Source of the DNA: Streptomonospora litoralis | GTDB taxonomy: Bacteria; Actinomycetota; Actinomycetes; Streptosporangiales; Streptosporangiaceae | Assembly (NCBI RefSeq): GCF_004323735.1 | Contig: NZ_CP036455.1 | Span: forward strand, 5,575,101 to 5,639,100 | Length of the DNA: 64,000 nucleotides | Reading direction: 5' to 3' | Shown here: positions 1 to 64,000 of the stretch, piece by piece | Numbering within the stretch: position 1 is the first letter of the stretch | How the letters are laid out: the number at the start of each line of letters is the position of its first letter | Notes under the pieces: model-generated | What the model was told of the DNA's origin: nothing | Databases searched by the model: none | What the model saw: the letters and a program-made list of their open reading frames with translations, nothing else | Translations under genes and position numbers: made by a program

Positions 1-2
1 GA

Positions 3-1274
3 GTGAGTGCGGACGATGTGGAGCGGTTCCGCGGCGCGGAATACCGCCGGCTGCTCACCGCGGCGCGGAGGTCGTTGGAACGCACCGGCGGCGACCTGAG
101 TCGTTCCGTCGGCGTCAGCGGTCCCGACGAGGCCGAACGCGACGCGATCATCGGCATCACCGGCCGATACCGGGCCCCTGGCGCCAAGCGGATCACCGTC
201 GCTCTGCGGGAGCTGAACTCCGCGGTGCACAGCTCCTCGGGCCTGTCCCTGACCGAACTGCTGGAGAAGATCGGTCCCCCGCTGGCCAACCGCCCCGACA
301 CGGCCGCACGCGAGGCCGACGCGCGCAGGCAGGCCCTCGAACCGGCCTACGTGAGCCGCCTGTACACGTCGTCCGCGTGGTACCGCGATTGGCTGAACGG
401 CATCGAGGGGGACGGAACCCTCACCCGCCTGGTGCGCCGCGGCGACGCCGCCCTCGTCGCCGCGGCGGTACGGACGCTGGAGTTCCTGGAGTCCCGGCCG
501 GCCGACCGGGCGCCGATCATGCTGCCCGCGTTGGCCGCCGAAGTCGTCCATGACACCAAAGCCCTCAACGAGGGCACACCACTGGCCGGGCTCGTGGTGC
601 GCGCCCTCGCGCTGCGTGCCGACACGCCTCGGCCCCGCAACGCCCAGGAGCTGCGGGATCTGTGGGACCGCTTCGACGTGGTCGTCGACGACCTCTCCAG
701 CAGGGTGCTGGTGCTCAACCTGGCCGCGGAGGGGTCCGGGCTCGGGGAGTGGCTCACCGGCGCGGCGAGGACCGGGACTCCCTTCTACGCGACTCTGCAC
801 CAACTGCTCACGCTGCCTGTCGCCGTCGCCGACCCCATGGTCCACGTATGCGAGAACCCCGCGATCCTGCGCCGCGCGGCCGGCGAGCTCGGACCGGCGT
901 GCCCGCCGCTGGTGTGCACCGAAGGACGTCCCTCGACGGCGTTCCGCCGCCTCGCCCGCGCCGTCGCCGAGGGCGGGGGGCGGCTGCGCTACCACGGGGA
1001 TTTCGACTGGCCGGGGATCTCCATCGCCGCCGACGTCCTCGCCCGGCACGGCGCCGGGCCCTGGCGCATGTCCACCGCCGACTACCTGGCCGGGCTGCGC
1101 GCCGACGAGGAGCAGGTGGTCCTCGACGGCACGGCGCAACCGACGCCGTGGGACCCCGGCCTGTCGGCCGCTATGCAGCGCCACGGCCGGGCCGTCTATG
1201 AAGAGGCTGTGGGGGCCGCGCTCATCGACGACCTGGCGGGGTGGAGCCCGGCTGCCGACTCGAAGGACGGGTAG
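3..1274 (+). CDS. jetD: JetD-like TOPRIM protein of a type II Wadjet system (TIGR02679/DUF2399)
   Basis: This is probably the nuclease subunit of a Wadjet (JetABCD/EptABCD) complex, which restricts plasmids by loop extrusion and DNA cleavage. The C-terminal half carries TOPRIM signatures: a T-E-G-R-P-S motif with Glu307, and H-G-D-F-D-W-P-G with Asp333 and Asp335. The overall pattern fits TIGR02679 (DUF3323 plus DUF2399), the JetD version of type II systems. The GTG start overlaps a TGA (bases 4-6) as GTGA, so an upstream gene in another frame ends here and is translationally coupled. I infer that jetA, jetB and jetC lie just outside the window. Length, 423 aa, is usual for the family. Family assignment is from memory of motifs; the operon itself cannot be seen. 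Confidence 0.82.
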   Translation: MSADDVERFRGAEYRRLLTAARRSLERTGGDLSRSVGVSGPDEAERDAIIGITGRYRAPGAKRITVALRELNSAVHSSSGLSLTELLEKIGPPLANRPDTAAREADARRQALEPAYVSRLYTSSAWYRDWLNGIEGDGTLTRLVRRGDAALVAAAVRTLEFLESRPADRAPIMLPALAAEVVHDTKALNEGTPLAGLVVRALALRADTPRPRNAQELRDLWDRFDVVVDDLSSRVLVLNLAAEGSGLGEWLTGAARTGTPFYATLHQLLTLPVAVADPMVHVCENPAILRRAAGELGPACPPLVCTEGRPSTAFRRLARAVAEGGGRLRYHGDFDWPGISIAADVLARHGAGPWRMSTADYLAGLRADEEQVVLDGTAQPTPWDPGLSAAMQRHGRAVYEEAVGAALIDDLAGWSPAADSKDG

Positions 1275-1394
1275 CCGCGCCGGCAAGGCAGCCGCCCCCC
1301 TCGCAGGAGGCCGAGACTCCCAGGTCACCCGACCACGGCGACGCGTCCGCAGGCCTCCGCCATACCGGCGACGGGTAGGGCCACGCGGTGCGGG

Positions 1395-1804
1395 GGCCGT
1401 CACCGAGCGGGACCCGCCGGTGGCGGTGCGCCGGGCCGGGGCGGCTCGGGTTGGCTGTGCGGCCTGGTTGGTCTGCCGGGATGCGGGTGGTCGTACGGGA
1501 AAGCGGGGGACGGTCGTGCCCGTATGACGAAATCCAGCGGCGTTCTTTGGGAATTCGGCCACGATCGCCGCGGCCGGCTCGGGAACGTCGGACATAGCGG
1601 GCGCGGGGGCGGGGAGTGCAGGCCCGGCCCCGCCGGCGTCGTCGCCGTCCTCGCCGGCCGCCGCCACCGGCGAGCACTCGGCCCGTTGGGCGCGGGCTGG
1701 GCCATCCGCAACCGTCGCCGCCGCCGTTCTCCGTCAGGCCGCCCGTTTGCCGGCAGACCAACAAGGCCGCCCAGCAGACCGGCGTTCTTAAACACGGCCT
1801 AAGG
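1395..1804. repeat. Intergenic composite repeat, locus R1 (short, degenerate copy)
   Basis: This gene-free DNA holds one left-facing unit (GGTTGGTCTGCCGGG at about 1469) and one opposing unit (GGCAGACCAACAAGGCC at 1752). Between them is an imperfect hairpin core (about 1513-1575). The right edge is a terminal inverted repeat at 1774-1804 with core GTTCTTAAACACGGCC. The same modules recur near 30.6, 44 and 60.6 kb. Short overlapping ORFs on both strands here are shadows of the repeat. Nothing else is recognisable in 1275-1394 or 1917-2057. Confidence 0.7.
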
Positions 1805-1865
1805 CTTCGACCAGGGTCAGGAAGTCGTCACTGTCCACGCACGGGCTCTACTCTCGGAGTCTTCG

Positions 1866-1916
1866 GTTGCTCACTAGGTTGCTCACTCCCTTCTCGCGAG
1901 CAACCTAGTGAGCAAC
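1866..1916. repeat. 19-bp perfect inverted repeat with nested direct repeats
   Basis: The arms at 1866-1884 and 1898-1916 are perfectly complementary, separated by 13 nt. Each arm contains GTTGCTCACT, which occurs three times intact in the structure (1866-1875, 1878-1887 and inverted at 1907-1916). A run of repeated decamers is unusual for a simple terminator and resembles a protein-binding or recombination site. It could still act as a bidirectional terminator between the JetD-like gene and the converging DUF1963 gene. Confidence 0.75.
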
Positions 1917-2057
1917 TGCGCCTGAAGACGCAAGGCAGGGGATAGCGTCGCCAGATCTCAGCCTCACACCGAATGCCCCCGTCGGCGCGGTAGCGAGGCA
2001 AGGTACGCGTTCGCGAATGCGGTCGCCTCTGCGTGACGGGTCGGCCTCAGGCTGGTG

Positions 2058-2939
2058 TTACGGGTTCCAGGTCATGGTGGCGTAGACCCGGTCGAAGCGT
2101 CCGGCGGCGAGGTCCTGCCGGGCGATCGACCAGGAGTACAGCGCCATCTCCAGGCCCTTGAGCCCGTGCCACCACTGGGCGAGGCATACCCAGTCCTCGG
2201 GGCGTATGTCCGTGTCGGCTTTCGGCAGCTCGCCTTTGGCCTCCGCCTGTGCCGCCTCCCGTCCGGCCCGTACAGCGGGGTCCTCCTCGCAGAATTCGTC
2301 TAAGGCGTATCCGCCGAGCTGGAGCCCGGGGTGGACGATCTCGTTCTCGATCTCCCCCCAGGCTTCGCGTACCTCCTCCCATGCCTGCATCTGGGCGCTG
2401 GTGCAGTCGTCGTCCGGGAACCGTTTCGTTGCGGGAGGGGGACCGGGGTCGTGGACCTCGGAGTGCTCGGGGAGGGAGACGCCGGTGGACCTCAGGCGCA
2501 GTCGGCCTTCCGGGAACTCGACCCCGTAAAGCTCGTTGCCCGGTCCCGGGTCGAGATCCACCCGGCGTTCCTCGACGCGTGTACCCGCGGGGATGTGGAG
2601 CGCGCTGCCCAGCGTTCCCCGGCCGATCATTTCGGGGTTGGGCCTGGCGAACAGCAGCAGGTGCCCGTCGGGCGGCAGGGGCAGATTAGTCGCGTAGGCG
2701 GGCAGTGCGGCGAGATCGAGGGTGGCGGCGAGCCGGCACCAGGGATCGGGGGCATCGGCGGGGAGCATCAGGGGGCCGCCGAGCCGGCCTACGACCGGCC
2801 CGTCCGCCATCGCGTCCAGTCGCGCGCACGGGCGGGCGGTGGCGATCCACTGTTCGACGTCTTCCGAAGGGATGTCCACTTCGCGGATCTCTTCACGCAG
2901 TCGGCCCAGCTTGTCCAGCATTTCGGAGGTCGGATTCAT
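2058..2939 (-). CDS. DUF1963 (YwqG-like) domain protein
   Basis: This is a 293-aa soluble protein of the DUF1963/YwqG type, a family of unknown biochemical role. Family-like segments include G-R-L-G-G-P-L-M-L-P near residue 50, a segment on pricing of the first half with L-L-F-A-R-P, and a late L-G-G-Y-A conserved turn followed by an acidic D-E-F-C-E-E stretch. The start ATG is preceded by GAAGGAG at good spacing. It converges on the repeat-rich gap downstream and is followed upstream by a decayed gene. No membrane segment or signal peptide is visible. Function is unknown. Confidence 0.75.
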   Translation of the reverse strand: MNPTSEMLDKLGRLREEIREVDIPSEDVEQWIATARPCARLDAMADGPVVGRLGGPLMLPADAPDPWCRLAATLDLAALPAYATNLPLPPDGHLLLFARPNPEMIGRGTLGSALHIPAGTRVEERRVDLDPGPGNELYGVEFPEGRLRLRSTGVSLPEHSEVHDPGPPPATKRFPDDDCTSAQMQAWEEVREAWGEIENEIVHPGLQLGGYALDEFCEEDPAVRAGREAAQAEAKGELPKADTDIRPEDWVCLAQWWHGLKGLEMALYSWSIARQDLAAGRFDRVYATMTWNP

Positions 2940-3014
2940 GGCACACTCCTTCAGATCGAAAGGGCGGTCGGGCGGCGGATGCCGCCTCGGGTGAGCGCAG
3001 CGGCCCGTGCGAGC

Positions 3015-3409
3015 TCAGTCGGCGAAGTCGAGGGCCGCCCCGCGTGCCGTGAGCTCGGCCAACACGGGGTCGAGGGTTCCCGACGCCGCAAAGGTCCAGT
3101 CGCCGTCGGGCACCCGGAGGCGGGTCAGCGACGGCATGTCGAGCAGCGGCCGCAAGTCCGAAACCGGCGGCGGAGCGCACCTTGGTCCGGTTCAGTTTCA
3201 ACTCGCGCAGGTTGCCGAGGTTCAGCAGCGGCCCGGTGTCCTCGACGGCTCCGCATCCGTCCAGATCGAGCCGGGTGAGCCGGGTGAGCCGGGTGAGCCG
3301 ACCGACCGGGGTCGGGTCTGCGATGCTCGGGCATCCCCGGATCCGGAGATCGGTGAGGGGTCCCCCCGCTCTTGTCGGCGTCGTAGCTAGCGGTACAAGT
3401 CGCCTCTGT
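3015..3409 (-). pseudogene. Remnant of a leucine-rich-repeat protein (frameshifted, no start)
   Basis: Read on the minus strand, one frame gives L-T-D-L-R-I-R-G-C followed by L-T-R-L-T-R-L-D-L-D-G-C and L-R-E-L-K-L-N. These are leucine-rich-repeat turns. After about residue 80 the reading continues only in another frame (L-L-D-M-P-S-L-T-R-L to a TGA at 3015-3017), so there is a frameshift near 3165. The open frame begins just after a TGA with no start codon, so the N-terminus is also missing. It is probably a relic of an STM4015-type LRR gene. The short tandem GGGTGAGCC repeat near 3280 lies inside it. Confidence 0.65.
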
Positions 3410-3435
3410 CATGGAGGGGACTGTAGGAGCCGCGG

Positions 3436-3654
3436 GTGACAGCGGCGCCCTGTTCGTCGGGTGCCCAGCGGTTCAACGCCCCTCGGTCGCAGCTCGTGAT
3501 CGGCCAGGCCAAGGGCATCCTGATGGAGCGCGACCGCATCACCGCCGAGGAGGCCGTGGACCGGCTCATGGCGGCCTCGCAGGCGACCAACGTGAAACTG
3601 CGGGATTCGGCCGCGAGAATGAGCGCGCCCGGCGCGCTGGATGCGGACCCATAA
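3436..3654 (+). pseudogene. ANTAR-domain fragment (RNA-binding antiterminator remnant)
   Basis: The 72-aa product contains Q-L-V-I-G-Q-A-K-G-I-L-M-E-R followed by I-T-A-E-E-A-V-D-R-L. This is the helical core of an ANTAR domain, which binds paired hairpins in mRNA. Normal ANTAR proteins are 200-250 aa with a GAF or receiver domain in front; only the end of the ANTAR domain is left. A stop lies just upstream of the GTG start. It is most likely decayed, although a small free-standing ANTAR protein cannot be excluded. The adjacent stretch 3655-3911 has only weak overlapping frames. Confidence 0.6.
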
Positions 3655-3911
3655 CAACGAATGCGCACGCAGGCTGCCGGTCTTCGTGCGCAGGGGGCGC
3701 CGCGTGCCGGGGCCGGATGCCGGATCCACGGCCGCGATGTGCAGGTCACCCGAGGGGGCGGTTGTTTCCCCCTCGGACACCGCGGCAGCGGATCCCCAGG
3801 TTACCGCGATCACCGCGGACGGGGTCGACGTGTTCGTGCTCACCTACCGCTGGCCAGAGTGCTGCCACGCGGGGAGCGCTCGGTTGCGGATGGGGGCGTG
3901 TGCGGTCTGTA

Positions 3912-4772
3912 TCAGGACGGGGCGTCGGCACTCTTTCGGGAGGCGGCGGGGCCGTCCCAGCGGCCGACACCGCCGACGGCCCAGACCTGGTCGGGGTCGT
4001 AGTGCGGTTCGTCGTCTGTGGGGCGCCAGTCCGCCAGGTGGACCACGCCGGGCTCCAGGAGTGCGAGGTCGTCGAAGAAGCGGCGGATCTCGGCGATCGA
4101 GCGGATCTGACCGGGCGAACTGGTGGCGGCGTAGAGCTCCTCCAGGAACCGGGCACGGTCGGGGTGGGTGTCGTTCTCGCCGTGGCTGATGGCCACATAC
4201 GACCCGGGGGGCAGATGCTCCAGGTAGCGCCGCACCAGGGCGTAGGGCTCCTGCTCGTCCCTGAGGAAGTGCAGCATCGCCACCAGCAGCAGCCCCACCG
4301 GACGCGAGAGGTCCAGGCGCCGCGTCAGCTCCGGGTGGGCGAAGACCGCCTCCGGATCGCGCATGTCGGCCTCGACGACGCCGGTGACATCGGGGCGGTC
4401 GGCCAGCAGCGCCTCGGCGTGGACCCGCACCACCGGGTCGTGGTCGACATAGACCACCCGGGCCTCGGGGTAGTGGTGCCGGGCGACCTCGTGCACCGGG
4501 CCTTCGGCGGGCAGGCCGGCGCCGATGTCGAGGAACTGGTCGATGCCCTGTGCACACATCAGATCCACGGCCCGGCGCATGAACGCCCGGTCGGCACGGG
4601 CCCACATGCGGATCTCGGGGACGACGGCGAGCATCTTCTCGGCGGCTTCGCGGTCGGCGGCGTAGTTGTTCTTCCCGGCCAAGAAGTAGTCGTAGAGCCG
4701 AGCGGAGCTGGGCACCGTCGGGTCCACGCCCGCGGGCATCGCGGGAGCGGCGGGAGGGCTGCCTTCAGTCAT
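3912..4772 (-). CDS. SAM-dependent methyltransferase, PF04672 (DUF574) family
   Basis: This is a predicted S-adenosylmethionine-dependent methyltransferase, abundant in actinomycetes and of unknown substrate. Visible hallmarks are S-A-R-L-Y-D-Y-F-L-A-G-K-N-N-Y-A-A-D near the N-terminus, the F-L-D-I-G-A-G-L-P SAM-binding loop, Y-V-D-H-D-P after strand 2, and the late W-A-V-G-G-V-G motif. The 286-aa length matches the family. I chose ATG 4772 because a GAGG sits a few bases before it; longer upstream frames run into proline/arginine-rich shadow sequence. Confidence 0.88.
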   Translation of the reverse strand: MTEGSPPAAPAMPAGVDPTVPSSARLYDYFLAGKNNYAADREAAEKMLAVVPEIRMWARADRAFMRRAVDLMCAQGIDQFLDIGAGLPAEGPVHEVARHHYPEARVVYVDHDPVVRVHAEALLADRPDVTGVVEADMRDPEAVFAHPELTRRLDLSRPVGLLLVAMLHFLRDEQEPYALVRRYLEHLPPGSYVAISHGENDTHPDRARFLEELYAATSSPGQIRSIAEIRRFFDDLALLEPGVVHLADWRPTDDEPHYDPDQVWAVGGVGRWDGPAASRKSADAPS

Positions 4773-5026
4773 GAGGGCCTCGCGGGAGTGCGGTGGGGCG
4801 ATGGAAAGGTGAAGAGTACCCGGCACTCCCGACATCACGGGCGAACCGGGACGCTGTTGAGCGTAGCGGCTCCCGGATGCGGCTGCCAGCCGTGGGTTCG
4901 CGCTCCTCAGAGCGGCCGGCTGCCGTGGTGTGCGGGCGCGGTGAGCCCGGACGCCGGTCGGAATCCGTCCCCGCCGCACGGCCGGTTCCCCCGCCGGGGA
5001 ACCGGCGTGCCCGCTTGCGCCGCCGG

Positions 5027-5233
5027 TCAGCTGCGGCCGAGGACCTCCGCGTTCAGGATGGCGCCGCCCAGGCTCCACCCTCCGTCGGGGACCTCTTCGA
5101 GGACCACCAGGGTGTTGGGCCGTGCACGTTCTCCGTACACGTGCGCGAAGGCGTCGGTGACCGCGTCCTGGAGCTTCTTCCTCGACTCCGGGGTGAGCGT
5201 GTCGGCGGGTACCTTGAGGTTGGCGAACGGCAT
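5027..5233 (-). CDS. 4-oxalocrotonate tautomerase-family enzyme
   Basis: This 68-aa protein begins M-P-F. The proline at position 2 becomes the N-terminal catalytic base of the tautomerase superfamily after methionine removal. The sequence continues with N-L-K-V-P and a helix, then V-V-L-E-E-V, the normal beta-alpha-beta fold. It lies 30 bp downstream of the SDR gene on the same strand, so the two probably form an operon. The substrate is not evident. Confidence 0.85.
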   Translation of the reverse strand: MPFANLKVPADTLTPESRKKLQDAVTDAFAHVYGERARPNTLVVLEEVPDGGWSLGGAILNAEVLGRS

Positions 5234-5263
5234 GGTGTCTGTCTCCTTCCCGTGAAGCCGGTT

Positions 5264-6022
5264 TCAGCGGGTGTGCGGGTCCGCGGCGTTGAGCGTGGCG
5301 ACGACCTGGTCGTAGTCGCCGCGCGCCTCGCCATGGCGGAGGAACTTCACCCGCTCGACGAGGACCTCGTGGGCCTCGGGATCGCTTTCGAGCAGCTCCA
5401 TGGCCTCGTCGGCGAATTCGTCGAGCGGCATGGCGACATCCGAAGTCTCCTGGCCGGGCAGGAGTGCGGTGCGGACCGCGGGCGGGACGATCTCGACGAC
5501 CTGAACGCCGGTGTCGGCGAGTTGGAGGCGCAGGGTTTCGCTGAGCATGTGGATCGCGGCCTTGGACGCGTTGTAGGACGGCGTGACACGCAGCGGGGCG
5601 TGGGCCAAGCCGGACGAGACCGTGACGATCGCGGCGCCGGTCCGCGTCTGCAGGTGTTCGACGAGCGCGGCGATCATCCGGATCGGGCCGAGCACATTGG
5701 TGGTGACGACCTCCTCGGCGTCGGCGAGGAAGCCGGGCGCGTGCCAGTCCTCGACCCGCATGATGCCGGCCATGGCGACAAGCACGTTCAGGTCGGGGTA
5801 GCGGTCCACCACGTCCCGCGCCGCCGAGGAGATCGACGCCGGGTCGGTGATGTCGATGCGGGCGGTGCCGAATCCGTGCTCGGCGGCCAGCTTCTCCAGC
5901 AGTTCGGTGCGCCGCCCGCCGATGACGACGGTGTTGCCCTTGGCCTGCAAACGCAGGGCGAGTGCGAGGCCGATACCTGAGGTGGCGCCGGGGATGAAGA
6001 CGGTGTTGCCGTTGATGTGCAT
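5264..6022 (-). CDS. Short-chain dehydrogenase/reductase (DltE-like)
   Basis: This NAD(P)-dependent oxidoreductase has the Rossmann motif P-G-A-T-S-G-I-G-L-A, a T-V-S-S-G catalytic serine region and Y-N-A-S-K with the catalytic Tyr and Lys. Length is 252 aa, usual for the classical SDR group. The ATG at 6022 was chosen because it places the glycine motif near residue 12. It is divergent from an XRE regulator (gap of 93 bp), an arrangement common for SDR genes controlled by MmyB-like repressors, and is followed by the tautomerase gene. Confidence 0.88.
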   Translation of the reverse strand: MHINGNTVFIPGATSGIGLALALRLQAKGNTVVIGGRRTELLEKLAAEHGFGTARIDITDPASISSAARDVVDRYPDLNVLVAMAGIMRVEDWHAPGFLADAEEVVTTNVLGPIRMIAALVEHLQTRTGAAIVTVSSGLAHAPLRVTPSYNASKAAIHMLSETLRLQLADTGVQVVEIVPPAVRTALLPGQETSDVAMPLDEFADEAMELLESDPEAHEVLVERVKFLRHGEARGDYDQVVATLNAADPHTR

Positions 6023-6115
6023 GCCTCCACCCTGGGCGGCCCGGCCCGATTGCGGGAGAGACCCGCCGATCGGAGGAGTGGCGGTCCCTGGCTGAGTCGC
6101 CGGCGGTGACGCACT

Positions 6116-6970
6116 ATGGGACTCGTGAACCGCGCCGCTCTCGCCGATTTCCTGCGCCGCCGCCGCGAGGTGCTCCGCCCGTCCGACGTCGGGCTGGTGC
6201 CCGGGCCCCGCCGCCGCACCCCCGGGCTGCGGCGGGAGGAGGTCGCGGGGCTGACCGGAATGTCCACCGACTACTACGTGCGACTGGAGCAGCAGCGCGG
6301 TCCGCAGCCCTCGGAGCAGATGCTGGCCGCACTGGCCCGGGCGCTGCGGCTGACGGCCGACGAGCGCGACTACGTGTACCGGATCGCGGGCCACAACGTC
6401 CCCCGGCGCACAGCCGGCGACACGCACATCGCCCCCGCCCTGCTGCGGGTCCTGGACCGGCTGGAGGACAGCCCGGCGCTGATCCTGTCCTACCTGAGCG
6501 AGGTGCTCGTCGCCAACCGGCTGGCGACCGCCATCTTCGGCGACCGTTCGCACCTCACCGGGTGGGCGCGCAGCGACGTCTACCGGTGGTTCACCGATCC
6601 CGCCTCCCGGGCGGTGTACCCGGCCGAGGACCACGATCGGCAGGCCCGCAGCATGGTCGCCGGGCTGCGAGCGGCGTACGGCGCGGCCGGGGAGCATTCG
6701 CCGGCGGCCGAGCTGGTCCGGGTGCTCCTGGCGGAGTCCGCGCAGTTCCGCGACATGTGGGAGCGGCACGAGGTCGCGCGCCGGTTCGAAGACCACAAGA
6801 CCCTGGTGCACCCGGAGGTGGGGCGGATCGACGTGGACTGCCAGGCGCTGTTCACCGAGGACCAGTCGCAGGCGCTGCTGGTCCTCACGCCCGCTCCGGG
6901 CAGCGAAGCCGAAGAGAAGATCCGCCTGCTCGCCGTCCTGGGTCACGAGGGCTTCCCGGCCCGGTGGTGA
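6116..6970 (+). CDS. XRE-family regulator with MmyB-like ligand-binding domain
   Basis: This is a 284-aa transcription regulator. The N-terminal helix-turn-helix contains R-R-T-P-G-L-R-R-E-E-V-A and M-S-T-D-Y-Y-V-R-L-E-Q, typical of the MmyB group. The C-terminal two thirds form the PAS-like MmyB ligand-binding domain (V-L-V-A-N-R-L-A, W-F-T-D-P-A-S-R). It is divergently transcribed from the SDR-tautomerase pair and probably controls them from the 93-bp shared promoter region. Confidence 0.9.
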   Translation: MGLVNRAALADFLRRRREVLRPSDVGLVPGPRRRTPGLRREEVAGLTGMSTDYYVRLEQQRGPQPSEQMLAALARALRLTADERDYVYRIAGHNVPRRTAGDTHIAPALLRVLDRLEDSPALILSYLSEVLVANRLATAIFGDRSHLTGWARSDVYRWFTDPASRAVYPAEDHDRQARSMVAGLRAAYGAAGEHSPAAELVRVLLAESAQFRDMWERHEVARRFEDHKTLVHPEVGRIDVDCQALFTEDQSQALLVLTPAPGSEAEEKIRLLAVLGHEGFPARW

Positions 6971-7001
6971 CAGGGGCGGCGGCGCTGGTTTCGCTCGGGA
7001 G

Positions 7002-7712
7002 TCAGCCCACCTGGGTTCCGTGGCGGGAGATGCGGGCGCTGAGCGGGGTGTCCGGGAACGAGCGGAGACCGCGTTTCAGCTCGGCGAAGCCGCGCCAGCG
7101 GGCGAGGGTGGCTACCGCGTCCCAGAGTTCGACCGCCGCTCGGCCCTCCGGGGCCTCGTCGATGACCGGACCGAAGAACGCGGGGCCGTCGGGCGGTTCG
7201 AACGACAGGACCGGGGTGCCGACACCGCCGCCGGCGCGCCGAACCGCCTCCTCGGTTTCGGCGCGCAGCTCGGCGTCTCGGCCGGAGTCCTGCGCCGCCG
7301 CCGCGAGCTCGGTCGGCAGCCCCGCTCGGGTCAGGATCGCGGAAAGGTCCCGGGGTTGGGCGGTGCTGGCCAGGACCGCCTCGAATGTGGGCTCCTCGGG
7401 GGCGGGGGCGTTCCACACGGCCTCACCCATCTCGGCGTACAGCGGGCCGACCACATCGGCCCCCTGCTGCTCGCGCGCCGCGACCACCACGCGCAGCAGC
7501 TCCAAGCCGCGCTGGTGGGCGTCGGGGTAGGCCGCCGGGCGATCGGCGTAGCCGATGGGCTCGTTGAGGATGCGCAGGGACAGCGGCCGCCACGCCACGT
7601 TCAGGGGGCGCTCGCGGGCGACGTTGCGCACCCACTGCGCCGTCATCCAGCAGAAGGGGCAGACGGGGTCGAAGAACAGTTCGAGGTCGCTGCCGTCACG
7701 GCTGTCACTCAT
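7002..7712 (-). CDS. DsbA-family thiol oxidoreductase (mycothiol-dependent nitroreductase-like)
   Basis: This 236-aa thioredoxin-fold protein has an inserted helical domain, as in DsbA/FrnE and the Rv2466c group. F-D-P-V-C-P-F-C-W near residue 15 gives a C-x-x-C active site; V-G-T-P-V-L-S-F is the cis-proline loop. The ATG at 7712 was preferred over an upstream in-frame ATG because the thioredoxin strand starts about 10 residues after it. The 315-bp gap upstream (7713-8027) holds only arginine-rich shadow frames. It converges on the XRE gene. Confidence 0.85.
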   Translation of the reverse strand: MSDSRDGSDLELFFDPVCPFCWMTAQWVRNVARERPLNVAWRPLSLRILNEPIGYADRPAAYPDAHQRGLELLRVVVAAREQQGADVVGPLYAEMGEAVWNAPAPEEPTFEAVLASTAQPRDLSAILTRAGLPTELAAAAQDSGRDAELRAETEEAVRRAGGGVGTPVLSFEPPDGPAFFGPVIDEAPEGRAAVELWDAVATLARWRGFAELKRGLRSFPDTPLSARISRHGTQVG

Positions 7713-8027
7713 CGTGACCACCTCCGGGTCGGTGCGGTGCGGGATGCGGTCATCCCCGCGCCGGTCCTCGGCGGCTCGCGGCTCCAAGACCGGAAGGCGA
7801 TGCCCGCGTAGTCGACGGCGAGGTCCCCGAAGCCGGGACGGCCTTCGACCACTCGTCACCTACCGCTGCCCCGAGGGCGGCATGGCGATACCTACTCGGG
7901 TGCCCTTCCGGCCGCAACGCCCCTGACCAGCGATCCGGCTCCGGGTGCGCGGCGGCCGCGGCTCCGCCGCCGGAGTGGTCAGGAATCGAGAAGCCGGGCC
8001 GGCCTTCCGCGATCTAGCGTCGGTGGC

Positions 8028-8438
8028 ATGGACATCACACTTCGGTACTGCCAGATCACCGTCCACGACGTGGACGAATCGCTTCCCTTCTACCGCGACG
8101 CGCTCGGGCTGAAGGTACACAAGGACGCCGGGAACGGGGTGTCCCGCTGGGTCACCCTCGGCAGCGAGTCCCGCCCCGGACTCGAATTCGTGCTGGCGGT
8201 GCCGGAGGCCGGACGCCCCGAGGGCGACGCCGGCGTGTTGCGCGGGCTGCTGGGCGACGGCGCACTGCCGATGATCGTCTTCGGCACCGACGACCTCGAC
8301 GCCGCGTTCGAGCGCGTGCGGGAATCCGGCGCCGAGGTACTGCAGGAACCCGTCGACCGCCCGTGGGGCGTGCGCGACTCGGCGTTTCGCGACCCCTGGG
8401 GCAACACGGTGCGGATCCAGCAGGAGACGGCGGCGTAA
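8028..8438 (+). CDS. VOC-family (glyoxalase/bleomycin-resistance fold) protein
   Basis: This 136-aa protein has two beta-alpha-beta-beta-beta modules. The sequence shows V-D-E-S-L-P-F-Y-R-D-A-L-G-L, the conserved FYRD-LG signature of the VOC superfamily, and ends with F-R-D-P-W-G-N-T-V-R-I-Q, the second metal-site strand. It is followed 46 bp later by an F420-type reductase on the same strand, suggesting co-transcription. The substrate is not predictable. Confidence 0.9.
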   Translation: MDITLRYCQITVHDVDESLPFYRDALGLKVHKDAGNGVSRWVTLGSESRPGLEFVLAVPEAGRPEGDAGVLRGLLGDGALPMIVFGTDDLDAAFERVRESGAEVLQEPVDRPWGVRDSAFRDPWGNTVRIQQETAA

Positions 8439-8484
8439 GGCCCGGCAGGGCGCCGGGATACAGACGGACGGATGGGAGATCACC

Positions 8485-8958
8485 ATGGCACGGAATCAGT
8501 GGACGCAAGGCTCCGGAGAGCGCAAGCCCGGTACACCGGGCCCGTTCTCGCGGTGGATGCAGCAGAAGATGAACGCCCGGATGGGCCGCAAGATCCGCGG
8601 TGGCCGCGGCAACTTCATGGGCATGGACGTCCTGCTTTTGAACACGGCGGGGCGCCGCAGCGGGCAGCCGCGGGAGACTCCCCTGGCGTGGTTCCCGGAC
8701 GGGGAGGACGCCTGGCTGGTCGTCGCCTCCGGCGGCGGGAGCCGGAACCCGGACTGGCACGCCAACCTGATGGCGCACCCGGACCGGGTGACGATCGAGA
8801 TGCCCGGCCACGACGCCGTGCGGGTGGCGCCGCAGGAACTCCAGGGCACCGAGCGCGAGCAGGCGTGGCAGCGCATCGCCGCCGCGCAGCCGCGCTACGC
8901 CAAGTACCAGAGCAAGTCCGAGCGCCAGTACCCGGTGGTCCGCCTGACGCCGCGGTGA
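8485..8958 (+). CDS. Deazaflavin (F420)-dependent nitroreductase-family protein (DDN-like)
   Basis: This 157-aa protein of the split-barrel DDN family uses reduced coenzyme F420. Typical segments are L-L-L-N-T-A-G-R-R-S-G-Q-P-R-E-T-P-L, W-L-V-V-A-S-G-G-G, and N-P-D-W-H-A-N-L-M-A-H-P. These match the F420 phosphate-binding and P-x-W-x-x-N-L signatures. The family is characteristic of F420-making actinomycetes and reduces quinones, nitro compounds or similar. It lies in a probable operon with the VOC gene. Confidence 0.92.
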   Translation: MARNQWTQGSGERKPGTPGPFSRWMQQKMNARMGRKIRGGRGNFMGMDVLLLNTAGRRSGQPRETPLAWFPDGEDAWLVVASGGGSRNPDWHANLMAHPDRVTIEMPGHDAVRVAPQELQGTEREQAWQRIAAAQPRYAKYQSKSERQYPVVRLTPR

Positions 8959-9163
8959 GAGGCGCCGAGATGCGAGCGGTCCGCCCCCGGAGACCCGGCG
9001 GAGGAGCACCTCGCGCCGCCCGGACCGCCTCGCCACCGACTGCGCCGGGCGTGCTCATCCGCGCACACCCGGCGCAGTACCCCGCAGCCCGGCCCAGGGG
9101 TTCGGGTCCGCCGGGAAACCCGGAACGCACTGGCCCCGGGCGGCGACCGGCTCCGGGCCGCGG

Positions 9164-11014
9164 TCAGATCGCCTCGGTCGATTCGGCTTCTTCCACATCC
9201 TGCGGGTCGTCGGGCTCGTCTGCGAAAGCGTCGCCGGACTCCATGCCGCCGCCCAGCGCGTCGCGGTCCACGTCGCGCGCGGCGCGTTTGCCCATCGCCG
9301 CCTCGACGAGCCCCAGCAGGGCCTCGCGGCGCCGGGTGAAGAACGCGGCGAACGAACCCGTACGCAGAGCGGCCACGTCGATCTGATGGGCGGCGACGAT
9401 GGCGTCGAGCTCCGCGGCGGAGAGCTGCGCCCTGCTGTCAAGCTTGCTCATGTACTCGGCCGGTGAGGCGCCCCCGACGAGCTGGTTGGTCTTGCGAGCA
9501 AGCGGGGTCTTGTTGACGATGCTCTCGCGCAACTCGGGATCGACTTCGTTCTTCATACACCACGCCTTGGGGAAGACGTGGTGAATGTCGACGGCCAACT
9601 CGCGGTAGTGCGCCCGGTCGAACGGCTGGTTGTGCAGCCAGTCCTTCGTGCCGTTGGCCATAAGCAGCGCATGGATACCTTTGTAGGCCGCCGCGTTGCG
9701 AGTCTTAAGGGAGTGCAGGCGGGACTCCACGAAATTGGCGTCCTCGACTGTCCGGGGCACCGTCGCGCCTTCGGCGCCGCGGGCCCATTCCGGGACCTGA
9801 TCGATGTCGCGCGCGAGTCTGCTCTCGGTCGACGAGCTGTACAGTTCGCCCAGCACTCCGCACCAGTACCACTGCCGGATCCGGGCATTGATGCCGTGGA
9901 CGTCGATCTCCTCGCCCATGAGCACCCGCAGCGCGGCGAGGGCCACCAGCTGCGGCGGATAGGGGACATCGCGGGCCGCGTGCACATGCTGATCCTCCAG
10001 GAAGTGGGCGACCCAGGCCATGGCCTCACGCACCTCGCCCGCCCAGGCGCGGTAGTCGGGCAGCTGCAACCCGAGGATGTCGTCCTTGCGCGCGGTCGTG
10101 GCGGACTCGCCCCGGTGGCTGGCCAGCAGCATCACCGCCTGCAGGAACTCGGTCTCCTCGATGCTCTCCAGAACGGGATGCTTGCGGATGACGCGCTCGG
10201 TCTGCGCCCAGTCGTCCTTGAGCCGGAAGTCGGTTCCCGCTGCGCTGTAGTAATCGGCGTCGCCGGCGAACTTGGCTGTCAGCAGCTCGAAGACGGTGAG
10301 CTTCATGCCGCCCTGGTTGACCTTCTCGAAGACCGTGGCGACGGCCTCCTTGGAGGTCTGCTTGTCAAGTTCGATGGAGGGGATCGCATAGGACTTCATC
10401 GGGGTCAGGATCGCGTTGAGGAACGCCTTGGACACCTCGGGGTCCGCGTACTCGAAGAGCCACGCTGTGCCCTTGTCGTCGTAGCCGAGATTGACGGGGA
10501 AGTAGCCGTGTTCGAGCTGCTTCTCCTGGGTCGACACGTCTAGGACGACGTCCTTGCCGAAGTTCTCCCGCACCATGCCGTCGCCCGGCAGGGATTTGAC
10601 CGCGGCGTCGAGGTTGCGGGGGTCCTTCACCGCCTGCTCGATGTCGATGAAGAACCGGCGCTCGACGACTTTCTTGCGAGCGTCGTGGGTTTTCACCACT
10701 CCGCCCCCCGAGAGCGCCTGGCTCAACGATGTGAGCCTCTGCTGGCCGTCGAGGACGAGCAGGGTCGGCTCGACCGCGCCTTGCGCGAGGTCTGTCCCCT
10801 CGATCGGCTTGGGCTTGAAGCGGACCTGGTCGTTTCCGGTCTGCAGGGTCATCACCACGCCGAGCGGGTGCCCTTGGGCGATGGTGACCAGTAGCGATCG
10901 GATCCGCTCCTCGTCCCAGACGTAGCCGCGCTGGAAGTCGGGAAGCTGGATCTCGCCTCTGGAGATACGGCGCAGTAGTTCGCTGAGGGTGGGTTGGGGG
11001 GTTTGAAAACCCAT
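9164..11014 (-). CDS. GmrSD-like type IV restriction endonuclease (DUF262 + HNH/DUF1524)
   Basis: This 616-aa single-chain protein combines the two parts of GmrSD enzymes, NTP-dependent endonucleases that cut modified (for example glucosylated) phage DNA. The N-terminal DUF262 domain shows I-Q-L-P-D-F-Q-R-G-Y-V-W (residues 22-33) and L-D-G-Q-Q-R-L-T-S-L (88-97). The C-terminal DUF1524/HNH part shows D-I-H-H-V-F-P (476-482) with N-K-T-P-L-A-R-K-T-N-Q (501-511), the beta-beta-alpha-metal site. Start ATG 11014 has AGGAGAG in front. It is divergent from the PKS. Other DUF262 proteins could have other roles. Confidence 0.87.
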   Translation of the reverse strand: MGFQTPQPTLSELLRRISRGEIQLPDFQRGYVWDEERIRSLLVTIAQGHPLGVVMTLQTGNDQVRFKPKPIEGTDLAQGAVEPTLLVLDGQQRLTSLSQALSGGGVVKTHDARKKVVERRFFIDIEQAVKDPRNLDAAVKSLPGDGMVRENFGKDVVLDVSTQEKQLEHGYFPVNLGYDDKGTAWLFEYADPEVSKAFLNAILTPMKSYAIPSIELDKQTSKEAVATVFEKVNQGGMKLTVFELLTAKFAGDADYYSAAGTDFRLKDDWAQTERVIRKHPVLESIEETEFLQAVMLLASHRGESATTARKDDILGLQLPDYRAWAGEVREAMAWVAHFLEDQHVHAARDVPYPPQLVALAALRVLMGEEIDVHGINARIRQWYWCGVLGELYSSSTESRLARDIDQVPEWARGAEGATVPRTVEDANFVESRLHSLKTRNAAAYKGIHALLMANGTKDWLHNQPFDRAHYRELAVDIHHVFPKAWCMKNEVDPELRESIVNKTPLARKTNQLVGGASPAEYMSKLDSRAQLSAAELDAIVAAHQIDVAALRTGSFAAFFTRRREALLGLVEAAMGKRAARDVDRDALGGGMESGDAFADEPDDPQDVEEAESTEAI

Positions 11015-11280
11015 CAGCTCTCCTGATGCTGGTCGGTTCGCCTGTTCGGCCGGTGCCTCGGTCGCTGGGGGGCGCGGCGTTCCCCAGTCTTGCGCCCGGG
11101 GCCCGGAGATGACGAGGAAGGGGACGCGCAGATCACGGTACGTAGCGTAGGGACTGTGTGTGACACTTTCGCGGGCTCGCGGGGATGCCTGGTTATGCGA
11201 TCCGCATGTTAATACGCACCTTTTTGGCGACGCTTCCTTTTGTGTCGTATCCGCGCGAGCTCGTTTCCGATCCGCTTGAG

Positions 11281-11300
11281 CTGCCGATCCGGATCGGCAG
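11281..11300. promoter_or_regulatory. 20-bp perfect palindrome in the GmrSD/PKS divergent region
   Basis: CTGCCGATCCGGATCGGCAG is an exact palindrome without spacer, about 270 bp upstream of the restriction gene and 150-225 bp upstream of the PKS start. It sits in relatively AT-richer DNA. It could be an operator for a dimeric regulator. Confidence 0.5.
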
Positions 11301-11421
11301 ACGCCGGAGGTGGCCTCGGCTCTTCCCGGAGTACCGGCGGTCCGAGCCCGGTGCGGCGGCCGTAGTCCCATAAGTCCCGGCAGCTCGCGGGATCCGAGCC
11401 GACCGCGGTTTCACTGGGGCA

Positions 11422-11439
11422 ATCATTCTGTGCAATGAT
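11422..11439. promoter_or_regulatory. Inverted repeat ATCATT-N6-AATGAT before the PKS
   Basis: Six-base arms flank CTGTGC. The first possible ATG of the PKS frame (11435) lies inside the right arm and lacks a good ribosome site, so the repeat is better read as an operator and the TTG at 11507 as the start. Confidence 0.4.
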
Positions 11440-11506
11440 CTCGTCGCTTTGTGTAACCGAAATTGCCCGGCGCGTCGTCCGCGCCGGGACGCGGGAGAGG
11501 ACGAGC

Positions 11507-14500
11507 TTGGGCGCAGTAACGGATGATCGCGGGACGGACGCGGTCGCGGTGGTCGGCGTGGGGTGCCGGCTGCCGGGAGGCATCGACGATCTGGGCTCCC
11601 TGTGGGAGGCCCTCGACGAGGGCCGCGACCTGGTGGGGCGCGTGCCGGAGGACCGCTTCGAGAGCGCGCGGTTCGTGGACGAATCGCGCCCGCGGACGGG
11701 CAAGAGCTACACCGCGGCGGGCGGCTTCCTCACCGACGTCGCCGGATTCGACGCCGACTTCTTCGGTATCTCGCCGAAGGAGGCCGCACACATGGACCCC
11801 CAGCATCGGCTGCTGCTGGAGATGACCGCCGAAGCGCTGGACGACGCCGCCATCGACCCCGCCCGCCTGGCGGGGACTCCCTCGGGCGTCTTCGTGGGTA
11901 TCTCCGACGCCTCCTACGGCGCGCTGCAAATGATGTCACGCGATCGGATCGGCCCCTACACCGCCTCGGGCGGTGCCCATTCGATCGCGGCGAACCGCGT
12001 CTCGCACGCGTTCGACCTGCGAGGACCGTCCATGGCCGTGGACACGGCCTGCTCCTCATCGCTGGTCGCGCTGGAACGGGCCTGCTGCCAGGTGGCGTCC
12101 TGCGGCGGCGTGGTGCTGGCCGGCGGCGTGAACGTGCTGCTCGCACCCTACGCCTATGTCGCCTTCGCGCAGGCGGCCATGCTCTCGGCCAAGGGCCGCT
12201 GTGCGGCGTTCTCCGCGGACGCGGACGGCTTCGTGCGCTCCGAGGGCGGCGGGGTGGTCGTGCTCAAACGGCTGGGCGACGCACTGGCCGACGGCGATCG
12301 GATCCACGGCGTGCTCGCCGGATGGGGCTCCAACAGCGACGGCCGCACCGCCGGGCTCGCACTGCCCAACTCCGATGCGCAGGAGGAACTGCTGCACAGG
12401 GTCTACGCCGACGCCGGTGTGGAGCCCGACGAACTGGTGTACATGGAGGCGCACGGCACCGGCACGCTCGTCGGGGACCCCGCCGAGTGCGAGGCCGTCG
12501 GCCGGGCGCTGGCACGCGGGCGCTCCCGCCCGCTGCCGGTCGGCTCGGTCAAGTCCAACGTCGGCCACCTGGAGCCCGCCTCGGGGATGGCCGGCGTGTT
12601 CAAAGCCCTGACGGTGCTGCGGCACGGGCGTATCCCGGCATCGCTGCACGCCGCACCCCTCAACCCCCGCATCGACTTCGACGGCCTCGGACTGGCCCCC
12701 GCTGTCGAGGCGAGCGACGTCCGACCGCTCGTCGCGGAACGCCGCGCCGTCGGCGTCAACTCCTTCGGATTCGGCGGAGCCAACGCCCACGTCATCGTGG
12801 CCGCCGCGCCCGAGCCCGCTGGGCGGGGCGCGGACGCCGACGGGGGGCCTCGGGAGCGCGCCGCCGCGACGCGGTCGGCGGTCGCCGCGGCCGCCCCGTC
12901 CGGCAGCGGCGCGGCGCGCGGCGCCGCGCCCGAGCAGGAGGGGCCCGCTTCACTGCCCGTCGTCGTCTCGGCGCGCACGCCCGAGGCCCTCACGGCGGCG
13001 GTCGCGCAGATGGCGGAGTGGCTGGACGAGACTCCCGGCGACGCCTTCTACGACCTCGCCTACACCTCCTGCAGGCGGCGCGGCGCGCACCCGTACCGGC
13101 GGGCCGTGCTGGCCGGCGGCCCGCACCAGGCGGCGGAGCGGCTGCGCGCCGACGGAGCCGGTTCCTCGCCGACCGCCGAGGACGGTCGTATCGCCTTCGT
13201 CTACTGCGGCAACGGTTCCCAGTGGGCCGGTATGGGCGCCGACCTGCTCGCCGCCGACGCGGACTTCGCGCGGAGCGTGGCCGAGGTCGACGGCTGCCTC
13301 GCCCCCTATCTCGGCTGGTCGGTGGCCGAGGAGATGGCGCTTCCGCCCGCCGAGTGGCGACTGCAGCTGACCGAGGTCGCCCAGCCCCTGCTGTTCACCG
13401 TCCAGGTAGCCCTCACGCGCTGGCTCGCCGACCGCGGCGCCACCCCCGCCGCCGCGGTGGGGCACAGCGTCGGCGAAGCCGCCGCGGCCTGGGCCGCCGG
13501 GGCGCTTACCCTCGACCAGGCCGCGCGCGTGGTCGCCGCCCGCGGCCGAGCGCAGGCGCCCACCGCCGGCAGCGGCCGCATGGCCGCGGCCGGCCTCTCC
13601 CGCGAACAGGCGGAGGAGCTGCTGACCGGATTCCCGGGGGTGGAGATCGCCGGGGTGAACAGCGAGTGCGACGTCACCCTCGCCGGTTCCGAAGGCCGCA
13701 TCAAGCAGATCGGCGACGAGCTGGAGCGGCGCGGTGTGTTCTTCCGGCAACTCGACCTGGACTACGCCTTCCACAGCTCGGCCATGGACCCGGTGCGCGA
13801 AACCCTGCTCGCCGACCTGGACGGGCTCACACCTTGCGCGGCCCGCATCCCGCTGGCCTCCACCGCTACGGGCGGCCTGGTGGAGGGCACGGAACTCGGC
13901 GCCGAGCACTGGTGGACGGGAATCCGCGAACCCGTCATGTTCGGAGCGGCCGCCGACCGGCTGCGCGACAGCGGCATCGGCGTGTTCACCGAGATCGGGC
14001 CGCACCCCGTGCTGCGGTCCTACCTGCGCCGCTGCCTCGATTCACCGGCGCGGCGCCGCGCCGTGACCTCGACACTCGACCGCGGCGGCTGCGGCGTGCG
14101 GGCCGCCAAGCGGGCGGTGGAGTCGCTGATCGCCGCCGGCGCCGACATCGACTGGGCGCGGCGCTACTTCCCCGCGCCGGGCCAGGTCGTCGACCTGCCC
14201 GCGTACCCATGGCAGCGCGAGCGCCACTGGAGCGGCACGAGGGAGGACTGGGCGCGTGCGAGCGCCGGTCCGGTCGACCATCCGCTGCTGGGCGAACGCG
14301 CCGTCGCGGCCGAGCCGTCGTGGACGGCCGCGGTCGAGCCGGTGCGCGCGCCGTGGCTGGTCGACCACAAGCTCGCCGGAGGCGTGGTCTTCCCGGCGGC
14401 CGGCTATCTGGAGATGGCGCTGGGGGCGGGCAGGCGCGTACTGGACGGACCGGTGGAGGCCGACGGCTGGGAGTTCACCAGGCCGCTGGTGATCCCGTGG

Positions 14501-17500
14501 GAGGACCCCGAAGCGGTGCGCATGCAGACACTGCTGACTCCGCAGGACGGAGCCACCCGCATCACCAGTGTCGAGCGCGGCGGCGCCGAGCCCCGCCTGC
14601 ACGCCCGCGGCCGGGTGCGGCGACTGGTCCAAGGCGTCCCCGCACCGCTGGACGTGGCCGCCGCGCGCTCGCGGTGCCCGCAGCACATCGACGCGGGCCG
14701 ACTGTACGCGGAGCTTGCGGAGAAGGGCTTGCAGTACGGCCCCGCGTTCCAGGTTCTGCGCGAGGTGTACAGCGGCGAGGGCGAGGTTCTCGCCGCTTAC
14801 CGACTCGACGCCTCCTCCGAGGAGTACACCGTCCACCCTGCCCTGCTGGACGGTGCGTTCCACAGCGGGGCGCCGCTGCTGGTGGGCCACGAAGAAGGCG
14901 CCTTCCTCCCGGCCAAGGCGGGTGCGCTGCGCGTCTGGCGGACTCCCGCGCCGCAGGGCTGGATCCGCGTGCTCGACCGCACCCGGAGCAGTAGCGAATC
15001 CTGCTGGGACATCGTCCTCACCGACGAGCGCGGCGACGTCGCCGTCGAAGCCCTGGGCCTGCGGTGCAGGCGCGTCGCCTCCCACACGCGGCGCCCGTTG
15101 GAGACGCACCGCACCGTGCTGCGCGCGGCTCCGCGCGCCGGGCTCGCGGCGGCGCCCTCACCGCTGCCGCAGAACGACCGCATCGAGGCGGCAGCGGCCG
15201 ACCGCATCGACCGGGTGCGCCGGGCGTGGCACGAGACCGACTACGACGACGCCGCCGCCAGTCGCCGGGACAGCCTCGGACACGCGATCGCACTGGGGCT
15301 GGCCCGGTTGGTGCCCAAGCTCCGCAGCGGCGAGGCCGGGTGGGCCGACGTCGACGCGCTTGGACTGCCCGCCGCGTACCGCCGGGCGGTCGCGGCGATG
15401 ATCCCGCTCGCGGAGGCGGCCGGCGCACTGCAGAAGACGGGGGAGTCCACATGGCGGCTGGCGACCGATGACGAGCGCGCCCGCGCGGCGTTTCGCACCT
15501 GCCTCGACAGCGCCCCGGCCTCCGCGGTCGAACTCTGCCTCGCCGCCATCGGCCTGGGGAGAATGCCGTCGGTGATGCTGGGCGAGCGCGAAGCCGTCGA
15601 GATGCTGACCGAGCCCGGTACTGCAGAGCTCTACCGGCACCTGTTCGCCACGAGTCCGCAACTGGTCTTCGGCTACCGGGTGGCGGCCGCGCTGCTGGCC
15701 GCGGCCGTCGAAGAGTGGCCGGCCGACCGGCCGCTGCGCGTACTGGAGATCGGCGCCGGAACAGCCGGATTCTCGACCGCTCTCGTTCCCCTGCTGCCGC
15801 CCGACCGCACGCAGTACACGTTCACCGACGTCTCCCCGTTCTTCTTCGCTCCCGCGCAGAAGCAGCTGGCCGAGTACGACTTCGTCGAGTACCGCACACT
15901 CGATCTCGACGCCGACCCGGCGGAGCAGGGGTTCACTGAAGGCGAATACGACCTCGTCGTCGCCGCCAACGCCCTGCACACGGCCCGCGAGATGGCCGCG
16001 GCGCTGCCGCGCGTCGCCTCCCTGCTGTCCCCGGGCGGCCGGCTGCTCGCGGTCGAGAACCACGACAACGACGCCGCCAGCGGGGTATTCGGGCTACTGG
16101 AGTCGTTCTGGAACTCGGCCGACACCGACCTGCGCCCCGACGGCGCCTTCATCGCCCGCGACCGGTGGCCCGGGCTGCTGCGCCGCGGCGGATTCGGCGA
16201 CGTGGTGCAGACCGGCGACGACCGGGGGGCGTCCGCGCGCGACCTGTCGGTGCTGCTGGCGACCGCGGAGCACCGCGCCGCGGGGCCGGTCCCCGCGGTA
16301 CCGGCCCCGGCCGAACCTCAGGAGCCGGAGGTCGTCCGCGTGGTGGTCGCGGAATCCGCCGCCGAGCTTCCGCTGGCCCAGGCCGTGGCCGAGGCGTGCG
16401 ACGACGCCGCGGTCGCAGTCGCTGCGGACGGCACCGCCCAGTGGGCCGACTTGCCGGCAGCCCCGGTGCACGGCCGGCACTCCGTCACCATCGTCTATGC
16501 CGAGCCGGACCCCGACGACGTGGTCGCCGCGACCACGCGCCGCGCCGCCATGCTGCGTTCGCTGCTGGGTGCCGCGCTGCCGCACGACGAGTCGCGGCAG
16601 CTCGACCTGAGGCTGGTCACCCGGCCCAGCGGTGTGCACCCGGCGCCGGAAGGGTGCGACGTGCCCGCCGACGCCGCGGTGTGGGGGATGGCGCGGACGC
16701 TGGCCAACGAGTACGGCGAAATCGCGCTGACCCGCATCAGCCTGCAGCGCGGCGCCGACATCACAGCGGACGCCCGGCGCCTGGCCCGCGAGGTCCTCTC
16801 GGACTCCCCCGAGGACGAGATCGTGCTGACGTCCGAGGGACGGTTCGTGCCGCGGATGGTCGCGGACACCCCGGCGCTGGACGCCGCCGAGTCCGGGGGC
16901 TACGGCCTGGTCGTCCTCGATCAGGGGCTGAACTTCCGCGTGCAGTGGGAGCAGACGCCCCCTCCGGTGCCGGGCCCCGGCATGGTCGGTATCGAGGTGC
17001 GCGCCGCGGCGCTGAACTACCGCGACGTCATGCAGGCGACCGGCCTGCTGCCGGCCGAGGCCGCGGAGTCCAGCTTCGCTGGGATGGAGCCGGGGCTGGA
17101 GTGTGCGGGCGTCGTCACGGCCGTGGGGGCCGGGGTCGACGGACTCGCGGTGGGCGACCGGGTACTCGCTACGGCGGCGCCGGCGCTCGCGTCCCACACC
17201 GTCACCCACGCCCACGCCGCGGCGCGCATCCCCGAGCACATGTCCTTCGCCGAAGCCGCCACTGTGCCGATCGCCTTCACCACCGTCCAGTATTCGCTGG
17301 AGGAGGTGGCCCGTCTGCGCAGGGGCGAGACCGTGCTCGTGCACGGCGGCGCCGGGGCGGTGGGGCTCGCCGCGCTGCAGCACGCCCGCATGTGCGGCGC
17401 CGAGGTGATCGCGACCGCCGGGACCGAGGCCAAGCGCGAGGTCCTGCGGGTACTCGGCGTCGAGCACGTGCTGGATTCGCGCAGCTTGGAGTTCGCCTCC

Positions 17501-19051
17501 GAGGTGATGGAGCTGACCGGTGGGCGGGGGGTCGACGTCGTCCTCAACTCTCTGGCGGGCGAGGCCCTGACCCGCAGCCTGGAGGTGCTCGCGCCCGGCG
17601 GACGATTCGTCGAACTGGGCAAGCGCGACATCATGGAGAACGGTGCGCTGCCGCTGCGGCCGTTCGCCGACAACATCAGCTTCTCCGCGGTCGACCTGAG
17701 TTCGATGCTCGGCAAGGAGGTGCTCGCCGAGCACTGGGCGCGGGTCGTGCGGCGGCTGCGCGACGGCGTCTACCGCCCGCTGCCGCATACCGTGTTCCCG
17801 GCCTCGCAGGTGCAGAACGCGTTCGCGATGCTCCAGCACTCGCGGCACATCGGGAAGGTCGTCGTCGCGATCGACGGCCTGAGCGCGCCCGGGACCGTGC
17901 GGGCCGCGCGGTACGGCGCGCCGCCTGTGCCGGACGGCGAGGGCACCTACCTCGTCACCGGAGGTCTGAGCGGGCTCGGCGCGGCGACAGCCCGGCACCT
18001 GGCCGGACAGGGTGCGCGCCACCTGGCCCTGGTCTCGCGCCGCGGCGGGCAGGCCCCCGAAGCAGCGGCGCTGCTGGCCGACCTGGCCGACCAGGGCGTC
18101 ACCGCGACCGCCTACGCGGCCGACTGCGCCGACCCCGCCGCGATGGACGCGGTGTTCCGGTCGATCCGGACCGGCGGACACCCGCTGCGCGGTGTGGTGC
18201 ACGCCGCCATGGCACTGGACGACGACGACTTCGCCGACCTGACCGACGAACGCTTCGCCACCTCCCTCCGGCCGAAGATGGGCGGCCTCGCGGTCGTCGA
18301 CGCAGCCACCCGCGGCATGGACCTGGACCTGTTCTGGGTCTACTCCTCGATCTCGGCCCACGTCGGCAACGTTCGCCAGTCCAGCTACAACGCCGCCAAC
18401 CTGTACACCGAGGCGGTGGTCCGCAACCGGCGCCGACGCGGGGAGGCCGGCGTCGCGGTGGCGTGGGGGCGCATCGACGGCACCGGCTATGTCGAGCGCA
18501 GCGGAATGGGCGACCTCCTGAGCAAGCTGGGTCTCGACCCGGTCCCCGCGACCGAGGCGCTCGCGACCATCGACCTCCTCCACCGCCACGCCGACCGCTG
18601 GGAGGTGGCCGGCGTGTCCAGGCTCGACTGGGGCCGACTCCGCTTGACGGTGCCGGCCACCGCGCACTCCGCTCGGATGAGCCGCATCCCCGGGGTGGTC
18701 GGTGGCGAAGGCGCTGCGGCCCGCCAGGAACTGATCGCCAGGCTGCGCACACTGGAGACCGAGGAGGCGCGCGAGATTCTCGCCGCGCACCTGGCGGAGG
18801 CTTTGGCGGAGGTCCTGCAGACCGACGCCGGGCGGTTGGACCACCACAGGCGGCTGGACGAGTACGGAGTCGACTCGTTGATGGCCGCCGACCTGCTCAC
18901 GACGATCAACGAGAACTACCGGCTGGAGATCTCACCGCTGGAGATGATGCGCAGCGGCGGAACCATCTCCGACATCGCCGACACCATCCTGCTGCGCATC
19001 GGCGCGGGAGGGACCGGAGAAGCGGGCACGGCACAAGCCGCCGAGTCCTAG
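11507..19051 (+). CDS. Highly reducing iterative type I polyketide synthase, KS-AT-DH-MT-ER-KR-ACP
   Basis: This is a 2,514-aa stand-alone PKS, numbered from TTG 11507 (GGGAGAGG 6 bp upstream; ATG 11435 is an alternative). KS has D-T-A-C-S-S with Cys182 plus the two His motifs. AT has G-H-S-V-G-E with Ser654 and Y-A-F-H, between malonyl HAFH and methylmalonyl YASH. DH has D-H-K-L-A-G-G-V-V-F-P with His954 and H-P-A-L-L-D. MT has L-E-I-G-A-G-T-A-G near 1415. ER has H-G-G-A-G-A-V-G near 1945. KR has T-G-G-L-S-G-L-G near 2150, a B-type L-D-D and Y-N-A-A-N. ACP has G-V-D-S-L with Ser2457. No thioesterase is present. This domain order matches fungal HR-PKSs such as LovF. The product is probably a reduced, C-methylated acyl chain, released by an enzyme not seen here. 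Confidence 0.93.
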   Translation: MGAVTDDRGTDAVAVVGVGCRLPGGIDDLGSLWEALDEGRDLVGRVPEDRFESARFVDESRPRTGKSYTAAGGFLTDVAGFDADFFGISPKEAAHMDPQHRLLLEMTAEALDDAAIDPARLAGTPSGVFVGISDASYGALQMMSRDRIGPYTASGGAHSIAANRVSHAFDLRGPSMAVDTACSSSLVALERACCQVASCGGVVLAGGVNVLLAPYAYVAFAQAAMLSAKGRCAAFSADADGFVRSEGGGVVVLKRLGDALADGDRIHGVLAGWGSNSDGRTAGLALPNSDAQEELLHRVYADAGVEPDELVYMEAHGTGTLVGDPAECEAVGRALARGRSRPLPVGSVKSNVGHLEPASGMAGVFKALTVLRHGRIPASLHAAPLNPRIDFDGLGLAPAVEASDVRPLVAERRAVGVNSFGFGGANAHVIVAAAPEPAGRGADADGGPRERAAATRSAVAAAAPSGSGAARGAAPEQEGPASLPVVVSARTPEALTAAVAQMAEWLDETPGDAFYDLAYTSCRRRGAHPYRRAVLAGGPHQAAERLRADGAGSSPTAEDGRIAFVYCGNGSQWAGMGADLLAADADFARSVAEVDGCLAPYLGWSVAEEMALPPAEWRLQLTEVAQPLLFTVQVALTRWLADRGATPAAAVGHSVGEAAAAWAAGALTLDQAARVVAARGRAQAPTAGSGRMAAAGLSREQAEELLTGFPGVEIAGVNSECDVTLAGSEGRIKQIGDELERRGVFFRQLDLDYAFHSSAMDPVRETLLADLDGLTPCAARIPLASTATGGLVEGTELGAEHWWTGIREPVMFGAAADRLRDSGIGVFTEIGPHPVLRSYLRRCLDSPARRRAVTSTLDRGGCGVRAAKRAVESLIAAGADIDWARRYFPAPGQVVDLPAYPWQRERHWSGTREDWARASAGPVDHPLLGERAVAAEPSWTAAVEPVRAPWLVDHKLAGGVVFPAAGYLEMALGAGRRVLDGPVEADGWEFTRPLVIPWEDPEAVRMQTLLTPQDGATRITSVERGGAEPRLHARGRVRRLVQGVPAPLDVAAARSRCPQHIDAGRLYAELAEKGLQYGPAFQVLREVYSGEGEVLAAYRLDASSEEYTVHPALLDGAFHSGAPLLVGHEEGAFLPAKAGALRVWRTPAPQGWIRVLDRTRSSSESCWDIVLTDERGDVAVEALGLRCRRVASHTRRPLETHRTVLRAAPRAGLAAAPSPLPQNDRIEAAAADRIDRVRRAWHETDYDDAAASRRDSLGHAIALGLARLVPKLRSGEAGWADVDALGLPAAYRRAVAAMIPLAEAAGALQKTGESTWRLATDDERARAAFRTCLDSAPASAVELCLAAIGLGRMPSVMLGEREAVEMLTEPGTAELYRHLFATSPQLVFGYRVAAALLAAAVEEWPADRPLRVLEIGAGTAGFSTALVPLLPPDRTQYTFTDVSPFFFAPAQKQLAEYDFVEYRTLDLDADPAEQGFTEGEYDLVVAANALHTAREMAAALPRVASLLSPGGRLLAVENHDNDAASGVFGLLESFWNSADTDLRPDGAFIARDRWPGLLRRGGFGDVVQTGDDRGASARDLSVLLATAEHRAAGPVPAVPAPAEPQEPEVVRVVVAESAAELPLAQAVAEACDDAAVAVAADGTAQWADLPAAPVHGRHSVTIVYAEPDPDDVVAATTRRAAMLRSLLGAALPHDESRQLDLRLVTRPSGVHPAPEGCDVPADAAVWGMARTLANEYGEIALTRISLQRGADITADARRLAREVLSDSPEDEIVLTSEGRFVPRMVADTPALDAAESGGYGLVVLDQGLNFRVQWEQTPPPVPGPGMVGIEVRAAALNYRDVMQATGLLPAEAAESSFAGMEPGLECAGVVTAVGAGVDGLAVGDRVLATAAPALASHTVTHAHAAARIPEHMSFAEAATVPIAFTTVQYSLEEVARLRRGETVLVHGGAGAVGLAALQHARMCGAEVIATAGTEAKREVLRVLGVEHVLDSRSLEFASEVMELTGGRGVDVVLNSLAGEALTRSLEVLAPGGRFVELGKRDIMENGALPLRPFADNISFSAVDLSSMLGKEVLAEHWARVVRRLRDGVYRPLPHTVFPASQVQNAFAMLQHSRHIGKVVVAIDGLSAPGTVRAARYGAPPVPDGEGTYLVTGGLSGLGAATARHLAGQGARHLALVSRRGGQAPEAAALLADLADQGVTATAYAADCADPAAMDAVFRSIRTGGHPLRGVVHAAMALDDDDFADLTDERFATSLRPKMGGLAVVDAATRGMDLDLFWVYSSISAHVGNVRQSSYNAANLYTEAVVRNRRRRGEAGVAVAWGRIDGTGYVERSGMGDLLSKLGLDPVPATEALATIDLLHRHADRWEVAGVSRLDWGRLRLTVPATAHSARMSRIPGVVGGEGAAARQELIARLRTLETEEAREILAAHLAEALAEVLQTDAGRLDHHRRLDEYGVDSLMAADLLTTINENYRLEISPLEMMRSGGTISDIADTILLRIGAGGTGEAGTAQAAES

Positions 19052-19106
19052 GAACGACATGTTCCGGAGTACCTGCGGGCGTGCCCCGAGGGGTTCCACC
19101 GTTGCC

Positions 19107-19140
19107 TGCGCCCCGCCACGGCCCGCCGTGGCGGGGCGCA
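19107..19140 (+). terminator. Strong hairpin terminator after the PKS
   Basis: A 15-bp perfect stem with a 4-nt loop begins 55 bp after the PKS stop. There is no U tract, which is usual in high-GC actinomycetes. It separates the PKS transcript from the next gene. Confidence 0.8.
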
Positions 19141-19314
19141 GGGTGGGAAAAACCAGAGAAAGTGTGGCGCCGCACATGGTTCAGCTGGGGTCCCTCGGGC
19201 GGGGCGGGACGGGGCAACCCTTGATCGGCGTTGGGCCTTGCCGAGGCTCTGCCGGACTGCCGGGGGCGGCCCCTGTGTCAGCCGCGATCCGACTCATGGG
19301 CGTATCGCCTCACC

Positions 19315-19365
19315 TACGATGATAGCTTCATGTAGTAATCTATTTACTCTTTGCATTCTCTCGGT
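19315..19365 (+). promoter_or_regulatory. AT-rich promoter-like segment before the DUF6230 gene
   Basis: About 45 bp of markedly AT-rich DNA (TGTAGTAATCTATTTACTC and neighbours) stands out from the >70% GC surroundings, 50-100 bp upstream of the DUF6230 start. Together with the preceding terminator it suggests that the three downstream genes have their own promoter. Confidence 0.45.
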
Positions 19366-19412
19366 CGAGCCCTCCCGCACCCGGCCGTGCGGTGCTAGAG
19401 AGCCGAGCCGCC

Positions 19413-20129
19413 ATGCACACACCGACCGCCCACGCGGTGTCGGCGGCGCGTCGAGGCCCCGCGGCTGACGAGCGCGCCGCGAGACCGTCTGATCCGGCGC
19501 CGGACGCCGATCCAGCATTCACCGAACCGGATCTACGGATACCGGCCGGTCGGACCGGCATCGCCAGGTTCCTGCTGGTGCTGCTGCCCTCGCTGGCGGC
19601 CGCTGCGGTCCTGGTGGCGATGACCGCCCAAGGCGGTATCGCGGCGTCCTTCGCGGTCTCGGGACAGAGCTTCAAGCTCTCCGCCGACCGGCTGGAGGGG
19701 ACGGGGTTCAGTCAGTACGTCGGCGTCGCCACCACCGCCGACGGCGACCATGCGGCGGCGGTCGCCGTCATCGACGAAGCCCGGCTGAGCGACCTGTGCC
19801 AATCCGTGCTGGTGGACACGCCCGTGGGCGAGGTCACCCTGCTGGTCCGGGCAGGCCGGGACGGGCAGCCGGTCACCGCGCGGAATCTGGTCATCGACAT
19901 GCGGCAACTCTCCGGGGACGCACACTTCACGGACATGGAGATCGGCCGGGACGCGGGCACGCTGAGCCTCGGCGCCGACGCGACGGCCCCGATCGGCGGC
20001 TTTTCACAGAGCGGCGGCACCGTGCGGATCACCGGCCTGCGCCAGCACGCCTACGCGGTGAACGCGGGAACGCTCAAGCTGAACGGTTTGCGCCTGGGTA
20101 TCGAGCCCGGAGACCGCGAATGCTTCTGA
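19413..20129 (+). CDS. DUF6230 family membrane-anchored protein
   Basis: This 238-aa protein has a charged cytoplasmic N-terminus, one membrane helix at about residues 53-70 (F-L-L-V-L-L-P-S-L-A-A-A-A-V-L-V-A-M) and a beta-rich exported domain beginning G-I-A-A-S-F-A-V-S-G-Q-S-F-K. This is the DUF6230 pattern. The family is usually encoded next to DUF6114, as here. ATG 19413 is preferred over the GTG at 19392, which has no ribosome site. Biochemical role unknown; partners suggest an envelope or lipid function. Confidence 0.8.
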   Translation: MHTPTAHAVSAARRGPAADERAARPSDPAPDADPAFTEPDLRIPAGRTGIARFLLVLLPSLAAAAVLVAMTAQGGIAASFAVSGQSFKLSADRLEGTGFSQYVGVATTADGDHAAAVAVIDEARLSDLCQSVLVDTPVGEVTLLVRAGRDGQPVTARNLVIDMRQLSGDAHFTDMEIGRDAGTLSLGADATAPIGGFSQSGGTVRITGLRQHAYAVNAGTLKLNGLRLGIEPGDRECF

Positions 20130-20187
20130 CCCGGCCGCGAAGGCGGCCCGGCACGTCATCCGAACCCGGTAGAGCTGGAGACGACAC

Positions 20188-20889
20188 GTGTCTGTCGCCG
20201 TACTGGTACTGACCGCCTCGTTCGTAGCGGTGCCGCTGGCGGCCCGCATCGTCGTGAACCGCCGGCGTACCGGCGAACTCGGCGTCCGCTTCACGCGCGC
20301 GGCGGGGGCCGCGCAGCGCTGGGCCTGGGCGGCGGTCGTCGCGGGCGGCGGCCTCACCGGCGTCCTCGCTCCCGTAGCCGAACTGGCCGCCCCGGCCGGT
20401 GCCGCGGTCCCCCGTGGGGTCCCGGAGTTCCTCCTGGCCACGCTGCCCGTCCCGGCGGGGCTGCGCCTGGTCGGACTCGCTCTGGCCGTGGCGGGGGTCG
20501 TGTCCACATCGGCCGCGCAGTCGGCGATGGGCGCCTCGTGGCGCATCGACGTCGATCCGTCCCGCCACACGCCCCTGGTGACCGGTGGGCCGTTCGCGCT
20601 CGTGCGCAACCCGGTCTATACCGCCGCCCTGATCTGGGCGACCGGTCAGACGCTGGCCTGCCCGAGCGCGGTGTCGCTGACCGGACTGGCGGTCATGACC
20701 GGCGCGCTCCAGGTGCTGGTCCGCCGGGTGGAGGAACCTTACCTCGCCCGGCTCCACGGCGACGCCTACCGCGACTACACCTCCCACGTCGGCCGCTTCC
20801 TTCCGAGGCTGGGCACCCACCCGCAGCTGCCCGCGAACGCCGCCCAACGGCGCGCCGAATCCGCGCGCGGCGGCGGAACGGGCGGCTGA
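20188..20889 (+). CDS. Isoprenylcysteine carboxyl methyltransferase (ICMT)-type integral membrane methyltransferase
   Basis: This 233-aa membrane protein has several hydrophobic helices. The C-terminal half carries the ICMT/PEMT signature: G-P-F-A-L-V-R-N-P-V-Y-T-A, then V-E-E-P-Y-L-A-R-L-H-G-D-A-Y-R-D-Y followed by V-G-R-F-L-P. These residues form the SAM-binding site of ICMT-fold enzymes. In bacteria the substrates are small lipidic or isoprenoid carboxylates or phenols. It is sandwiched between DUF6230 and DUF6114, breaking the usual adjacency, and may methylate the PKS product, though that link is only positional. GTG start with GGAG upstream. Confidence 0.85.
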   Translation: MSVAVLVLTASFVAVPLAARIVVNRRRTGELGVRFTRAAGAAQRWAWAAVVAGGGLTGVLAPVAELAAPAGAAVPRGVPEFLLATLPVPAGLRLVGLALAVAGVVSTSAAQSAMGASWRIDVDPSRHTPLVTGGPFALVRNPVYTAALIWATGQTLACPSAVSLTGLAVMTGALQVLVRRVEEPYLARLHGDAYRDYTSHVGRFLPRLGTHPQLPANAAQRRAESARGGGTGG

Positions 20890-20892
20890 GCG

Positions 20893-21306
20893 GTGAACCG
20901 GCACCGCAGGAGCGCCCGCAGGCACAGCGGCTTCACACGCTGGCGCCGCACCCGCCCGTTCTGGGGCGGTTTGTTCGTCGCCTGCGGCGGGGCCGCCGTC
21001 GCGGTCGCGCCGCTCGCCCCGCTGCCGCTGCTCGTCCATCAGGGGATCGCCGGTGTCGCGGGCTACACCGTCGGCCTCCTGCTCGTCGCACTGGGGATGC
21101 TGAGCTGGCTGCAGCCCGCCCAGCGCGTCTTCTACGGCATCGCGGCGGTCCTGCTGTCGCTGGTGTCCTTCGTGACCTCCGACTTCGGCGGCCTCGGCGC
21201 GGGCATGCTGTCCGGCCTGGTGGGCGGCTCCCTGCTCGCGGCGTGGCGGCCCGTCGAGGACGGCCTGCGGCGGCCGCCCGCGCGCCGCGGCCGATCCGAC
21301 ACCTGA
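20893..21306 (+). CDS. DUF6114 family membrane protein
   Basis: This 137-aa protein has an arginine-rich N-terminus (R-W-R-R-T-R-P-F-W-G-G) followed by four hydrophobic segments, the standard DUF6114 layout. It starts with GTG only 3 bp after the methyltransferase stop, so the two are translationally linked. The function of DUF6114 is unknown; its constant association with DUF6230 suggests a membrane complex. Confidence 0.8.
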   Translation: MNRHRRSARRHSGFTRWRRTRPFWGGLFVACGGAAVAVAPLAPLPLLVHQGIAGVAGYTVGLLLVALGMLSWLQPAQRVFYGIAAVLLSLVSFVTSDFGGLGAGMLSGLVGGSLLAAWRPVEDGLRRPPARRGRSDT

Positions 21307-21309
21307 GGG

Positions 21310-21325
21310 CCACCGGCACCGGTGG
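21310..21325. terminator. Short hairpin between converging genes
   Basis: A 7-bp perfect stem (CCACCGG / CCGGTGG) with a 2-nt loop lies immediately after the DUF6114 stop, in the gap before the convergent kinase gene. Confidence 0.45.
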
Positions 21326-21409
21326 GCACCCGCACACAGGCGTTGGCTCCGCCCGCCCGGTCGCGGCAGGGGCCGTCCGGTTAACACCGAGCACCGTCTC
21401 GCCGCGGGG

Positions 21410-23245
21410 TCAGAACACCCCGACGTTGCCGAGATCGGAGCACGGCTCCTCGTTCACGTTGGCCGGCTCGCTCCACTGCATCTCGCTGCCGCCGTCGAAA
21501 TCGCCCACCGAGCAGTAGGCGGGCGCGTAGGTCCGTGCCCGCGGGTCCCAGCTGTGCCAGACCCGCAGCACGCCGTCCGCCGCCGACTCGGTGAGGTCGA
21601 AGGGGATCTCGTAGACGCCGTCGCCGTCGAGGTCGCGCGCGGCGAGCTGGTGCGTGTTGTTGCTCGGAAACGCCGTGTTGCGCAGGGAGCCGCCGAACTC
21701 CTCGACGTCGTCGAGGCGGTTCGGGTCGACCTTGACGATACGCCCGGCTGGCACCTGCGCCCCCTGCTCCACAGGGGCGTGAATGAGGTTGACGTAGAAC
21801 CAGCCCGCATCGTCGGTGCCCATGAGATCGGCGATGTCGCCGTTCCGGCTGAAGGTGAGCATATTGGGCTGCGGCCGGTCGTAGTTGTGCGCCAGGACCT
21901 CGTCGTCGCTGTCGCGGACCAGCGCAACGGTGAGATGGAAGAGGTCGGCGCCGCCGTCGGCCGTCGTCCCCCGGGGTGACTCGGCGAAGACGAGCCGCAC
22001 CGGCTCGCCGTCGCGGCGCAGGCCCGGGACGATATCGACGGGGAACGTGCACTCCTCGCATCCGACGACCTCGCGGATGATGCGGTTGTCGCGTTGGATG
22101 TCGTTCCGATCCGGCGCGCCACCCCGCTGCCCGGCCTGCCCGGCCCCCTGGGAGGCGGTGCCCTCCACCACGCCGTCAGCCGCCCACGGGAGAGGTGTGC
22201 CGTTCTCGCGGTAGGAGGTGCCCGCCACGGTCCCGGCGCCGACGGCCAGTACGAGTGCGCAGGCCGCCGCCCCCGCCAGCAGAGCGTTGCGGGTGCGGCG
22301 GCGCCGCCGTGCGGTGCGCTCGGCACGCGACCAGTCGAGTCCGGGGGTGTTCTCCACCGCGGTCCAGTCGCGGTGCAGCACGCCGGTGACGGCGGTCGCC
22401 GGGTCGTCCCCGGCGGGCGCGGCGGCGCCGGCTCCGGCGGCGATCTCGCGCAGCAGGGCGGCGCCGTCCGGCCGCTGCGCAGGGTCCTTGGCCAGGGCAC
22501 GCTCGACGATGCCGGCGAGTTCGGGTGCTACTCCCGCGATGTCGGGCGCCTCGTTGAGCACCCGGTAGGTGAGGGCCTCGACGGAGCCGGTGCCGAAGGG
22601 ACGGCGGCCCGTCGCGGCGAAGGCGACGAGCGCGCCCCAGGCGAAGACGTCCGCCTCCGGGCCGACGACGCCCCGGTACCCCTCCGGCGCGATCCAGCCG
22701 GGCGAGCCGACCAGGCCGCCGGTGCGGGTGATCGCGCTCTCGTCGACGGCGCGGGCGATGCCGAAGTCCAGCACCTTGGGCCCGTCCGGCGCGAGGATGA
22801 CGTTGGCCGGTTTCAAGTCGCGGTGGACGACACCCGCGGCGTGGATGGCGGCCACGGCCTCGGCGAGGCCCAGCGCCAGGGCCCGCAGCCGGGCGGGGTC
22901 CAGCGGTCCGCTCCGGTCGACGTGTCCGGCCAGGGTCGCGCCGGAGACGTACGGGGTCGCGTACCAGAGCTTGTCGCCGGTCGTCCCCGCCGCGAGTACC
23001 GGCACCGTGCTGGCCGCACGCACCCGCCGCATCAGCGCGATCTCGCGCGCGAAGCGCTCACGGAACTCCGGGTCGGCGTCGAACTCGCCGCGGATGACCT
23101 TCAGCGCGGCGCGGCCGCCTTCAGGCGCCAGCGCGGCGTAGACGACGCCCATGCCGCCGGCGCCGATGCGGCCCAGGAGCTCGTATCCGGCGATGGCGCG
23201 TGGGTCGCTGCTGTGCAGGGGCGGCAGCGGCGTTGGATTGGACAC
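21410..23245 (-). CDS. Transmembrane serine/threonine protein kinase with extracellular sensor domain
   Basis: This 611-aa Hanks-type kinase has a glycine loop I-G-A-G-G-M-G-V-V-Y, catalytic V-V-H-R-D-L-K-P-A-N-V and D-F-G-I-A, with the activation segment ending in S-P-G-W-I-A-P-E. A basic segment and a membrane helix (A-L-L-A-G-A-A-A-C-A-L-V-L-A-V-G) follow at about residues 305-330. The exported C-terminal domain contains D-L-D-G-D-G-V-Y-E-I, an FG-GAP/EF-like calcium loop, and C-E-E-C. PASTA repeats are absent, so it is not PknB. The GTG start has GAGGAG upstream. Its target is unknown. Confidence 0.88.
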   Translation of the reverse strand: MSNPTPLPPLHSSDPRAIAGYELLGRIGAGGMGVVYAALAPEGGRAALKVIRGEFDADPEFRERFAREIALMRRVRAASTVPVLAAGTTGDKLWYATPYVSGATLAGHVDRSGPLDPARLRALALGLAEAVAAIHAAGVVHRDLKPANVILAPDGPKVLDFGIARAVDESAITRTGGLVGSPGWIAPEGYRGVVGPEADVFAWGALVAFAATGRRPFGTGSVEALTYRVLNEAPDIAGVAPELAGIVERALAKDPAQRPDGAALLREIAAGAGAAAPAGDDPATAVTGVLHRDWTAVENTPGLDWSRAERTARRRRRTRNALLAGAAACALVLAVGAGTVAGTSYRENGTPLPWAADGVVEGTASQGAGQAGQRGGAPDRNDIQRDNRIIREVVGCEECTFPVDIVPGLRRDGEPVRLVFAESPRGTTADGGADLFHLTVALVRDSDDEVLAHNYDRPQPNMLTFSRNGDIADLMGTDDAGWFYVNLIHAPVEQGAQVPAGRIVKVDPNRLDDVEEFGGSLRNTAFPSNNTHQLAARDLDGDGVYEIPFDLTESAADGVLRVWHSWDPRARTYAPAYCSVGDFDGGSEMQWSEPANVNEEPCSDLGNVGVF

Positions 23246-23517
23246 CGGTCTCCTCGGACGTGGCGGGGGTCCGACGCCACGAGATTAGCCGGGTCCGCTC
23301 CCCCGCCGCTGCACGTCCGGCCGCGCGATCGCCTCCCACCGGCGCGTTGGCCGCCTCCGGCCACGCTGCCGCCGCGCAGCGCCGCGCCGTCGATGTGCGA
23401 CCCGGGTCGTACGCCCGCGCGCGCACGTCGCCCGGTGAAGACCAATCCACAGCGCGACGCGGCTGCGCCCCCGCGCGATCCAGGCTGTTGCCGACGGATT
23501 CTCGAAAAGGAGGAACG

Positions 23518-24024
23518 GTGACAGCCACAGCACCCCCCGAACCCGGTGATCTGCACGGACGAGCGGTGACGGCCGAGGACGTGAGGAAGGTGTACGGCGC
23601 GGGGGACGCCGCGGTGACCGCGCTTGAAGGGGTGTCGGTCGCGTTCGACTCCGGCACCTTCACCGCGATCATGGGGCCGTCCGGTTCCGGCAAGTCGACG
23701 CTGATGCACCTCCTCGCCGGGCTCGACACCGTCAGCTCGGGCTCGGTGGTCATCGGCGGCACCGAACTGGTCGGGTTGGGCGACAAGCAGCTCACCCTGC
23801 TGCGACGGCAGCGGGTGGGCTTCGTGTTCCAGACGTTCAACCTGCTGCCCACGCTCACCGCGGGACAGAACATCACCCTCCCGCTGGACATCGCCGGCCG
23901 GCGCGCCCCCGATCCGGCCTGGCACGACCGGGTCGTGGACACCCTCGGACTGCGCGACCGGCTCGGCCACCGGGGCGCGGCGTTCCGCGCGGAGACCGCG
24001 GTGCGGGGCAGTCCGGTACGCTGA
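23518..24024 (+). pseudogene. Truncated ABC-transporter ATPase (LolD/MacB/FtsE type)
   Basis: The N-terminal two thirds are normal: Walker A G-P-S-G-S-G-K-S-T, Q-loop V-F-Q-T-F-N-L-L-P-T-L-T. At D-R-L-G-H-R, where S-E-L-S-G-G-Q would follow, the sequence switches to unrelated residues and stops at 168 aa. The usual length is about 250. The ABC signature, Walker B and H-loop are therefore missing and no permease gene follows. A good GTG start with AAGGAGG remains. The break lies just before the LacI operator, suggesting a deletion or insertion joined this fragment to the uronate locus. Confidence 0.82.
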
Positions 24025-24030
24025 CGCTCA

Positions 24031-24042
24031 GAAATCGGTTTC
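24031..24042. promoter_or_regulatory. LacI-type operator GAAATCGGTTTC (autoregulatory)
   Basis: This 12-bp near-palindrome (one mismatch) lies 23 bp before the LacI-family start. A perfect version, GAAACCGGTTTC, occurs at 25208-25219 before the operon. The CG-centred GAAA...TTTC form is typical of LacI-family sites. Confidence 0.7.
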
Positions 24043-24064
24043 TCGGCGATGGAGGCAGGTCCGG

Positions 24065-25120
24065 GTGGATGCGGGCGGGAGTGGGGAACCGGTCGCCGAG
24101 CCGGTGGGCGGGGTTGTTCCGCACCGCGGGCGCGGCCAGGGTGTGACGATCCGCGACGTCGCGAAGGCCGCCGGCGTTTCCCCGGCGACGGTCTCGCGGG
24201 TCATCAACAACCGCGAATCGGTGGCGCCGGAACTCGCACGGCGTGTGCAGCAGACCGCTGCCAGCCTGGGCTACCGGCCGAGCGCCGTCGCCCAGGGGCT
24301 CGCGCGCGGGCGGACCGGGTTGGTCGCGATAACAGTCCCCGACCTGGGCAATCCCATGTTCCAAGCGGTGCTGCGCGGGCTCAGCAGGGCCGCCGGGCGC
24401 GACGGGTACCGGCTGCTGGTGACCGACAGCCACGAACTGCCCATGGAGGAACCGGTGCTGGCACAGGAGAGCAGGCTGCGCGCCGACGGCCTCGTGCTGT
24501 GCTCGCCGCGCAGCCACGACCGGGACCTCGTCGATCTCGCGTCCGCGATCGAGCCGTTCGTGCTGGTCAACAGGAGTGTCGAGGGGCTGTCCGCGCCCAC
24601 CGTCTCGGTCGACTACGCCTCTGGCGTGCGCGCCGTGTGCGCCCATCTCGGCTGGCTGGGCCACACCCGGGTGGCGTACCTGTCGGGTCCGCGCGCCAGC
24701 GTCTCCAACCGCGAACGCCTGGAGACGCTGCGGAGGGCCGCCGCGGGCCGCTTCGAACTGCACGTGATCGAGGGCGGCTCGATGCTGGAGGACGGCTTCG
24801 AGGCGGCGGAGGGGGCGCTGTCCACCGGCGCCACCGCGATGATCGGCTACAACGACCTGGTGGCGCTGGGTGCGCAGGGCAAGCTGAACGAGATCGGCGT
24901 GCGCGTCCCCGACCGGATCAGCGTCGTGGGTTTCGACGACATCCCGCTGTCCCGCTACACCGCGCCGCGTCTGACCACCGTCGCCGTTCCCCAGGAGGAG
25001 CTGGGCCGCGAGGCGTGGCAGCGGTTGGCGGCCATGCTGCGAAACGAGTCCCCGCCGGCCGACGTGTGCTTCACGCCGCGACTGGAGGTGCGCGAAACCA
25101 CCGGGCCCGCACCGCACTGA
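24065..25120 (+). CDS. LacI-family transcription regulator of the uronate operon
   Basis: This 351-aa repressor has a LacI helix-turn-helix at residues 28-50 (V-T-I-R-D-V-A-K-A-A-G-V-S-P-A-T-V-S-R-V) and a periplasmic-binding-protein-like sensor domain (V-P-D-L-G-N-P-M-F, V-V-G-F-D-D-I-P-L-S-R-Y). About 25 extra residues precede the HTH from the GTG at 24065; a later GTG at 24143 would place it right at the start. Matching palindromes before its own gene and before the adjacent operon suggest autoregulation and repression of the dehydrogenase/dehydratase/cycloisomerase genes, relieved by a uronate-derived sugar acid. Confidence 0.9.
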   Translation: MDAGGSGEPVAEPVGGVVPHRGRGQGVTIRDVAKAAGVSPATVSRVINNRESVAPELARRVQQTAASLGYRPSAVAQGLARGRTGLVAITVPDLGNPMFQAVLRGLSRAAGRDGYRLLVTDSHELPMEEPVLAQESRLRADGLVLCSPRSHDRDLVDLASAIEPFVLVNRSVEGLSAPTVSVDYASGVRAVCAHLGWLGHTRVAYLSGPRASVSNRERLETLRRAAAGRFELHVIEGGSMLEDGFEAAEGALSTGATAMIGYNDLVALGAQGKLNEIGVRVPDRISVVGFDDIPLSRYTAPRLTTVAVPQEELGREAWQRLAAMLRNESPPADVCFTPRLEVRETTGPAPH

Positions 25121-25207
25121 CCTGCGCAGACCGCGGGCGGACCGCTGTGGGCGCCGGTTCGGTCCCTCGGCTGCGGGGTTGACAACCCGGTCAGGTGAAC
25201 TAGCTTA

Positions 25208-25219
25208 GAAACCGGTTTC
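25208..25219. promoter_or_regulatory. Perfect LacI-type operator GAAACCGGTTTC
   Basis: This 12-bp exact palindrome lies 88 bp after the LacI stop and 446 bp before the first operon ATG. A possible -35 (TTGACA at 25179) stands a short way upstream, so the operator overlaps a likely promoter core, giving a long leader before the first enzyme gene. Confidence 0.75.
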
Positions 25220-25665
25220 CCACCATGCCCCCGCCGTGCAGCGCGATGCGCGACGAACCGTGATCGGAGTCGACATGCCGGATGCGCACGCGCCCGCTTC
25301 CGCGGCGGCGCGCACCCGCCGACGGGCTCCTCGTCGATCTTCCGACCTGCGCGTATGCGGCATGCGCGGGTCAGGCGCGGCTGCCGACCACGGATCGCCC
25401 GGAGTACCCGGCGGCACGGCGGCGCCCGCGGGCCGACTCGGTGCCCGACGGCCCGGAAACCGGTGTCAGCGAGCCATCGCCCCGTCACCGTCGCCGACCC
25501 GCCGCCGGACGCGCACGCCAGGGGCCGGAGCACGTTCGCCGACCCCTTCGGCTCGCGCCACACGGTCGCCACCGCCCGTGTGACCGGACCCGCCCCGGCC
25601 CGCCCCTGTCCCTGTCCCCGTCCTTCGACGTATCCGCCCGACCACACAGACGAGGAGTCAGCCCG
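25220..25665. other. 446-bp leader or gap before the uronate operon
   Basis: No convincing gene is present. Several arginine/proline-rich frames stay open in parallel, the usual effect of high GC. Because a probable promoter/operator lies at its upstream end, it may be a long 5' untranslated leader. I could not recognise a known riboswitch. Confidence 0.4.
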
Positions 25666-26544
25666 ATGCGCGTGCTCGTGACCGGCGGATTCGGCCGCCT
25701 GGGCCGCAGCGTCCTGCGCGGCCTCGCCCAGCGCGGCCACGAGGTCAGCTGCACCGACACCGCCGTCCCCCGCGATACCGAGGGCTTCACCGCCCTGCCC
25801 GCCGATCTGGCCGACGCGGGCGAGTGCTACTCCGTGCTCGCCCACTTCCGCCCCGAGGCGATCGTGCACCTGGCGGCGATTCCCACCCCCTTCGACCGCA
25901 CGCACACCGCCACCTTCGCGACGAACACCCGGGTGGTGTTCAACGTCTGCCAGGCGGCCTTCGACCTGGGCGTCGGTACCGTCCTCGCCGCGAGCAGCCC
26001 CACCGTCATGGGCTACACCAACCCCGCCGGGTGGAGCCCCGTGTACCTGCCGCTGGACGAGGAGCACCCCGTCGGCCCCTGGGACGCCTACACCCTGTCC
26101 AAGGCCACCGCCGAACAGGTGGTCACCGGCTTCGCCTCCCGCGGCCGCGGGCGCTTCCACGCGTTCCGGCCCTGCTTCGTGGTGGCCCAGGAGGACTGGC
26201 GAGGCGCTCCCGTCCAGGGAGGCGGCACGATCGCCGACCGGTTGGCGGACCCGGCCTCCGCGGCGATATCGCTGTTCAATTACGTCGACGCGCGCGACGC
26301 CGCGGAGTTCACCGGAGTGCTCATCGAGCGCGCACACGAGATCCCCAACGGAGAGACGTTCTTCGTCGGCGCCGACGACGCGCTGGCCGACGCCCCGCTG
26401 AGCGACCTGCTGCCGCGCCACACGCGGATAACGCCGGAGGCCGCGGCCGCCCTCGACGGGACCGCACCCGCCTTCTCCAACCGCAAGGCCCGCGAGCTGC
26501 TGGGGTGGCGCCCGCACCGCACCTGGCGGACCGAACTCGGCTGA
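25666..26544 (+). CDS. NAD-dependent epimerase/dehydratase-family enzyme, likely uronate dehydrogenase
   Basis: This 292-aa extended-SDR enzyme begins with M-R-V-L-V-T-G-G-F-G-R-L-G (NAD-binding G-x-x-G-x-x-G). The catalytic Y-T-L-S-K is near residue 143 and A-S-S-P-T-V precedes it. The short length and position before a KdgD-like and an enolase-superfamily gene suggest uronate dehydrogenase, oxidising galacturonate or glucuronate to the aldarolactone. ATG 25666 has GAGGAG upstream. Other sugar epimerases of this fold cannot be excluded on sequence alone. Confidence 0.82.
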   Translation: MRVLVTGGFGRLGRSVLRGLAQRGHEVSCTDTAVPRDTEGFTALPADLADAGECYSVLAHFRPEAIVHLAAIPTPFDRTHTATFATNTRVVFNVCQAAFDLGVGTVLAASSPTVMGYTNPAGWSPVYLPLDEEHPVGPWDAYTLSKATAEQVVTGFASRGRGRFHAFRPCFVVAQEDWRGAPVQGGGTIADRLADPASAAISLFNYVDARDAAEFTGVLIERAHEIPNGETFFVGADDALADAPLSDLLPRHTRITPEAAAALDGTAPAFSNRKARELLGWRPHRTWRTELG

Positions 26545-26577
26545 TCGCCGCTACGACGCACCACACGAGGGAGCACC

Positions 26578-27492
26578 ATGAACCTAGAGGGCATCCTGTT
26601 CTTCCCGGTCACCCCGTTCGACACGGGCGGGGCCGTCGACCACGCCGCGCTCGCGGCCCACATCCGCGACCGCCTCCCCTACGGTCCCGGCGGAGTCTTC
26701 GCCGCCTGCGGCACCGGGGAGATCCACGCCCTGTCCAGCGCCGAGCAGGCCGCGGTCGCGCGCACCGCCGTCGCGGAGGCCGGCGGCGCCGTCCCGGTCG
26801 TCGCAGGGGCAGGCGGCAGCCTGGCGACGGCGGTCGAGCAGGCCGAGGCCGCCCGCGAGGCGGGCGCCGAGGGCGTGCTGCTGCTGCCGCCCTACCTGGT
26901 GGGCGCGTCGCAGCAGGGGCTGATCGACTACGTGCGCGCGGTCACCGCCGCCGTCGACATCCCGGTGATCGTCTACCAGCGCTCCACCATGGCGCTCACC
27001 CCGGCCTCCGCCGCGGAGATCGCCGCGCTTTCCGGGGTCGTCGGTATCAAGGACGGGATCGGCGACCTCGACCGCATGCGGCAGAACGTGCTTGCCGTTC
27101 GCGCGCGGGTCGGCGACGCGTTCACGTTCTTCAACGGGCTGCCGACCGCCGAGCTGACCGTCCACGCCTACCAGGGGATCGGGGTGGAGCTGTACTCCTC
27201 GGCGGCGTTCGCCTTCGCCCCGGAGGTGGCGACCGCGTTCTACCGCGCGTGGCGCGGCGGCGACGCGCTCGCCGAACGCCTGCTGGACGAGTTCTACCGG
27301 CCGCTGGCCGCCATCCGCGACCGCACCCCCGGATACGCGGTCGCGCTGATCAAGGAGGGATTGCGGCTCCGGGGCGCCGACCCGGGCCCGGTGCGGCCGC
27401 CGTTCGTCGACGCGTCTCCCGCCGACAGTGCCGAATTGGACCGGGTCCTACAGCACGGACTGTCGCTTGCCGGTGCGGAGGGCGGCGCGTGA
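26578..27492 (+). CDS. kdgD: 5-dehydro-4-deoxyglucarate dehydratase (KdgD-like, DapA superfamily)
   Basis: This 304-aa (beta/alpha)8-barrel belongs to the DHDPS/NAL superfamily. The Schiff-base lysine is in V-V-G-I-K-D-G-I-G-D, and the conserved tyrosine is in V-I-V-Y-Q-R-S. G-T-G-E-I-H-A-L-S replaces the G-T-T-G-E of DapA, as in glucarate-type dehydratases. The enzyme dehydrates and decarboxylates 5-keto-4-deoxyglucarate to 2-oxoglutarate semialdehyde. It lies 33 bp after the dehydrogenase and overlaps the next gene by 4 bp. Confidence 0.87.
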   Translation: MNLEGILFFPVTPFDTGGAVDHAALAAHIRDRLPYGPGGVFAACGTGEIHALSSAEQAAVARTAVAEAGGAVPVVAGAGGSLATAVEQAEAAREAGAEGVLLLPPYLVGASQQGLIDYVRAVTAAVDIPVIVYQRSTMALTPASAAEIAALSGVVGIKDGIGDLDRMRQNVLAVRARVGDAFTFFNGLPTAELTVHAYQGIGVELYSSAAFAFAPEVATAFYRAWRGGDALAERLLDEFYRPLAAIRDRTPGYAVALIKEGLRLRGADPGPVRPPFVDASPADSAELDRVLQHGLSLAGAEGGA

Positions 27493-28559
27493 GGATCGCC
27501 GCAGTCGGGGCCGAACTGCGCCGCTACCCGCTGCACGACACCTGGGACGGCGGCGTCTCCTACCACGACCTCGTCGTCGTCACGGTCACCACCGACACCG
27601 GCGATGCCGGAGTCGGCTTCGGCTGGACCCCGCGGGTGGGCGGCGCCGCCGTTCGGGCGGCGGTCGAGCACGACTGCGCACCCCTGCTGGAGGGGCGCGA
27701 GGCCGCACCGGCGCCGCGCTGGGAGGAGCTGTACGCCCACCTGCACGAGGCCGGGCCGGGCGGCGTCAGCGCCATGGCGCTGGCGGCCGTCGACATCGCG
27801 CTGTGGGACCTGCGCGGGCGCAGCCTGGGGCTCAGCCTGGTCGAGTTGATCGGGCGGCGCCGGGACCGCGTCGCCTGCTACGGCAGCGGCGTCAACCTGG
27901 ACCGGAGCCTGGAGGAACTGGTCGAGCAGGTCCGCCGCTTCACGGCCGAGGGCCACACCGCCGTCAAGATGAAGGTGGGTTCGGCCGAGCTGGACCGCGA
28001 TGTGGAGCGCGTCGCCCGCGTCCGCGAGTTGCTGGGGCCGCGGGGCAGGCTGATGATCGACGCGAACCAGCGCTGGGATCTGCCGGGGGCCATGCGCGCG
28101 CTGCGGGCCCTGGACCGCTTCGATCCGCACTGGATCGAGGAGCCGCTGCCCGCCGACGACCTGGAGGCGCACGCACGGCTGCGCGCGGCCACCGGCGTGC
28201 CCTTCGCGATCGGCGAGAACCTGCGCACCGTGCGGGCCTTCCGCGACGCGCTGGTGGGCGGTGTGTGCGACGTCGCCCAGCCCAACGTCGTGCGCGTCGG
28301 CGGGATCACGCCGTTCCTGCGGATCGCGGACCTCGCGGCCGCGTTCAGCGTCCCCGTCGCCCCGCACCTGCTGCCGGAGTTGTCCGCGCAGCTGGCGCAG
28401 TGCGTGCCGGCGACGGCCATGGTCGAGGACATCGAGCGGGCCTCCTTCGCCGACCTCGGCGCTCTCGCCCGGCCCTGCGGCGTGACCGTGGGGGCCCAGG
28501 GCGCCACCAGCGACACACCGCCCGGGCACGGGCTTGTTTTCGCTCGACCGCCGCAGTGA
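27489..28559 (+). CDS. Enolase-superfamily (mandelate racemase type) enzyme, possible galactarolactone cycloisomerase or aldarate dehydratase
   Basis: This is a 356-aa enzyme of the MR/MLE group. It has K-M-K (Lys160, Lys162), metal ligands Asp191 (D-A-N), Glu217 (W-I-E-E-P) and Glu243 (I-G-E-N), and a C-terminal base His293 (A-P-H-L-L-P-E). The GTG start overlaps the KdgD stop as GTGA. In oxidative uronate pathways an enolase-superfamily galactarolactone cycloisomerase or aldarate dehydratase acts between the dehydrogenase and KdgD, exactly the missing step here. Which of the two cannot be decided from sequence. Confidence 0.87.
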   Translation: MRIAAVGAELRRYPLHDTWDGGVSYHDLVVVTVTTDTGDAGVGFGWTPRVGGAAVRAAVEHDCAPLLEGREAAPAPRWEELYAHLHEAGPGGVSAMALAAVDIALWDLRGRSLGLSLVELIGRRRDRVACYGSGVNLDRSLEELVEQVRRFTAEGHTAVKMKVGSAELDRDVERVARVRELLGPRGRLMIDANQRWDLPGAMRALRALDRFDPHWIEEPLPADDLEAHARLRAATGVPFAIGENLRTVRAFRDALVGGVCDVAQPNVVRVGGITPFLRIADLAAAFSVPVAPHLLPELSAQLAQCVPATAMVEDIERASFADLGALARPCGVTVGAQGATSDTPPGHGLVFARPPQ

Positions 28560-28649
28560 GGCTGCGGGCCGCCTCCGCCTGCCGGCGGCGGGGGCGGCTC
28601 TGGCACCGCGGGGTATGCGAACCGCACCTCGCGCGGCGCGGGAACGGGC

Positions 28650-28904
28650 TCACTCGAACAGCGAGTGGGACCGCGACCCCCGCTGCCGGCGGCGCCGGAG
28701 CACGACCAGGATGTCGATCACGCCGACGGCCACGAGCGCCCAGAGGACCGCAGCCAGAACGGGCAGGTCGTCCGCCCACGCGGCCCACCCGAGGGCGAGG
28801 CAGACGACGATGCCCAGCGAGGCCAGCACCAGCCGCAGGTTCAACGCGCTGTAGGGGCGGTCGTGGCTGCCGCGCGGGGGCCGCGGTTCTCGACGACGTC
28901 GCAT
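28650..28904 (-). CDS. DUF6343 family small membrane protein
   Basis: This 84-aa protein has a basic N-terminus followed by R-P-Y-S-A-L-N-L-R-L-V-L-A-S-L-G, the conserved start of DUF6343, two hydrophobic helices and a basic tail (L-R-R-R-R-Q-R). A GGAGGAGG ribosome site lies before ATG 28904. It converges on the uronate operon. Role unknown. Confidence 0.72.
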   Translation of the reverse strand: MRRRREPRPPRGSHDRPYSALNLRLVLASLGIVVCLALGWAAWADDLPVLAAVLWALVAVGVIDILVVLRRRRQRGSRSHSLFE

Positions 28905-29111
28905 GATTCGCCTCCTCCCAACGGCGCCGCTACCCGCCACCGGCCCCGGAATGCGGACGCCGCGCCCCGAGGCGGAAGGTTCGCGGACGCCTCTTTCGTT
29001 CCCCGCTGTGCGCGGATCCGCGTGCGCGATTCGCGGGAGCCGGTCCGATCCCGCCGACACGCTGCGGATACGGTGTCCTGATCCCCCGAAGGATCTTGAA
29101 CGGAACCACGT

Positions 29112-29762
29112 ATGCATTCCCCTGAGCAGAACCCCGCAGAGCCCCGCCTCGCCGAGCCCGCCGCCGTTGCGGACGCACCGGTCTCGGAGTGGCCGGGCCA
29201 CTGGGGCACACCCGCATGGCCGGGCGTGGTCGATCCGGGCCACGGCGGCGCGCCCCGGCCCGGCCAGTCCACGGGCCCGCCAGGCGCTACCGGGACCGGG
29301 AACGGACATCCACCCCTTGCAGCACCATCGCCTCCCGCCCACCCGCCCCAGCCGATCCGCGTCCGGCAGCCCGCCACGGTGATCGCGGCGCGCGTCCTGC
29401 TGTTCACACTCGGGGCGGCGGAATTGCTGTTCGGGCTCGTGCTGGGGTTGAGCCGGGTCCTCGTCGCAATGACACCGGAAGCAGGCGGCCTCCCTGCCGG
29501 TCCCGTCGCCGCGGGCGTGTCCACCGTCCTCTTCGTCGGTCTGGGCCTGCTCCTGATCCTCTTCGGAAGCATCGGCGGCCTGCGCACTCCGTGGGTGCTG
29601 CGCCCGACGGTCTGGGCTACATCGGGTCTGGCCACGCTGTACCTGGCCAACGCGGTGCTGATGGGCAGTCCCGCGCCCGCCCTGGTCGCCCTGCCTTTCG
29701 CGGCGGCCACCGTGCTTCTCCAGGTGAAGTCCGCACGCCGGTACTACATGTCCGGCCGATAG
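29112..29762 (+). CDS. Four-helix membrane protein with W-P-G-H-W-G motif, copy 1
   Basis: This 216-aa protein has a proline/glycine-rich cytoplasmic N-terminus containing W-P-G-H-W-G-T-P-A-W-P-G, then R-V-R-Q-P-A-T-V-I and four hydrophobic segments from about residue 90, ending R-R-Y-Y-M-S-G-R. The next gene is a diverged tandem copy with the same motif, helices and C-terminus. I do not recognise the family. The last 40 bases and the terminator are almost identical in both copies. Confidence 0.75.
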   Translation: MHSPEQNPAEPRLAEPAAVADAPVSEWPGHWGTPAWPGVVDPGHGGAPRPGQSTGPPGATGTGNGHPPLAAPSPPAHPPQPIRVRQPATVIAARVLLFTLGAAELLFGLVLGLSRVLVAMTPEAGGLPAGPVAAGVSTVLFVGLGLLLILFGSIGGLRTPWVLRPTVWATSGLATLYLANAVLMGSPAPALVALPFAAATVLLQVKSARRYYMSGR

Positions 29763-29783
29763 CTCCCGGACGCAGGCGGGAGC
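29762..29783 (+). terminator. Hairpin terminator, copy 1
   Basis: A 7-bp stem GCTCCCG / CGGGAGC begins inside the stop codon of copy 1. The identical structure follows copy 2, showing that the terminator was duplicated with the gene. Confidence 0.7.
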
Positions 29784-29835
29784 CGACGCCTTCGGTGGAT
29801 TCGCCGGGTTACGGCCGTCCGCTCCCCCAACCGCT

Positions 29836-30492
29836 GTGAAGGACCGTCCCGTGCATCCCCTGCCGTATATCCCGTCCTGTTGGCCGCACTCGTCTTCGGA
29901 AGTGGACCAGTGGCCGGGCCACTGGGGCGGCCCCGCGTGGCCGGGCGGCACCGCCGGGCGCCGCGCCGACACGCCCGCCCGCGAACACGCCGGCGCCCGG
30001 CTCGCAGGACCCGGGACCGTGAGCGGACCAGCGGCCCCTTTCGCGGAAATGCCACCCATCGCCACCCACCCCCGGGCGGCGGCTCCGACCCGAGTCCGAC
30101 AGCCCGCCGCGCTGATCCTCGCGCGGATACTGCTGTTCGGGCTCGGTGCGACCGGCCTGGTGGGCGGTTTTCTGACCGTGTTCTTCTGGACCCGCCTCGC
30201 CGTCACCAGTGAAGCGGGCGACGGTCCGGGATGGATCTTCCTCCTCGTGCCCGGCCTCCTCGCCGCCGGGTACGGATCGCTCCTCGTCTTCTACGGGAGC
30301 ACCGCCGGACGGCGCTCGCCGCATACCCCGCGCCGGATCGTCCGCGGCATCTGGAGCGCGGCTGCGCCGTACCTGATCGTCGCGCTGCTGACCTGGAACG
30401 GCCTGACTGCCGCGCTCGCCCTGCCCTTCCTGATGATCACCGCGCTGCTCCTGGTGAAGCCCTCACGCCGGTACTACATGTCCGGCCGATAG
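29836..30492 (+). CDS. Four-helix membrane protein with W-P-G-H-W-G motif, copy 2
   Basis: This is the tandem paralogue of the preceding gene (218 aa). The motif reads W-P-G-H-W-G-G-P-A-W-P-G. The N-terminal region is otherwise much changed, while R-V-R-Q-P-A and the helices and C-terminus R-R-Y-Y-M-S-G-R are kept. It starts at GTG 29836, 73 bp after copy 1 ends. Strong identity near the 3' end against divergence elsewhere suggests local gene conversion or selection on the C-terminal tail. Confidence 0.75.
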   Translation: MKDRPVHPLPYIPSCWPHSSSEVDQWPGHWGGPAWPGGTAGRRADTPAREHAGARLAGPGTVSGPAAPFAEMPPIATHPRAAAPTRVRQPAALILARILLFGLGATGLVGGFLTVFFWTRLAVTSEAGDGPGWIFLLVPGLLAAGYGSLLVFYGSTAGRRSPHTPRRIVRGIWSAAAPYLIVALLTWNGLTAALALPFLMITALLLVKPSRRYYMSGR

Positions 30493-30513
30493 CTCCCGGA
30501 CGCAGGCGGGAGC
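30492..30513 (+). terminator. Hairpin terminator, copy 2
   Basis: The sequence and position relative to the stop codon match the terminator of copy 1: a 7-bp stem with an 8-nt loop. It also marks the left border of the repeat-rich region R2. Confidence 0.7.
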
Positions 30514-30559
30514 CGGGCCGACCGACCGACAAGCGGCACCGAAGACCCCGTAGGGCCGG

Positions 30560-31140
30560 GCCTGCGGTCGACGGTCCGGGTGCCGGCCGGTGGGCCGCCC
30601 GCGGGACGGCAGCGGTTCACTGGACGGCCTTCTGGCCTCCCGGGCGGCGGGTGGTCTTCACTGGAATGCAGCGGCGACGGTGGCAGCAAGGTCCGACCCG
30701 CGGGTATCGGTTCGGATGCTGGCCGGTGGCAGCGGCCGACGAGGGGCGGTGGTGGGCCGTACCGGAGGCGGCAGCGCCCGCTCTTTAGGGTGCGGCTGCA
30801 CTCGTCCAACGCGTGGAAATCACCAGATCCGGGCCGTTCTTTGGCGATAACCACGCGTTCGGTGAGGCCGCCAGGGCGGCGGGACGGACATCTGGGCGGA
30901 TTCGGCGCGGCTCTCCCGAGTACCGTGAACTTATGGCTAAGGAAAGGGTTTTCCGATGACCATAAGTTCACGTAGACGCCGAATGACCCGGCAGTTCGGA
31001 CATATCGGCGCCGGGCCGCCGTCGCACACGCCACCGCTCGCGGACAGAACCGGCGCCCGCACCTCCGCCGACCGCCGCCACCGGCGGGAACACGGTGCGG
31101 TGGGCGCGGGCCGGGCCATCCACCGCCCCCGGCCTGATGC
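30560..31140. repeat. Intergenic composite repeat, locus R2
   Basis: The left part (30630-30740) carries a family unit recognisable by GGGCGGCGGGTGGTCTTC and ATGCAGCGGCGACGGTGG. The centre has two hairpins: 9-bp arms at 30808-30816/30851-30859 (similar to the R1 core around GTTCTTTGG) and the conserved core at 30924-30972. The right part (31070-31130) has an opposing unit similar to that in R1. No gene is credible here. Confidence 0.7.
30924..30972. ncRNA. Conserved core hairpin, copy A (possible structured RNA or recombination site)
   Basis: Arms CGTGAACTTATGG and CCATAAGTTCACG are perfect over 13 bp (30924-30936, 30960-30972), with an inner GGAAA/TTTCC stem. About 100 bp around it aligns with copies at 44.4 and 60.9 kb. 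Whether it acts as DNA or RNA is unknown, and transcription is not shown. Confidence 0.5.
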
Positions 31141-31183
31141 GGGCGGGCCGACGCCCCGCGCAACACGATCTAAAGTGGCCACC

Positions 31184-31831
31184 ATGCTGGAGGAGTTGGC
31201 GACTGAGGCGCAGGCGCTGGCCGGCAAGGCCGCGTCGCGGGTGTTCCTCGGGCTCGCGGGCCCGCCCGGGGCGGGGAAGTCGGCGCTGGCGCGGTACCTG
31301 GTGGACGAGGTGTGCGCCGGGCTCGGGACGGGGGCCGCCGCCTACCTGCCCATGGACGGGTTCCACCTGTCCAATGCCCAACTGGAGCGGCTCGGGCGCC
31401 GCGATCGCAAGGGGGCGCCGGACACCTTCGACGTGCGCGGCTACGTCGCGCTGCTGCGGCGGCTGCACATCGGCGGCGAGGACGCGGTGTTCGCTCCGGA
31501 CTTCGACCGCACGCTGGACGAGCCCGTCGCCGCGCGGCTGGCGATCGAGCCGAGCGTGCGACTGGTGGTGACCGAGGGCAACTACCTCGCCGAGGACGCA
31601 CCGCTGTGGCGCGAGGTCCGCGCGCTGCTGCACGACCTCTGGTACGTGGAGGCCGACGACGAGACCCGGGAGGAGCGGCTCGTCGAGCGCCAACTCGCCG
31701 GCGGACGCGACCGCGCCGAAGCGGTGGAGTGGGTACGGCGCAGCGACCGCGCCAACGGGGAGATCGTCAAATCCACCCGGGAGAACTGCTCCCGCGTCGT
31801 CCGCCTCGACGAGGCCGAACGGCTTCGCTGA
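31184..31831 (+). CDS. Nucleoside/nucleotide kinase family protein (uridine kinase/PanK-like P-loop)
   Basis: This 215-aa kinase has Walker A G-P-P-G-A-G-K-S-A-L at about residue 27. Y-L-P-M-D-G-F-H-L-S-N carries the Walker-B-like Asp and the substrate-binding Gly-Phe-His typical of the uridine kinase/phosphoribulokinase/pantothenate kinase group. V-V-T-E-G-N-Y-L matches the conserved E-G-N-Y motif, and the lid has R-x-x-x-R arginines. Family relatives phosphorylate nucleosides, fructose or similar; the substrate is not predictable. ATG 31184 lies directly after the repeat region. Confidence 0.87.
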   Translation: MLEELATEAQALAGKAASRVFLGLAGPPGAGKSALARYLVDEVCAGLGTGAAAYLPMDGFHLSNAQLERLGRRDRKGAPDTFDVRGYVALLRRLHIGGEDAVFAPDFDRTLDEPVAARLAIEPSVRLVVTEGNYLAEDAPLWREVRALLHDLWYVEADDETREERLVERQLAGGRDRAEAVEWVRRSDRANGEIVKSTRENCSRVVRLDEAERLR

Positions 31832-31904
31832 ACCCGCCGGAACCGGAGACGGCCGCGCCGAGTCCCAGGGGGCGGTCAGTCTGTACCGGCGGAAGGAGCG
31901 AGCT

Positions 31905-32606
31905 GTGGACCGGTTGCCCGAACCCGCGACCAGGGAGGGCCCCTGGCCCGCCGCCGATGCGGCCTACCTGAGTCTCGCGCGCAGCGGACTCGGGCTCGCG
32001 CTGGCGGGCACAGCGGTGACCCTGTTCCTGACCTGCTGCGCGGTCCTCGCCGCAGTCTGGCCGGAACGGTTCCTCGCCAACGGCGGGGCCGGCGGGGAGC
32101 GCACGATCGCGATCGTCATCGCCGTCGTTCTGGGGCTGCTGACGCTGCTCCTGAGCGCCGGCGTCGTCGCAGCGCTGAGCCCGCACGGCCTGGCCGTGGA
32201 TCGCCACGGGATCTGGTTCGTCACCCGCGTGCGGGCCGAACCGGTCTCCTGGCAGCAGATCAGCGCAATCGGCGGGAGCTGGAAAGAGAAGCGGCGGGTC
32301 TACAAGAGCAGCCTGGGTGCGCGGATCGGCCAGGAGATCATGCGCCGCCTGCTCACCGACAGGGGCCGCTACCTGTACGCGGTGGACGTCTTCCTGCACG
32401 ATCCGGACTCGGTCGCCGATCGGCACCCGTTCGCCGTCCACCAGCGGCACACCCGGCACGAGGCGCCGCCTGCGCCGGGTCTTCCGTCGCGGCGCCTGCG
32501 GTTCCACGTCGGCGCCATCGGCGACTACCGCGAAATGGCCCGGCACCTGCACCGGTCCGCGCCCCACCTGTGGATCGGCGAGTACCGGCGCGACTCTCCG
32601 GTGTAA
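31905..32606 (+). CDS. Two-helix membrane protein with PH-like cytoplasmic domain
   Basis: This 233-aa protein has two membrane helices (about residues 28-48 and 65-88) followed by a soluble domain. L-S-P-H-G-L-A-V-D-R-H-G-I-W-F-V followed by V-S-W-Q-Q-I-S-A-I-G is the pattern of bacterial PH (YdbS/YcxB-like) domains. It starts at GTG 31905, 73 bp after the kinase. The family has no established biochemical role. Confidence 0.7.
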   Translation: MDRLPEPATREGPWPAADAAYLSLARSGLGLALAGTAVTLFLTCCAVLAAVWPERFLANGGAGGERTIAIVIAVVLGLLTLLLSAGVVAALSPHGLAVDRHGIWFVTRVRAEPVSWQQISAIGGSWKEKRRVYKSSLGARIGQEIMRRLLTDRGRYLYAVDVFLHDPDSVADRHPFAVHQRHTRHEAPPAPGLPSRRLRFHVGAIGDYREMARHLHRSAPHLWIGEYRRDSPV

Positions 32607-34154
<1,548 letters not shown>

Positions 34155-34164
34155 CGCATCGAAT

Positions 34165-34190
34165 CGGGTACCGGCCCGGGCCGGTACCCG
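34165..34190 (+). terminator. 26-bp palindromic terminator after the cellulase
   Basis: A perfect 13+13 palindrome with no spacer (centre GGCCCGGGCC) starts 11 bp after the stop codon. It would form a strong stem in RNA. Confidence 0.75.
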
Positions 34191-34289
34191 TTCGCCGAGG
34201 GGGAGGGCACGCGCCCTCCCCCTTCTTCGTGCGCGGCGGCCCACGGGCGCCGCGCAGGGGCGCGTTCCCGGCGACGGCCGGGCCGCGCC

Positions 34290-34460
34290 TCAACTCTCCT
34301 CGAAGTCCTCGCGGTCGGTGCCGGCCTCGTCCATCGCGTCCTGGAGCTCGGCCTCCATCTCGCGGCGGGTGTCGGGCTCCCGTGCGCTCTCGTCCCGCTG
34401 GTCGGGCAGCAGCTGGTCGGTCTCCGGAGTCTTCTTGCCGGACTCCTCGGGCATGGTCAT
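34290..34460 (-). CDS. Small acidic protein (56 aa)
   Basis: This short gene starts at ATG 34460 with GAGGAGAG 7 bp upstream and ends with TGA at 34290. The product is very acidic and helical: M-T-M-P-E-E-S-G-K-K-T-P, then Q-L-L-P-D-Q-R-D-E-S, R-R-E-M-E-A-E-L-Q-D-A-M-D-E-A and a D-F-E-E-S end. It has no cysteine, signal or membrane segment. I do not recognise it by name; it resembles short conserved actinobacterial hypothetical proteins. Codon use is normal, which supports a real gene. Confidence 0.65.
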   Translation of the reverse strand: MTMPEESGKKTPETDQLLPDQRDESAREPDTRREMEAELQDAMDEAGTDREDFEES

Positions 34461-34607
34461 GCGGTCTCTCCTCGGTCTGATGCGATCGCGCCCCCGCTAC
34501 CCCGCCCACCGCCGCTCACACAGGTCAGCGGCCCGAATACCCGCCTGCCGGGGCGCCTCGTCCCCGGAGCGCCCCGGCGCGTGCCAGCAGACCTGGCGCA
34601 ACAGAGG

Positions 34608-34624
34608 AGTTTGTGTTACAAACT
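34608..34624. promoter_or_regulatory. Operator AGTTTGT-GTT-ACAAACT with overlapping -35
   Basis: Seven-base perfect arms with a 3-nt spacer lie immediately upstream of TTGACA (34627-34632), about 40 bp before the first gene of the ABC operon. The operon encodes its own winged-helix regulator, the natural candidate to bind here. Confidence 0.7.
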
Positions 34625-34663
34625 ACTTGACATTTCAGAACAACGAGTGCGGGAGACGGCGTG

Positions 34664-35317
34664 ATGACAGCGGAGGACGACGGGCGACCCGCCGAGGACG
34701 CGGTGTTCGATCCGGCCGCGTCACGCGAGCTCATCGAGCGGCAGCGCGACCTGGCCGCCCATGAACTCGCCCCTGACTGGCGGCTGCTCTACGGCGTCTG
34801 GGGCCTGGCCCTGCTCGCCGGATACGGCTGCCTCTACCTGCAGCGGACGGCGCTCTCGGGCATACCGCCCGCCGTCGCCGGCTTCGCCATGTTCCTGGCA
34901 CTGCTCGCGGCGCTGACCGTCACGACGCGCCACGACATCCGGCTCAACCGCGGCCTGCGCGGCCCGTCCGCGCTGGCCGGAGCACGGATCGGCTGGGCGT
35001 ATGTGGGCGGGTTCGCCGTCGTCGGGGTCGTGGCGCTGAGCCTGTACCGCGGCGGCGTTCCCGAACAGCTCGTCTGGCTTGCCTTCGCGGGGTTGTCGCT
35101 GCTCGTCATCGGGATGGTCGCGATGGTCTCGGCCGCATGGGAGCACGAGCGGCTGCGCTTCGGGCTGGGTGCGTGGATCCTGGCGGCCGACGCGCTGGCG
35201 CTGGCGATCGGCATGCCGCACGCCTACCTGGTGCTCTCCCTCGGCGGCGGCGGCGGATTCCTCGCCGCCGCGACGCTGCTCACCGTCCGCCGCGCCGCCC
35301 GCGCACGGCGGCCGTAG
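34664..35317 (+). CDS. Six-helix membrane protein of the ABC-2 operon
   Basis: This 217-aa protein has a short acidic N-terminus and about six hydrophobic segments between residues 40 and 205, ending in a basic tail (R-R-A-A-R-A-R-R). It is the first gene of a four-gene run with a regulator, an ATPase and a permease. It is a common kind of accessory membrane protein in MarR/PadR-ABC loci and has no recognised function. A GTG directly before the ATG (34661) is an alternative start. Confidence 0.75.
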   Translation: MTAEDDGRPAEDAVFDPAASRELIERQRDLAAHELAPDWRLLYGVWGLALLAGYGCLYLQRTALSGIPPAVAGFAMFLALLAALTVTTRHDIRLNRGLRGPSALAGARIGWAYVGGFAVVGVVALSLYRGGVPEQLVWLAFAGLSLLVIGMVAMVSAAWEHERLRFGLGAWILAADALALAIGMPHAYLVLSLGGGGGFLAAATLLTVRRAARARRP

Positions 35318-35340
35318 CCGTGTCCATCGGGGATACAGCA

Positions 35341-35688
35341 ATGAACCCGCTCCCGGAACTCAACCCCGTCATCCACGCCCAGGGGCGCCTGCGGGTGATG
35401 GTCACCCTGCAGGCGCTGCCGGACGGCGACCAGCTCTCGTTCTCCCGGTTGCGCGAGATCCTCGCGATGACCTCGGGCAACCTCTCGGTGCACGTGCGCA
35501 AGCTGGAAGCGGCGGAGTACGTGCACAGCGTCAAGACCTACGAGCGCCGCAGCCCGATCACCTACTTCTCTCTGACCACCAAGGGGCGGCACGCCCTGGA
35601 GGACTACGTCCAGACGCTGCAGACCCTGCTGAACACCGGCGGCGCCGAAACCGCGACCGCCGACGAACCCCCGGGGGGCGCTCTGTGA
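35341..35688 (+). CDS. Winged-helix transcription regulator of the ABC operon
   Basis: This 115-aa protein has a DNA-binding core L-S-F-S-R-L-R-E-I-L-A-M-T-S-G-N-L-S-V-H-V-R-K-L-E-A-A and a wing Y-V-H-S-V-K-T-Y-E-R-R-S-P-I-T-Y-F-S-L-T. This is the pattern of small one-domain MarR/ArsR-like regulators (PF13601). It overlaps the ATPase gene by 4 bp, so both are made together. It probably represses the operon through the AGTTTGT/ACAAACT site. Confidence 0.87.
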   Translation: MNPLPELNPVIHAQGRLRVMVTLQALPDGDQLSFSRLREILAMTSGNLSVHVRKLEAAEYVHSVKTYERRSPITYFSLTTKGRHALEDYVQTLQTLLNTGGAETATADEPPGGAL

Positions 35689-36626
35689 CACCTCCCATCG
35701 CCCGGCTGCACGACGTGTCCCGCAGATACGGGACCGCGCAGGCGCTCGACCGGGTCAGCCTCGACGTCGAACCCGGTGCCGTCCTGGGCCTGCTCGGCCG
35801 CAACGGCGCGGGCAAGTCCACCCTGATCAACCTGGTCTGCGGGCTGCGCCGACCCACCGAGGGGAAGGTCGAACTGTTCGGCGGGTCCCCGCAGGATCCC
35901 CGGCGCCGCCGTGAGCTGGGCATGACTCCGCAGCAGACCGGCCTGCCGGAGTCCCTGCGGGTACGCGAGGTCGTCGACTTCGTCTCCCGCCACTATCCCG
36001 ATCCGATGCCGCCCGGCGACCTGCTGGAGCGCTTCGGGTTGATGGGCCTGGAGAAGCGCCAGACCGGCAGCCTCTCCGGCGGCCAGCAGCGCCGCCTCGC
36101 CGTCGGCCTGGCGTTTCTGGGCAGGCCCCGGCTCGTGCTGCTGGACGAACCCACGACCGGCCTGGACGTCTCGGCGCGCCGCGCCGTGTGGGAGGGCATC
36201 CGCGCCTACATCGGCTCCGGCGGCACAATCCTGCTGACCAGCCACTACCTGGAGGAGATGGAGGCGCTCTCGGAGCGCATCACGGTGCTCAAGCGGGGGC
36301 GCGTGGTCGCCGACGGCACCCCGCAGGAGGTCGTCGAGGCGGCCTCGCGCCAGTCCATCAGCTTCCACGCCGAGCAGGCCCCCCACCTGACGGGGATCGT
36401 CGACCGCGAGCGCCGCGGCGACCGGCAGATCCTCTACACCGACGACACCGATTCCCTCGTCCGCGCGCTGGTGGCCAGCGGAACCCCCTTCAGCGGGTTG
36501 GACATCCACCGGCCGAGCCTGGAGGAGGCGTTCCTGGAGATCGAGGCGGAGTCCACCGCCGACGCCGCCCCGGACGCGGCACCCGCCCCCGAGCCCGCTA
36601 ACGGAACCGCGGAGGTGTCCAAATGA
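35685..36626 (+). CDS. ABC transporter ATP-binding protein (ABC-2 exporter type)
   Basis: This 313-aa ATPase has Walker A G-R-N-G-A-G-K-S-T, signature L-S-G-G-Q-Q-R-R, Walker B L-V-L-L-D-E-P-T and H-loop S-H-Y. The CcmA/DrrA-like C-terminal extension and an alanine/proline-rich tail fit ABC-2 export systems for drugs or lipids. GTG start overlaps the regulator stop (GTGA). The permease gene overlaps its end by 4 bp (ATGA). The cargo is unknown. Confidence 0.93.
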   Translation: MTPPIARLHDVSRRYGTAQALDRVSLDVEPGAVLGLLGRNGAGKSTLINLVCGLRRPTEGKVELFGGSPQDPRRRRELGMTPQQTGLPESLRVREVVDFVSRHYPDPMPPGDLLERFGLMGLEKRQTGSLSGGQQRRLAVGLAFLGRPRLVLLDEPTTGLDVSARRAVWEGIRAYIGSGGTILLTSHYLEEMEALSERITVLKRGRVVADGTPQEVVEAASRQSISFHAEQAPHLTGIVDRERRGDRQILYTDDTDSLVRALVASGTPFSGLDIHRPSLEEAFLEIEAESTADAAPDAAPAPEPANGTAEVSK

Positions 36627-37369
36627 CGCTCGCCGTGCAGCACGCCCGCCTGCTGTTCGTGGAGACCGCCCGCGTGCCCGTCGCTCTGGGCTTCAACGTC
36701 GCCTTCCCCACGGTGCTGATGATGTTCTTCGTGGTGCCCAACGGGGCCATCGCCGACGACCCGCGGGCGGCCACCCTGGCGACGGCACAGATCACCGTGT
36801 TCGCCGTGATGAACGCCTGCCTGCTGAACTTCGGTGTGGGCGTGGCCGAGGAGCGCGCCCGCGCCTGGGACCCCTACCTGCGCACGCTGCCCGCCGGGCC
36901 GATGCCGCGCATGGCCGGTCGGTTGCTGAACGGCTTCGCCTACATCCTGCTGGCGGTGATCCCGGTCGCCGTGCTCGCGCCGCTGCTGACCGAGGCGGAG
37001 CTCCCGCCCTCCTCGGCTGCGCTGGCGCTGCCCCTGCTCCTGCTGTCCTGCCTGCCCTTCCTCTTCGGCGGATTCGCGATCGGCTTCAGCATGTCGATCA
37101 AGGGCGCGCTGCCGGCGGCGCAGGCGATCATGTTCCCCATGGCGTTCGCGGGCGGGCTGTTCCTGCCGCCCGAGACCTTCCCCGGCTGGCTGGACACCGC
37201 CTCCCAAGCGCTGCCTACACGGGCCGCCAGGGAGCTGTCGGTGTGGGCGGTCACCGACGGCATCGCCCTGCCGGTTGCGGCGTTCGCAGTGCTCGCGGGG
37301 TGGACGCTGGTCACCGCGGTGCCGGCGGTGTGGGCTTACCGCCGCGACGAGGGGCGGCGCTTCCGCTGA
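36623..37369 (+). CDS. ABC-2 type transporter permease
   Basis: This 248-aa membrane protein has six predicted helices. The late motif F-A-G-G-L-F-L-P-P-E-T-F-P-G-W-L is the conserved ABC-2 end loop. It pairs with the preceding ATPase to form an exporter and is translationally coupled to it. It resembles DrrB/NodJ-type permeases. Confidence 0.9.
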   Translation: MTLAVQHARLLFVETARVPVALGFNVAFPTVLMMFFVVPNGAIADDPRAATLATAQITVFAVMNACLLNFGVGVAEERARAWDPYLRTLPAGPMPRMAGRLLNGFAYILLAVIPVAVLAPLLTEAELPPSSAALALPLLLLSCLPFLFGGFAIGFSMSIKGALPAAQAIMFPMAFAGGLFLPPETFPGWLDTASQALPTRAARELSVWAVTDGIALPVAAFAVLAGWTLVTAVPAVWAYRRDEGRRFR

Positions 37370-38000
37370 GGGGGTGCTTCGCTTGACGGGCCGCTGCGCC
37401 GCGGCCGCGCTTACGTGCGCGGAAGGAGCGCACCGCCTTCGGCTGAGCAGGCGCGCCGACATACATGAAGAACTCCCATCATCGCCTACAGAGAGCCACA
37501 TTCGTCCCTCTTATTGCATTTGCCCCATTCGGGACGTACCGTAGGCACCTGTACGGCGGTTTCGCCTCTCGCCAGAAGCAAACCGTTTCCACAGAACGAA
37601 CGTCCCATGAAAGCCGCGTTAAGCAGAGATGGAGTGGACCACCCGCCCGAATATTTTCCTGAGAAACAATTTAATTCGGTACATCAGACGCCCCGGATGT
37701 ACCGGTGTGCGGTGACCCCCGGCCGAACTGCCGCGCAGTCTAACAGCGCCAGTGCGGCGGGAATCACCTGCGCAAAGGCTTGCACTGTCACCTGTGGTGA
37801 CCGCAAACCCGATCGCCCACGGACTTCGGTCCCGAAAGTCCAGGGCGGATATCGAGCGAGCGAAAGGGTCCTGGCGTGTGCGTGACGCGGGCGGATGCAG
37901 TAACCGGTGCCTCGAATGCCGATTCGAATCGGCCGAACGAACGGCGCTTACTCTCCGCAGGCGGCGGGGATGATTCGGCCGCACCCGCGAATTGACGCCC
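37370..38000. other. 630-bp gap with lower-GC stretch and inverted repeats
   Basis: No convincing gene is visible; short frames overlap on both strands. The segment 37440-37700 is clearly richer in A and T than its neighbours. Inverted repeats occur at 37677-37685/37696-37704 (CGGTACATC and complement) and 37787-37801 (GTCACC-TGT-GGTGAC). The latter lies about 200 bp upstream of the LuxR-type gene and could be its control site. The low-GC part may be transferred or regulatory DNA. Confidence 0.5.
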
Positions 38001-38648
38001 ATGCGCGAATCCCCCGCTCCCATTACCCTCACCGTGGCCGACCACTATTCACTGGGCCGCGCCGCCTGGCGCGGCATTCTCGTGCCGGACGCCGGATTCG
38101 AGGTCGTCGCCGAGGCCAGCTGCCCAGCGGGCATCATCCGGACGGCCAGCGGCGTCGAACAGGACATCCTGCTGACCGACCTGTGCTTCCACGGCGTGCA
38201 CGCCTTCGAGGAGATCTCCCGGGCGAGCGCGCACACCCGGGTCGTCGTGATCAGCGGGCACGAGGAGGCCGAGGTTGTCCGCGAGGCCGTGCGCTGCGGC
38301 GTGCACGGATATCTGCCCAAGTCGTCCAGCGTCGACGAACTGTTCTCAGCACTGCGCACGGTTGCCTCCGACGACCACTACCTGCACCCGAGCATCGGCT
38401 GCAAGCTCGCCTCCGGACCCACCGACCGCACCACCGACCGCGAGCGCGACGTGATCCGGCTGCTGGCCAGCGGGCACACCATCGAAGAGGCCGCTTCGAT
38501 GCTGCACGTCAGCTCGCGCACCGTCGAGGGCGACCGCGCGGCACTGCGCAGCAAGCTCGGCCTGCGGACCCGGGCCGAACTGTTCGCCTACGCCCGTGAC
38601 AGCGGCTTCCTGCTGCCGGGCTGCGCCGCCGCACGTCGGCGGTCCTGA
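38001..38648 (+). CDS. NarL/FixJ-type response regulator, orphan
   Basis: This 215-aa protein has an N-terminal receiver domain with phospho-acceptor Asp in D-I-L-L-T-D-L and a conserved Lys in Y-L-P-K-S. The usual acidic pair after strand 1 is reduced to T-V-A-D-H. The C-terminal LuxR helix-turn-helix has T-D-R-E-R-D-V-I-R-L-L-A-S-G and V-S-S-R-T-V-E-G-D. No sensor kinase is adjacent, so it may respond to a remote kinase or act without phosphorylation. ATG 38001 was chosen over a TTG three codons earlier. Confidence 0.87.
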   Translation: MRESPAPITLTVADHYSLGRAAWRGILVPDAGFEVVAEASCPAGIIRTASGVEQDILLTDLCFHGVHAFEEISRASAHTRVVVISGHEEAEVVREAVRCGVHGYLPKSSSVDELFSALRTVASDDHYLHPSIGCKLASGPTDRTTDRERDVIRLLASGHTIEEAASMLHVSSRTVEGDRAALRSKLGLRTRAELFAYARDSGFLLPGCAAARRRS

Positions 38649-38754
38649 GCGGCGGCGCGACGGCGCGGCCGGGCGGCGCCCCGGACGGCACCGGAGCGTC
38701 CGCCCGGACCGATCGGCTTATCGGCGGCCCGACAGTGGGAAATCGGCCGAACCG

Positions 38755-39180
38755 CTACCGGATACCGGATCCGGCGCGGGAGTCCCGACTGCCGGAGTTC
38801 CGCAGTGCCGGAAGCCACGACGCGGCCAAGACCGCCATCACCAGGACGACCAGCAGGAGCGCTGTGGGCACGTGCAGCCCGAGCATCATATGGCTGCCGA
38901 AATACGCCTGGGCGAAACCGAGCCCGAAGGCTGCGGCGCTGACGACCGCCGGCCAGACGGGGCCGCCGCCGGGACGCACCAGCAGAGCGGCCGCGATCAG
39001 CTGCGCGCCCGCTGTGACGTGCACCGCGATCGCCGTTCCGGCGTGCACGCCCAGCACCGACATGTCCTGCATCACCAACTGCCCCGCCGTGGCGAACTCC
39101 ACCGCCAGCAGTGCCAGCTGGACCAGCGCGGTCACGCGCAGTGCCCACAGATAGGGCGAAGCCGATCGCTGCTGCGCCAT
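38755..39180 (-). CDS. Four-helix integral membrane protein
   Basis: This 141-aa hydrophobic protein has about four helices (starting Y-L-W-A-L-R-V-T-A-L-V-Q-L-A-L-L-A-V-E-F). Histidines and glutamines lie within the helices (V-L-G-V-H-A-G-T-A, V-H-V-T-A-G-A-Q-L). A short polar C-terminus follows. The family is unknown to me. It reads in the same direction as the symporter gene upstream, but a strong hairpin separates them. Confidence 0.7.
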   Translation of the reverse strand: MAQQRSASPYLWALRVTALVQLALLAVEFATAGQLVMQDMSVLGVHAGTAIAVHVTAGAQLIAAALLVRPGGGPVWPAVVSAAAFGLGFAQAYFGSHMMLGLHVPTALLLVVLVMAVLAASWLPALRNSGSRDSRAGSGIR

Positions 39181-39314
39181 GCCGCCACCTCCGAGCAGTC
39201 GGGTCGGGTCGCCGTCGACGGCGACCCACGTGCGTATGCTACTCAGCCGCCGTGGGCCGCTGCCGCCGGCCCGGACCGGCCGCCGCCCGGCGGGTGGCAC
39301 GGCGCTCCGGCGTG

Positions 39315-39342
39315 TGCGGCGCGCGGGACCGCGCGCCGCACG
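39315..39342 (-). terminator. Terminator of the symporter gene
   Basis: A 12-bp perfect GC stem with a 4-nt loop lies directly beyond the symporter stop codon, with an outer GCTCC/GGAGC pairing (39305/39347) extending it. Confidence 0.8.
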
Positions 39343-39347
39343 GAGCA

Positions 39348-40361
39348 CTACCGCTTGCGCTTGCGCGGGCCGCGCCCCGCGGTGCGCTTGCGGCCCTTCC
39401 CGCCGCCCGCGCGCCCGGCTCCCCCGGTGCCTCCGCGGCGGGACCAGTAGGTCGCCAGCAGGGCGCCGGAGATGTTGTGCCATACGGAGAAGAGCGCCGC
39501 GGGCAGTGCGGCCAGCGGCTCGAAGTGGGTCGTGGCCAGCGCCGCGGCGAGGCCGGAGTTCTGCATGCCGACCTCGACGGACACGGTACGCCGCGAAGAC
39601 TCCGGGAGCCGCACGGCCTTGCCGGCCCCGTAGCCCAGGGCCAGGCCGATCAGGTTGTGCAGGATCACGGCGACGATCACCAGCGCCCCTGTGGACAGCA
39701 GCGCGTCGGCGTTGGCGCCCACGACCGCGAAGACCACGATCATGATGCCGACCACCGAGACGAGCGGGAGCAGCGGCAGCACCTTCTGCACCGCCCGGGA
39801 GAACAGCGCGCGGGCCACGATGCCGAGCAGCACCGGGATCAGGACGACCTGCAGGATGGAGAGGAACAGGTCGCCCGCGTCGACCGGCAGTGTCGAGCCG
39901 GCCAGCCACAGCACCAGCAGCGGGGTGAGGAACGGCGCGAGGAGAGTGGAGATCGACGTCATGGCGACCGACAGCGCTACGTCGCCGCGCGCCAGGTAGA
40001 CGATGACGTTGGACGCCGTGCCCCCGGGTGCTGCGCCGACCAGCACCATGCCGACCACCAGCAGCGGCGGGAGCTGCAGCAGTTCGGCCAGCCCCCAGCC
40101 CACGATCGGCATGATCAGAAACTGGGCGATCACGCCGACGACGACGGCCTGCGGGCGGGTGAGGGCGATCTTGAAATCGGCGGGCCTGAGCGTGAGGCCC
40201 ATGCCGAACATGATCACCCCGAGCAGCACGCTGATCCACGGGGTCAGCCGGGCGGCCTGCTCGGGGATGAGCAGGCCCAGCAGCGCGCTTGCCAGGATGA
40301 GCAGACCGAACCAGCGCCCTGCGAACGCCGCGGCCTTGGCCAGAGTTCTCATGGCCGACAT
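39348..40361 (-). CDS. Bile acid:sodium symporter family protein (SBF/PF01758)
   Basis: This 337-aa secondary transporter has nine to ten helices. Family signatures are F-G-M-G-L-T-L-R-P-A-D-F near the second helix, V-G-A-A-P-G-G-T-A-S-N-V, and V-E-V-G-M-Q-N-S-G-L-A-A-A-L-A, the conserved sodium-site crossover. Bacterial relatives import organic anions such as pantoate or sulfonates. The C-terminal tail is very basic and glycine-rich. A start nine bases inside (40352) is equally possible. Confidence 0.9.
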   Translation of the reverse strand: MSAMRTLAKAAAFAGRWFGLLILASALLGLLIPEQAARLTPWISVLLGVIMFGMGLTLRPADFKIALTRPQAVVVGVIAQFLIMPIVGWGLAELLQLPPLLVVGMVLVGAAPGGTASNVIVYLARGDVALSVAMTSISTLLAPFLTPLLVLWLAGSTLPVDAGDLFLSILQVVLIPVLLGIVARALFSRAVQKVLPLLPLVSVVGIMIVVFAVVGANADALLSTGALVIVAVILHNLIGLALGYGAGKAVRLPESSRRTVSVEVGMQNSGLAAALATTHFEPLAALPAALFSVWHNISGALLATYWSRRGGTGGAGRAGGGKGRKRTAGRGPRKRKR

Positions 40362-40495
40362 TCCAGCAGCCGGGTGGGTCGCCGGGGAAGACCGGTACAC
40401 GGGGGATCGGCGATAACCGGGGGCCCGCGCCGGTGCGGACGATGCGGCGCGCGAGTGCGCGATCGCGGCGGGGCGGTGGCGGGGCCGCGGCCCCC

Positions 40496-41398
40496 TCACG
40501 CGTGGTTCGCGGCGACCTCGCGCAGCGTGCGAACGGCGGCGCTGATGGCGGGCCGACGGGCCGCGTCCTTGCGCCAGAACGCGAAGACCTGGCGGACCAG
40601 CGCCGGCTGGACGGGGACGAGCCGCACCCCTTCGGGCACCGGCCCCAGACCCAGCCGCGGCATGACGGCCGCGCCCAGGCCCGCGCCGATCATGGTCAGC
40701 TTGGTCTGGTGCTCGTCGACGGTGTGGGCGATCCGCGGCTCGATGCCGCGAGCCCGCAGCATGCCGTGCAGCCAGTCGTGGCAGATGGACCCCTTGCCCC
40801 AGCTGATCCAGGGCTCACCCACGACCTCGTCCAGACCCAGCAGTTCGCGGTGTGCCAGCGGGTGGTTCACCGGCAGCGCCACATCGGCGACGTCGACCAT
40901 GACCGGCGTCCTGGCCATCGACTTGGGCAGCTCGACGGGCGAACCCTCCCAGTCGACGCACAGCGCCATGTCGGAGTCGCCGCGCGCCACCGCCGGGATG
41001 CTCTGGTCGGGCTCCAGCTCGCTCAGCTGCACGTCCAGCTTCGGGTGCGCCTGGGCCAGCACCCCCAGGGCAGGGGTGACCAGGCCGCGCGCGCCCGATG
41101 CGAAGGAGGACAACTCCAGCGTCCCGCTGATTTCACCGCGGTGCGACTCCAGAGCGGCTTCGGCCTGCTGGACCAGGGAGAGGATCTGGCCGGTGTGCTC
41201 CACCAGGATCTGAGCCGCCTCGGTCAGCCGCACCCCGCGCCCGTTGCGCTCCACCAGCGCCTGCCCGACTTCGCGTTCCAGTTTCGAAAGCTGCTGGGAC
41301 ACTGCGGAGCTGGTGACGTGCAGGGCGTCGGCGGCACCGTTGAGGGAGCCGTTGGCGGCGATGGCGTGCAGAATGCGCAGTCGGTCGACGCTGAGCAT
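40496..41398 (-). CDS. LysR-family transcription regulator
   Basis: This 300-aa protein has the N-terminal HTH L-R-I-L-H-A-I-A-A-N-G-S-L-N-G-A-A-D-A-L-H-V-T-S-S-A-V-S split across the standard LysR spacing. The effector domain follows (G-T-L-E-L-S-S-F-A-S-G, M-I-G-A-G-L-G-A-A-V-M-P). It is divergent from an SDR gene with a 213-bp shared region, the classical LysR arrangement. It probably activates or represses that SDR and itself. Confidence 0.9.
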   Translation of the reverse strand: MLSVDRLRILHAIAANGSLNGAADALHVTSSAVSQQLSKLEREVGQALVERNGRGVRLTEAAQILVEHTGQILSLVQQAEAALESHRGEISGTLELSSFASGARGLVTPALGVLAQAHPKLDVQLSELEPDQSIPAVARGDSDMALCVDWEGSPVELPKSMARTPVMVDVADVALPVNHPLAHRELLGLDEVVGEPWISWGKGSICHDWLHGMLRARGIEPRIAHTVDEHQTKLTMIGAGLGAAVMPRLGLGPVPEGVRLVPVQPALVRQVFAFWRKDAARRPAISAAVRTLREVAANHA

Positions 41399-41611
41399 GT
41401 AAGCAAGCCTAACGCGCTCCGATTCCTCGGATACAGCTGCACTTACTTCAAGAATCGCCGACGACGATCGATCCGGTACCCGCGGGCCCAACCGCCGAGC
41501 GCGTTCGAACCGGTTCACCTGGTGCGGATCCGCCGATTCCCGTTCCCTTCGCCTGCTTCGCGTGGTGATATGTCGGTATCCGGATTCCATGCGGCGCGAG
41601 TGGGGGGACCG

Positions 41612-42370
41612 ATGGACAAGGGCGGCGGTGCGGCCGAAGTGGCGCTCGTGACGGACGGTGATACGGGTGTCGGCCGGGAAATCGTGCGCAGCCTGGCCGC
41701 GGCGGGACTGACCGTCTACCTGGGTACCGACGACGTCGAGCGGGGCCGGGCGGCGGCCGCGGCGATGCGCGGCGACGTGCGCGTGGTGGCCCTGGACGTC
41801 ACCGACGACGCCGAGGTCGCCGCCGCGGCGCGGCGGATCGAAGACGAGTCCGGCCGCCTCGACGTCCTCGTCAACAACGCGGGCGTGGTCGTCGAGTGGG
41901 GCGTGCCCACCGACGAGATCTCCGCGGCGCTGCTGCTCGCCTCCTACGAGGTGAACGTGGTCGGCGTGGTCGAGGTGACCTCGGCCTGCGTTCCGCTGCT
42001 GCGCCGGTCGCGGGCCGGGCGGGTGGTGAACCTGTCGAGCCTGCTCGGCTCGATGACGTTCCTCGCCGACGCCGACAACCCGATCGCGCAGCGCGGTCTG
42101 CAGGCCTACACCTCGTCCAAGGCCGCGGTGAACGCGATCACCCTCGTCTACGCGGACGCGCTGCGGGCGGACGGGATCCTCGTCGACGCGGTGAGCCCAG
42201 GCCGCCTGGCCACCGGACCCACCGCGGCCGCGCAGTTCACCCGCAGCCGCACCACCCTCGCGGAGGCCGCGCAGGGGCCGGTCGAACGGGCGCTGCTCGC
42301 CGACGCCGGCGTCGGGGGCGGCGACCCGGCGCCGGGCACCGGCGAGGACCCCGCCCCCGCCTCGCGGTAG
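41612..42370 (+). CDS. SDR-family oxidoreductase with altered cofactor motif
   Basis: This 252-aa protein is an SDR by V-D-V-L-V-N-N-A-G-V, the V-N-L-S-S serine motif and Y-T-S-S-K-A-A-V. The cofactor loop reads V-T-D-G-D-T-G-V-G, so the usual first glycine of T-G-x-x-x-G-x-G is replaced by Asp. That would be expected to affect phosphate binding and favour NAD over NADP. The C-terminus is proline/glycine-rich. ATG 41612 has GGGGGGA upstream. It is divergent from the LysR gene. Confidence 0.85.
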   Translation: MDKGGGAAEVALVTDGDTGVGREIVRSLAAAGLTVYLGTDDVERGRAAAAAMRGDVRVVALDVTDDAEVAAAARRIEDESGRLDVLVNNAGVVVEWGVPTDEISAALLLASYEVNVVGVVEVTSACVPLLRRSRAGRVVNLSSLLGSMTFLADADNPIAQRGLQAYTSSKAAVNAITLVYADALRADGILVDAVSPGRLATGPTAAAQFTRSRTTLAEAAQGPVERALLADAGVGGGDPAPGTGEDPAPASR

Positions 42371-42413
42371 GCACGGGGGTAAGCGGGACTGCCCGCCCGG
42401 CCAGCGCCGACCC

Positions 42414-43898
42414 CTACCCGGTGCGCAGCGGCAGGTCGCGGAAGGTGTGCTGGACGCTGATCCAGTGGTCGCGGGTGAACTCGTCGATCGCCCATTCGCC
42501 GCCGAAGCGGCCGATGCCCGACGCCTTCTCGCCGCCGAACGCCGTGTTGGGCTCGTCGTTGACCGTGGTGTCGTTCACGTGGGTCATACCGGCTTCGACG
42601 CGCTGCGCGAAACGCACGCCCCGCTCGGCGTCGCCGGTGTAGACAGCGCTGGAGAGACCGTACTCGGTGGCGTTGGCCAGAGCCAGCGCGTCCTCCTCGT
42701 CGCGCGCCCGCACCACGGTCGCCACCGGACCGAACACCTCCTCGGCCGCGGTGGCTACACCGTTGCCGCCCACCAGCAGGTGGGGAGGCACGACGCGGCC
42801 GGCCGGGCCGGCGGGTTCCCCCGACAGCAGCAGCTCGGCACCGTCGTCGACGGCGCGGGCGACTTTGTCGAGGATGCCGTCGCGCTGGCTGTCGTTGACG
42901 ACGGGGCCGATCTGCGTCCGCGGATCGGCGGGGTCCCCGGTGCGCAGCGCGCGGACGCGCTCCCTCATGCGCTCGACCAGGTCGTCGTGCACCGCCGCGT
43001 CGGCGATCACCCGGTTGGTGGCCATGCAGATCTGGCCCTGGTGGTAGTAGGAGCCGAAGACGGCGGCGTCGACCGCGCGCTCCACGTCGGCGTCGCCGAG
43101 CACGACCAGCGGACCGTTGCCGCCCAGTTCCAGGGCGCGCCGCTTCAACGGCGCCTTCTTCGCGATGCCTTCACCGACGGCCGTCGAGCCGGTGAACGAG
43201 ACCAGCTGCGGTATCTCGTGGGTGACGAGGGCGTCGCCGATCTCGCTGCTCCTGCCAATGGCCACGTTGAGCAGTCCGGGCGGCAGGCCCGCCTCCTCGT
43301 AGATGCGGGCGAGCAGCAGGCCGCCGGTTACGGGTGTGTCTCCGGCGGGTTTGAGCACGACCGCATTGCCCAGCGCTAGGGCGGGTGCCACCGACCGGTT
43401 CGAGAGCTGCAGCGGGAAGTTCCACGGACTGATCACCGAGACGACGCCGAGCGGCTGCCGGTAGACCCGGTTCTCCTTGCCGGGCAGCGTGCCGGGGAGG
43501 ATGCGCCCCGCGACCCGCGTGGGATAGGAGACGACCTCGGCCATGCCCGCGCGGACCAGGCTCCACTCGAACTCGGCGCGCTCGCGGATTCCACCGGTCT
43601 CGGCGACGAGCCAGTCGACGATCTCGTCCTTGCGCGCGTCCATGACCGCCATCGCCCGCAGGAACACCTCGGCGCGCTCGCCGGCCGGGGTGTCGGCCCA
43701 GGAGCGCTGGGCCTGCTTCGCGGCGCGGAACGCGCGGTCGACGTCGCGGGCGTCGGCGAGGCGGATCTCGGCGAGGGGCTTGTCGTCGTAGGGGGCGACG
43801 TCGGTGAGCGTGTGTTCCGAGCCGCCCGGCCGCCATTCGCCGCCGAGCGGCATCCGGTCGAACCTCGGGTAGGGCTCCGGCCGCTGACCTTCGGACAT
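42414..43898 (-). CDS. Aldehyde dehydrogenase, benzaldehyde/vanillin-dehydrogenase-like
   Basis: This 494-aa NAD(P)-dependent enzyme has L-E-L-G-G-N with the general-base Glu and G-Q-I-C-M-A with the catalytic Cys. P-W-N-F-P-L and F-T-G-S-T-A-V-G form the cofactor site, and E-E-V-F-G-P and P-N-T-A-F-G-G are conserved ends. N-D-T-T-V-N-D-E-P is typical of aromatic-aldehyde dehydrogenases. It could instead supply the semialdehyde oxidation needed after KdgD, but it is far from that operon and I see no link. It converges on the SDR gene. Confidence 0.9.
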   Translation of the reverse strand: MSEGQRPEPYPRFDRMPLGGEWRPGGSEHTLTDVAPYDDKPLAEIRLADARDVDRAFRAAKQAQRSWADTPAGERAEVFLRAMAVMDARKDEIVDWLVAETGGIRERAEFEWSLVRAGMAEVVSYPTRVAGRILPGTLPGKENRVYRQPLGVVSVISPWNFPLQLSNRSVAPALALGNAVVLKPAGDTPVTGGLLLARIYEEAGLPPGLLNVAIGRSSEIGDALVTHEIPQLVSFTGSTAVGEGIAKKAPLKRRALELGGNGPLVVLGDADVERAVDAAVFGSYYHQGQICMATNRVIADAAVHDDLVERMRERVRALRTGDPADPRTQIGPVVNDSQRDGILDKVARAVDDGAELLLSGEPAGPAGRVVPPHLLVGGNGVATAAEEVFGPVATVVRARDEEDALALANATEYGLSSAVYTGDAERGVRFAQRVEAGMTHVNDTTVNDEPNTAFGGEKASGIGRFGGEWAIDEFTRDHWISVQHTFRDLPLRTG

Positions 43899-44342
43899 GG
43901 CTCGCTCCTCGTTGTGGACGACGCGGAAGCTGTCGTTGCGCGTCGGCTACCCGGGGGTTCAGGGCGGAAACGGGTCCGCACCCGTCGCCGCCTGCTCGAA
44001 CGCCGCCCCCTCCGACCAGCGCGGCCGCGCCCCGGCCGCGGCGGCGGCGGGGTCGGGCCCGCGGTTATCGGTTCGGGTGCTCGCCGGTGGCGGCGGCCAG
44101 CGGGGGTCGGGTCCGCTGGGCGGCCTTGCTGGTCTGCCGGGAACGGGTGGTCCTCCGGAAAAGCGGCACCGAGGGCGGCGGTGGGCTGCCCCCGCGGTCA
44201 TCGAGTCGGGTGCCCGCCGGTGACGCGCCCGACGGGGCGGCGTTGGGCCGCCGCAGGCCGGTCGGCGCATCAAACGCGCGGTTGTCACCGAATTCCGGCC
44301 GCTGTCCGGTCGAAACCCTGCGTTGGGCGGCACCGGTCCCAT

Positions 44343-44398
44343 CGAGTCTGTCTCTGGGGCTGGATTCGGCGCCGAATCCAGCCCCAGAGACAGACTCG
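44343..44398. repeat. Perfect 56-bp palindrome
   Basis: Bases 44343-44370 are the exact reverse complement of 44371-44398, with no spacer (centre TCGGCGCCGA). It sits 14 bp before the conserved hairpin of R3. The matching place in R4 lacks it: there the flanks GGCCGCCGTAG and ACTCGGCGCGG are directly joined. So it belongs to an extra segment in R3 or a segment lost from R4. Confidence 0.9.
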
Positions 44399-44411
44399 GC
44401 GCGGCTTGGCC

Positions 44412-44474
44412 CGTCTATCGTGAACTTATGGTCGCAGGAAAGTGCATTCCGCGGCCATAAGTTCACGATAGACG
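44412..44474. ncRNA. Conserved core hairpin, copy B
   Basis: Perfect 20-bp arms (44412-44431 and 44455-44474) are followed inward by a further 4 pairs including one G-T, then GGAA/TTCC, leaving a 6-nt loop. Nearly the whole 63 nt can pair. Flanks GACTCGGCGCGGCTTG and GCCGGAAGAACCGGCAT are shared with copy C. Function unknown. Confidence 0.6.
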
Positions 44475-45322
44475 CCGGAAGAACCGGCATCGGACGCCGC
44501 CACCGGCGGGCACCCGAACCGATGGGCACGGGCGCCACCACCCACCGTCCTCGCCGCCCCGCCGGACGGGCCACCGCCGAGCACCCGACCCGTCAACCGC
44601 AGGCCCAACCATCCGCCACCGTCGCCGCCGCATTTCCGTAAGACCACCCGCCACCCGGCAGACCAACAAGGCCGCCCAGCAGACCCGACCCGCCCCGCCG
44701 GACGCGCCACCGCCGAGCACCCGAACCGGTGACCGCAGGCCCAACCATCCGCCACCGTCGCCGCCGCATTTCCGTAAGACCACCCGCCACCCGGCAGACC
44801 AACAAGGCCGCCCAGCAGACCCGACCCGCCCCGCCGGACGCGCCACCGGCGAGCACGCGAACCGGTGACCGCGGGCCCAGCCCTTCGCCGTCCTCGGTGC
44901 CCGCCGTTCCCCGTCGAACAACCCGCCGCCCGGCAGACCACAAGACCGCCCAGTGAAGCTCCGCCGCCCCGCCGCACGGCGCAACCCGCGAGCCCTCGCC
45001 CGCGCCGTGGTGACTATGCTGTCGCGAAAGCCGACAAACCGACCGCCCGCCGGTGCCGGGGATCCGTCGACCGGCCCCGCGGACTCGCCCTCCCCCGCTG
45101 CTCCGCGCGCGGACGCGGCACCGTCGTCAGCGGCCACGGCGGTGCACCAGCCCCGCACCCCTCTTGAGCGGGAACGGCGCCGAACACCGACCGCCCCGCC
45201 GCACGCTCGCGCTCACAGTACGCGCGGCCCACCGTGGCCGTCTGGTCACGTGAATGAGATGCGACTCTGCCAGACTCGCGTGGGTTCAGTGCTGTGTGCC
45301 CTGATACGGGAGTTGAGACCTG

Positions 45323-47086
45323 ATGCCTGCGTGGATGTCCCACGTGCCCTGGTGGGTGATCGCCGCGGCCGCGGTTGTCCTGGTGGTGGCCGTCATCGCC
45401 GGGCTGCGCGCCCTGCTCGCCCGGCGCGCCACCCGCCCCACCGCCGGCGGCTCCGGCCTGCACAGCGGCTACCTCGTGGCCACCGTCCTGATCGCCTCTG
45501 CCGCGCTGATGCTCATCCTCGTCGCGTTCACGATGAGCTACGCCGCGCTGTACGAATCGGCGACCTGGCTGGCCGACACCCAGTTGACCGCCATCAACGG
45601 CGGCGACCTGCGGTTCCTGTTCCCGCTGGGCATCGACGCCGTCATCGTCTACTTCCTGGCCATGGACCTGGTCATGGAGTGGCAGGGGCGGCGCCACCCG
45701 CTCAACCGGTGGTCGGCCTACGGGCTCTCGGCCATCACCATCGTGCTCAACGTCGCCCAAGGCGAGGGCACCACCTCCTCCTACCTGGGCCACGCCGGGC
45801 CGCCGGTCGTCATCATCCTGATCGCCGAGGGCGTGGCCGCCTGGGTGCGCCACCTGGCCGGGCTCGCCCACGGCGGCGCGTCCGACCGCATTCCCTTCGG
45901 ACGCTGGCTCGCCCACCCCCTCTCCACGCTCAAGGTCGCGCGGCTGATGCTGGGCTCGGGCATCACGTCCTACCCGGATGCCCTGGAGCGCGAGCAGCAG
46001 CGCCAACTGGCCTATGCGATGCTGCGCGAGCAGTACGCGCGCCGCTGGCGCCGTGCCACCCCGCGCCACCTCAAGTGGATGCTCGACAACGGTTACGACC
46101 TGCCCACGGCTTTCACCATCATCCGCGCAATGACCGCCTCCCGGGTGGCCATGACCGCCGCGGAGGCCCGCTCCCTCCTGGGCGAACCGGCCGACGCACC
46201 GGCTCCTGCTCCGCAGGCCGCCGACCGGCCCGTGTGGCGGGCCGCGGAGATCTCCGAGTCCTACGCCGCCGCGCCCGCAAGGCGCGCGGCCCGCGGACGG
46301 CGCACAGCCGCCGACGCCGGTCCGGCCGACGGCGGTCCGGCGGAAGGTGCGGCGCGCGGAACCACCCGGGAACAGCCGCGGGACGATCGAAGCGACCAGG
46401 GCGACCGCGGTTACACGCCGGTGCTGTTCCAGGAGCCGGGACCTGCGCCGTGGCCGCCGCGCGGCGAGGAGGCCGCCGCCGCGCCGGACGTTGCGGCGCG
46501 GGTCGCGGCCAACGGCGCAGCGCACGAGCGAACCGGGAACACCGCCGCCCCGGAGCGCACCGTCCCATCCGATGCGGCGATACGAGCAGCGGAGGCGCAG
46601 ACGGGGCCGCCGCGGCGCGACGAAAGCGAACCGGCCGCGGAAGCGGAGCCGCCGGCAGAACCGGAGCCGGCGGCCGCGCCCGCGCGGGAGCCCCGTACCG
46701 AACCGGCGGCCCCCGCCCGGTCCGGCCTTGAGCCGGAACCCACGCCGGAGGCCGATTACGCGCCCGAGCCCCAACCCGCGCCGGAGGCCGAAGCGCAAGC
46801 CGCGCCCGATGCGCAAGCCGAAGAGGAAATCGCCGAACCCGCTCCGCGACGGCCCCCCGTCCCCCGCATCAGCTCGCAGGAACGGCGCCAGCAGGTGCGC
46901 AATCTACTGGAGACCGTCCCCGACATCAGCGCGGACGAGATCGCCGGGCACCTCGGTTTGAGTCCGCGCACGGTGCGGCGCTACCTGCAGGAGATCATCG
47001 ACACGGCGTCGGGTGACGGCGATTACCGCATAGAGGAGGGCGAGGACGGCCAGCCCCGTATGGTGCAGACCGCCTACGGAGCCTGA
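45323..47086 (+). CDS. DUF2637 membrane protein with C-terminal helix-turn-helix (Spd-like)
   Basis: This 587-aa protein has a DUF2637 domain of four membrane helices in the first 190 residues (V-I-A-A-A-A-V-V-L-V-V-A, L-I-L-V-A-F-T-M-S-Y, F-L-F-P-L-G-I-D-A-V-I). A cytoplasmic basic region and a long low-complexity Pro/Ala/Glu linker (about 290-510) follow. It ends in a helix-turn-helix: I-S-A-D-E-I-A-G-H-L-G-L-S-P-R-T-V-R-R-Y-L. DUF2637 is known mainly from plasmid-spread (SpdB) and integrative-element proteins of actinomycetes. No other transfer gene is present, so this may be a chromosomal relative or a relic. Confidence 0.82.
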   Translation: MPAWMSHVPWWVIAAAAVVLVVAVIAGLRALLARRATRPTAGGSGLHSGYLVATVLIASAALMLILVAFTMSYAALYESATWLADTQLTAINGGDLRFLFPLGIDAVIVYFLAMDLVMEWQGRRHPLNRWSAYGLSAITIVLNVAQGEGTTSSYLGHAGPPVVIILIAEGVAAWVRHLAGLAHGGASDRIPFGRWLAHPLSTLKVARLMLGSGITSYPDALEREQQRQLAYAMLREQYARRWRRATPRHLKWMLDNGYDLPTAFTIIRAMTASRVAMTAAEARSLLGEPADAPAPAPQAADRPVWRAAEISESYAAAPARRAARGRRTAADAGPADGGPAEGAARGTTREQPRDDRSDQGDRGYTPVLFQEPGPAPWPPRGEEAAAAPDVAARVAANGAAHERTGNTAAPERTVPSDAAIRAAEAQTGPPRRDESEPAAEAEPPAEPEPAAAPAREPRTEPAAPARSGLEPEPTPEADYAPEPQPAPEAEAQAAPDAQAEEEIAEPAPRRPPVPRISSQERRQQVRNLLETVPDISADEIAGHLGLSPRTVRRYLQEIIDTASGDGDYRIEEGEDGQPRMVQTAYGA

Positions 47087-47257
47087 GGAACGACACCGCC
47101 CCAGGTCAACGCGCCGCCGGGCACGGACTCGACGACCGGGCGTCCGCCGTCACGCAGGCACTCCGAAGGGAATTCGCCCATTATATAAGCATCGCTAATT
47201 CCTAGGTTTAGCAGAATGAAGTAGACCTAATAAAGCGGCGGCGATATCCCTGGACTC

Positions 47258-48274
47258 ATGAGCCTCCACCCCGCGCGGCCGCGCGCTGCCGGAACCGCCG
47301 CCGAACCCCCCGCCACCCCCGCGCCCGCAGAACAGGCCGAGGCCCCCGCGGCCACCCGCCCGCACCCCGTCATCGACTGGCGGCTGAAGTTCCTGCTGCT
47401 GGCGGTGGTCTGGGGCACCAGCTTCATGTTCATCGGTCTGGCCGGCGAGTACCTCCCGCCGATCCAGATCACGCTGGGGCGGATGCTCACCGGCCTGATC
47501 CCGCTCGCCGGGTTCCTGCTGCTGCGCGGCGGCAGCCTGCCGCGCGACCCGCGCAGCTGGCTGCATCTGTCGGTCACGGCGTTCTTCCTCAACGTCGTGC
47601 CGTTCACTCTGTTCGGCTACGCGGGTCAGCTGATCCCCTCCGCGCTGAACGGGATCTGCAATGCGGCCACCCCGCTGTTCGTCCTGCTGTTCTCGCTGCT
47701 GCTGCTCCCCGACGAGCGCCCCACCCGCATGCGGCTGGCAGGACTGCTCGTCGGGTTCGCGGGCGTCCTGGTCGTCTTCGGCGTGTGGACGGGCTTCGCC
47801 GGGGCGGGCGCGGGGGGCATGCTGATGGCCGTCGGCGCGACCGTCTGCTACGGCGTCGGCACGCCCTACCTGCGCCGCTTCGTCGCGGGCGCCGGCCACT
47901 CGTCGCTGGAGTTGGCCACCGCGCAACTGCTCACCGGAACGGTGCAGATCTCGATCGCGGCCCTGCTCTTCACGGACGCCCCGGCGGCGCTGCCGCTGCC
48001 GGTGATCGCCGCCGTCGCCTCCCTGGGCGCACTGGGCACCGGGGTCGCCTACGTCCTGCAGTACGCGGTTATCCGCGAGGCGGGAGCCACGGTCGCGTCC
48101 ACGGTGACCTACCTCGTCCCGGTCGTGGCGATCGGCGCGGGCGTGCTGCTGCTCGACGAGCACCTGGCCTGGAACGAGCCGCTCGGCGCACTGATCGTCA
48201 TCACCGGCGCGGCCTTGGCCCAATACCGTCGGCGCAGGAGCAAGGCCGCCGTACCTACAGGTGATCGCCCTTGA
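47258..48274 (+). CDS. EamA/DMT-family transporter
   Basis: This 338-aa protein has a proline/alanine-rich N-terminus of about 35 residues, then ten helices in two EamA repeats (F-L-L-L-A-V-V-W-G-T-S-F-M-F-I-G and Y-G-V-G-T-P-Y). The second repeat has the conserved P-V-V-A-I-G-A-G-V-L-L-L-D-E end. It is probably an exporter of amino acids or other small metabolites. AT-rich DNA with an imperfect repeat TAGGTTTA/TAGACCTA (47203-47229) lies before it. Its last 20 bp overlap the convergent DUF397 gene. Confidence 0.9.
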   Translation: MSLHPARPRAAGTAAEPPATPAPAEQAEAPAATRPHPVIDWRLKFLLLAVVWGTSFMFIGLAGEYLPPIQITLGRMLTGLIPLAGFLLLRGGSLPRDPRSWLHLSVTAFFLNVVPFTLFGYAGQLIPSALNGICNAATPLFVLLFSLLLLPDERPTRMRLAGLLVGFAGVLVVFGVWTGFAGAGAGGMLMAVGATVCYGVGTPYLRRFVAGAGHSSLELATAQLLTGTVQISIAALLFTDAPAALPLPVIAAVASLGALGTGVAYVLQYAVIREAGATVASTVTYLVPVVAIGAGVLLLDEHLAWNEPLGALIVITGAALAQYRRRRSKAAVPTGDRP

Positions 48275-48440
48275 CGTCAGCGAGGAACGCGGACCACTCG
48301 GAGACCGGAACCACCAGGTGACCGGCGGCCCGGTTCTGGGTATCGCGAACCTTCACCTCATCCCACGACTCCGCGACCTCTACGCAGTTGGCGTTATCGG
48401 GCGCGCTGAAACTACTGGTGTGCCAAGCAAGTTCACTCAT
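48255..48440 (-). CDS. DUF397 domain protein
   Basis: This 61-aa protein matches DUF397: W-H-T-S-S-F-S-A-P-D-N-A-N-C-V-E-V-A at the start, V-R-D-T-Q-N-R in the middle and S-E-W-S-A-F-L-A-D-V-K-G at the end. DUF397 proteins are partners of XRE/DUF5753 regulators in actinomycete development and antibiotic control. Here it overlaps that gene by 4 bp. Confidence 0.92.
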   Translation of the reverse strand: MSELAWHTSSFSAPDNANCVEVAESWDEVKVRDTQNRAAGHLVVPVSEWSAFLADVKGDHL

Positions 48441-49237
48441 CCGAGGTCGCCTCTCATCCGCTGTATCAGGTCTCGCGACGCGCCAGGTGACAACGCCTCC
48501 GATTGTAGATGGTCGAAGTAGCGCAGCATCTTCCCCACATCCTTAGGGCTGTTCACGACAACCTGACCCAACAGGTGCTCGCAGTGGGCAACCATGCCAC
48601 CCGACGGCAAAGCCATGATCCGGAAGCTCCCCCCTACAAGCGGCCGCTGTGGAGAGTGATTCGGGACAACCGAAACGCGGATTCGTCGACTGCTGAGCCG
48701 GAGGATGGAGCTCAACTGCGCGCGCATGATGTCTTTCGTTCCAACCACTCGTTCCAAAGCCGGTTGGTCCACCACGAAGGTCAAGGGGGTCCGTTGCAAC
48801 GCGCCAAGGCGCTCCATCCGAGCTTGCACTAGCCGCTCGACATGCTCGTCGTCGTCATCCACGCTGCCCTGCTGCAGAAGCGTTCGCGCGTAACCCTCTG
48901 TCTGGAGCAAGCCAGGAACCATGAGCGGCTGGTACTCCCGTATCTCCGTCGCTTGCCGCTCCAAGATCACGAAGTCCCGCCACTCTCGGGGTATTTCTTC
49001 ACGAGCATGAAGCTCGCCCCACAGATGCTGGAGGACGCCTCCTGTAGCAAGGGAATCGTCAAGGGCGCCCGAAATGTCGAGCGATGGGGTACGAGTTCCC
49101 GCCTCTAACTTACCCAGCTGGGGGCGGCTTATTTTTACGCAACTCGCCAGTTCGGCCTGCGTCTTTCCAGCTCGCTGACGGTTCTTCCGAAGTTCATCGC
49201 CCCAACGTGACCACACCTTATTCGGCGTCTCGCTCAT
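48437..49237 (-). CDS. XRE-family regulator with DUF5753 domain
   Basis: This 266-aa protein has an N-terminal helix-turn-helix (G-K-T-Q-A-E-L-A-S-C-V-K-I-S-R-P-Q-L-G-K-L-E) followed by the DUF5753 domain (Y-Q-P-L-M-V-P-G-L-L-Q-T-E-G-Y-A-R, and F-V-V-D-Q-P-A-L). Its partner DUF397 gene overlaps its end. Such pairs regulate neighbouring or remote genes and are often a toxin-antitoxin-like or signalling unit. Base composition is visibly less GC-rich than the neighbours, hinting at transfer. It is divergent from two unknown genes. Confidence 0.92.
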   Translation of the reverse strand: MSETPNKVWSRWGDELRKNRQRAGKTQAELASCVKISRPQLGKLEAGTRTPSLDISGALDDSLATGGVLQHLWGELHAREEIPREWRDFVILERQATEIREYQPLMVPGLLQTEGYARTLLQQGSVDDDDEHVERLVQARMERLGALQRTPLTFVVDQPALERVVGTKDIMRAQLSSILRLSSRRIRVSVVPNHSPQRPLVGGSFRIMALPSGGMVAHCEHLLGQVVVNSPKDVGKMLRYFDHLQSEALSPGASRDLIQRMRGDLG

Positions 49238-49353
49238 GGTGCCATTTTGCTACAGCGATGTGCCAACGCGCTACGGATTCTCCGATTCAACGCCAGTGCC
49301 GTACCATCGGTCGATTTCTGTCCGGCGGGAGCGCAGGATTGTTCCAATAAAAC

Positions 49354-49387
49354 GGCCCTGGATCGTGTACTGGCACGAACCAGGGCC
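49354..49387. promoter_or_regulatory. Inverted repeat in the XRE/unknown divergent region
   Basis: GGCCCTGG and CCAGGGCC are perfect 8-bp arms 18 nt apart, 35 bp before the ATG at 49422. In the leader RNA of that gene they would form a hairpin; as DNA they could be an operator. Confidence 0.45.
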
Positions 49388-49421
49388 TTGCCCCCAACCT
49401 GCAGACACCAGGTGGAGACCC

Positions 49422-50066
49422 ATGAGCAACCCTAACGTCCCGCTCAGCACGCAGACGCCCCATACGCCCCTGCCGCGCACCGCAGAACGCACCCGTCACT
49501 ACGTCCAGGCGCAACCCTGCGTGCCACCCGACTACGAGCGCTTCTGCGAGATTCACACTCGGCACCGCGCACTCTGGCGGATGACCTACTCGGCCGGTCA
49601 ACCGGCGCCTTATCGAGCGCACAGTCGCCACTCCGACGGCATCACGCTCGCAGCCGGCGATCTGGACACGCTCGAATTCGCCCTGGCGCAGTTCACTCCT
49701 CCGCCGCCGCGCACGCGCCCCTATCTGCACCGATCCGGCGCGACTGCGCACCCGGACCGCGCCACGACCGAGACCGCGCGGACCATCGACCCGCGCGACG
49801 TCCGATGCCTCCATCAGATGGCCGACGACCTCACCGCGAGCGCGCATGGGCACACCTATTGGACATCCGAAGTGCGGGAAACCGCGCTGGAGATGCTCAC
49901 CCGCCTCGCCGCGGTGCTCGGGGAGGCTTGCGGCCTGCGCGCTACCGCGATGGCCCCGGAGGAGCGGCCCGACCGCACTTCCTGCCTGCGTCCGGCGGAC
50001 CACGAGGGATACCACCTGGACGCCTGCGGCCGGAGCTGGGACACGGCCGAGGAGGACGCCCGATGA
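49422..50066 (+). CDS. Hypothetical protein next to XRE/DUF397 pair
   Basis: This 214-aa soluble protein has a proline/threonine-rich N-terminus. Later a helical C-x-H-type segment (V-R-C-L-H-Q-M-A-D-D-L) and a cysteine/histidine-containing C-terminus (S-C-L-R-P-A-D-H-E-G-Y-H-L-D-A-C-G) appear. That last part resembles small zinc-ribbon-like tails but lacks a full motif. I do not recognise the family. ATG 49422 has GGTGGAG upstream. It overlaps the next gene by 4 bp. Confidence 0.65.
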   Translation: MSNPNVPLSTQTPHTPLPRTAERTRHYVQAQPCVPPDYERFCEIHTRHRALWRMTYSAGQPAPYRAHSRHSDGITLAAGDLDTLEFALAQFTPPPPRTRPYLHRSGATAHPDRATTETARTIDPRDVRCLHQMADDLTASAHGHTYWTSEVRETALEMLTRLAAVLGEACGLRATAMAPEERPDRTSCLRPADHEGYHLDACGRSWDTAEEDAR

Positions 50067-50554
50067 GGACCGCAGCGCAGACAGCAGGGCTACGCCCGCG
50101 CCGCCAGTCCGCGACCGTCCACCCCTCCGCCCGGCGGCTGTGCCGGATCTTCCCCGGCGTCACCGCCTGGTACGGCACCCATACGCGGAGCTGGTGGGCG
50201 CTGCTTCCGGGCTCTTACCGCCTGCTGGAGGCGCCTACGGCCGAGGCGCTGGAACACCTGGTCGCCGCTCAGGTCCTCGGCTACCCCCCGGCTGAGTCGT
50301 CGCCCGGCCGCCGCGGCGCCGGTGCCCGCACCGGCGCCGCGCTGGTCGGCGGATGTTCGCGCGGCCAACGCGGCACCGCCTCCGACCGCGCAGCGGATCC
50401 GAACGGCGGTAGCGGCCTCGTCACTCCCCTGATCACCCCTCGCGGGCACCGCGACCGGTGTGGCCGGTGCCCGCGAAGGGTCTGCGCGCAGGTGTCGGCT
50501 CCGCCTACACCACGATCCGCACGGGGTTCTCCAGTACCTCGGCGAGGTCCTTGA
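50063..50554 (+). CDS. Hypothetical protein, probably extended past its natural end
   Basis: The ATG overlaps the previous stop (ATGA). The first about 75 residues look like a real folded domain: R-L-C-R-I-F-P-G-V-T-A-W-Y-G-T, W-W-A-L-L-P-G, Y-R-L-L-E-A-P-T-A-E-A-L-E-H-L-V. After that the sequence turns Gly/Arg/Pro-rich, crosses a terminator hairpin and overlaps the end of the convergent E2 gene by 50 bp. The natural stop may have been lost by a small indel near 50290. Confidence 0.5.
   Translation: MRTAAQTAGLRPRRQSATVHPSARRLCRIFPGVTAWYGTHTRSWWALLPGSYRLLEAPTAEALEHLVAAQVLGYPPAESSPGRRGAGARTGAALVGGCSRGQRGTASDRAADPNGGSGLVTPLITPRGHRDRCGRCPRRVCAQVSAPPTPRSARGSPVPRRGP
50441..50475 (-). terminator. 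Terminator of the 2-oxoacid dehydrogenase operon
   Basis: CGCGGGCACCG and CGGTGCCCGCG form an 11-bp perfect stem with a 13-nt loop, 30 bp beyond the E2 stop codon. Confidence 0.7.
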
Positions 50555-51824
50555 GGAAGGCCGCGCCGACGGCGCCGTCGACGGCGCGGTGGTCGACCGA
50601 CAGCTCCAGGGACATGGTGTTGCGCGCGACGACCTCGCCGTCGCGGACGACCGGCTGCTGCTTCATCGCCCCCACGGCCAGGATCGCCGCCTCCGGCGGG
50701 TTGATGACCGCCGAGAAACTGTCCATCCCGTACATGCCGAGGTTGCTGACGCTGAAGGTTCCGCCGCTCATCTCCTGCGGCTTCAGCTTGCCGTCGCGCG
50801 CGCGGCCGGCCAGTTCGCGGCTGCGCTCGCCGATCTCCGACAGCGGCATCCTGTCGGTGTCGTGCAGCACCGGCACGATGAGCCCGGCCTCGACGGCCAC
50901 CGCGACGCCGACGTTGATGCGGTTGTGCTGCAGCAGCTTCTCGTTCACCCACGAGCGGTTCACCTCGGGGTGGGTGCGCAGCGTCGTCGCGCACGCCTTG
51001 ACGATCAGGTCGTTGAAGCTGACCTTGTTTCCGGTCTCCTCCAACTGCGCGTTGATCTGCGACCGGAAGTCCTTGAGCCCCTCGGCGTCGATCGTGCGCC
51101 GCAGGTAGAAGTGCGGAGCCTCCTGCTTGCTCTGCACGAGGCGGCGCGCGATCACCTTGCGGACGTTGCTCACCGACAGCTCGGCGGAGTCGCGGCCGTC
51201 GTCGTAGGACTCCTGTGCGGGAGCTCCCACGCCCGACGCCGCGGCCTGCGGGGCGGCCGCCGCCGGGGCCGGCTCGGCCGGGCGCTGCTGCGCGGCGGCC
51301 TCGATGTCGGCGCGCACGATCCGGCCCTTGGGGCCCGAACCGTTGATGGACTCGATGTCGAGCCCGTACTCGCGGGCGAGCCTGCGCGCCAGCGGGGAAC
51401 TGCGCGGGCGCGTACCGGGGCTGCCGTCGGGTCCGGAGGAAGCGGGCTGCTGCGGTGCCTCGGTCTGCTGGGGCGCGGTCTCCCGCGCCGGCTGCTCCTC
51501 GGCTTGCGCCGCGGGCTGCTCGGCGGACTCCTCCTGCGCGGGCGCGGCGCCGCCGGAGGCGGACTCCCCCTCCGGCGGCGCCTCGTCGGGGCTCTCGCCC
51601 ACATAGGCGATCACCGCGCCGATCGGGACGGTGTCGCCTTCGGAGACCGCCTGTTTGATGAGGTAGCCGTCCGCGTAGGCCTCATGCTCCATGACGGCCT
51701 TGTCGGTCTCGATCTCGACCAGGACGTCGCCCGTGCTGACCTCGTCGCCGACGTTCTTGACCCAGGAGCTGATGACGCCTTCCTCCATGGTGTCGGAGAG
51801 GCGCGGCATGTAGATCTCAGTCAT
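50505..51824 (-). CDS. Dihydrolipoamide acyltransferase (E2) of a 2-oxoacid dehydrogenase complex
   Basis: This 439-aa E2 has one lipoyl domain (E-T-D-K-A-V-M-E, lipoylated Lys near residue 42), a Glu/Ala-rich linker and a peripheral subunit-binding domain (S-P-L-A-R-R-L-A-R-E-Y-G, about 142-175). The catalytic domain has D-H-R-A-V-D-G-A near the C-terminus. It is the last gene of an E1alpha-E1beta-E2 operon, 13 bp after E1beta. No E3 gene is present; the complex probably uses a general dihydrolipoamide dehydrogenase. The substrate could be pyruvate, acetoin or branched-chain oxoacids. Confidence 0.92.
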   Translation of the reverse strand: MTEIYMPRLSDTMEEGVISSWVKNVGDEVSTGDVLVEIETDKAVMEHEAYADGYLIKQAVSEGDTVPIGAVIAYVGESPDEAPPEGESASGGAAPAQEESAEQPAAQAEEQPARETAPQQTEAPQQPASSGPDGSPGTRPRSSPLARRLAREYGLDIESINGSGPKGRIVRADIEAAAQQRPAEPAPAAAAPQAAASGVGAPAQESYDDGRDSAELSVSNVRKVIARRLVQSKQEAPHFYLRRTIDAEGLKDFRSQINAQLEETGNKVSFNDLIVKACATTLRTHPEVNRSWVNEKLLQHNRINVGVAVAVEAGLIVPVLHDTDRMPLSEIGERSRELAGRARDGKLKPQEMSGGTFSVSNLGMYGMDSFSAVINPPEAAILAVGAMKQQPVVRDGEVVARNTMSLELSVDHRAVDGAVGAAFLKDLAEVLENPVRIVV

Positions 51825-51837
51825 CGTGTGGTCCCCT

Positions 51838-52836
51838 TCACCCGACTCGCTTGCCGACAGCGCTCAGGGTCTCCTTGACGGCGGTGGTGATCGACTCGGC
51901 CGACGGCAGCGCCGCGGTCTCCAGCGGCTTGGCGTACGGCAGCGGCACCTCGGCCATGGCGACCCGGCGCACCGGGGCGTCGAGGTAGTCGAAGGCGCCC
52001 TCCTGGATGGAGGCGGCGATCTCGGCGCCGATGCCGTAGGTGAGCCAGTCGTCCTCGGCCATCACCGCGCAGCCGGTCTTGCGGACCGAGTCCACGACGG
52101 TCTGCCGGTCGAGGGGGCGCAGACTGCGCAGGTCGACGACCTCGACGCTGATGTCCTGCTCGGCCAGCTGCTCGGCGACCTGCAGGCTCGCCGACGCCAT
52201 GCGCGAGTAGCCGATCAGGGTGATGTCGCTGCCCTCGCGGGTGACGGCGGCGCGGCCGATCTCGGCGACCGACTCGTCACCGTCGGGGACCTCGCCCTTG
52301 GAGTTGTAAAGGCCCAGGTTCTCCAGCAGCAGCACCGGGTCGTCGTCGCGGACCGCGGCACGCAGCATGGCGGCGGCGTCGGCGGGGGAACTGGGGGCGA
52401 TGACCTTGAGCCCGGGAACGAAGGCGTAGAACAGCTCGATGTTCTGGGAGTGCGTCGCGCCGAGCTGCTGACCGCCGCCGCCGGGGGTGCGGATGACCAT
52501 CGGCACGCTGGTCTGGCCGCCGAACATGCCGTAGACCTTGGCGGCGTGGTTGATGATCTGGTCGATGGCGATCATGGAGAAGTTGATCGTCATGACCTCG
52601 ACGACGGGGCGCAGCCCCAGCATCGCGGCGCCCACCGCGGCACCGACGAAGCCCTCCTCGGAGATGGGGGTGTCGCGGACGCGGCGCTCGCCGAACTCCT
52701 TGAGCATCCCCTCGGTGATCTTGTAGGAGCCCTCGAAGAGGCCGATCTCCTCGCCGAGGAGCATGACGTTCTCGTCGCGCGCCATCTCGTCGCGCAGGGT
52801 GTCGCGCAGGGCCTGGCGGTAAGTGATCACAGACAT
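51838..52836 (-). CDS. 2-oxoacid dehydrogenase E1 beta subunit
   Basis: This 332-aa subunit has the transketolase-type pyrimidine-binding fold (T-Y-R-Q-A-L-R-D-T-L, L-L-G-E-E-I-G) and the C-terminal transketolase domain. Conserved features are E-G-F-V-G-A-A-V-G-A-A-M-L-G-L-R-P-V-V-E and G-G-G-G-Q-Q-L-G-A-T-H-S-Q, the active-site histidine region. It is 15 bp after E1alpha. Together they decarboxylate the oxoacid with thiamine diphosphate. Confidence 0.93.
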   Translation of the reverse strand: MSVITYRQALRDTLRDEMARDENVMLLGEEIGLFEGSYKITEGMLKEFGERRVRDTPISEEGFVGAAVGAAMLGLRPVVEVMTINFSMIAIDQIINHAAKVYGMFGGQTSVPMVIRTPGGGGQQLGATHSQNIELFYAFVPGLKVIAPSSPADAAAMLRAAVRDDDPVLLLENLGLYNSKGEVPDGDESVAEIGRAAVTREGSDITLIGYSRMASASLQVAEQLAEQDISVEVVDLRSLRPLDRQTVVDSVRKTGCAVMAEDDWLTYGIGAEIAASIQEGAFDYLDAPVRRVAMAEVPLPYAKPLETAALPSAESITTAVKETLSAVGKRVG

Positions 52837-52851
52837 GTACCCGCTCCTTGT

Positions 52852-53979
52852 CTACTCGGCGAACACCGGGTCGGCGGGCATGCGGCGCGACTCGTTCGCC
52901 ACGGGGGTGGCGTAGGTGTAGTCGAACAATGTCGATACATCGGGACTGGGGCTGTTCTCCGCGAAGTCGGCGGCGTCGGCGACCTCGTCCTTGACCGAGT
53001 CCGCGATCTCCTTCTTCTTGTCCTCGGTGAGGACGCCCGCCTTCTCCAACTGGTCCTCGAAGGCGGCGACCGGGTCGTTGGACCGGGCCTCGGCGGTCTG
53101 CTCCTCGGTGCGGTACTTGGCCGGGTCGACCACCGAGTGGCCCTTGAGCCGGTAGCTGGTGCACTCCAGGATGTAGGGCCGCTGCTCGGATCGGGCCTTC
53201 TCGACCAGCTCCGTGGCGGCGTCGCGCACCGCGAGGACGTCGCGCCCGTCGACGCGCACGCCCTCGATGCGGAAGGCGGAGCCGCGCTTGTACAGGTCGG
53301 GTTCCGCAGAGGACTTGTCCACCGCGGTGCCCATGCCCGTGAAGTTGTTCACGATGGCGTAGACGATCGGCAGGTTCCACAGCGAGGCGAGGTTGAGCGA
53401 CTCGTGCCAGGCGCCGATGTTGGTGGTGCCGTCGCCCAGCTGGCACATGACGATCTCGTCACCGCCGCGGTAGGAGACGGCCAGCGCCGCGCCGGTGGCC
53501 ATGGGCATCTGACCGCCGACGATGCCGTAACCGCCGAGCATGCGGGTCTCGGTGTCGTACATGTGCATGGAGCCGCCCCAGCCCTTGGCCACGCCGTCGG
53601 TGCGGCCGTAGAGCTCGGCCATCACCCGGCGGGGGCTCATGCCCTTGTGGATCGCGTAACCGTGGTCGCGGTAGTTGGTGTAGAGGTAGTCGCGCTCCTG
53701 GAGCGACTCCATGAGCCCCACGACCGTGGCCTCCTCGCCCAGGTTCAGGTGGCAGTAGCCGCCGATGCGGGCCTGGGTGTACGCCTGACCCGTCCGCTCC
53801 TCGAACCGGCGGACCAGCAGCATTCGCCGGTAGTAGTCGAGGAGTGCGTCGGGCTTCTCGTCGGCCACAGCCGAGGTGGTGCCCGATGGGGCCCCCTGTG
53901 TGGTGTCCTTCCGGCTCCGCCGGCGGCCCCCCGTGCTCTTGGCGGAGCCGCCGCCCTTCGCCTTGGCCGTGTCAGCCAT
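52852..53979 (-). CDS. pdhA: 2-oxoacid (pyruvate-type) dehydrogenase E1 alpha subunit
   Basis: This 375-aa subunit has a Lys/Ser-rich N-terminal extension of about 45 residues. The thiamine-diphosphate motif is Q-L-G-D-G-T-T-N-I-G-A-W-H-E-S-L-N, ending in N-N-F-T-G. Y-R-D-H-G-Y and G-G-S-M-H-M are conserved active-site loops. Y-R-L-K-G-H-S-V-V-D is close to the eukaryote-like PdhA regulatory loop. It is the first gene of the operon, with GAAAGG before ATG 53979. Acetoin dehydrogenase is the main alternative. Confidence 0.9.
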   Translation of the reverse strand: MADTAKAKGGGSAKSTGGRRRSRKDTTQGAPSGTTSAVADEKPDALLDYYRRMLLVRRFEERTGQAYTQARIGGYCHLNLGEEATVVGLMESLQERDYLYTNYRDHGYAIHKGMSPRRVMAELYGRTDGVAKGWGGSMHMYDTETRMLGGYGIVGGQMPMATGAALAVSYRGGDEIVMCQLGDGTTNIGAWHESLNLASLWNLPIVYAIVNNFTGMGTAVDKSSAEPDLYKRGSAFRIEGVRVDGRDVLAVRDAATELVEKARSEQRPYILECTSYRLKGHSVVDPAKYRTEEQTAEARSNDPVAAFEDQLEKAGVLTEDKKKEIADSVKDEVADAADFAENSPSPDVSTLFDYTYATPVANESRRMPADPVFAE

Positions 53980-54244
53980 GCTGGTGCCTTTCTACGTGCG
54001 GAGGCGGCCCCTCAGGTCGGTAGACCCGGAAAGGCCGCTACCCGGGACGCGGAGGCGACCGCTCCCGGGAAGAGGGTGGTGCGCCGGCGCCGGGCTCATC
54101 GGCGGGGCGCAAGTGGCTGGTTCAGCTGTTCATGACCGCAACCCGCGGTCCGCCCGCCTACCGTGTCACCCTTCCCCGGTTGCGGGTTCGGGTCACCCGT
54201 TTCGGTCGGCTCGCGTAGCTCATTCGGCCCACATACCGTGTGAT

Positions 54245-54286
54245 GTGTGCCGTGGCACACTCTACGTACTGATCGATGATCGATCA
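54245..54286. promoter_or_regulatory. Two palindromic operators upstream of the E1-E2 operon
   Basis: GTGTGCC-GT-GGCACAC (54245-54260) and TGATCGAT-G-ATCGATCA (54270-54286) are perfect palindromes 9 bp apart, between the GntR-type gene and pdhA. Both are the size expected for a dimeric regulator; the GntR protein next door is the obvious candidate. Confidence 0.65.
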
Positions 54287-54360
54287 ATACGACTTTAGGG
54301 CAGGTCCGCGGCGAATCGGGCAGGCGGGTCGCGGCCGAAAGGCACGTCGCGACCGGCGGG

Positions 54361-55038
54361 TCAGCCGGTGCGGCCCGACGTCTGCACCGCGGCCTCGACG
54401 TAGTTCAGCACGTGCTCGCGCACCATCCGCCCCACATCGGGGTCCGCGCCGCGGAACGCCTCGGTGATCTGGGCGTGGTCGGCGGCCTTGGCGTGCAGTT
54501 CCATGTTCAGCCAGCGCACGGAGAGCCGCGTCCAGACCTCCACGCCCAGCGACTCCCAAGTGTGGGAGAGGACACTGTTGCCTGCCGCCCGCACGATCTC
54601 CCGGTGGAACTCCACGCTGTGCTTGATCTGCTCCTCGACGTCGCCGGCGGCCGTGGCGCGCCGCAGCGCCTCGACCTCGCGTTCCAGCGGGCGCGGATCG
54701 GCCGACAGCCGGGGCGCGGCCAACTCCGCGGCGACCAGCTCCAGGCCCGCGCGCACCGGGTAGATCTCGGCCATGTCGGCCACGCCGAAGTCCCGTACGC
54801 GGGCGCCCTTGTTCGGCACCGACTCGATGAGCCGCAGTGTCTCCAGCTCGCGCAGCGCCTCGCGCACGGGCGCCTGGCTGACGTTGAACTCGGTGGCCAC
54901 GCGGCGCTCGACGATGCGCTCGCCCGGCTGCCAGCGACCCGACAGCAGGCCCTCGACCAGCATGCGCCGGATCTGCTCCCGCAGCGGGTTGCGGGCCAGG
55001 CGGGCGGGGTCGTCCGGCCACTCCGGGAGGTCGACCAT
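54361..55038 (-). CDS. GntR-family regulator, FCD (FadR/PdhR-like) subgroup
   Basis: This 225-aa protein has a winged HTH with P-G-E-R-I-V-E-R-R-V-A-T-E-F-N-V-S-Q-A-P-V-R-E-A-L and the all-helical FCD ligand domain with metal-binding residues (D-M-A-E-I-Y, F-H-R-E-I-V, and a late H). FCD regulators sense organic acids such as pyruvate or lactate. It stands upstream of, and in the same direction as, pdhABC-type genes and may form a feedback loop with them. ATG 55038 has AGAAAGG upstream. Confidence 0.9.
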   Translation of the reverse strand: MVDLPEWPDDPARLARNPLREQIRRMLVEGLLSGRWQPGERIVERRVATEFNVSQAPVREALRELETLRLIESVPNKGARVRDFGVADMAEIYPVRAGLELVAAELAAPRLSADPRPLEREVEALRRATAAGDVEEQIKHSVEFHREIVRAAGNSVLSHTWESLGVEVWTRLSVRWLNMELHAKAADHAQITEAFRGADPDVGRMVREHVLNYVEAAVQTSGRTG

Positions 55039-55563
55039 CGACGGCCTTTCTGATCGGGGCCCTGGACAGGGCACTGCGCGATTTCACATGTGCGGGTCCA
55101 CTACGAAGAGTGCCATACGACCGCCGCGGCGCCGGAGCGCGGTGGCGGTCGGTCGACCGACGGCCCACCTGCGGGCGGCGCGTGGATGAACACTGCCGCA
55201 TACCGTGCTGACCAGCAGGCAAATCCCGAGGCTGTGGCGTCGCCCTCTGCGAGTGTGAGTGCCACGTCGGGTGACGGGACGCTATGCTCGGCTGTCGGAA
55301 ATGTTCCATCAAAGCTGGGTAGCGTGGCGTGAGGGACCGTCCCGGCGGCGCGGCCGACCGGGTGGCGGGGCGACCCCGCGCTGCCCGTTCCGCTGTCGGC
55401 TCCGACGGCGGCTCCGGTCCTCTCGGGGAGGCTCTGACCACTGCCTTCCCGGCGATTCGGCCCAACCGATCCCAAGCGACCCAGACCCGAGCGGCGAGCC
55501 CGTCCCCCCAACGCACAAACGTGCCGCAGGCCAGCCCACAATTCGTGAGACAGCACTGAGCAC
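55039..55563. other. 525-bp divergent gap without a clear gene
   Basis: This DNA separates the GntR-type gene (minus) from the phosphatase gene (plus). All open frames are short and overlap; none has a good ribosome site and recognisable protein. Promoters for both genes must lie here. I see no strong palindrome. Confidence 0.5.
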
Positions 55564-56445
55564 ATGATGCATACTTTGCGGATCCGGTCGAACCCGCCGT
55601 TGCGAGCCGAGATCTCGATACCCCTGCTGCGGAGCCGACGGTGGCTCGGCACCGTACCCCGGACCTCGGACGACGACGCCAAGGGCCGCCGACCCGGCAC
55701 ACCTCAGGTCACCTGGCCGAGTGTGAGCGAGATCGCGTGGGGACTGGCCTCCGACAAGTCGGCGATCATGATGGCCGTCGCGCTGATCATCATGACCGTG
55801 CTCTCAGCCGGTCCACTCCACCCTATCGACAATCTGATCAACAACGCACCTCGGCCGTTGTGGGACCAGATCCGTGTGCCCATGATCCTCTGGCCCGACA
55901 CGGTCGCATCGCGGTTCGTGGCGCTGCCGGTTCTAGGGGTTACCGCACTGCAGCTCGCCTACTGGCACCGCTCCTGGCGGCCGATCATCCTGGGAGCGGT
56001 GGGCGTCCTCGGCATGATGTGCCTGGTGGCGTCGATGAAGCTGATCATCGCGCGCAGCCACCCGCGTACCGGGGACCCGGCGTTCTTCGCCGACGGCGTC
56101 TCCTTCCCCTCCGGGCACGGCGCCAACGCGATTCTGATCTACGGGCTGGTGCTGTTTCTGATCGTCCGCTACCGGGCGGCGCGGCCGCACATCGTGCGCC
56201 GGCTGGGCTACTGCATCGTCGGCATCGCCGTACTGCAGTCGGTGGTCTCGGTCTACCTGCACTTCCACTGGTTCACCGACCTGCTGACCGGAATGGTCGC
56301 CGGCGGGCTCGCCCTGGTGCTGACCATCCGCCTGGACCGGTTGATTCCCGAGGGGCGCACCGCCTACTGGTGGCCCTGGTTCGGCCGGAACCTGTGGAAC
56401 GGCGAGGACCGCGACCAGGACCGCGAGCCCGCCGAGCGGCGCTGA
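55564..56445 (+). CDS. PAP2-family membrane phosphatase
   Basis: This 293-aa integral membrane phosphatase acts on lipid phosphates such as undecaprenyl pyrophosphate or phosphatidic acid. The three PAP2 motifs are K-L-I-I-A-R-S-H-P, P-S-G-H-G-A-N and the H-F-H-W-F-T-D segment with the catalytic His and Asp. The last is preceded by S-V-Y instead of the usual S-R. About six helices follow a 55-residue polar N-terminus. A second ATG at 55567 is equivalent. Confidence 0.88.
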   Translation: MMHTLRIRSNPPLRAEISIPLLRSRRWLGTVPRTSDDDAKGRRPGTPQVTWPSVSEIAWGLASDKSAIMMAVALIIMTVLSAGPLHPIDNLINNAPRPLWDQIRVPMILWPDTVASRFVALPVLGVTALQLAYWHRSWRPIILGAVGVLGMMCLVASMKLIIARSHPRTGDPAFFADGVSFPSGHGANAILIYGLVLFLIVRYRAARPHIVRRLGYCIVGIAVLQSVVSVYLHFHWFTDLLTGMVAGGLALVLTIRLDRLIPEGRTAYWWPWFGRNLWNGEDRDQDREPAERR

Positions 56446-56473
56446 AGCCGCTTGCGGCGGGCCCGGGACCGCG

Positions 56474-57442
56474 TCATCCGGCGGGCGCGATCTCGCCCAA
56501 GCGCCCGCGCAGCTCCTTGGCGTAGAAGTCGAAGAAGCCGTCGGGGTCGGGGCCGGCGTTGACCAGCGCCAAGCGGTCGAATCCGGCGTCGGCGAACTGC
56601 TGGGCGACCGCGACGTGGCGTTCCGGATCGGGGCCGCAGCCGAACACCGAGCGCATATCGTCCTCGCGCACGAAAGACGTCGCCGCCTCGAAGTTCACCA
56701 CGTTGGGCAGTTCGGCCTGCACCTTCCACCCGGTGACACCGAAGCGGAACATGCGGTGCGCGGACTTCACCGCGGTCTCCTCATCGGGCGCCCACGCCAG
56801 CGGAACTTCGGCGTAGCGGGGACCGGTGCCGCCCGCCTGGCGGTAGGCGCGCACCAGCTCGGGTCTGGGCTCGGTCGCGAAGGCCGCGTCGCCCAGCTCG
56901 GCGGCGACCTGCGCCGCCGACTCCCCGCCCATGGCCACGGCGATCTGCGGCGGAGTTTCAGGCAGGTCGAAGACTTGGGCGTCGACCAACCGCAAGTGGC
57001 GCCCCTCGTAGGACTGGTACCCGCCCTGCCACAGCAGCCGGATGATCTCCAGCGACTCCCGCAGCATCTCGTGCCGCTCGACGGCACCCGGCCACGGACG
57101 GCCGACCACATGCTCGTTGAGCTGTTCGCCCGCGCCCAGACCCAGCACGAACCGGCCGTCGGACAGCAGCGCCGTAGTCGCCGCGGCCTGGGCGACCAGA
57201 GCGGGGTGGTAGCGGATGAACGGGCAGGTCACGCCGGTGGCCAGACCGATGCTCCGGGTACGTGCGGCGATCGCGGCCAGGATCGACCAGGCGAAGCCGG
57301 AATGACCGTGGCTCTCCAGCCACGGGTGGTAGTGGTCGCTGATCTCGACGAAGTCGAAGCCGACCTCCTCGGCGCGCTCCGCTTGGCGCACCATCTCCTG
57401 CGGCGAGTAGCCCTCGGCGAACAGCTTGTAGCCGATCTGCAT
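56474..57442 (-). CDS. LLM-class F420-dependent oxidoreductase (FGD-like, TIGR03557 type)
   Basis: This 322-aa bacterial-luciferase-like barrel protein has F-D-F-V-E-I-S-D-H-Y-H-P-W, G-L-A-T-G-V-T-C-P and L-G-L-G-A-G-E-Q-L-N-E-H. These are the signatures of the glucose-6-phosphate dehydrogenase (F420)-like group. The substrate may differ from glucose 6-phosphate. ATG 57442 was chosen because the conserved strand M-Q-I-G-Y-K begins there. It converges on the PAP2 gene. Confidence 0.9.
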   Translation of the reverse strand: MQIGYKLFAEGYSPQEMVRQAERAEEVGFDFVEISDHYHPWLESHGHSGFAWSILAAIAARTRSIGLATGVTCPFIRYHPALVAQAAATTALLSDGRFVLGLGAGEQLNEHVVGRPWPGAVERHEMLRESLEIIRLLWQGGYQSYEGRHLRLVDAQVFDLPETPPQIAVAMGGESAAQVAAELGDAAFATEPRPELVRAYRQAGGTGPRYAEVPLAWAPDEETAVKSAHRMFRFGVTGWKVQAELPNVVNFEAATSFVREDDMRSVFGCGPDPERHVAVAQQFADAGFDRLALVNAGPDPDGFFDFYAKELRGRLGEIAPAG

Positions 57443-57674
57443 GCTTCCTCCACCCCCGGCCGGGCGCGCGGCGCGCACCGGCGGCCGCCCCCGCAGCCCA
57501 CCGGCCCCGCACGGCCGCCGACGCCCTCCCGCGGATCGGTGACGTCCGTGTTCGGCCTGCCGCTACCCCTGCTCATCAGGCGGTATGCGCCGCACGGGTC
57601 CGGGGTGGGCCGTGCCACGCGCAAGCGGGGTGCGCACGGTCGCGCGGCGCGCTCGGCGGGCGGAGGGGAGGGGC

Positions 57675-58277
57675 TCAACTGCCGTCGCGCACGTCGGCGG
57701 GGCGCTCGGCGGAGTAGCTGATCTCGGCGAAGCGGACGGTGCTGCCCGTACCGGTGGGGCTCTGGGCGAGGAAGCCGACCTCGGCCTCGTCGCTGAGCGC
57801 GAAATAGCGCACCAGGTCCCACGGGCCGTCGCCGAGGCGGACGTGGAAGGCGTAGGCGGAGCCGAGCCGGCTGATGCGCAGTCGGACGCCCCCGGCGGGG
57901 TCGACCGCGAAGGAGTTGCAGTCGTCGCTGACGCCGCGGTTGACCACCGAGACGATGGTGGGGCGGCCCTGCGGCGACGCCTCCAGGCAGAACTTGGCCC
58001 AGGTGTCGGGGGCCGAGTACAGCAGCAGCACGCCGGCGTCGAAGGTGGCGGCGAGATCGGTGTCCACCAGCGCGCTGACCGAGAAGTCGCCGTTGAGACC
58101 GCCCACGAGCGCCGGCGCGTTGTCGAAGCGCGCGCTGCCGTCGGGGTCGGTGAACAGGTCCGTACCCCCTGCGGCGCGCAGAACCAGCGTGTCGTAGCCG
58201 TCGACCTCGTAGAACTCGGGCGGATTGGTCCAGTGCATGGACACGGGGAACGCGGGGATCGAGACGGAATCGGCCAT
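57675..58277 (-). CDS. DUF1349 protein (concanavalin-like) behind a CelR box
   Basis: This 200-aa beta-sandwich protein of the DUF1349 family (YesU-like, concanavalin A-like fold) contains F-Y-E-V-D-G-Y-D-T-L-V-L, G-D-F-S-V-S-A-L-V and W-A-K-F-C-L-E, the conserved strands. It has no signal peptide. Family members bind carbohydrates or occur in plant-polymer operons. A 26-bp palindrome containing the CelR core lies about 165 bp upstream, which suggests cellobiose-responsive control and an intracellular saccharide-related role. The 232-bp gap downstream holds nothing clear. Confidence 0.82.
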   Translation of the reverse strand: MADSVSIPAFPVSMHWTNPPEFYEVDGYDTLVLRAAGGTDLFTDPDGSARFDNAPALVGGLNGDFSVSALVDTDLAATFDAGVLLLYSAPDTWAKFCLEASPQGRPTIVSVVNRGVSDDCNSFAVDPAGGVRLRISRLGSAYAFHVRLGDGPWDLVRYFALSDEAEVGFLAQSPTGTGSTVRFAEISYSAERPADVRDGS

Positions 58278-58441
58278 GGGGCCTCCAGGGACGGGAGGGC
58301 CGCGGGCAGGTGCCGCGGCGGCGGAATGAACGGGGCAGGCTCGGTCCGCAATCGGTGAATTCACCGGTTCGCCAGGAAGATACTGAGCGGGAGCAATTAC
58401 GGCAAGAGACTGTTGACTCTGGCCGAATTGCTATTTAGCGT

Positions 58442-58467
58442 GTTGTTTGGGAGCGCTCCCAAACAAC
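58442..58467. promoter_or_regulatory. CelR box in a 26-bp perfect palindrome
   Basis: The core TGGGAGCGCTCCCA (58448-58461) is extended on both sides by GTTGTT/AACAAC to 26 bp of perfect dyad. It lies about 165 bp upstream of the DUF1349 gene (minus) and 390 bp upstream of the PdxH-like gene (plus); the first is the likelier target. Confidence 0.88.
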
Positions 58468-58853
58468 TCCGTTTCCCACCTGTCCGCATCCGGTCGGCCG
58501 GTCGCAGGGCGGGCACGCCCGCGTGTTCGGCGAGACCAGAGGTAGACGAGTGCGCTCCTGCGCAGCACCCACTTCGGCGCGCCCGAGGTTTTCAGGCGCG
58601 GCCGTGCTCTGCGCACAGCCGCGTACCCTCGGCCGAAGTGCTCCCTCGGCGGGCGGACACCGGCGGCGGCTTCCGGCGATTCGCCCGGGCGCCCGCGCAC
58701 GACTCCCCTTGCCGGCGGGTATGCCGAGGATTCGACGATTTCGACGATGCCGCGGAAGCGGCGGCGACCGGCGCAGAAGGGCGGTTCGAGGTGCAGCGTC
58801 ATCCCGGCGGCGAATCGGCGGAGGCAGGCGGAAACGCATCGGTGGGCGGTGCC

Positions 58854-59501
58854 ATGCGCGATCGGTTGCGCGCCATTCCCGTTTTCGCCGCCGAACTCCC
58901 CGGCTTCGACCCCGCGTCGGCGCCCGACGATCCGGCCGAGTTGTTCGTGCGGTGGTTGGACCACGCGGTCGAGGCCGGTGTCCCCGAGCCGCACGTGGTG
59001 AACCTGGCCACCGCCGACGCGGCCGGGCGGGTCGCCTCGCGCTTCCTGATCCTCAAGGACGTCGGGCCGCACGGTTGGTCGTTCGCGTCGGGCTCGACGA
59101 GCCCCAAGGGCCTCGACCTCGACGCGAACCCGCATGCGGCCCTGGCCTGCTACTGGCCGCGGGTGGGCCGCCAGATCCGGGTGAGCGGCACGGTGGCCCC
59201 CGAGGATCCGCAGACTAACGCAGCCGACTTCCTCGCCCGTTCGCCGGAGGCGCGCGCAGAGGCGCTGGTCGGCGGGCAGAGCCGCCCGATGGAGTCGCCG
59301 GCCCAGCACGAGCGCGAGCTCGTCGAGGCGCGCGAACGGGTCGCCCGGGAACCCTCGCTCGTCGCGCCGGAGTGGACGCTCTACACGCTCGCACCCGCAT
59401 ACGTGGAGTTCTGGCAGGGCGACAAAGACCGCAACCACATCCGGCTGCGCTACAACGCCGTGGGCGACGGGAATTGGGAGCGGGTGCTGCTGCGGCCCTG
59501 A
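58854..59501 (+). CDS. Pyridoxamine 5'-phosphate oxidase-family protein (PdxH-like)
   Basis: This 215-aa FMN-binding split barrel has N-L-A-T-A-D-A-A-G-R-V-A-S-R-F-L-I-L-K, S-G-S-T-S-P-K-G-x-D-L and W-P-R-V-G-R-Q-I-R-V-S-G. The C-terminal PdxH dimer segment follows: E-F-W-Q-G, then N-H-I-R-L-R-Y. PdxH makes pyridoxal 5'-phosphate. The C-terminal R-L-x-Y motif differs slightly from canonical PdxH, so a related oxidase is possible. An upstream GTG about 65 bp earlier is an alternative start. Confidence 0.87.
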   Translation: MRDRLRAIPVFAAELPGFDPASAPDDPAELFVRWLDHAVEAGVPEPHVVNLATADAAGRVASRFLILKDVGPHGWSFASGSTSPKGLDLDANPHAALACYWPRVGRQIRVSGTVAPEDPQTNAADFLARSPEARAEALVGGQSRPMESPAQHERELVEARERVAREPSLVAPEWTLYTLAPAYVEFWQGDKDRNHIRLRYNAVGDGNWERVLLRP

Positions 59502-59632
59502 CGTGCGAAGGCGGTGGTGCGGGCAGGCGGCGCTGCGGGCGAGCCGCGCCACGATGTCGCAGGGGCGGGAGAGGATGGCCCCGAGCCTGCGATCCCGCAA
59601 GGCCGCCAAGCCGACTCGACGAGGAGCGCACG

Positions 59633-60034
59633 ATGATCGGTCGCCTGTCCACTGTCGTCCTCGACTGCCCCGACCCAAGAGCATTGGCGGAGTTCTACTC
59701 GGCGGTGCTGGGACTGCCGATCACCCGCGTCGACGGCGATTGGATCGACATCGGCGAACCCGGCGGTACCGCGGTGAGCTTCCAGCACGCGCCGGACCAC
59801 GTCCCGCCCCGCTGGCCCGATCCCGCGTATCCGCAGCAAATCCACCTGGACGTCGTCGTCGGCGACATCGAGGAGGCCGAGCCGAAGGTGCTGGCGCTCG
59901 GCGCCGCCAAGATCGGCGAAGCCCCGTACTTCCGTGTCTACACCGACCCCGCGGGGCACCCGTTCTGCCTGGTTTGGGGCCAACCGGGTGAGGACGGGCG
60001 GCCCGAGGAGCCGCCGGCGACCGCCGATCGGTGA
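59633..60034 (+). CDS. VOC-family protein
   Basis: This 133-aa VOC-fold protein has V-V-L-D-C-P-D-P-R-A-L-A-E-F-Y-S-A-V-L-G-L, the FY-LG signature. The end D-P-A-G-H-P-F-C-L-V-W is the typical final strand of the glyoxalase_6-like (PF18029) group. GAGGAGCGC precedes ATG 59633. Function unknown. Confidence 0.88.
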   Translation: MIGRLSTVVLDCPDPRALAEFYSAVLGLPITRVDGDWIDIGEPGGTAVSFQHAPDHVPPRWPDPAYPQQIHLDVVVGDIEEAEPKVLALGAAKIGEAPYFRVYTDPAGHPFCLVWGQPGEDGRPEEPPATADR

Positions 60035-60263
60035 CCACGGCGGCGGGACCCGGCGGCCGCCGGGTCCCGCCGACCGTTCCGGCGTGGCACCGACACCGGT
60101 ACCCACGCGCGTGTTCGACTGGAGTCCGGGCAGGCCGGGGCACCGTCCGGCCGCACCGAGCCCACCTCGCCCCGGCCCGGGCCGCACTATCCGGCGCGAC
60201 AGGGTCGGTCCCGCCCATCCCGGCGGCGGGTAGGCGGATCCGACGCCCAGGGGAGGCCAATAG

Positions 60264-60581
60264 ATGCCGGCGAACGACACCCTGTTCGACGACTTCATCC
60301 ACGTCCGGCCGCGGCTGGCGATCCTGGTCCGCCTCGCCCGTGCGGGCTGGGTCGAGTTCACCCAGGTACGGGAAAGCGTCGGCTGCAGCGAGTCCGCGCT
60401 GTCCAAACAGGTCAGTGCGCTCCAGGCGGCGGGCTACGCCGAGGTGTGCAAGATGACCCGGCGCCACCGCCGCCGCACCTGGATCCGGTTGACCCGGGAA
60501 GGCAGCGCGGCACTGATGCGCCACGTCGACGCGCTGGAACTCCTCACCGCCCAGGTGCGCGGCCCCCGGCCGCCACGATGA
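60264..60581 (+). CDS. Winged-helix (MarR-like, PF13601) regulator
   Basis: This 105-aa one-domain DNA-binding protein contains V-E-F-T-Q-V-R-E-S-V-G-C-S-E-S-A-L-S-K-Q-V-S-A-L-Q-A-A-G split by normal turns, and a basic wing R-R-H-R-R-R-T-W-I-R-L-T. It is the same type as the regulator at 35341-35688. ATG 60264 has GGGGAGG before it. Its target is not apparent; the composite repeat R4 begins right after it. Confidence 0.85.
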   Translation: MPANDTLFDDFIHVRPRLAILVRLARAGWVEFTQVRESVGCSESALSKQVSALQAAGYAEVCKMTRRHRRRTWIRLTREGSAALMRHVDALELLTAQVRGPRPPR

Positions 60582-60602
60582 GCGGACGCCCCTAAGCCAA
60601 CT

Positions 60603-61590
60603 CCTAAGCCGTGTTCATGAACGCCGGTCTGCTGTGAAACCGCGGGGTGACGCCCGCTTTCAACGGGCCGCGGGGTGACGCCCGCTCCCAACGGGCAGGG
60701 TGCTCGCCGGTGGCGGCGCGTGGCGGAGGGGCGGCTCGGGTCCGCTGGGCGGCCTTGTTGGTCTGCCGGGCAGCGGGTCGTTTGCCGGGGAACGACGGGC
60801 GGCGAGGACGGCGGTGGGTCCGGCCCGCGGTCGACGGGCCGGGTGCTCGCCGGTGGCGCGCCCGGCGGGGGCGGCGTTCGGCCGCCGTAGACTCGGCGCG
60901 GCTTGACCCGTCTATCGCGAACTTATAGTCGCAGGTAAGCGTATTCCGCGGCCATAAGTTCGCGATCATCGCCGGATGGACCGGCATAGGGGACCTACCG
61001 GCGCCGGCGGGCCGGCTGGGTGTCGCCGTGCCCCCTACCGGGCCCGCACAGGGTGGAGGCAGCGCGGCGGGGCGCGGTCGCGGGCGCCCGCACGCCGACA
61101 CCCCGATCACCGCAGGCCCGGCCCCGCCGGCGCCGTCGCCGCCCCGCCGCGCGCGCCACCGCCGAGCACCCGAACCGATGGGCGCAGGCCCAGCCATCCG
61201 CCGCCCTCGCTGCGGCTTTCCGGTGAAGACCACCCGCCGCCCGGCAGACCGACAAGACCGCGCAGCGGACCCGACCCGCCCCGCCGGACGGGCCACCGCC
61301 GAGCCACCGAACCGATGGGCGCAGGCCCAACCATCCGCCACCGTCGCCGCCGCATTTCCGTAAGACCACCCGCCACCCGGCAGACCGACAAGACCGCGCA
61401 GCGGACCCGACCCGCCCCGCCGGACGGGCCACCGCCGAGCCACCGAACCGATGGGCGCAGGCCCAACCATCCGCCACCGTCGCCGCCGCATTTCCGTAAG
61501 ACCACCCGCCGCCCGGCAGACCGACAAGACCCGGCAACTCCCATTAGGCCGCGCAGACGGGCGTTCTTAAATACGGCCCTAGCGCCGGAC
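60603..61590. repeat. Intergenic composite repeat, locus R4 (best-bounded copy)
   Basis: The left end at 60603-60635 (TAAGCCGTGTTCATGAACGC, then CGGTCTGC) is the inverted counterpart of the right end at 61550-61587 (GTTCTTAAATACGGCCCTAG). One forward unit with GGCGGCCTTGTTGGTCTGCC lies at about 60745. The core hairpin follows, then three opposing units (GGCAGACCGACAAGACCGCG) repeating every 136 bp, for example CATTTCCGTAAGACC at 61353 and 61489. A 307-codon minus-strand frame crosses the array but is a repeat artefact. Total length is just under 1 kb. Confidence 0.85.
60914..60966. ncRNA. Conserved core hairpin, copy C
   Basis: ATCGCGAACTTAT (60914-60926) pairs with ATAAGTTCGCGAT (60954-60966). 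Relative to copy B the T-A pair (44421/44465) is a C-G pair here (60918/60962), so both sides changed together. One mismatch (A60927/C60953) is followed by further pairing. This compensatory change argues that base pairing itself is maintained. Confidence 0.6.
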
Positions 61591-61698
61591 GACGTTCCGC
61601 CGCGGCACGGGTCGGGCCGCATCGGGCTGGTCGTCACAGTGATGAAGTTGCACGAGTTACGGCCCACATTTAGGCCCCTTTCATTCGTGTCCTTAACC

Positions 61699-61854
61699 CG
61701 AAATCTAGCTCGAAACTATCGGGGAACAGCATCCGCGACATCACTCCCGCATGGCGTTCGCTCACGCACCCTCCGCCAGTTCGCGGTTAAGGGACTGTCA
61801 CTGCGCTTGGTTTCGGACAGTCCTCATCCCGCCTCCTCGTCCCGATAGTTTCGA
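61699..61854. promoter_or_regulatory. CGAAA-type repeats upstream of the xylanase
   Basis: TCGAAACTATCGGG (61710-61723) has an exact inverted copy at 61841-61854. Further CGAAA/TTTCG words lie at 61699 and 61811, and GGACTGTC/GACAGTCC forms an inverted repeat at 61792-61823. CGAAA elements have been described upstream of actinomycete xylanase genes. The region 61640-61980 is notably less GC-rich than its surroundings. Confidence 0.6.
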
Positions 61855-61978
61855 ATTTCACTCCGACAGCGAATGAAATGCCTGGTGTGAGACTCACGTC
61901 CGCAGCATGTGCAGATAGGTCCGTAATTTGTTCTTCACGAGCTGTCGTAGACGGTGTTACGTTCATCACGCTCATGAG

Positions 61979-61992
61979 CGGGAGCGCTCCCG
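61979..61992. promoter_or_regulatory. CelR-type box CGGGAGCGCTCCCG before the xylanase
   Basis: This 14-bp perfect palindrome shares the GGGAGCGCTCCC core with the boxes at 32755 and 58448 and lies 55 bp before the xylanase start. Confidence 0.85.
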
Positions 61993-62047
61993 TTTTCATG
62001 ATTCCCACGATTCCAATCCCCCGGATCGCGCACCTGGAGGTGCTGCA

Positions 62048-63511
62048 GTGAGACTCGCAATACGCGGGAGTCGCGAGACCCCCCGCCGCAGCCGGGCGAG
62101 CCGTGCCCGGCGGCTGACCGGTGCGGCGCTCGCGACGTTTCTCGGCGCGGCGGTACTGGCTCCGGCCGCCCCCGCCGCCGCCGACTCTCCGCTCCGTGAC
62201 CACGCCGCTCAGCAGGGTTTCGAGATCGGCGCGGCGCTGGGCGCCGACCATCTGCAGAACGACAGCCAGTTCGCCGACCTGGCGGCCACCGAGTTCAACG
62301 CCTCGACGCCCGAGAACTCCATGAAGTGGTCCGTCACCGAGCCGTCCCGCGGCCAGTTCGACTTCAGCCAGGCCGACGCGTACATGGACTTCGCCCAGGC
62401 GAACAACCAGAAGGTGCGCGGCCACACGCTGGTGTGGCACAGCCAGCTGCCGTCCTGGGTGGAGAACGGCAACTTCAGCGAGAGCGAGCTGCTCTCGATC
62501 ATGGAGAACCACATCGACGAGGTGGCCGGCCGCTACGCCGGTGAGATCGCCTACTGGGACGTCGCCAACGAGATCTTCCTGGGCGACGGTTCCTGGCGGA
62601 ACTCGGTCTTCTACGAGACGATCGGCCCGGACTTCGTGGCCGAGGCGCTGCGTATGGCCGCCGAGGCCGACCCCAGCGCCGAGCTGTGGCTGAACGACTA
62701 CAGCATCGACGGGATCAACGCCAAGAGCGACGCGTACTACAACCTGATCCAGGACCTGCTGGCCCAGGGCGTCCCGATCGACGGCATCGGCCTGCAGGCG
62801 CACCTGATCAACGGCCAGGTGCCCAGCAGCCTGCAGCAGAACATCCAGCGCTTCGCCGACCTCGGCATCGACGTCGCGATCACCGAGCTGGACGTCCGCA
62901 TCCAGATGCCCGCCAGCGACAGCGAACTGCAGCAGCAGGCGCAGGACTACCGCGCGGTGATGGACGCCTGCCTGGCGGTGGACGGCTGCATCGGCGTGAC
63001 CGTGTGGGGCATCGTCGACAAGTACTCCTGGGTGCCCGACACCTTCGAGGGCGAGGGCGCTCCGCTGCTCTACAACGACAACTACCAGCCCAAGCCGGCC
63101 TACGACGCCGTCCACGCGGCCCTGGGCGGGCAGAACGACGACGGCGACGACGGCGATGACGGGGACGACGATCCGCCGCCCGACCCCTCGGGTCCCTGCG
63201 CGGTCTCCTACTCCGTGGCCAACGAGTGGAACAGCGGGTTCACCGGCCAGCTGACCTTCACCAACAACGGCAGCTCCGCGCTGAACGGCTGGGACCTGCA
63301 GTTCGACTTCGCCGACGGCCAGCAGGTCAACAACGGATGGTCCGCCGAGTGGTCGCAGTCCGGATCCACCGTGACCGTGTCCAACGCCTCGTGGAACGCG
63401 TCCGTTCCGGCCGGCGGCTCGGTGAGCGTCGGGTTCAACGCCACGCACAGCGGCGCCAACTCCGAGCCGGACTCCTTCACCCTCAACGGACAGTCCTGCA
63501 GCGTCTCCTGA
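62048..63511 (+). CDS. Secreted GH10 endo-beta-1,4-xylanase with C-terminal CBM2
   Basis: This 487-aa enzyme has a signal peptide of about 45 residues (arginine-rich start, cleavage near A-P-A-A-A). The GH10 barrel (about 46-375) has W-D-V-A-N-E with acid/base Glu175 and I-T-E-L-D with nucleophile Glu280, plus R-G-H-T-L-V-W-H. A Gly/Asp-rich acidic linker and P-P-P-D-P precede a CBM2 domain (C-A-V-S-Y to the final C-S-V-S). It cuts xylan with retention. GTG start has GGAGG at -8. Control is likely by the CelR box and CGAAA elements. Confidence 0.95.
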   Translation: MRLAIRGSRETPRRSRASRARRLTGAALATFLGAAVLAPAAPAAADSPLRDHAAQQGFEIGAALGADHLQNDSQFADLAATEFNASTPENSMKWSVTEPSRGQFDFSQADAYMDFAQANNQKVRGHTLVWHSQLPSWVENGNFSESELLSIMENHIDEVAGRYAGEIAYWDVANEIFLGDGSWRNSVFYETIGPDFVAEALRMAAEADPSAELWLNDYSIDGINAKSDAYYNLIQDLLAQGVPIDGIGLQAHLINGQVPSSLQQNIQRFADLGIDVAITELDVRIQMPASDSELQQQAQDYRAVMDACLAVDGCIGVTVWGIVDKYSWVPDTFEGEGAPLLYNDNYQPKPAYDAVHAALGGQNDDGDDGDDGDDDPPPDPSGPCAVSYSVANEWNSGFTGQLTFTNNGSSALNGWDLQFDFADGQQVNNGWSAEWSQSGSTVTVSNASWNASVPAGGSVSVGFNATHSGANSEPDSFTLNGQSCSVS

Positions 63512-63629
63512 TTCCGGCAACCACCCTTCCCGGAGCCTCCGGGCCCCGGCCGGACGCCACAGGCACCGGCCGGGGAGGGTGACCGCCGGACCGGCCGGAC
63601 CGCATCCCCCATTCCGGCCAGTCCGGCCC

Positions 63630-63657
63630 GGCCCCCGCCGCGACCGCGGTGGGGGCC
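63630..63657 (+). terminator. Terminator downstream of the xylanase
   Basis: A 13-bp GC stem with one G-T pair and a tiny loop (63630-63642 with 63645-63657), followed by GTTTCG. It lies 120 bp after the xylanase stop. Confidence 0.7.
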
Positions 63658-63852
63658 GTTTCGCGTCCTGGCGCCGCAAGGCCGGGGACCGGTCCCGTCC
63701 GGTGCCGGGACCGCACAGCGCAGCGCAGTCGCCTCCGCAGGCGGCAGCGAGCCGGACGGATCGCGGCGCTCGGGCAGCTGGTTTCATGGGTCGGGACACC
63801 GGGGCGTCTAAGGGCCCTGAGGTGAAGAACCCGAGGTCGCGATGGGGGAACC

Positions 63853-64000
63853 GTGCCGGACGAAACGGGCACGACGGCGGGTCCGGCGCCGTGCTGCGCG
63901 GCGGCGCGGCGGGCCGGCGCGGCGGATGCGGCCGATGCGGGGCCGGGTCGTCGGGCGGAGCAGGAGGCGGTCGGCGGCGCGGTGGCGCGCGGTCGGTCGG
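63853..64000 (+). CDS. Possible start of a gene running off the window
   Basis: A GTG at 63853 with GGGGGA 7 bp upstream opens a frame to the window edge (at least 49 codons). The visible N-terminus is M-P-D-E-T-G-T-T-A-G-P-A-P-C-C-A-A-A followed by Ala/Gly/Arg-rich sequence with no recognisable domain. It may be a disordered N-terminus or a false frame. Confidence 0.4.
   Translation, partial: MPDETGTTAGPAPCCAAARRAGAADAADAGPGRRAEQEAVGGAVARGRS

Follow-up and report, generated by a model that had tools for sequence, protein, structure and literature searches.

A family of repeats with a foldback body and IS5-type ends in Streptomonospora litoralis, probably a non-autonomous transposable element

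The repeat R4, located in an intergenic part of a 64,000-nucleotide stretch of the Streptomonospora litoralis chromosome (the window), is probably a copy of a non-autonomous transposable element that has a foldback body and was mobilised in trans by an IS5-type transposase. The architecture of the element, its ends, its target preference, its absence from congeners, and the presence in a congener of an insertion sequence (IS) with matching ends and targets are known from the analysis. From these we infer that the element owes its movement to a transposase of this kind, a helper that is either gone from the present genome or was missed in it.

Structure of R4 and related loci in the window

R4 occupies positions 60607-61578 between two terminal repeats, both of type A (see below); these limits follow from the repeat structure and from the lack of an element at the orthologous place in three congeners (G001, G004 and G005). 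The 15-bp repeat at the left end (AGCCGTGTTCATGAA, 60607-60621, plus strand) differs at two positions from the family end RGCCGTGTTTAAGAA and is preceded by TA at 60605-60606. The repeat at the right end (61564-61578, minus strand; GGCCGTATTTAAGAA when read inward) differs at one position and is followed by a single additional C at 61579 and by TA at 61580-61581. The unit profile places two units that point right on the plus strand, at 60672-60781 and 60798-60917. A remnant of the conserved centre follows at 60889-61096 (plus strand), identified by BLAST in the same genome (query positions 287-494) with 84-97% identity to many other copies; most of the centre is missing from R4, as it is from several other copies. 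The central hairpin HP1 (ATCGCGAACTTAT / ATAAGTTCGCGAT) lies at 60913-60967 (plus strand). The right arm, on the minus strand, is made of units that point left: a partial unit 1 at 61138-61220 and unit 2 at 61226-61358 (both from the unit profile), unit 3 at 61362-61494 (repeat structure and unit profile), which is 99% identical to unit 2, and a further partial unit at 61498-61536, found as direct repeat D2. Over 74 nt the opposing arms are 81% complementary.

A 39-nt stretch occurs three times on the right side of R4, at spacings of 136 and 136. The exact 136-bp period that a sequence-only reading had described for three right-hand units in both R4 and R3 therefore holds in R4, but not in R3, where the copies at 44654, 44790 and 44929 are spaced by 136 and 139. 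Coding repeats were considered and rejected, since a period of 136 is not divisible by three and the open reading frames within R1-R4 match no protein family (eight without a Pfam family, six without a PHROGs family); the same searches agree with the earlier observation that these loci contain no transposase. R4 is flanked by a winged-helix gene at 60264-60581 (PF13601) and, at 61928-63511, by a GH10 gene that also encodes a cellulose-binding domain. Between R4 and the GH10 gene an inverted repeat, TCGAAACTATCGG / CCGATAGTTTCGA, is located at 61710-61722 and 61842-61854; we take it to resemble a putative operator of this gene. Sequence like CCGAAACTATCGG is found again in congeners at the place orthologous to this gap.

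The three other loci in the window are, like R4 as a whole, assigned to neither strand. R1 (1402-1799) has one left unit, two right units and a right terminal repeat at 1785-1799; HP1 is absent and no left end was found. R2 (30529-31131) consists of two left units, a diverged HP1 at 30921-30975 and one right unit, and R3 (44040-44998) of two left units, the palindrome HP2 (44344-44397, 54 bp, arms without mismatch), HP1 at 44416-44470 and five right-unit matches; no terminal repeats were found in either. The claim that R1-R4 share the same modules is correct for the units, which are present in all four, but not for GGTCTGCCGGG, which is absent from R2 when one mismatch is allowed, nor for the hairpin, which R1 lacks. 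The units of R2 fit the family profile despite the absence of GGTCTGCCGGG. Across the window, GGTCTGCCGGG (at most one mismatch) occurs 22 times, compared to a mean of 6.1 in shuffled sequences, and the end motif (at most three mismatches) four times, compared to a mean of 0.08. Three of the end-motif matches recover the terminal repeats that had been noticed at both ends of R4 and at the right end of R1; the fourth, at 16105, lies within a 2538-aa open reading frame (11435-19051).

Family census

A BLAST search of the whole genome gave 315 matches to R4, and the family is far larger than the window shows. The unit profile, which was built from the family, maps 394 unit matches in 97 clusters on the chromosome. 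These come from 92 sources chosen by a match to the hairpin, the unit or the end, including 72 stretches around hairpins or unit matches and 19 around further ends; at least two of them (L073 and L167) give two clusters each, perhaps from one split element, and the first cluster of L102 is cut by the edge of its stretch. Together the clusters cover 82.6 kb of the 5.81-Mb genome, or about 1.4%. The inversion of units across the centre, noted earlier for the window and visible in the opposing arms of R4, is general: left units point rightward and right units leftward in 68 of the 68 clusters that have both arms, the other 29 of the 97 being one arm or a hairpin only and thus uninformative on layout. 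The exact hairpin AACTTAT-N-ATAAGTT occurs 65 times in this genome and is absent from the 119 other genomes that were examined. A plasmid- or virus-borne element was rejected as an explanation: positions 60700-61300 have no match in the plasmid collection, the exact hairpin pattern has none in the viral contigs, and the unit search finds none on the 90-kb second contig of this genome.

Two individual loci deserve mention. One copy (L164:2011-2817) lies between near-identical flanks, each with what appears to be the same tRNA gene. At L165:2069-2160 a 648-aa open reading frame stops at TGA, which is directly followed by GTCGTGTTTAAGAACGCC and then by a different module; a similar module is present in R2 at about 30805-30870.

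Terminal repeats and target sites

Ends were sought in 93 sources, and 67 were found. They are 15-bp inverted repeats, RGCCGTGTTTAAGAA, that adjoin TA, and their consensus is C-TA-R-GCCGTGTTTAAGAA: read from the outside inward, the 67 ends have C in 50, T in 60, A in 56 and A or G in 63, followed by GCCGTGTTTAAGAA with few changes. There are two types of ends, A and B, whose first 14 bases are the same. The orientation of the hairpin relative to the ends is the same in 10 of the 12 copies that combine a hairpin with one end of each type, the exceptions being L050 and L063. Two-ended copies (n = 18) span 428 to 1841 bp.

IS5-family subgroups vary in the length of the target duplication, which is TA for some of them. 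With the A or G counted as the first base of the element, 13 of the 18 two-ended copies, to which R4 does not belong, have identical outer dinucleotides at their two ends (12 TA and 1 TG; mean of 9.6 on shuffling, P = 0.010). This test is modest because almost every site is TA, and five of the 18 copies have no repeat; the TG copy at L046 is the most telling, because congeners have a single TGA at that place. A duplication of 3 or 4 bp with the element starting at GCC was rejected, as it is found in 0 and 2 of the 18 copies, no better than shuffling. CTAG is contained in 7 of the 13 rebuilt target sites. A published account gives the IS5 target-duplication motif as YTAR (PMC10359306); sites of this form are scarce in the window, with 51 in 64 kb compared to about 320 expected from the base composition.

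Some ends lie directly behind genes. An open reading frame that spans 80 codons or more and has a gene-like composition at its third positions ends near the element at 25 of the 41 ends examined, and in 11 of these 25 the stop codon directly adjoins the GCC of the element; by comparison, 4 of the 51 YTAR sites in the window coincide with stops of gene-like reading frames. Under the 2-bp model, the final base of the abutting stop codon is the first base (A or G) of the element. We read the excess of stop codons as the result of a TA-type target together with the loss of insertions that break genes; a targeting of stop codons as such is less favoured.

Sites lacking the element in congeners

Five congeners were searched with eleven joined flank pieces, and 20 stretches from three of them (G001, G004 and G005) were compared. 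Both flanks could be aligned at six sites. The comparison of insertion sites suggested by the sequence-only reading, made here between species, reveals that at five of the six (R4, L046, L063, L087 and L089) the element is missing in all 13 comparisons made with G001, G004 or G005, and that 34 to 287 bp separate the aligned flanks. At the sixth, L079, the congeners instead contain 1.7-2.4 kb of different sequence, in which gene-like frames occur. A single flank aligned at L088, at L037 and in one comparison for L089 (L185). The unit and centre profiles of this genome have no match in the 20 congener stretches. The centre profile of a family found in G004 (see below) has one weak match (E 0.003), in L184, which falls in the gap that G001 has at L089; this site holds about 225 bp and does not count as cleanly empty. 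In the congeners the stop codon of the gene keeps its position at L046 and L087, and it is at this stop codon that the element starts.

The absence of the element from congeners could reflect loss instead of gain. One might also assume that the repeats are old and static, and that they spread solely through recombination or gene conversion among existing copies. The divergence between copies (units of different elements are 73% identical) and the failure to find a helper in this genome fit this assumption; however, repeats of this kind would not be expected to be missing at five orthologous sites or to have precise ends at a constant motif, and we consider the explanation very unlikely.

A candidate helper of the IS5 family

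A candidate for an autonomous relative that shares the ends, for which the earlier reading had suggested a search, is found in congener G005, beside an IS701-type match. It is an IS of 1032 bp with the 14-mer GCCCTGTTTAAGAA at both ends, its end reading CTAG-GCCCTGTTTAAGAA. Such ends are present on six copies in G005, of which one measures 1031 bp and has a single changed base at one of its ends. CTAG lies on both sides of five copies, and the remaining copy has TTAG and CTAG (CTAG at 11 of 12 ends). The family end RGCCGTGTTTAAGAA and the IS end GGCCCTGTTTAAGAA differ by one base, and 9 of the 67 ends of this genome have the IS's own base at that position. The first 268 residues of the IS protein are recognised as an IS5-family transposase (NF033580, 218.9 bits with a cut-off of 110; PF13340 and PF01609). 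A related IS from a Rhodococcus plasmid has the ends GGC(A/G)TGTTTCAAAAG and CTAG on both sides; in the other three of the four plasmid-borne relatives that were opened, a simple search gave no clear ends. In G002 a related IS5-type transposase is represented by 36 matches in two series (L226-L248), as if split across two reading frames.

A search of the present genome (G000) with the G005 transposase returned no matches. Three PF01609 proteins are encoded in it, whose copies end in CCAGGGGTGATTCAAAGTCG, unrelated to the family ends. An IS701-type helper was rejected, as the single such gene in this genome lacks matching ends. Beyond the terminal 15 bases, the 60-base ends of element and IS have no significant likeness (inner-part P 0.058 to 0.86); the putative link between helper and family is one of ends and target, not of interior sequence. 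The proposal that R4 is a non-autonomous mobile element, already made from the window, nevertheless gains from several sides: copies are dispersed, orthologous sites in congeners lack the element, the ends mark an insertion boundary with a repeated dinucleotide, and a congener has an IS with nearly the same ends.

Relatives of the body

Congener G004 has its own family with a centre of 0.9 kb (137 matches in G004, 52 in G001, 34 in G005, 5 in G002 and 1 in G003). With the unit profile of the present genome, matches to about the initial 76 bp of the unit are obtained in G004 loci, where the layout is again opposing (best E 1.4e-13); in G003, one locus yields a weak pair of opposing units (E 0.002 and 0.003). 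The centres of the two families have one short stretch in common (best E 2.5e-4), and HP2 has a counterpart with changed arms in the G004 family (52 of 73 bases, E 5e-5). No IS5-type ends were found where eight G004 copies reach their outer limits; near-matches surround only a segment inside the centre. This segment of about 280 bp (L131:2162-2440 and other copies) is bounded by GCCGTGTCTCAGAA and GTCGTGTTCAAGGA, which are similar to the terminal repeats of the present family. The body may predate its link to IS5-type ends.

A stand-alone hairpin of the form GAACTTATGG-N23-CCATAAGTTC, which agrees with HP1 in its arm ends and in the length of its middle, was found at 20 loci, 19 of which belong to Catellatospora, a distant genus, where it occupies intergenic-looking places (L111-L130 except L129). 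Hairpins of this kind, together with the high copy number, the extragenic position and the palindromes, would be in line with REP/BIME-like sequences moved by a tyrosine (RAYT) transposase; REPs, REPINs and BIMEs are likewise extragenic palindromic repeats, with mosaic arrangements and a presumed mobilisation in trans (PMC3733652). However, the 15-bp terminal inverted repeats and the target are shared with a DDE-type IS and indicate a partner of this type, not a tyrosine transposase, and units of 136 bp are much larger than the 20-40 bp given for REPs in the same source. We regard this origin as highly improbable.

Folding of the body and a possible function

An alternative explanation is that the body is a functional structure, such as a structured RNA or, behind genes, a terminator or insulator, with transposition merely its means of spread. 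Part of the evidence agrees with this. The single-stranded DNA fold of 60724-61286 reaches -237.9 kcal/mol, compared to -182.0 +/- 5.4 for shuffled sequences (z -10.3; 0 of 100 as low). In 40 of the 69 copies that bear the 55-nt hairpin HP1 a longer centre can be aligned, and its consensus contains many short inverted repeats and long runs that are at least 95% identical. Changes between copies of HP2, a 54-bp palindrome, are mirrored in the opposite arm: the 22 copies found, 14 of them without arm mismatch, have 25 mismatches in total, and none of 10,000 reshufflings of the arms gave a number as low. Pair 5 of HP1 leans to one strand in its wobbles (T.G 17 versus C.A 3), and pair 16 is T.G in 58 of 69 copies.

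The gene context points in the same direction. Neighbouring genes at 80 determined sites are convergent in 37 cases, tandem in 38 and divergent in 5, with 17 undetermined, whereas 98 background pairs from 90 of the 92 sources comprise 25 convergent, 62 tandem and 11 divergent; both counts come from a codon-position heuristic that may pick an antisense frame; beside R4 the frame at 61787-63799 (minus strand) has no Pfam family, and the one at 61928-63511 (plus strand) is the GH10 gene.

Other observations speak against a functional body. Full-length units of the same arm are 84% identical on average (49 pairs), whereas units from opposite arms of one element (0.733; 45 pairs) are no more alike than units from different elements (0.731; 4757 pairs). 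The former value suggests that units multiply locally inside an arm; the latter reveals nothing that keeps the arms complementary, as if the arms drift independently, which argues against a role for the long foldback. Outside pairs 5 and 16, HP1 has no general strand bias (11 cells of the T.G type versus 14 of the C.A type), and the aligned centre folds well on both strands (-427 kcal/mol with HP1 forward versus -397 kcal/mol). A known structured RNA was rejected: in R4, Rfam gives three matches, all below the gathering score, and in five other loci it gives only a tRNA, in L094. A large folded DNA or RNA element of an unfamiliar kind, the second option of the sequence-only reading, may still apply to the inner body. 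Finally, the same gene pairs exist in congeners without the element. On balance, we consider a primary function of the body unlikely, though less so than the two alternatives discussed above.

Discussion

We continue to prefer a transposable element that depends on a helper. A complete element is bounded by terminal inverted repeats of 15 bp (RGCCGTGTTTAAGAA), as a rule one sub-end of type A and one of type B, and has a body of inward-pointing tandem units of about 136 bp around a centre of about 700 bp that is rich in short inverted repeats. Working in trans, a transposase of the IS5 family (NF033580 / IS5_3) would recognise the terminal repeats and insert the element at the TA inside YTAR-like sites, foremost CTAG, with the TA repeated. 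In a genome with 72% GC such sites are scarce, and some of them are stop codons. On insertion into the TA of TAA or TAG, the leading A or G of the element would rebuild the stop codon, so that the gene would keep its end. Units would afterwards be gained or lost locally inside an arm.

Among known systems, the G005 IS (IS5_3 type, NF033580) has the same terminal repeat except for one changed base, a CTAG-like target and a repeated outer TA, but it is 1.03 kb long and encodes a transposase, whereas the element has none and an interior that is not significantly IS-like. With MITEs the family has in common the lack of a transposase, short terminal inverted repeats, a target duplication and many copies. 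Typical MITEs, however, are a few hundred bp long, whereas the two-ended copies of this family span 428 to 1841 bp and combine tandem arrays with a complex centre. Nor does the interior appear to be a deleted parent IS, the classical MITE trait, when the 60-base ends are compared. Long inverted arms of tandem sub-repeats, the foldback trait, are present in every two-armed cluster. Nearest in shape is Galileo, a foldback-like element of Drosophila, which also has long inverted arms and whose arms, in one copy from D. willistoni, are described as carrying direct tandem repeats of about 140 bp (PMC4168063). Galileo is eukaryotic and belongs to the P superfamily; the likeness is one of shape, and no sequence relation is expected. 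We rate the element as a member of the MITE/foldback kind, a variant with an unusual foldback body. Among the matches listed for open-licence papers, no title or abstract opening describes such a bacterial foldback family or these repeats, a weak absence.

A bolder and rather doubtful extension would see in the family a bacterial counterpart of Foldback, in which the inward arms and co-varying palindromes are functional and not cargo. During replication or transposition a strand would fold into a giant hairpin, copying from arm to arm would renew the palindromes, and insertion at the TA of a stop codon that is then rebuilt would make this a safe-site transposon whose insertions also place a folded barrier after genes.

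About 1.4% of this genome consists of a type of element that gene-based annotation would not name, and the family joins a foldback architecture, known from eukaryotic transposons, with bacterial IS5-type ends. The rebuilding of stop codons would provide a simple and testable reason why the element could reside without harm exactly at the ends of genes. As the candidate helper IS survives in a congener, mobilisation in trans is directly testable.
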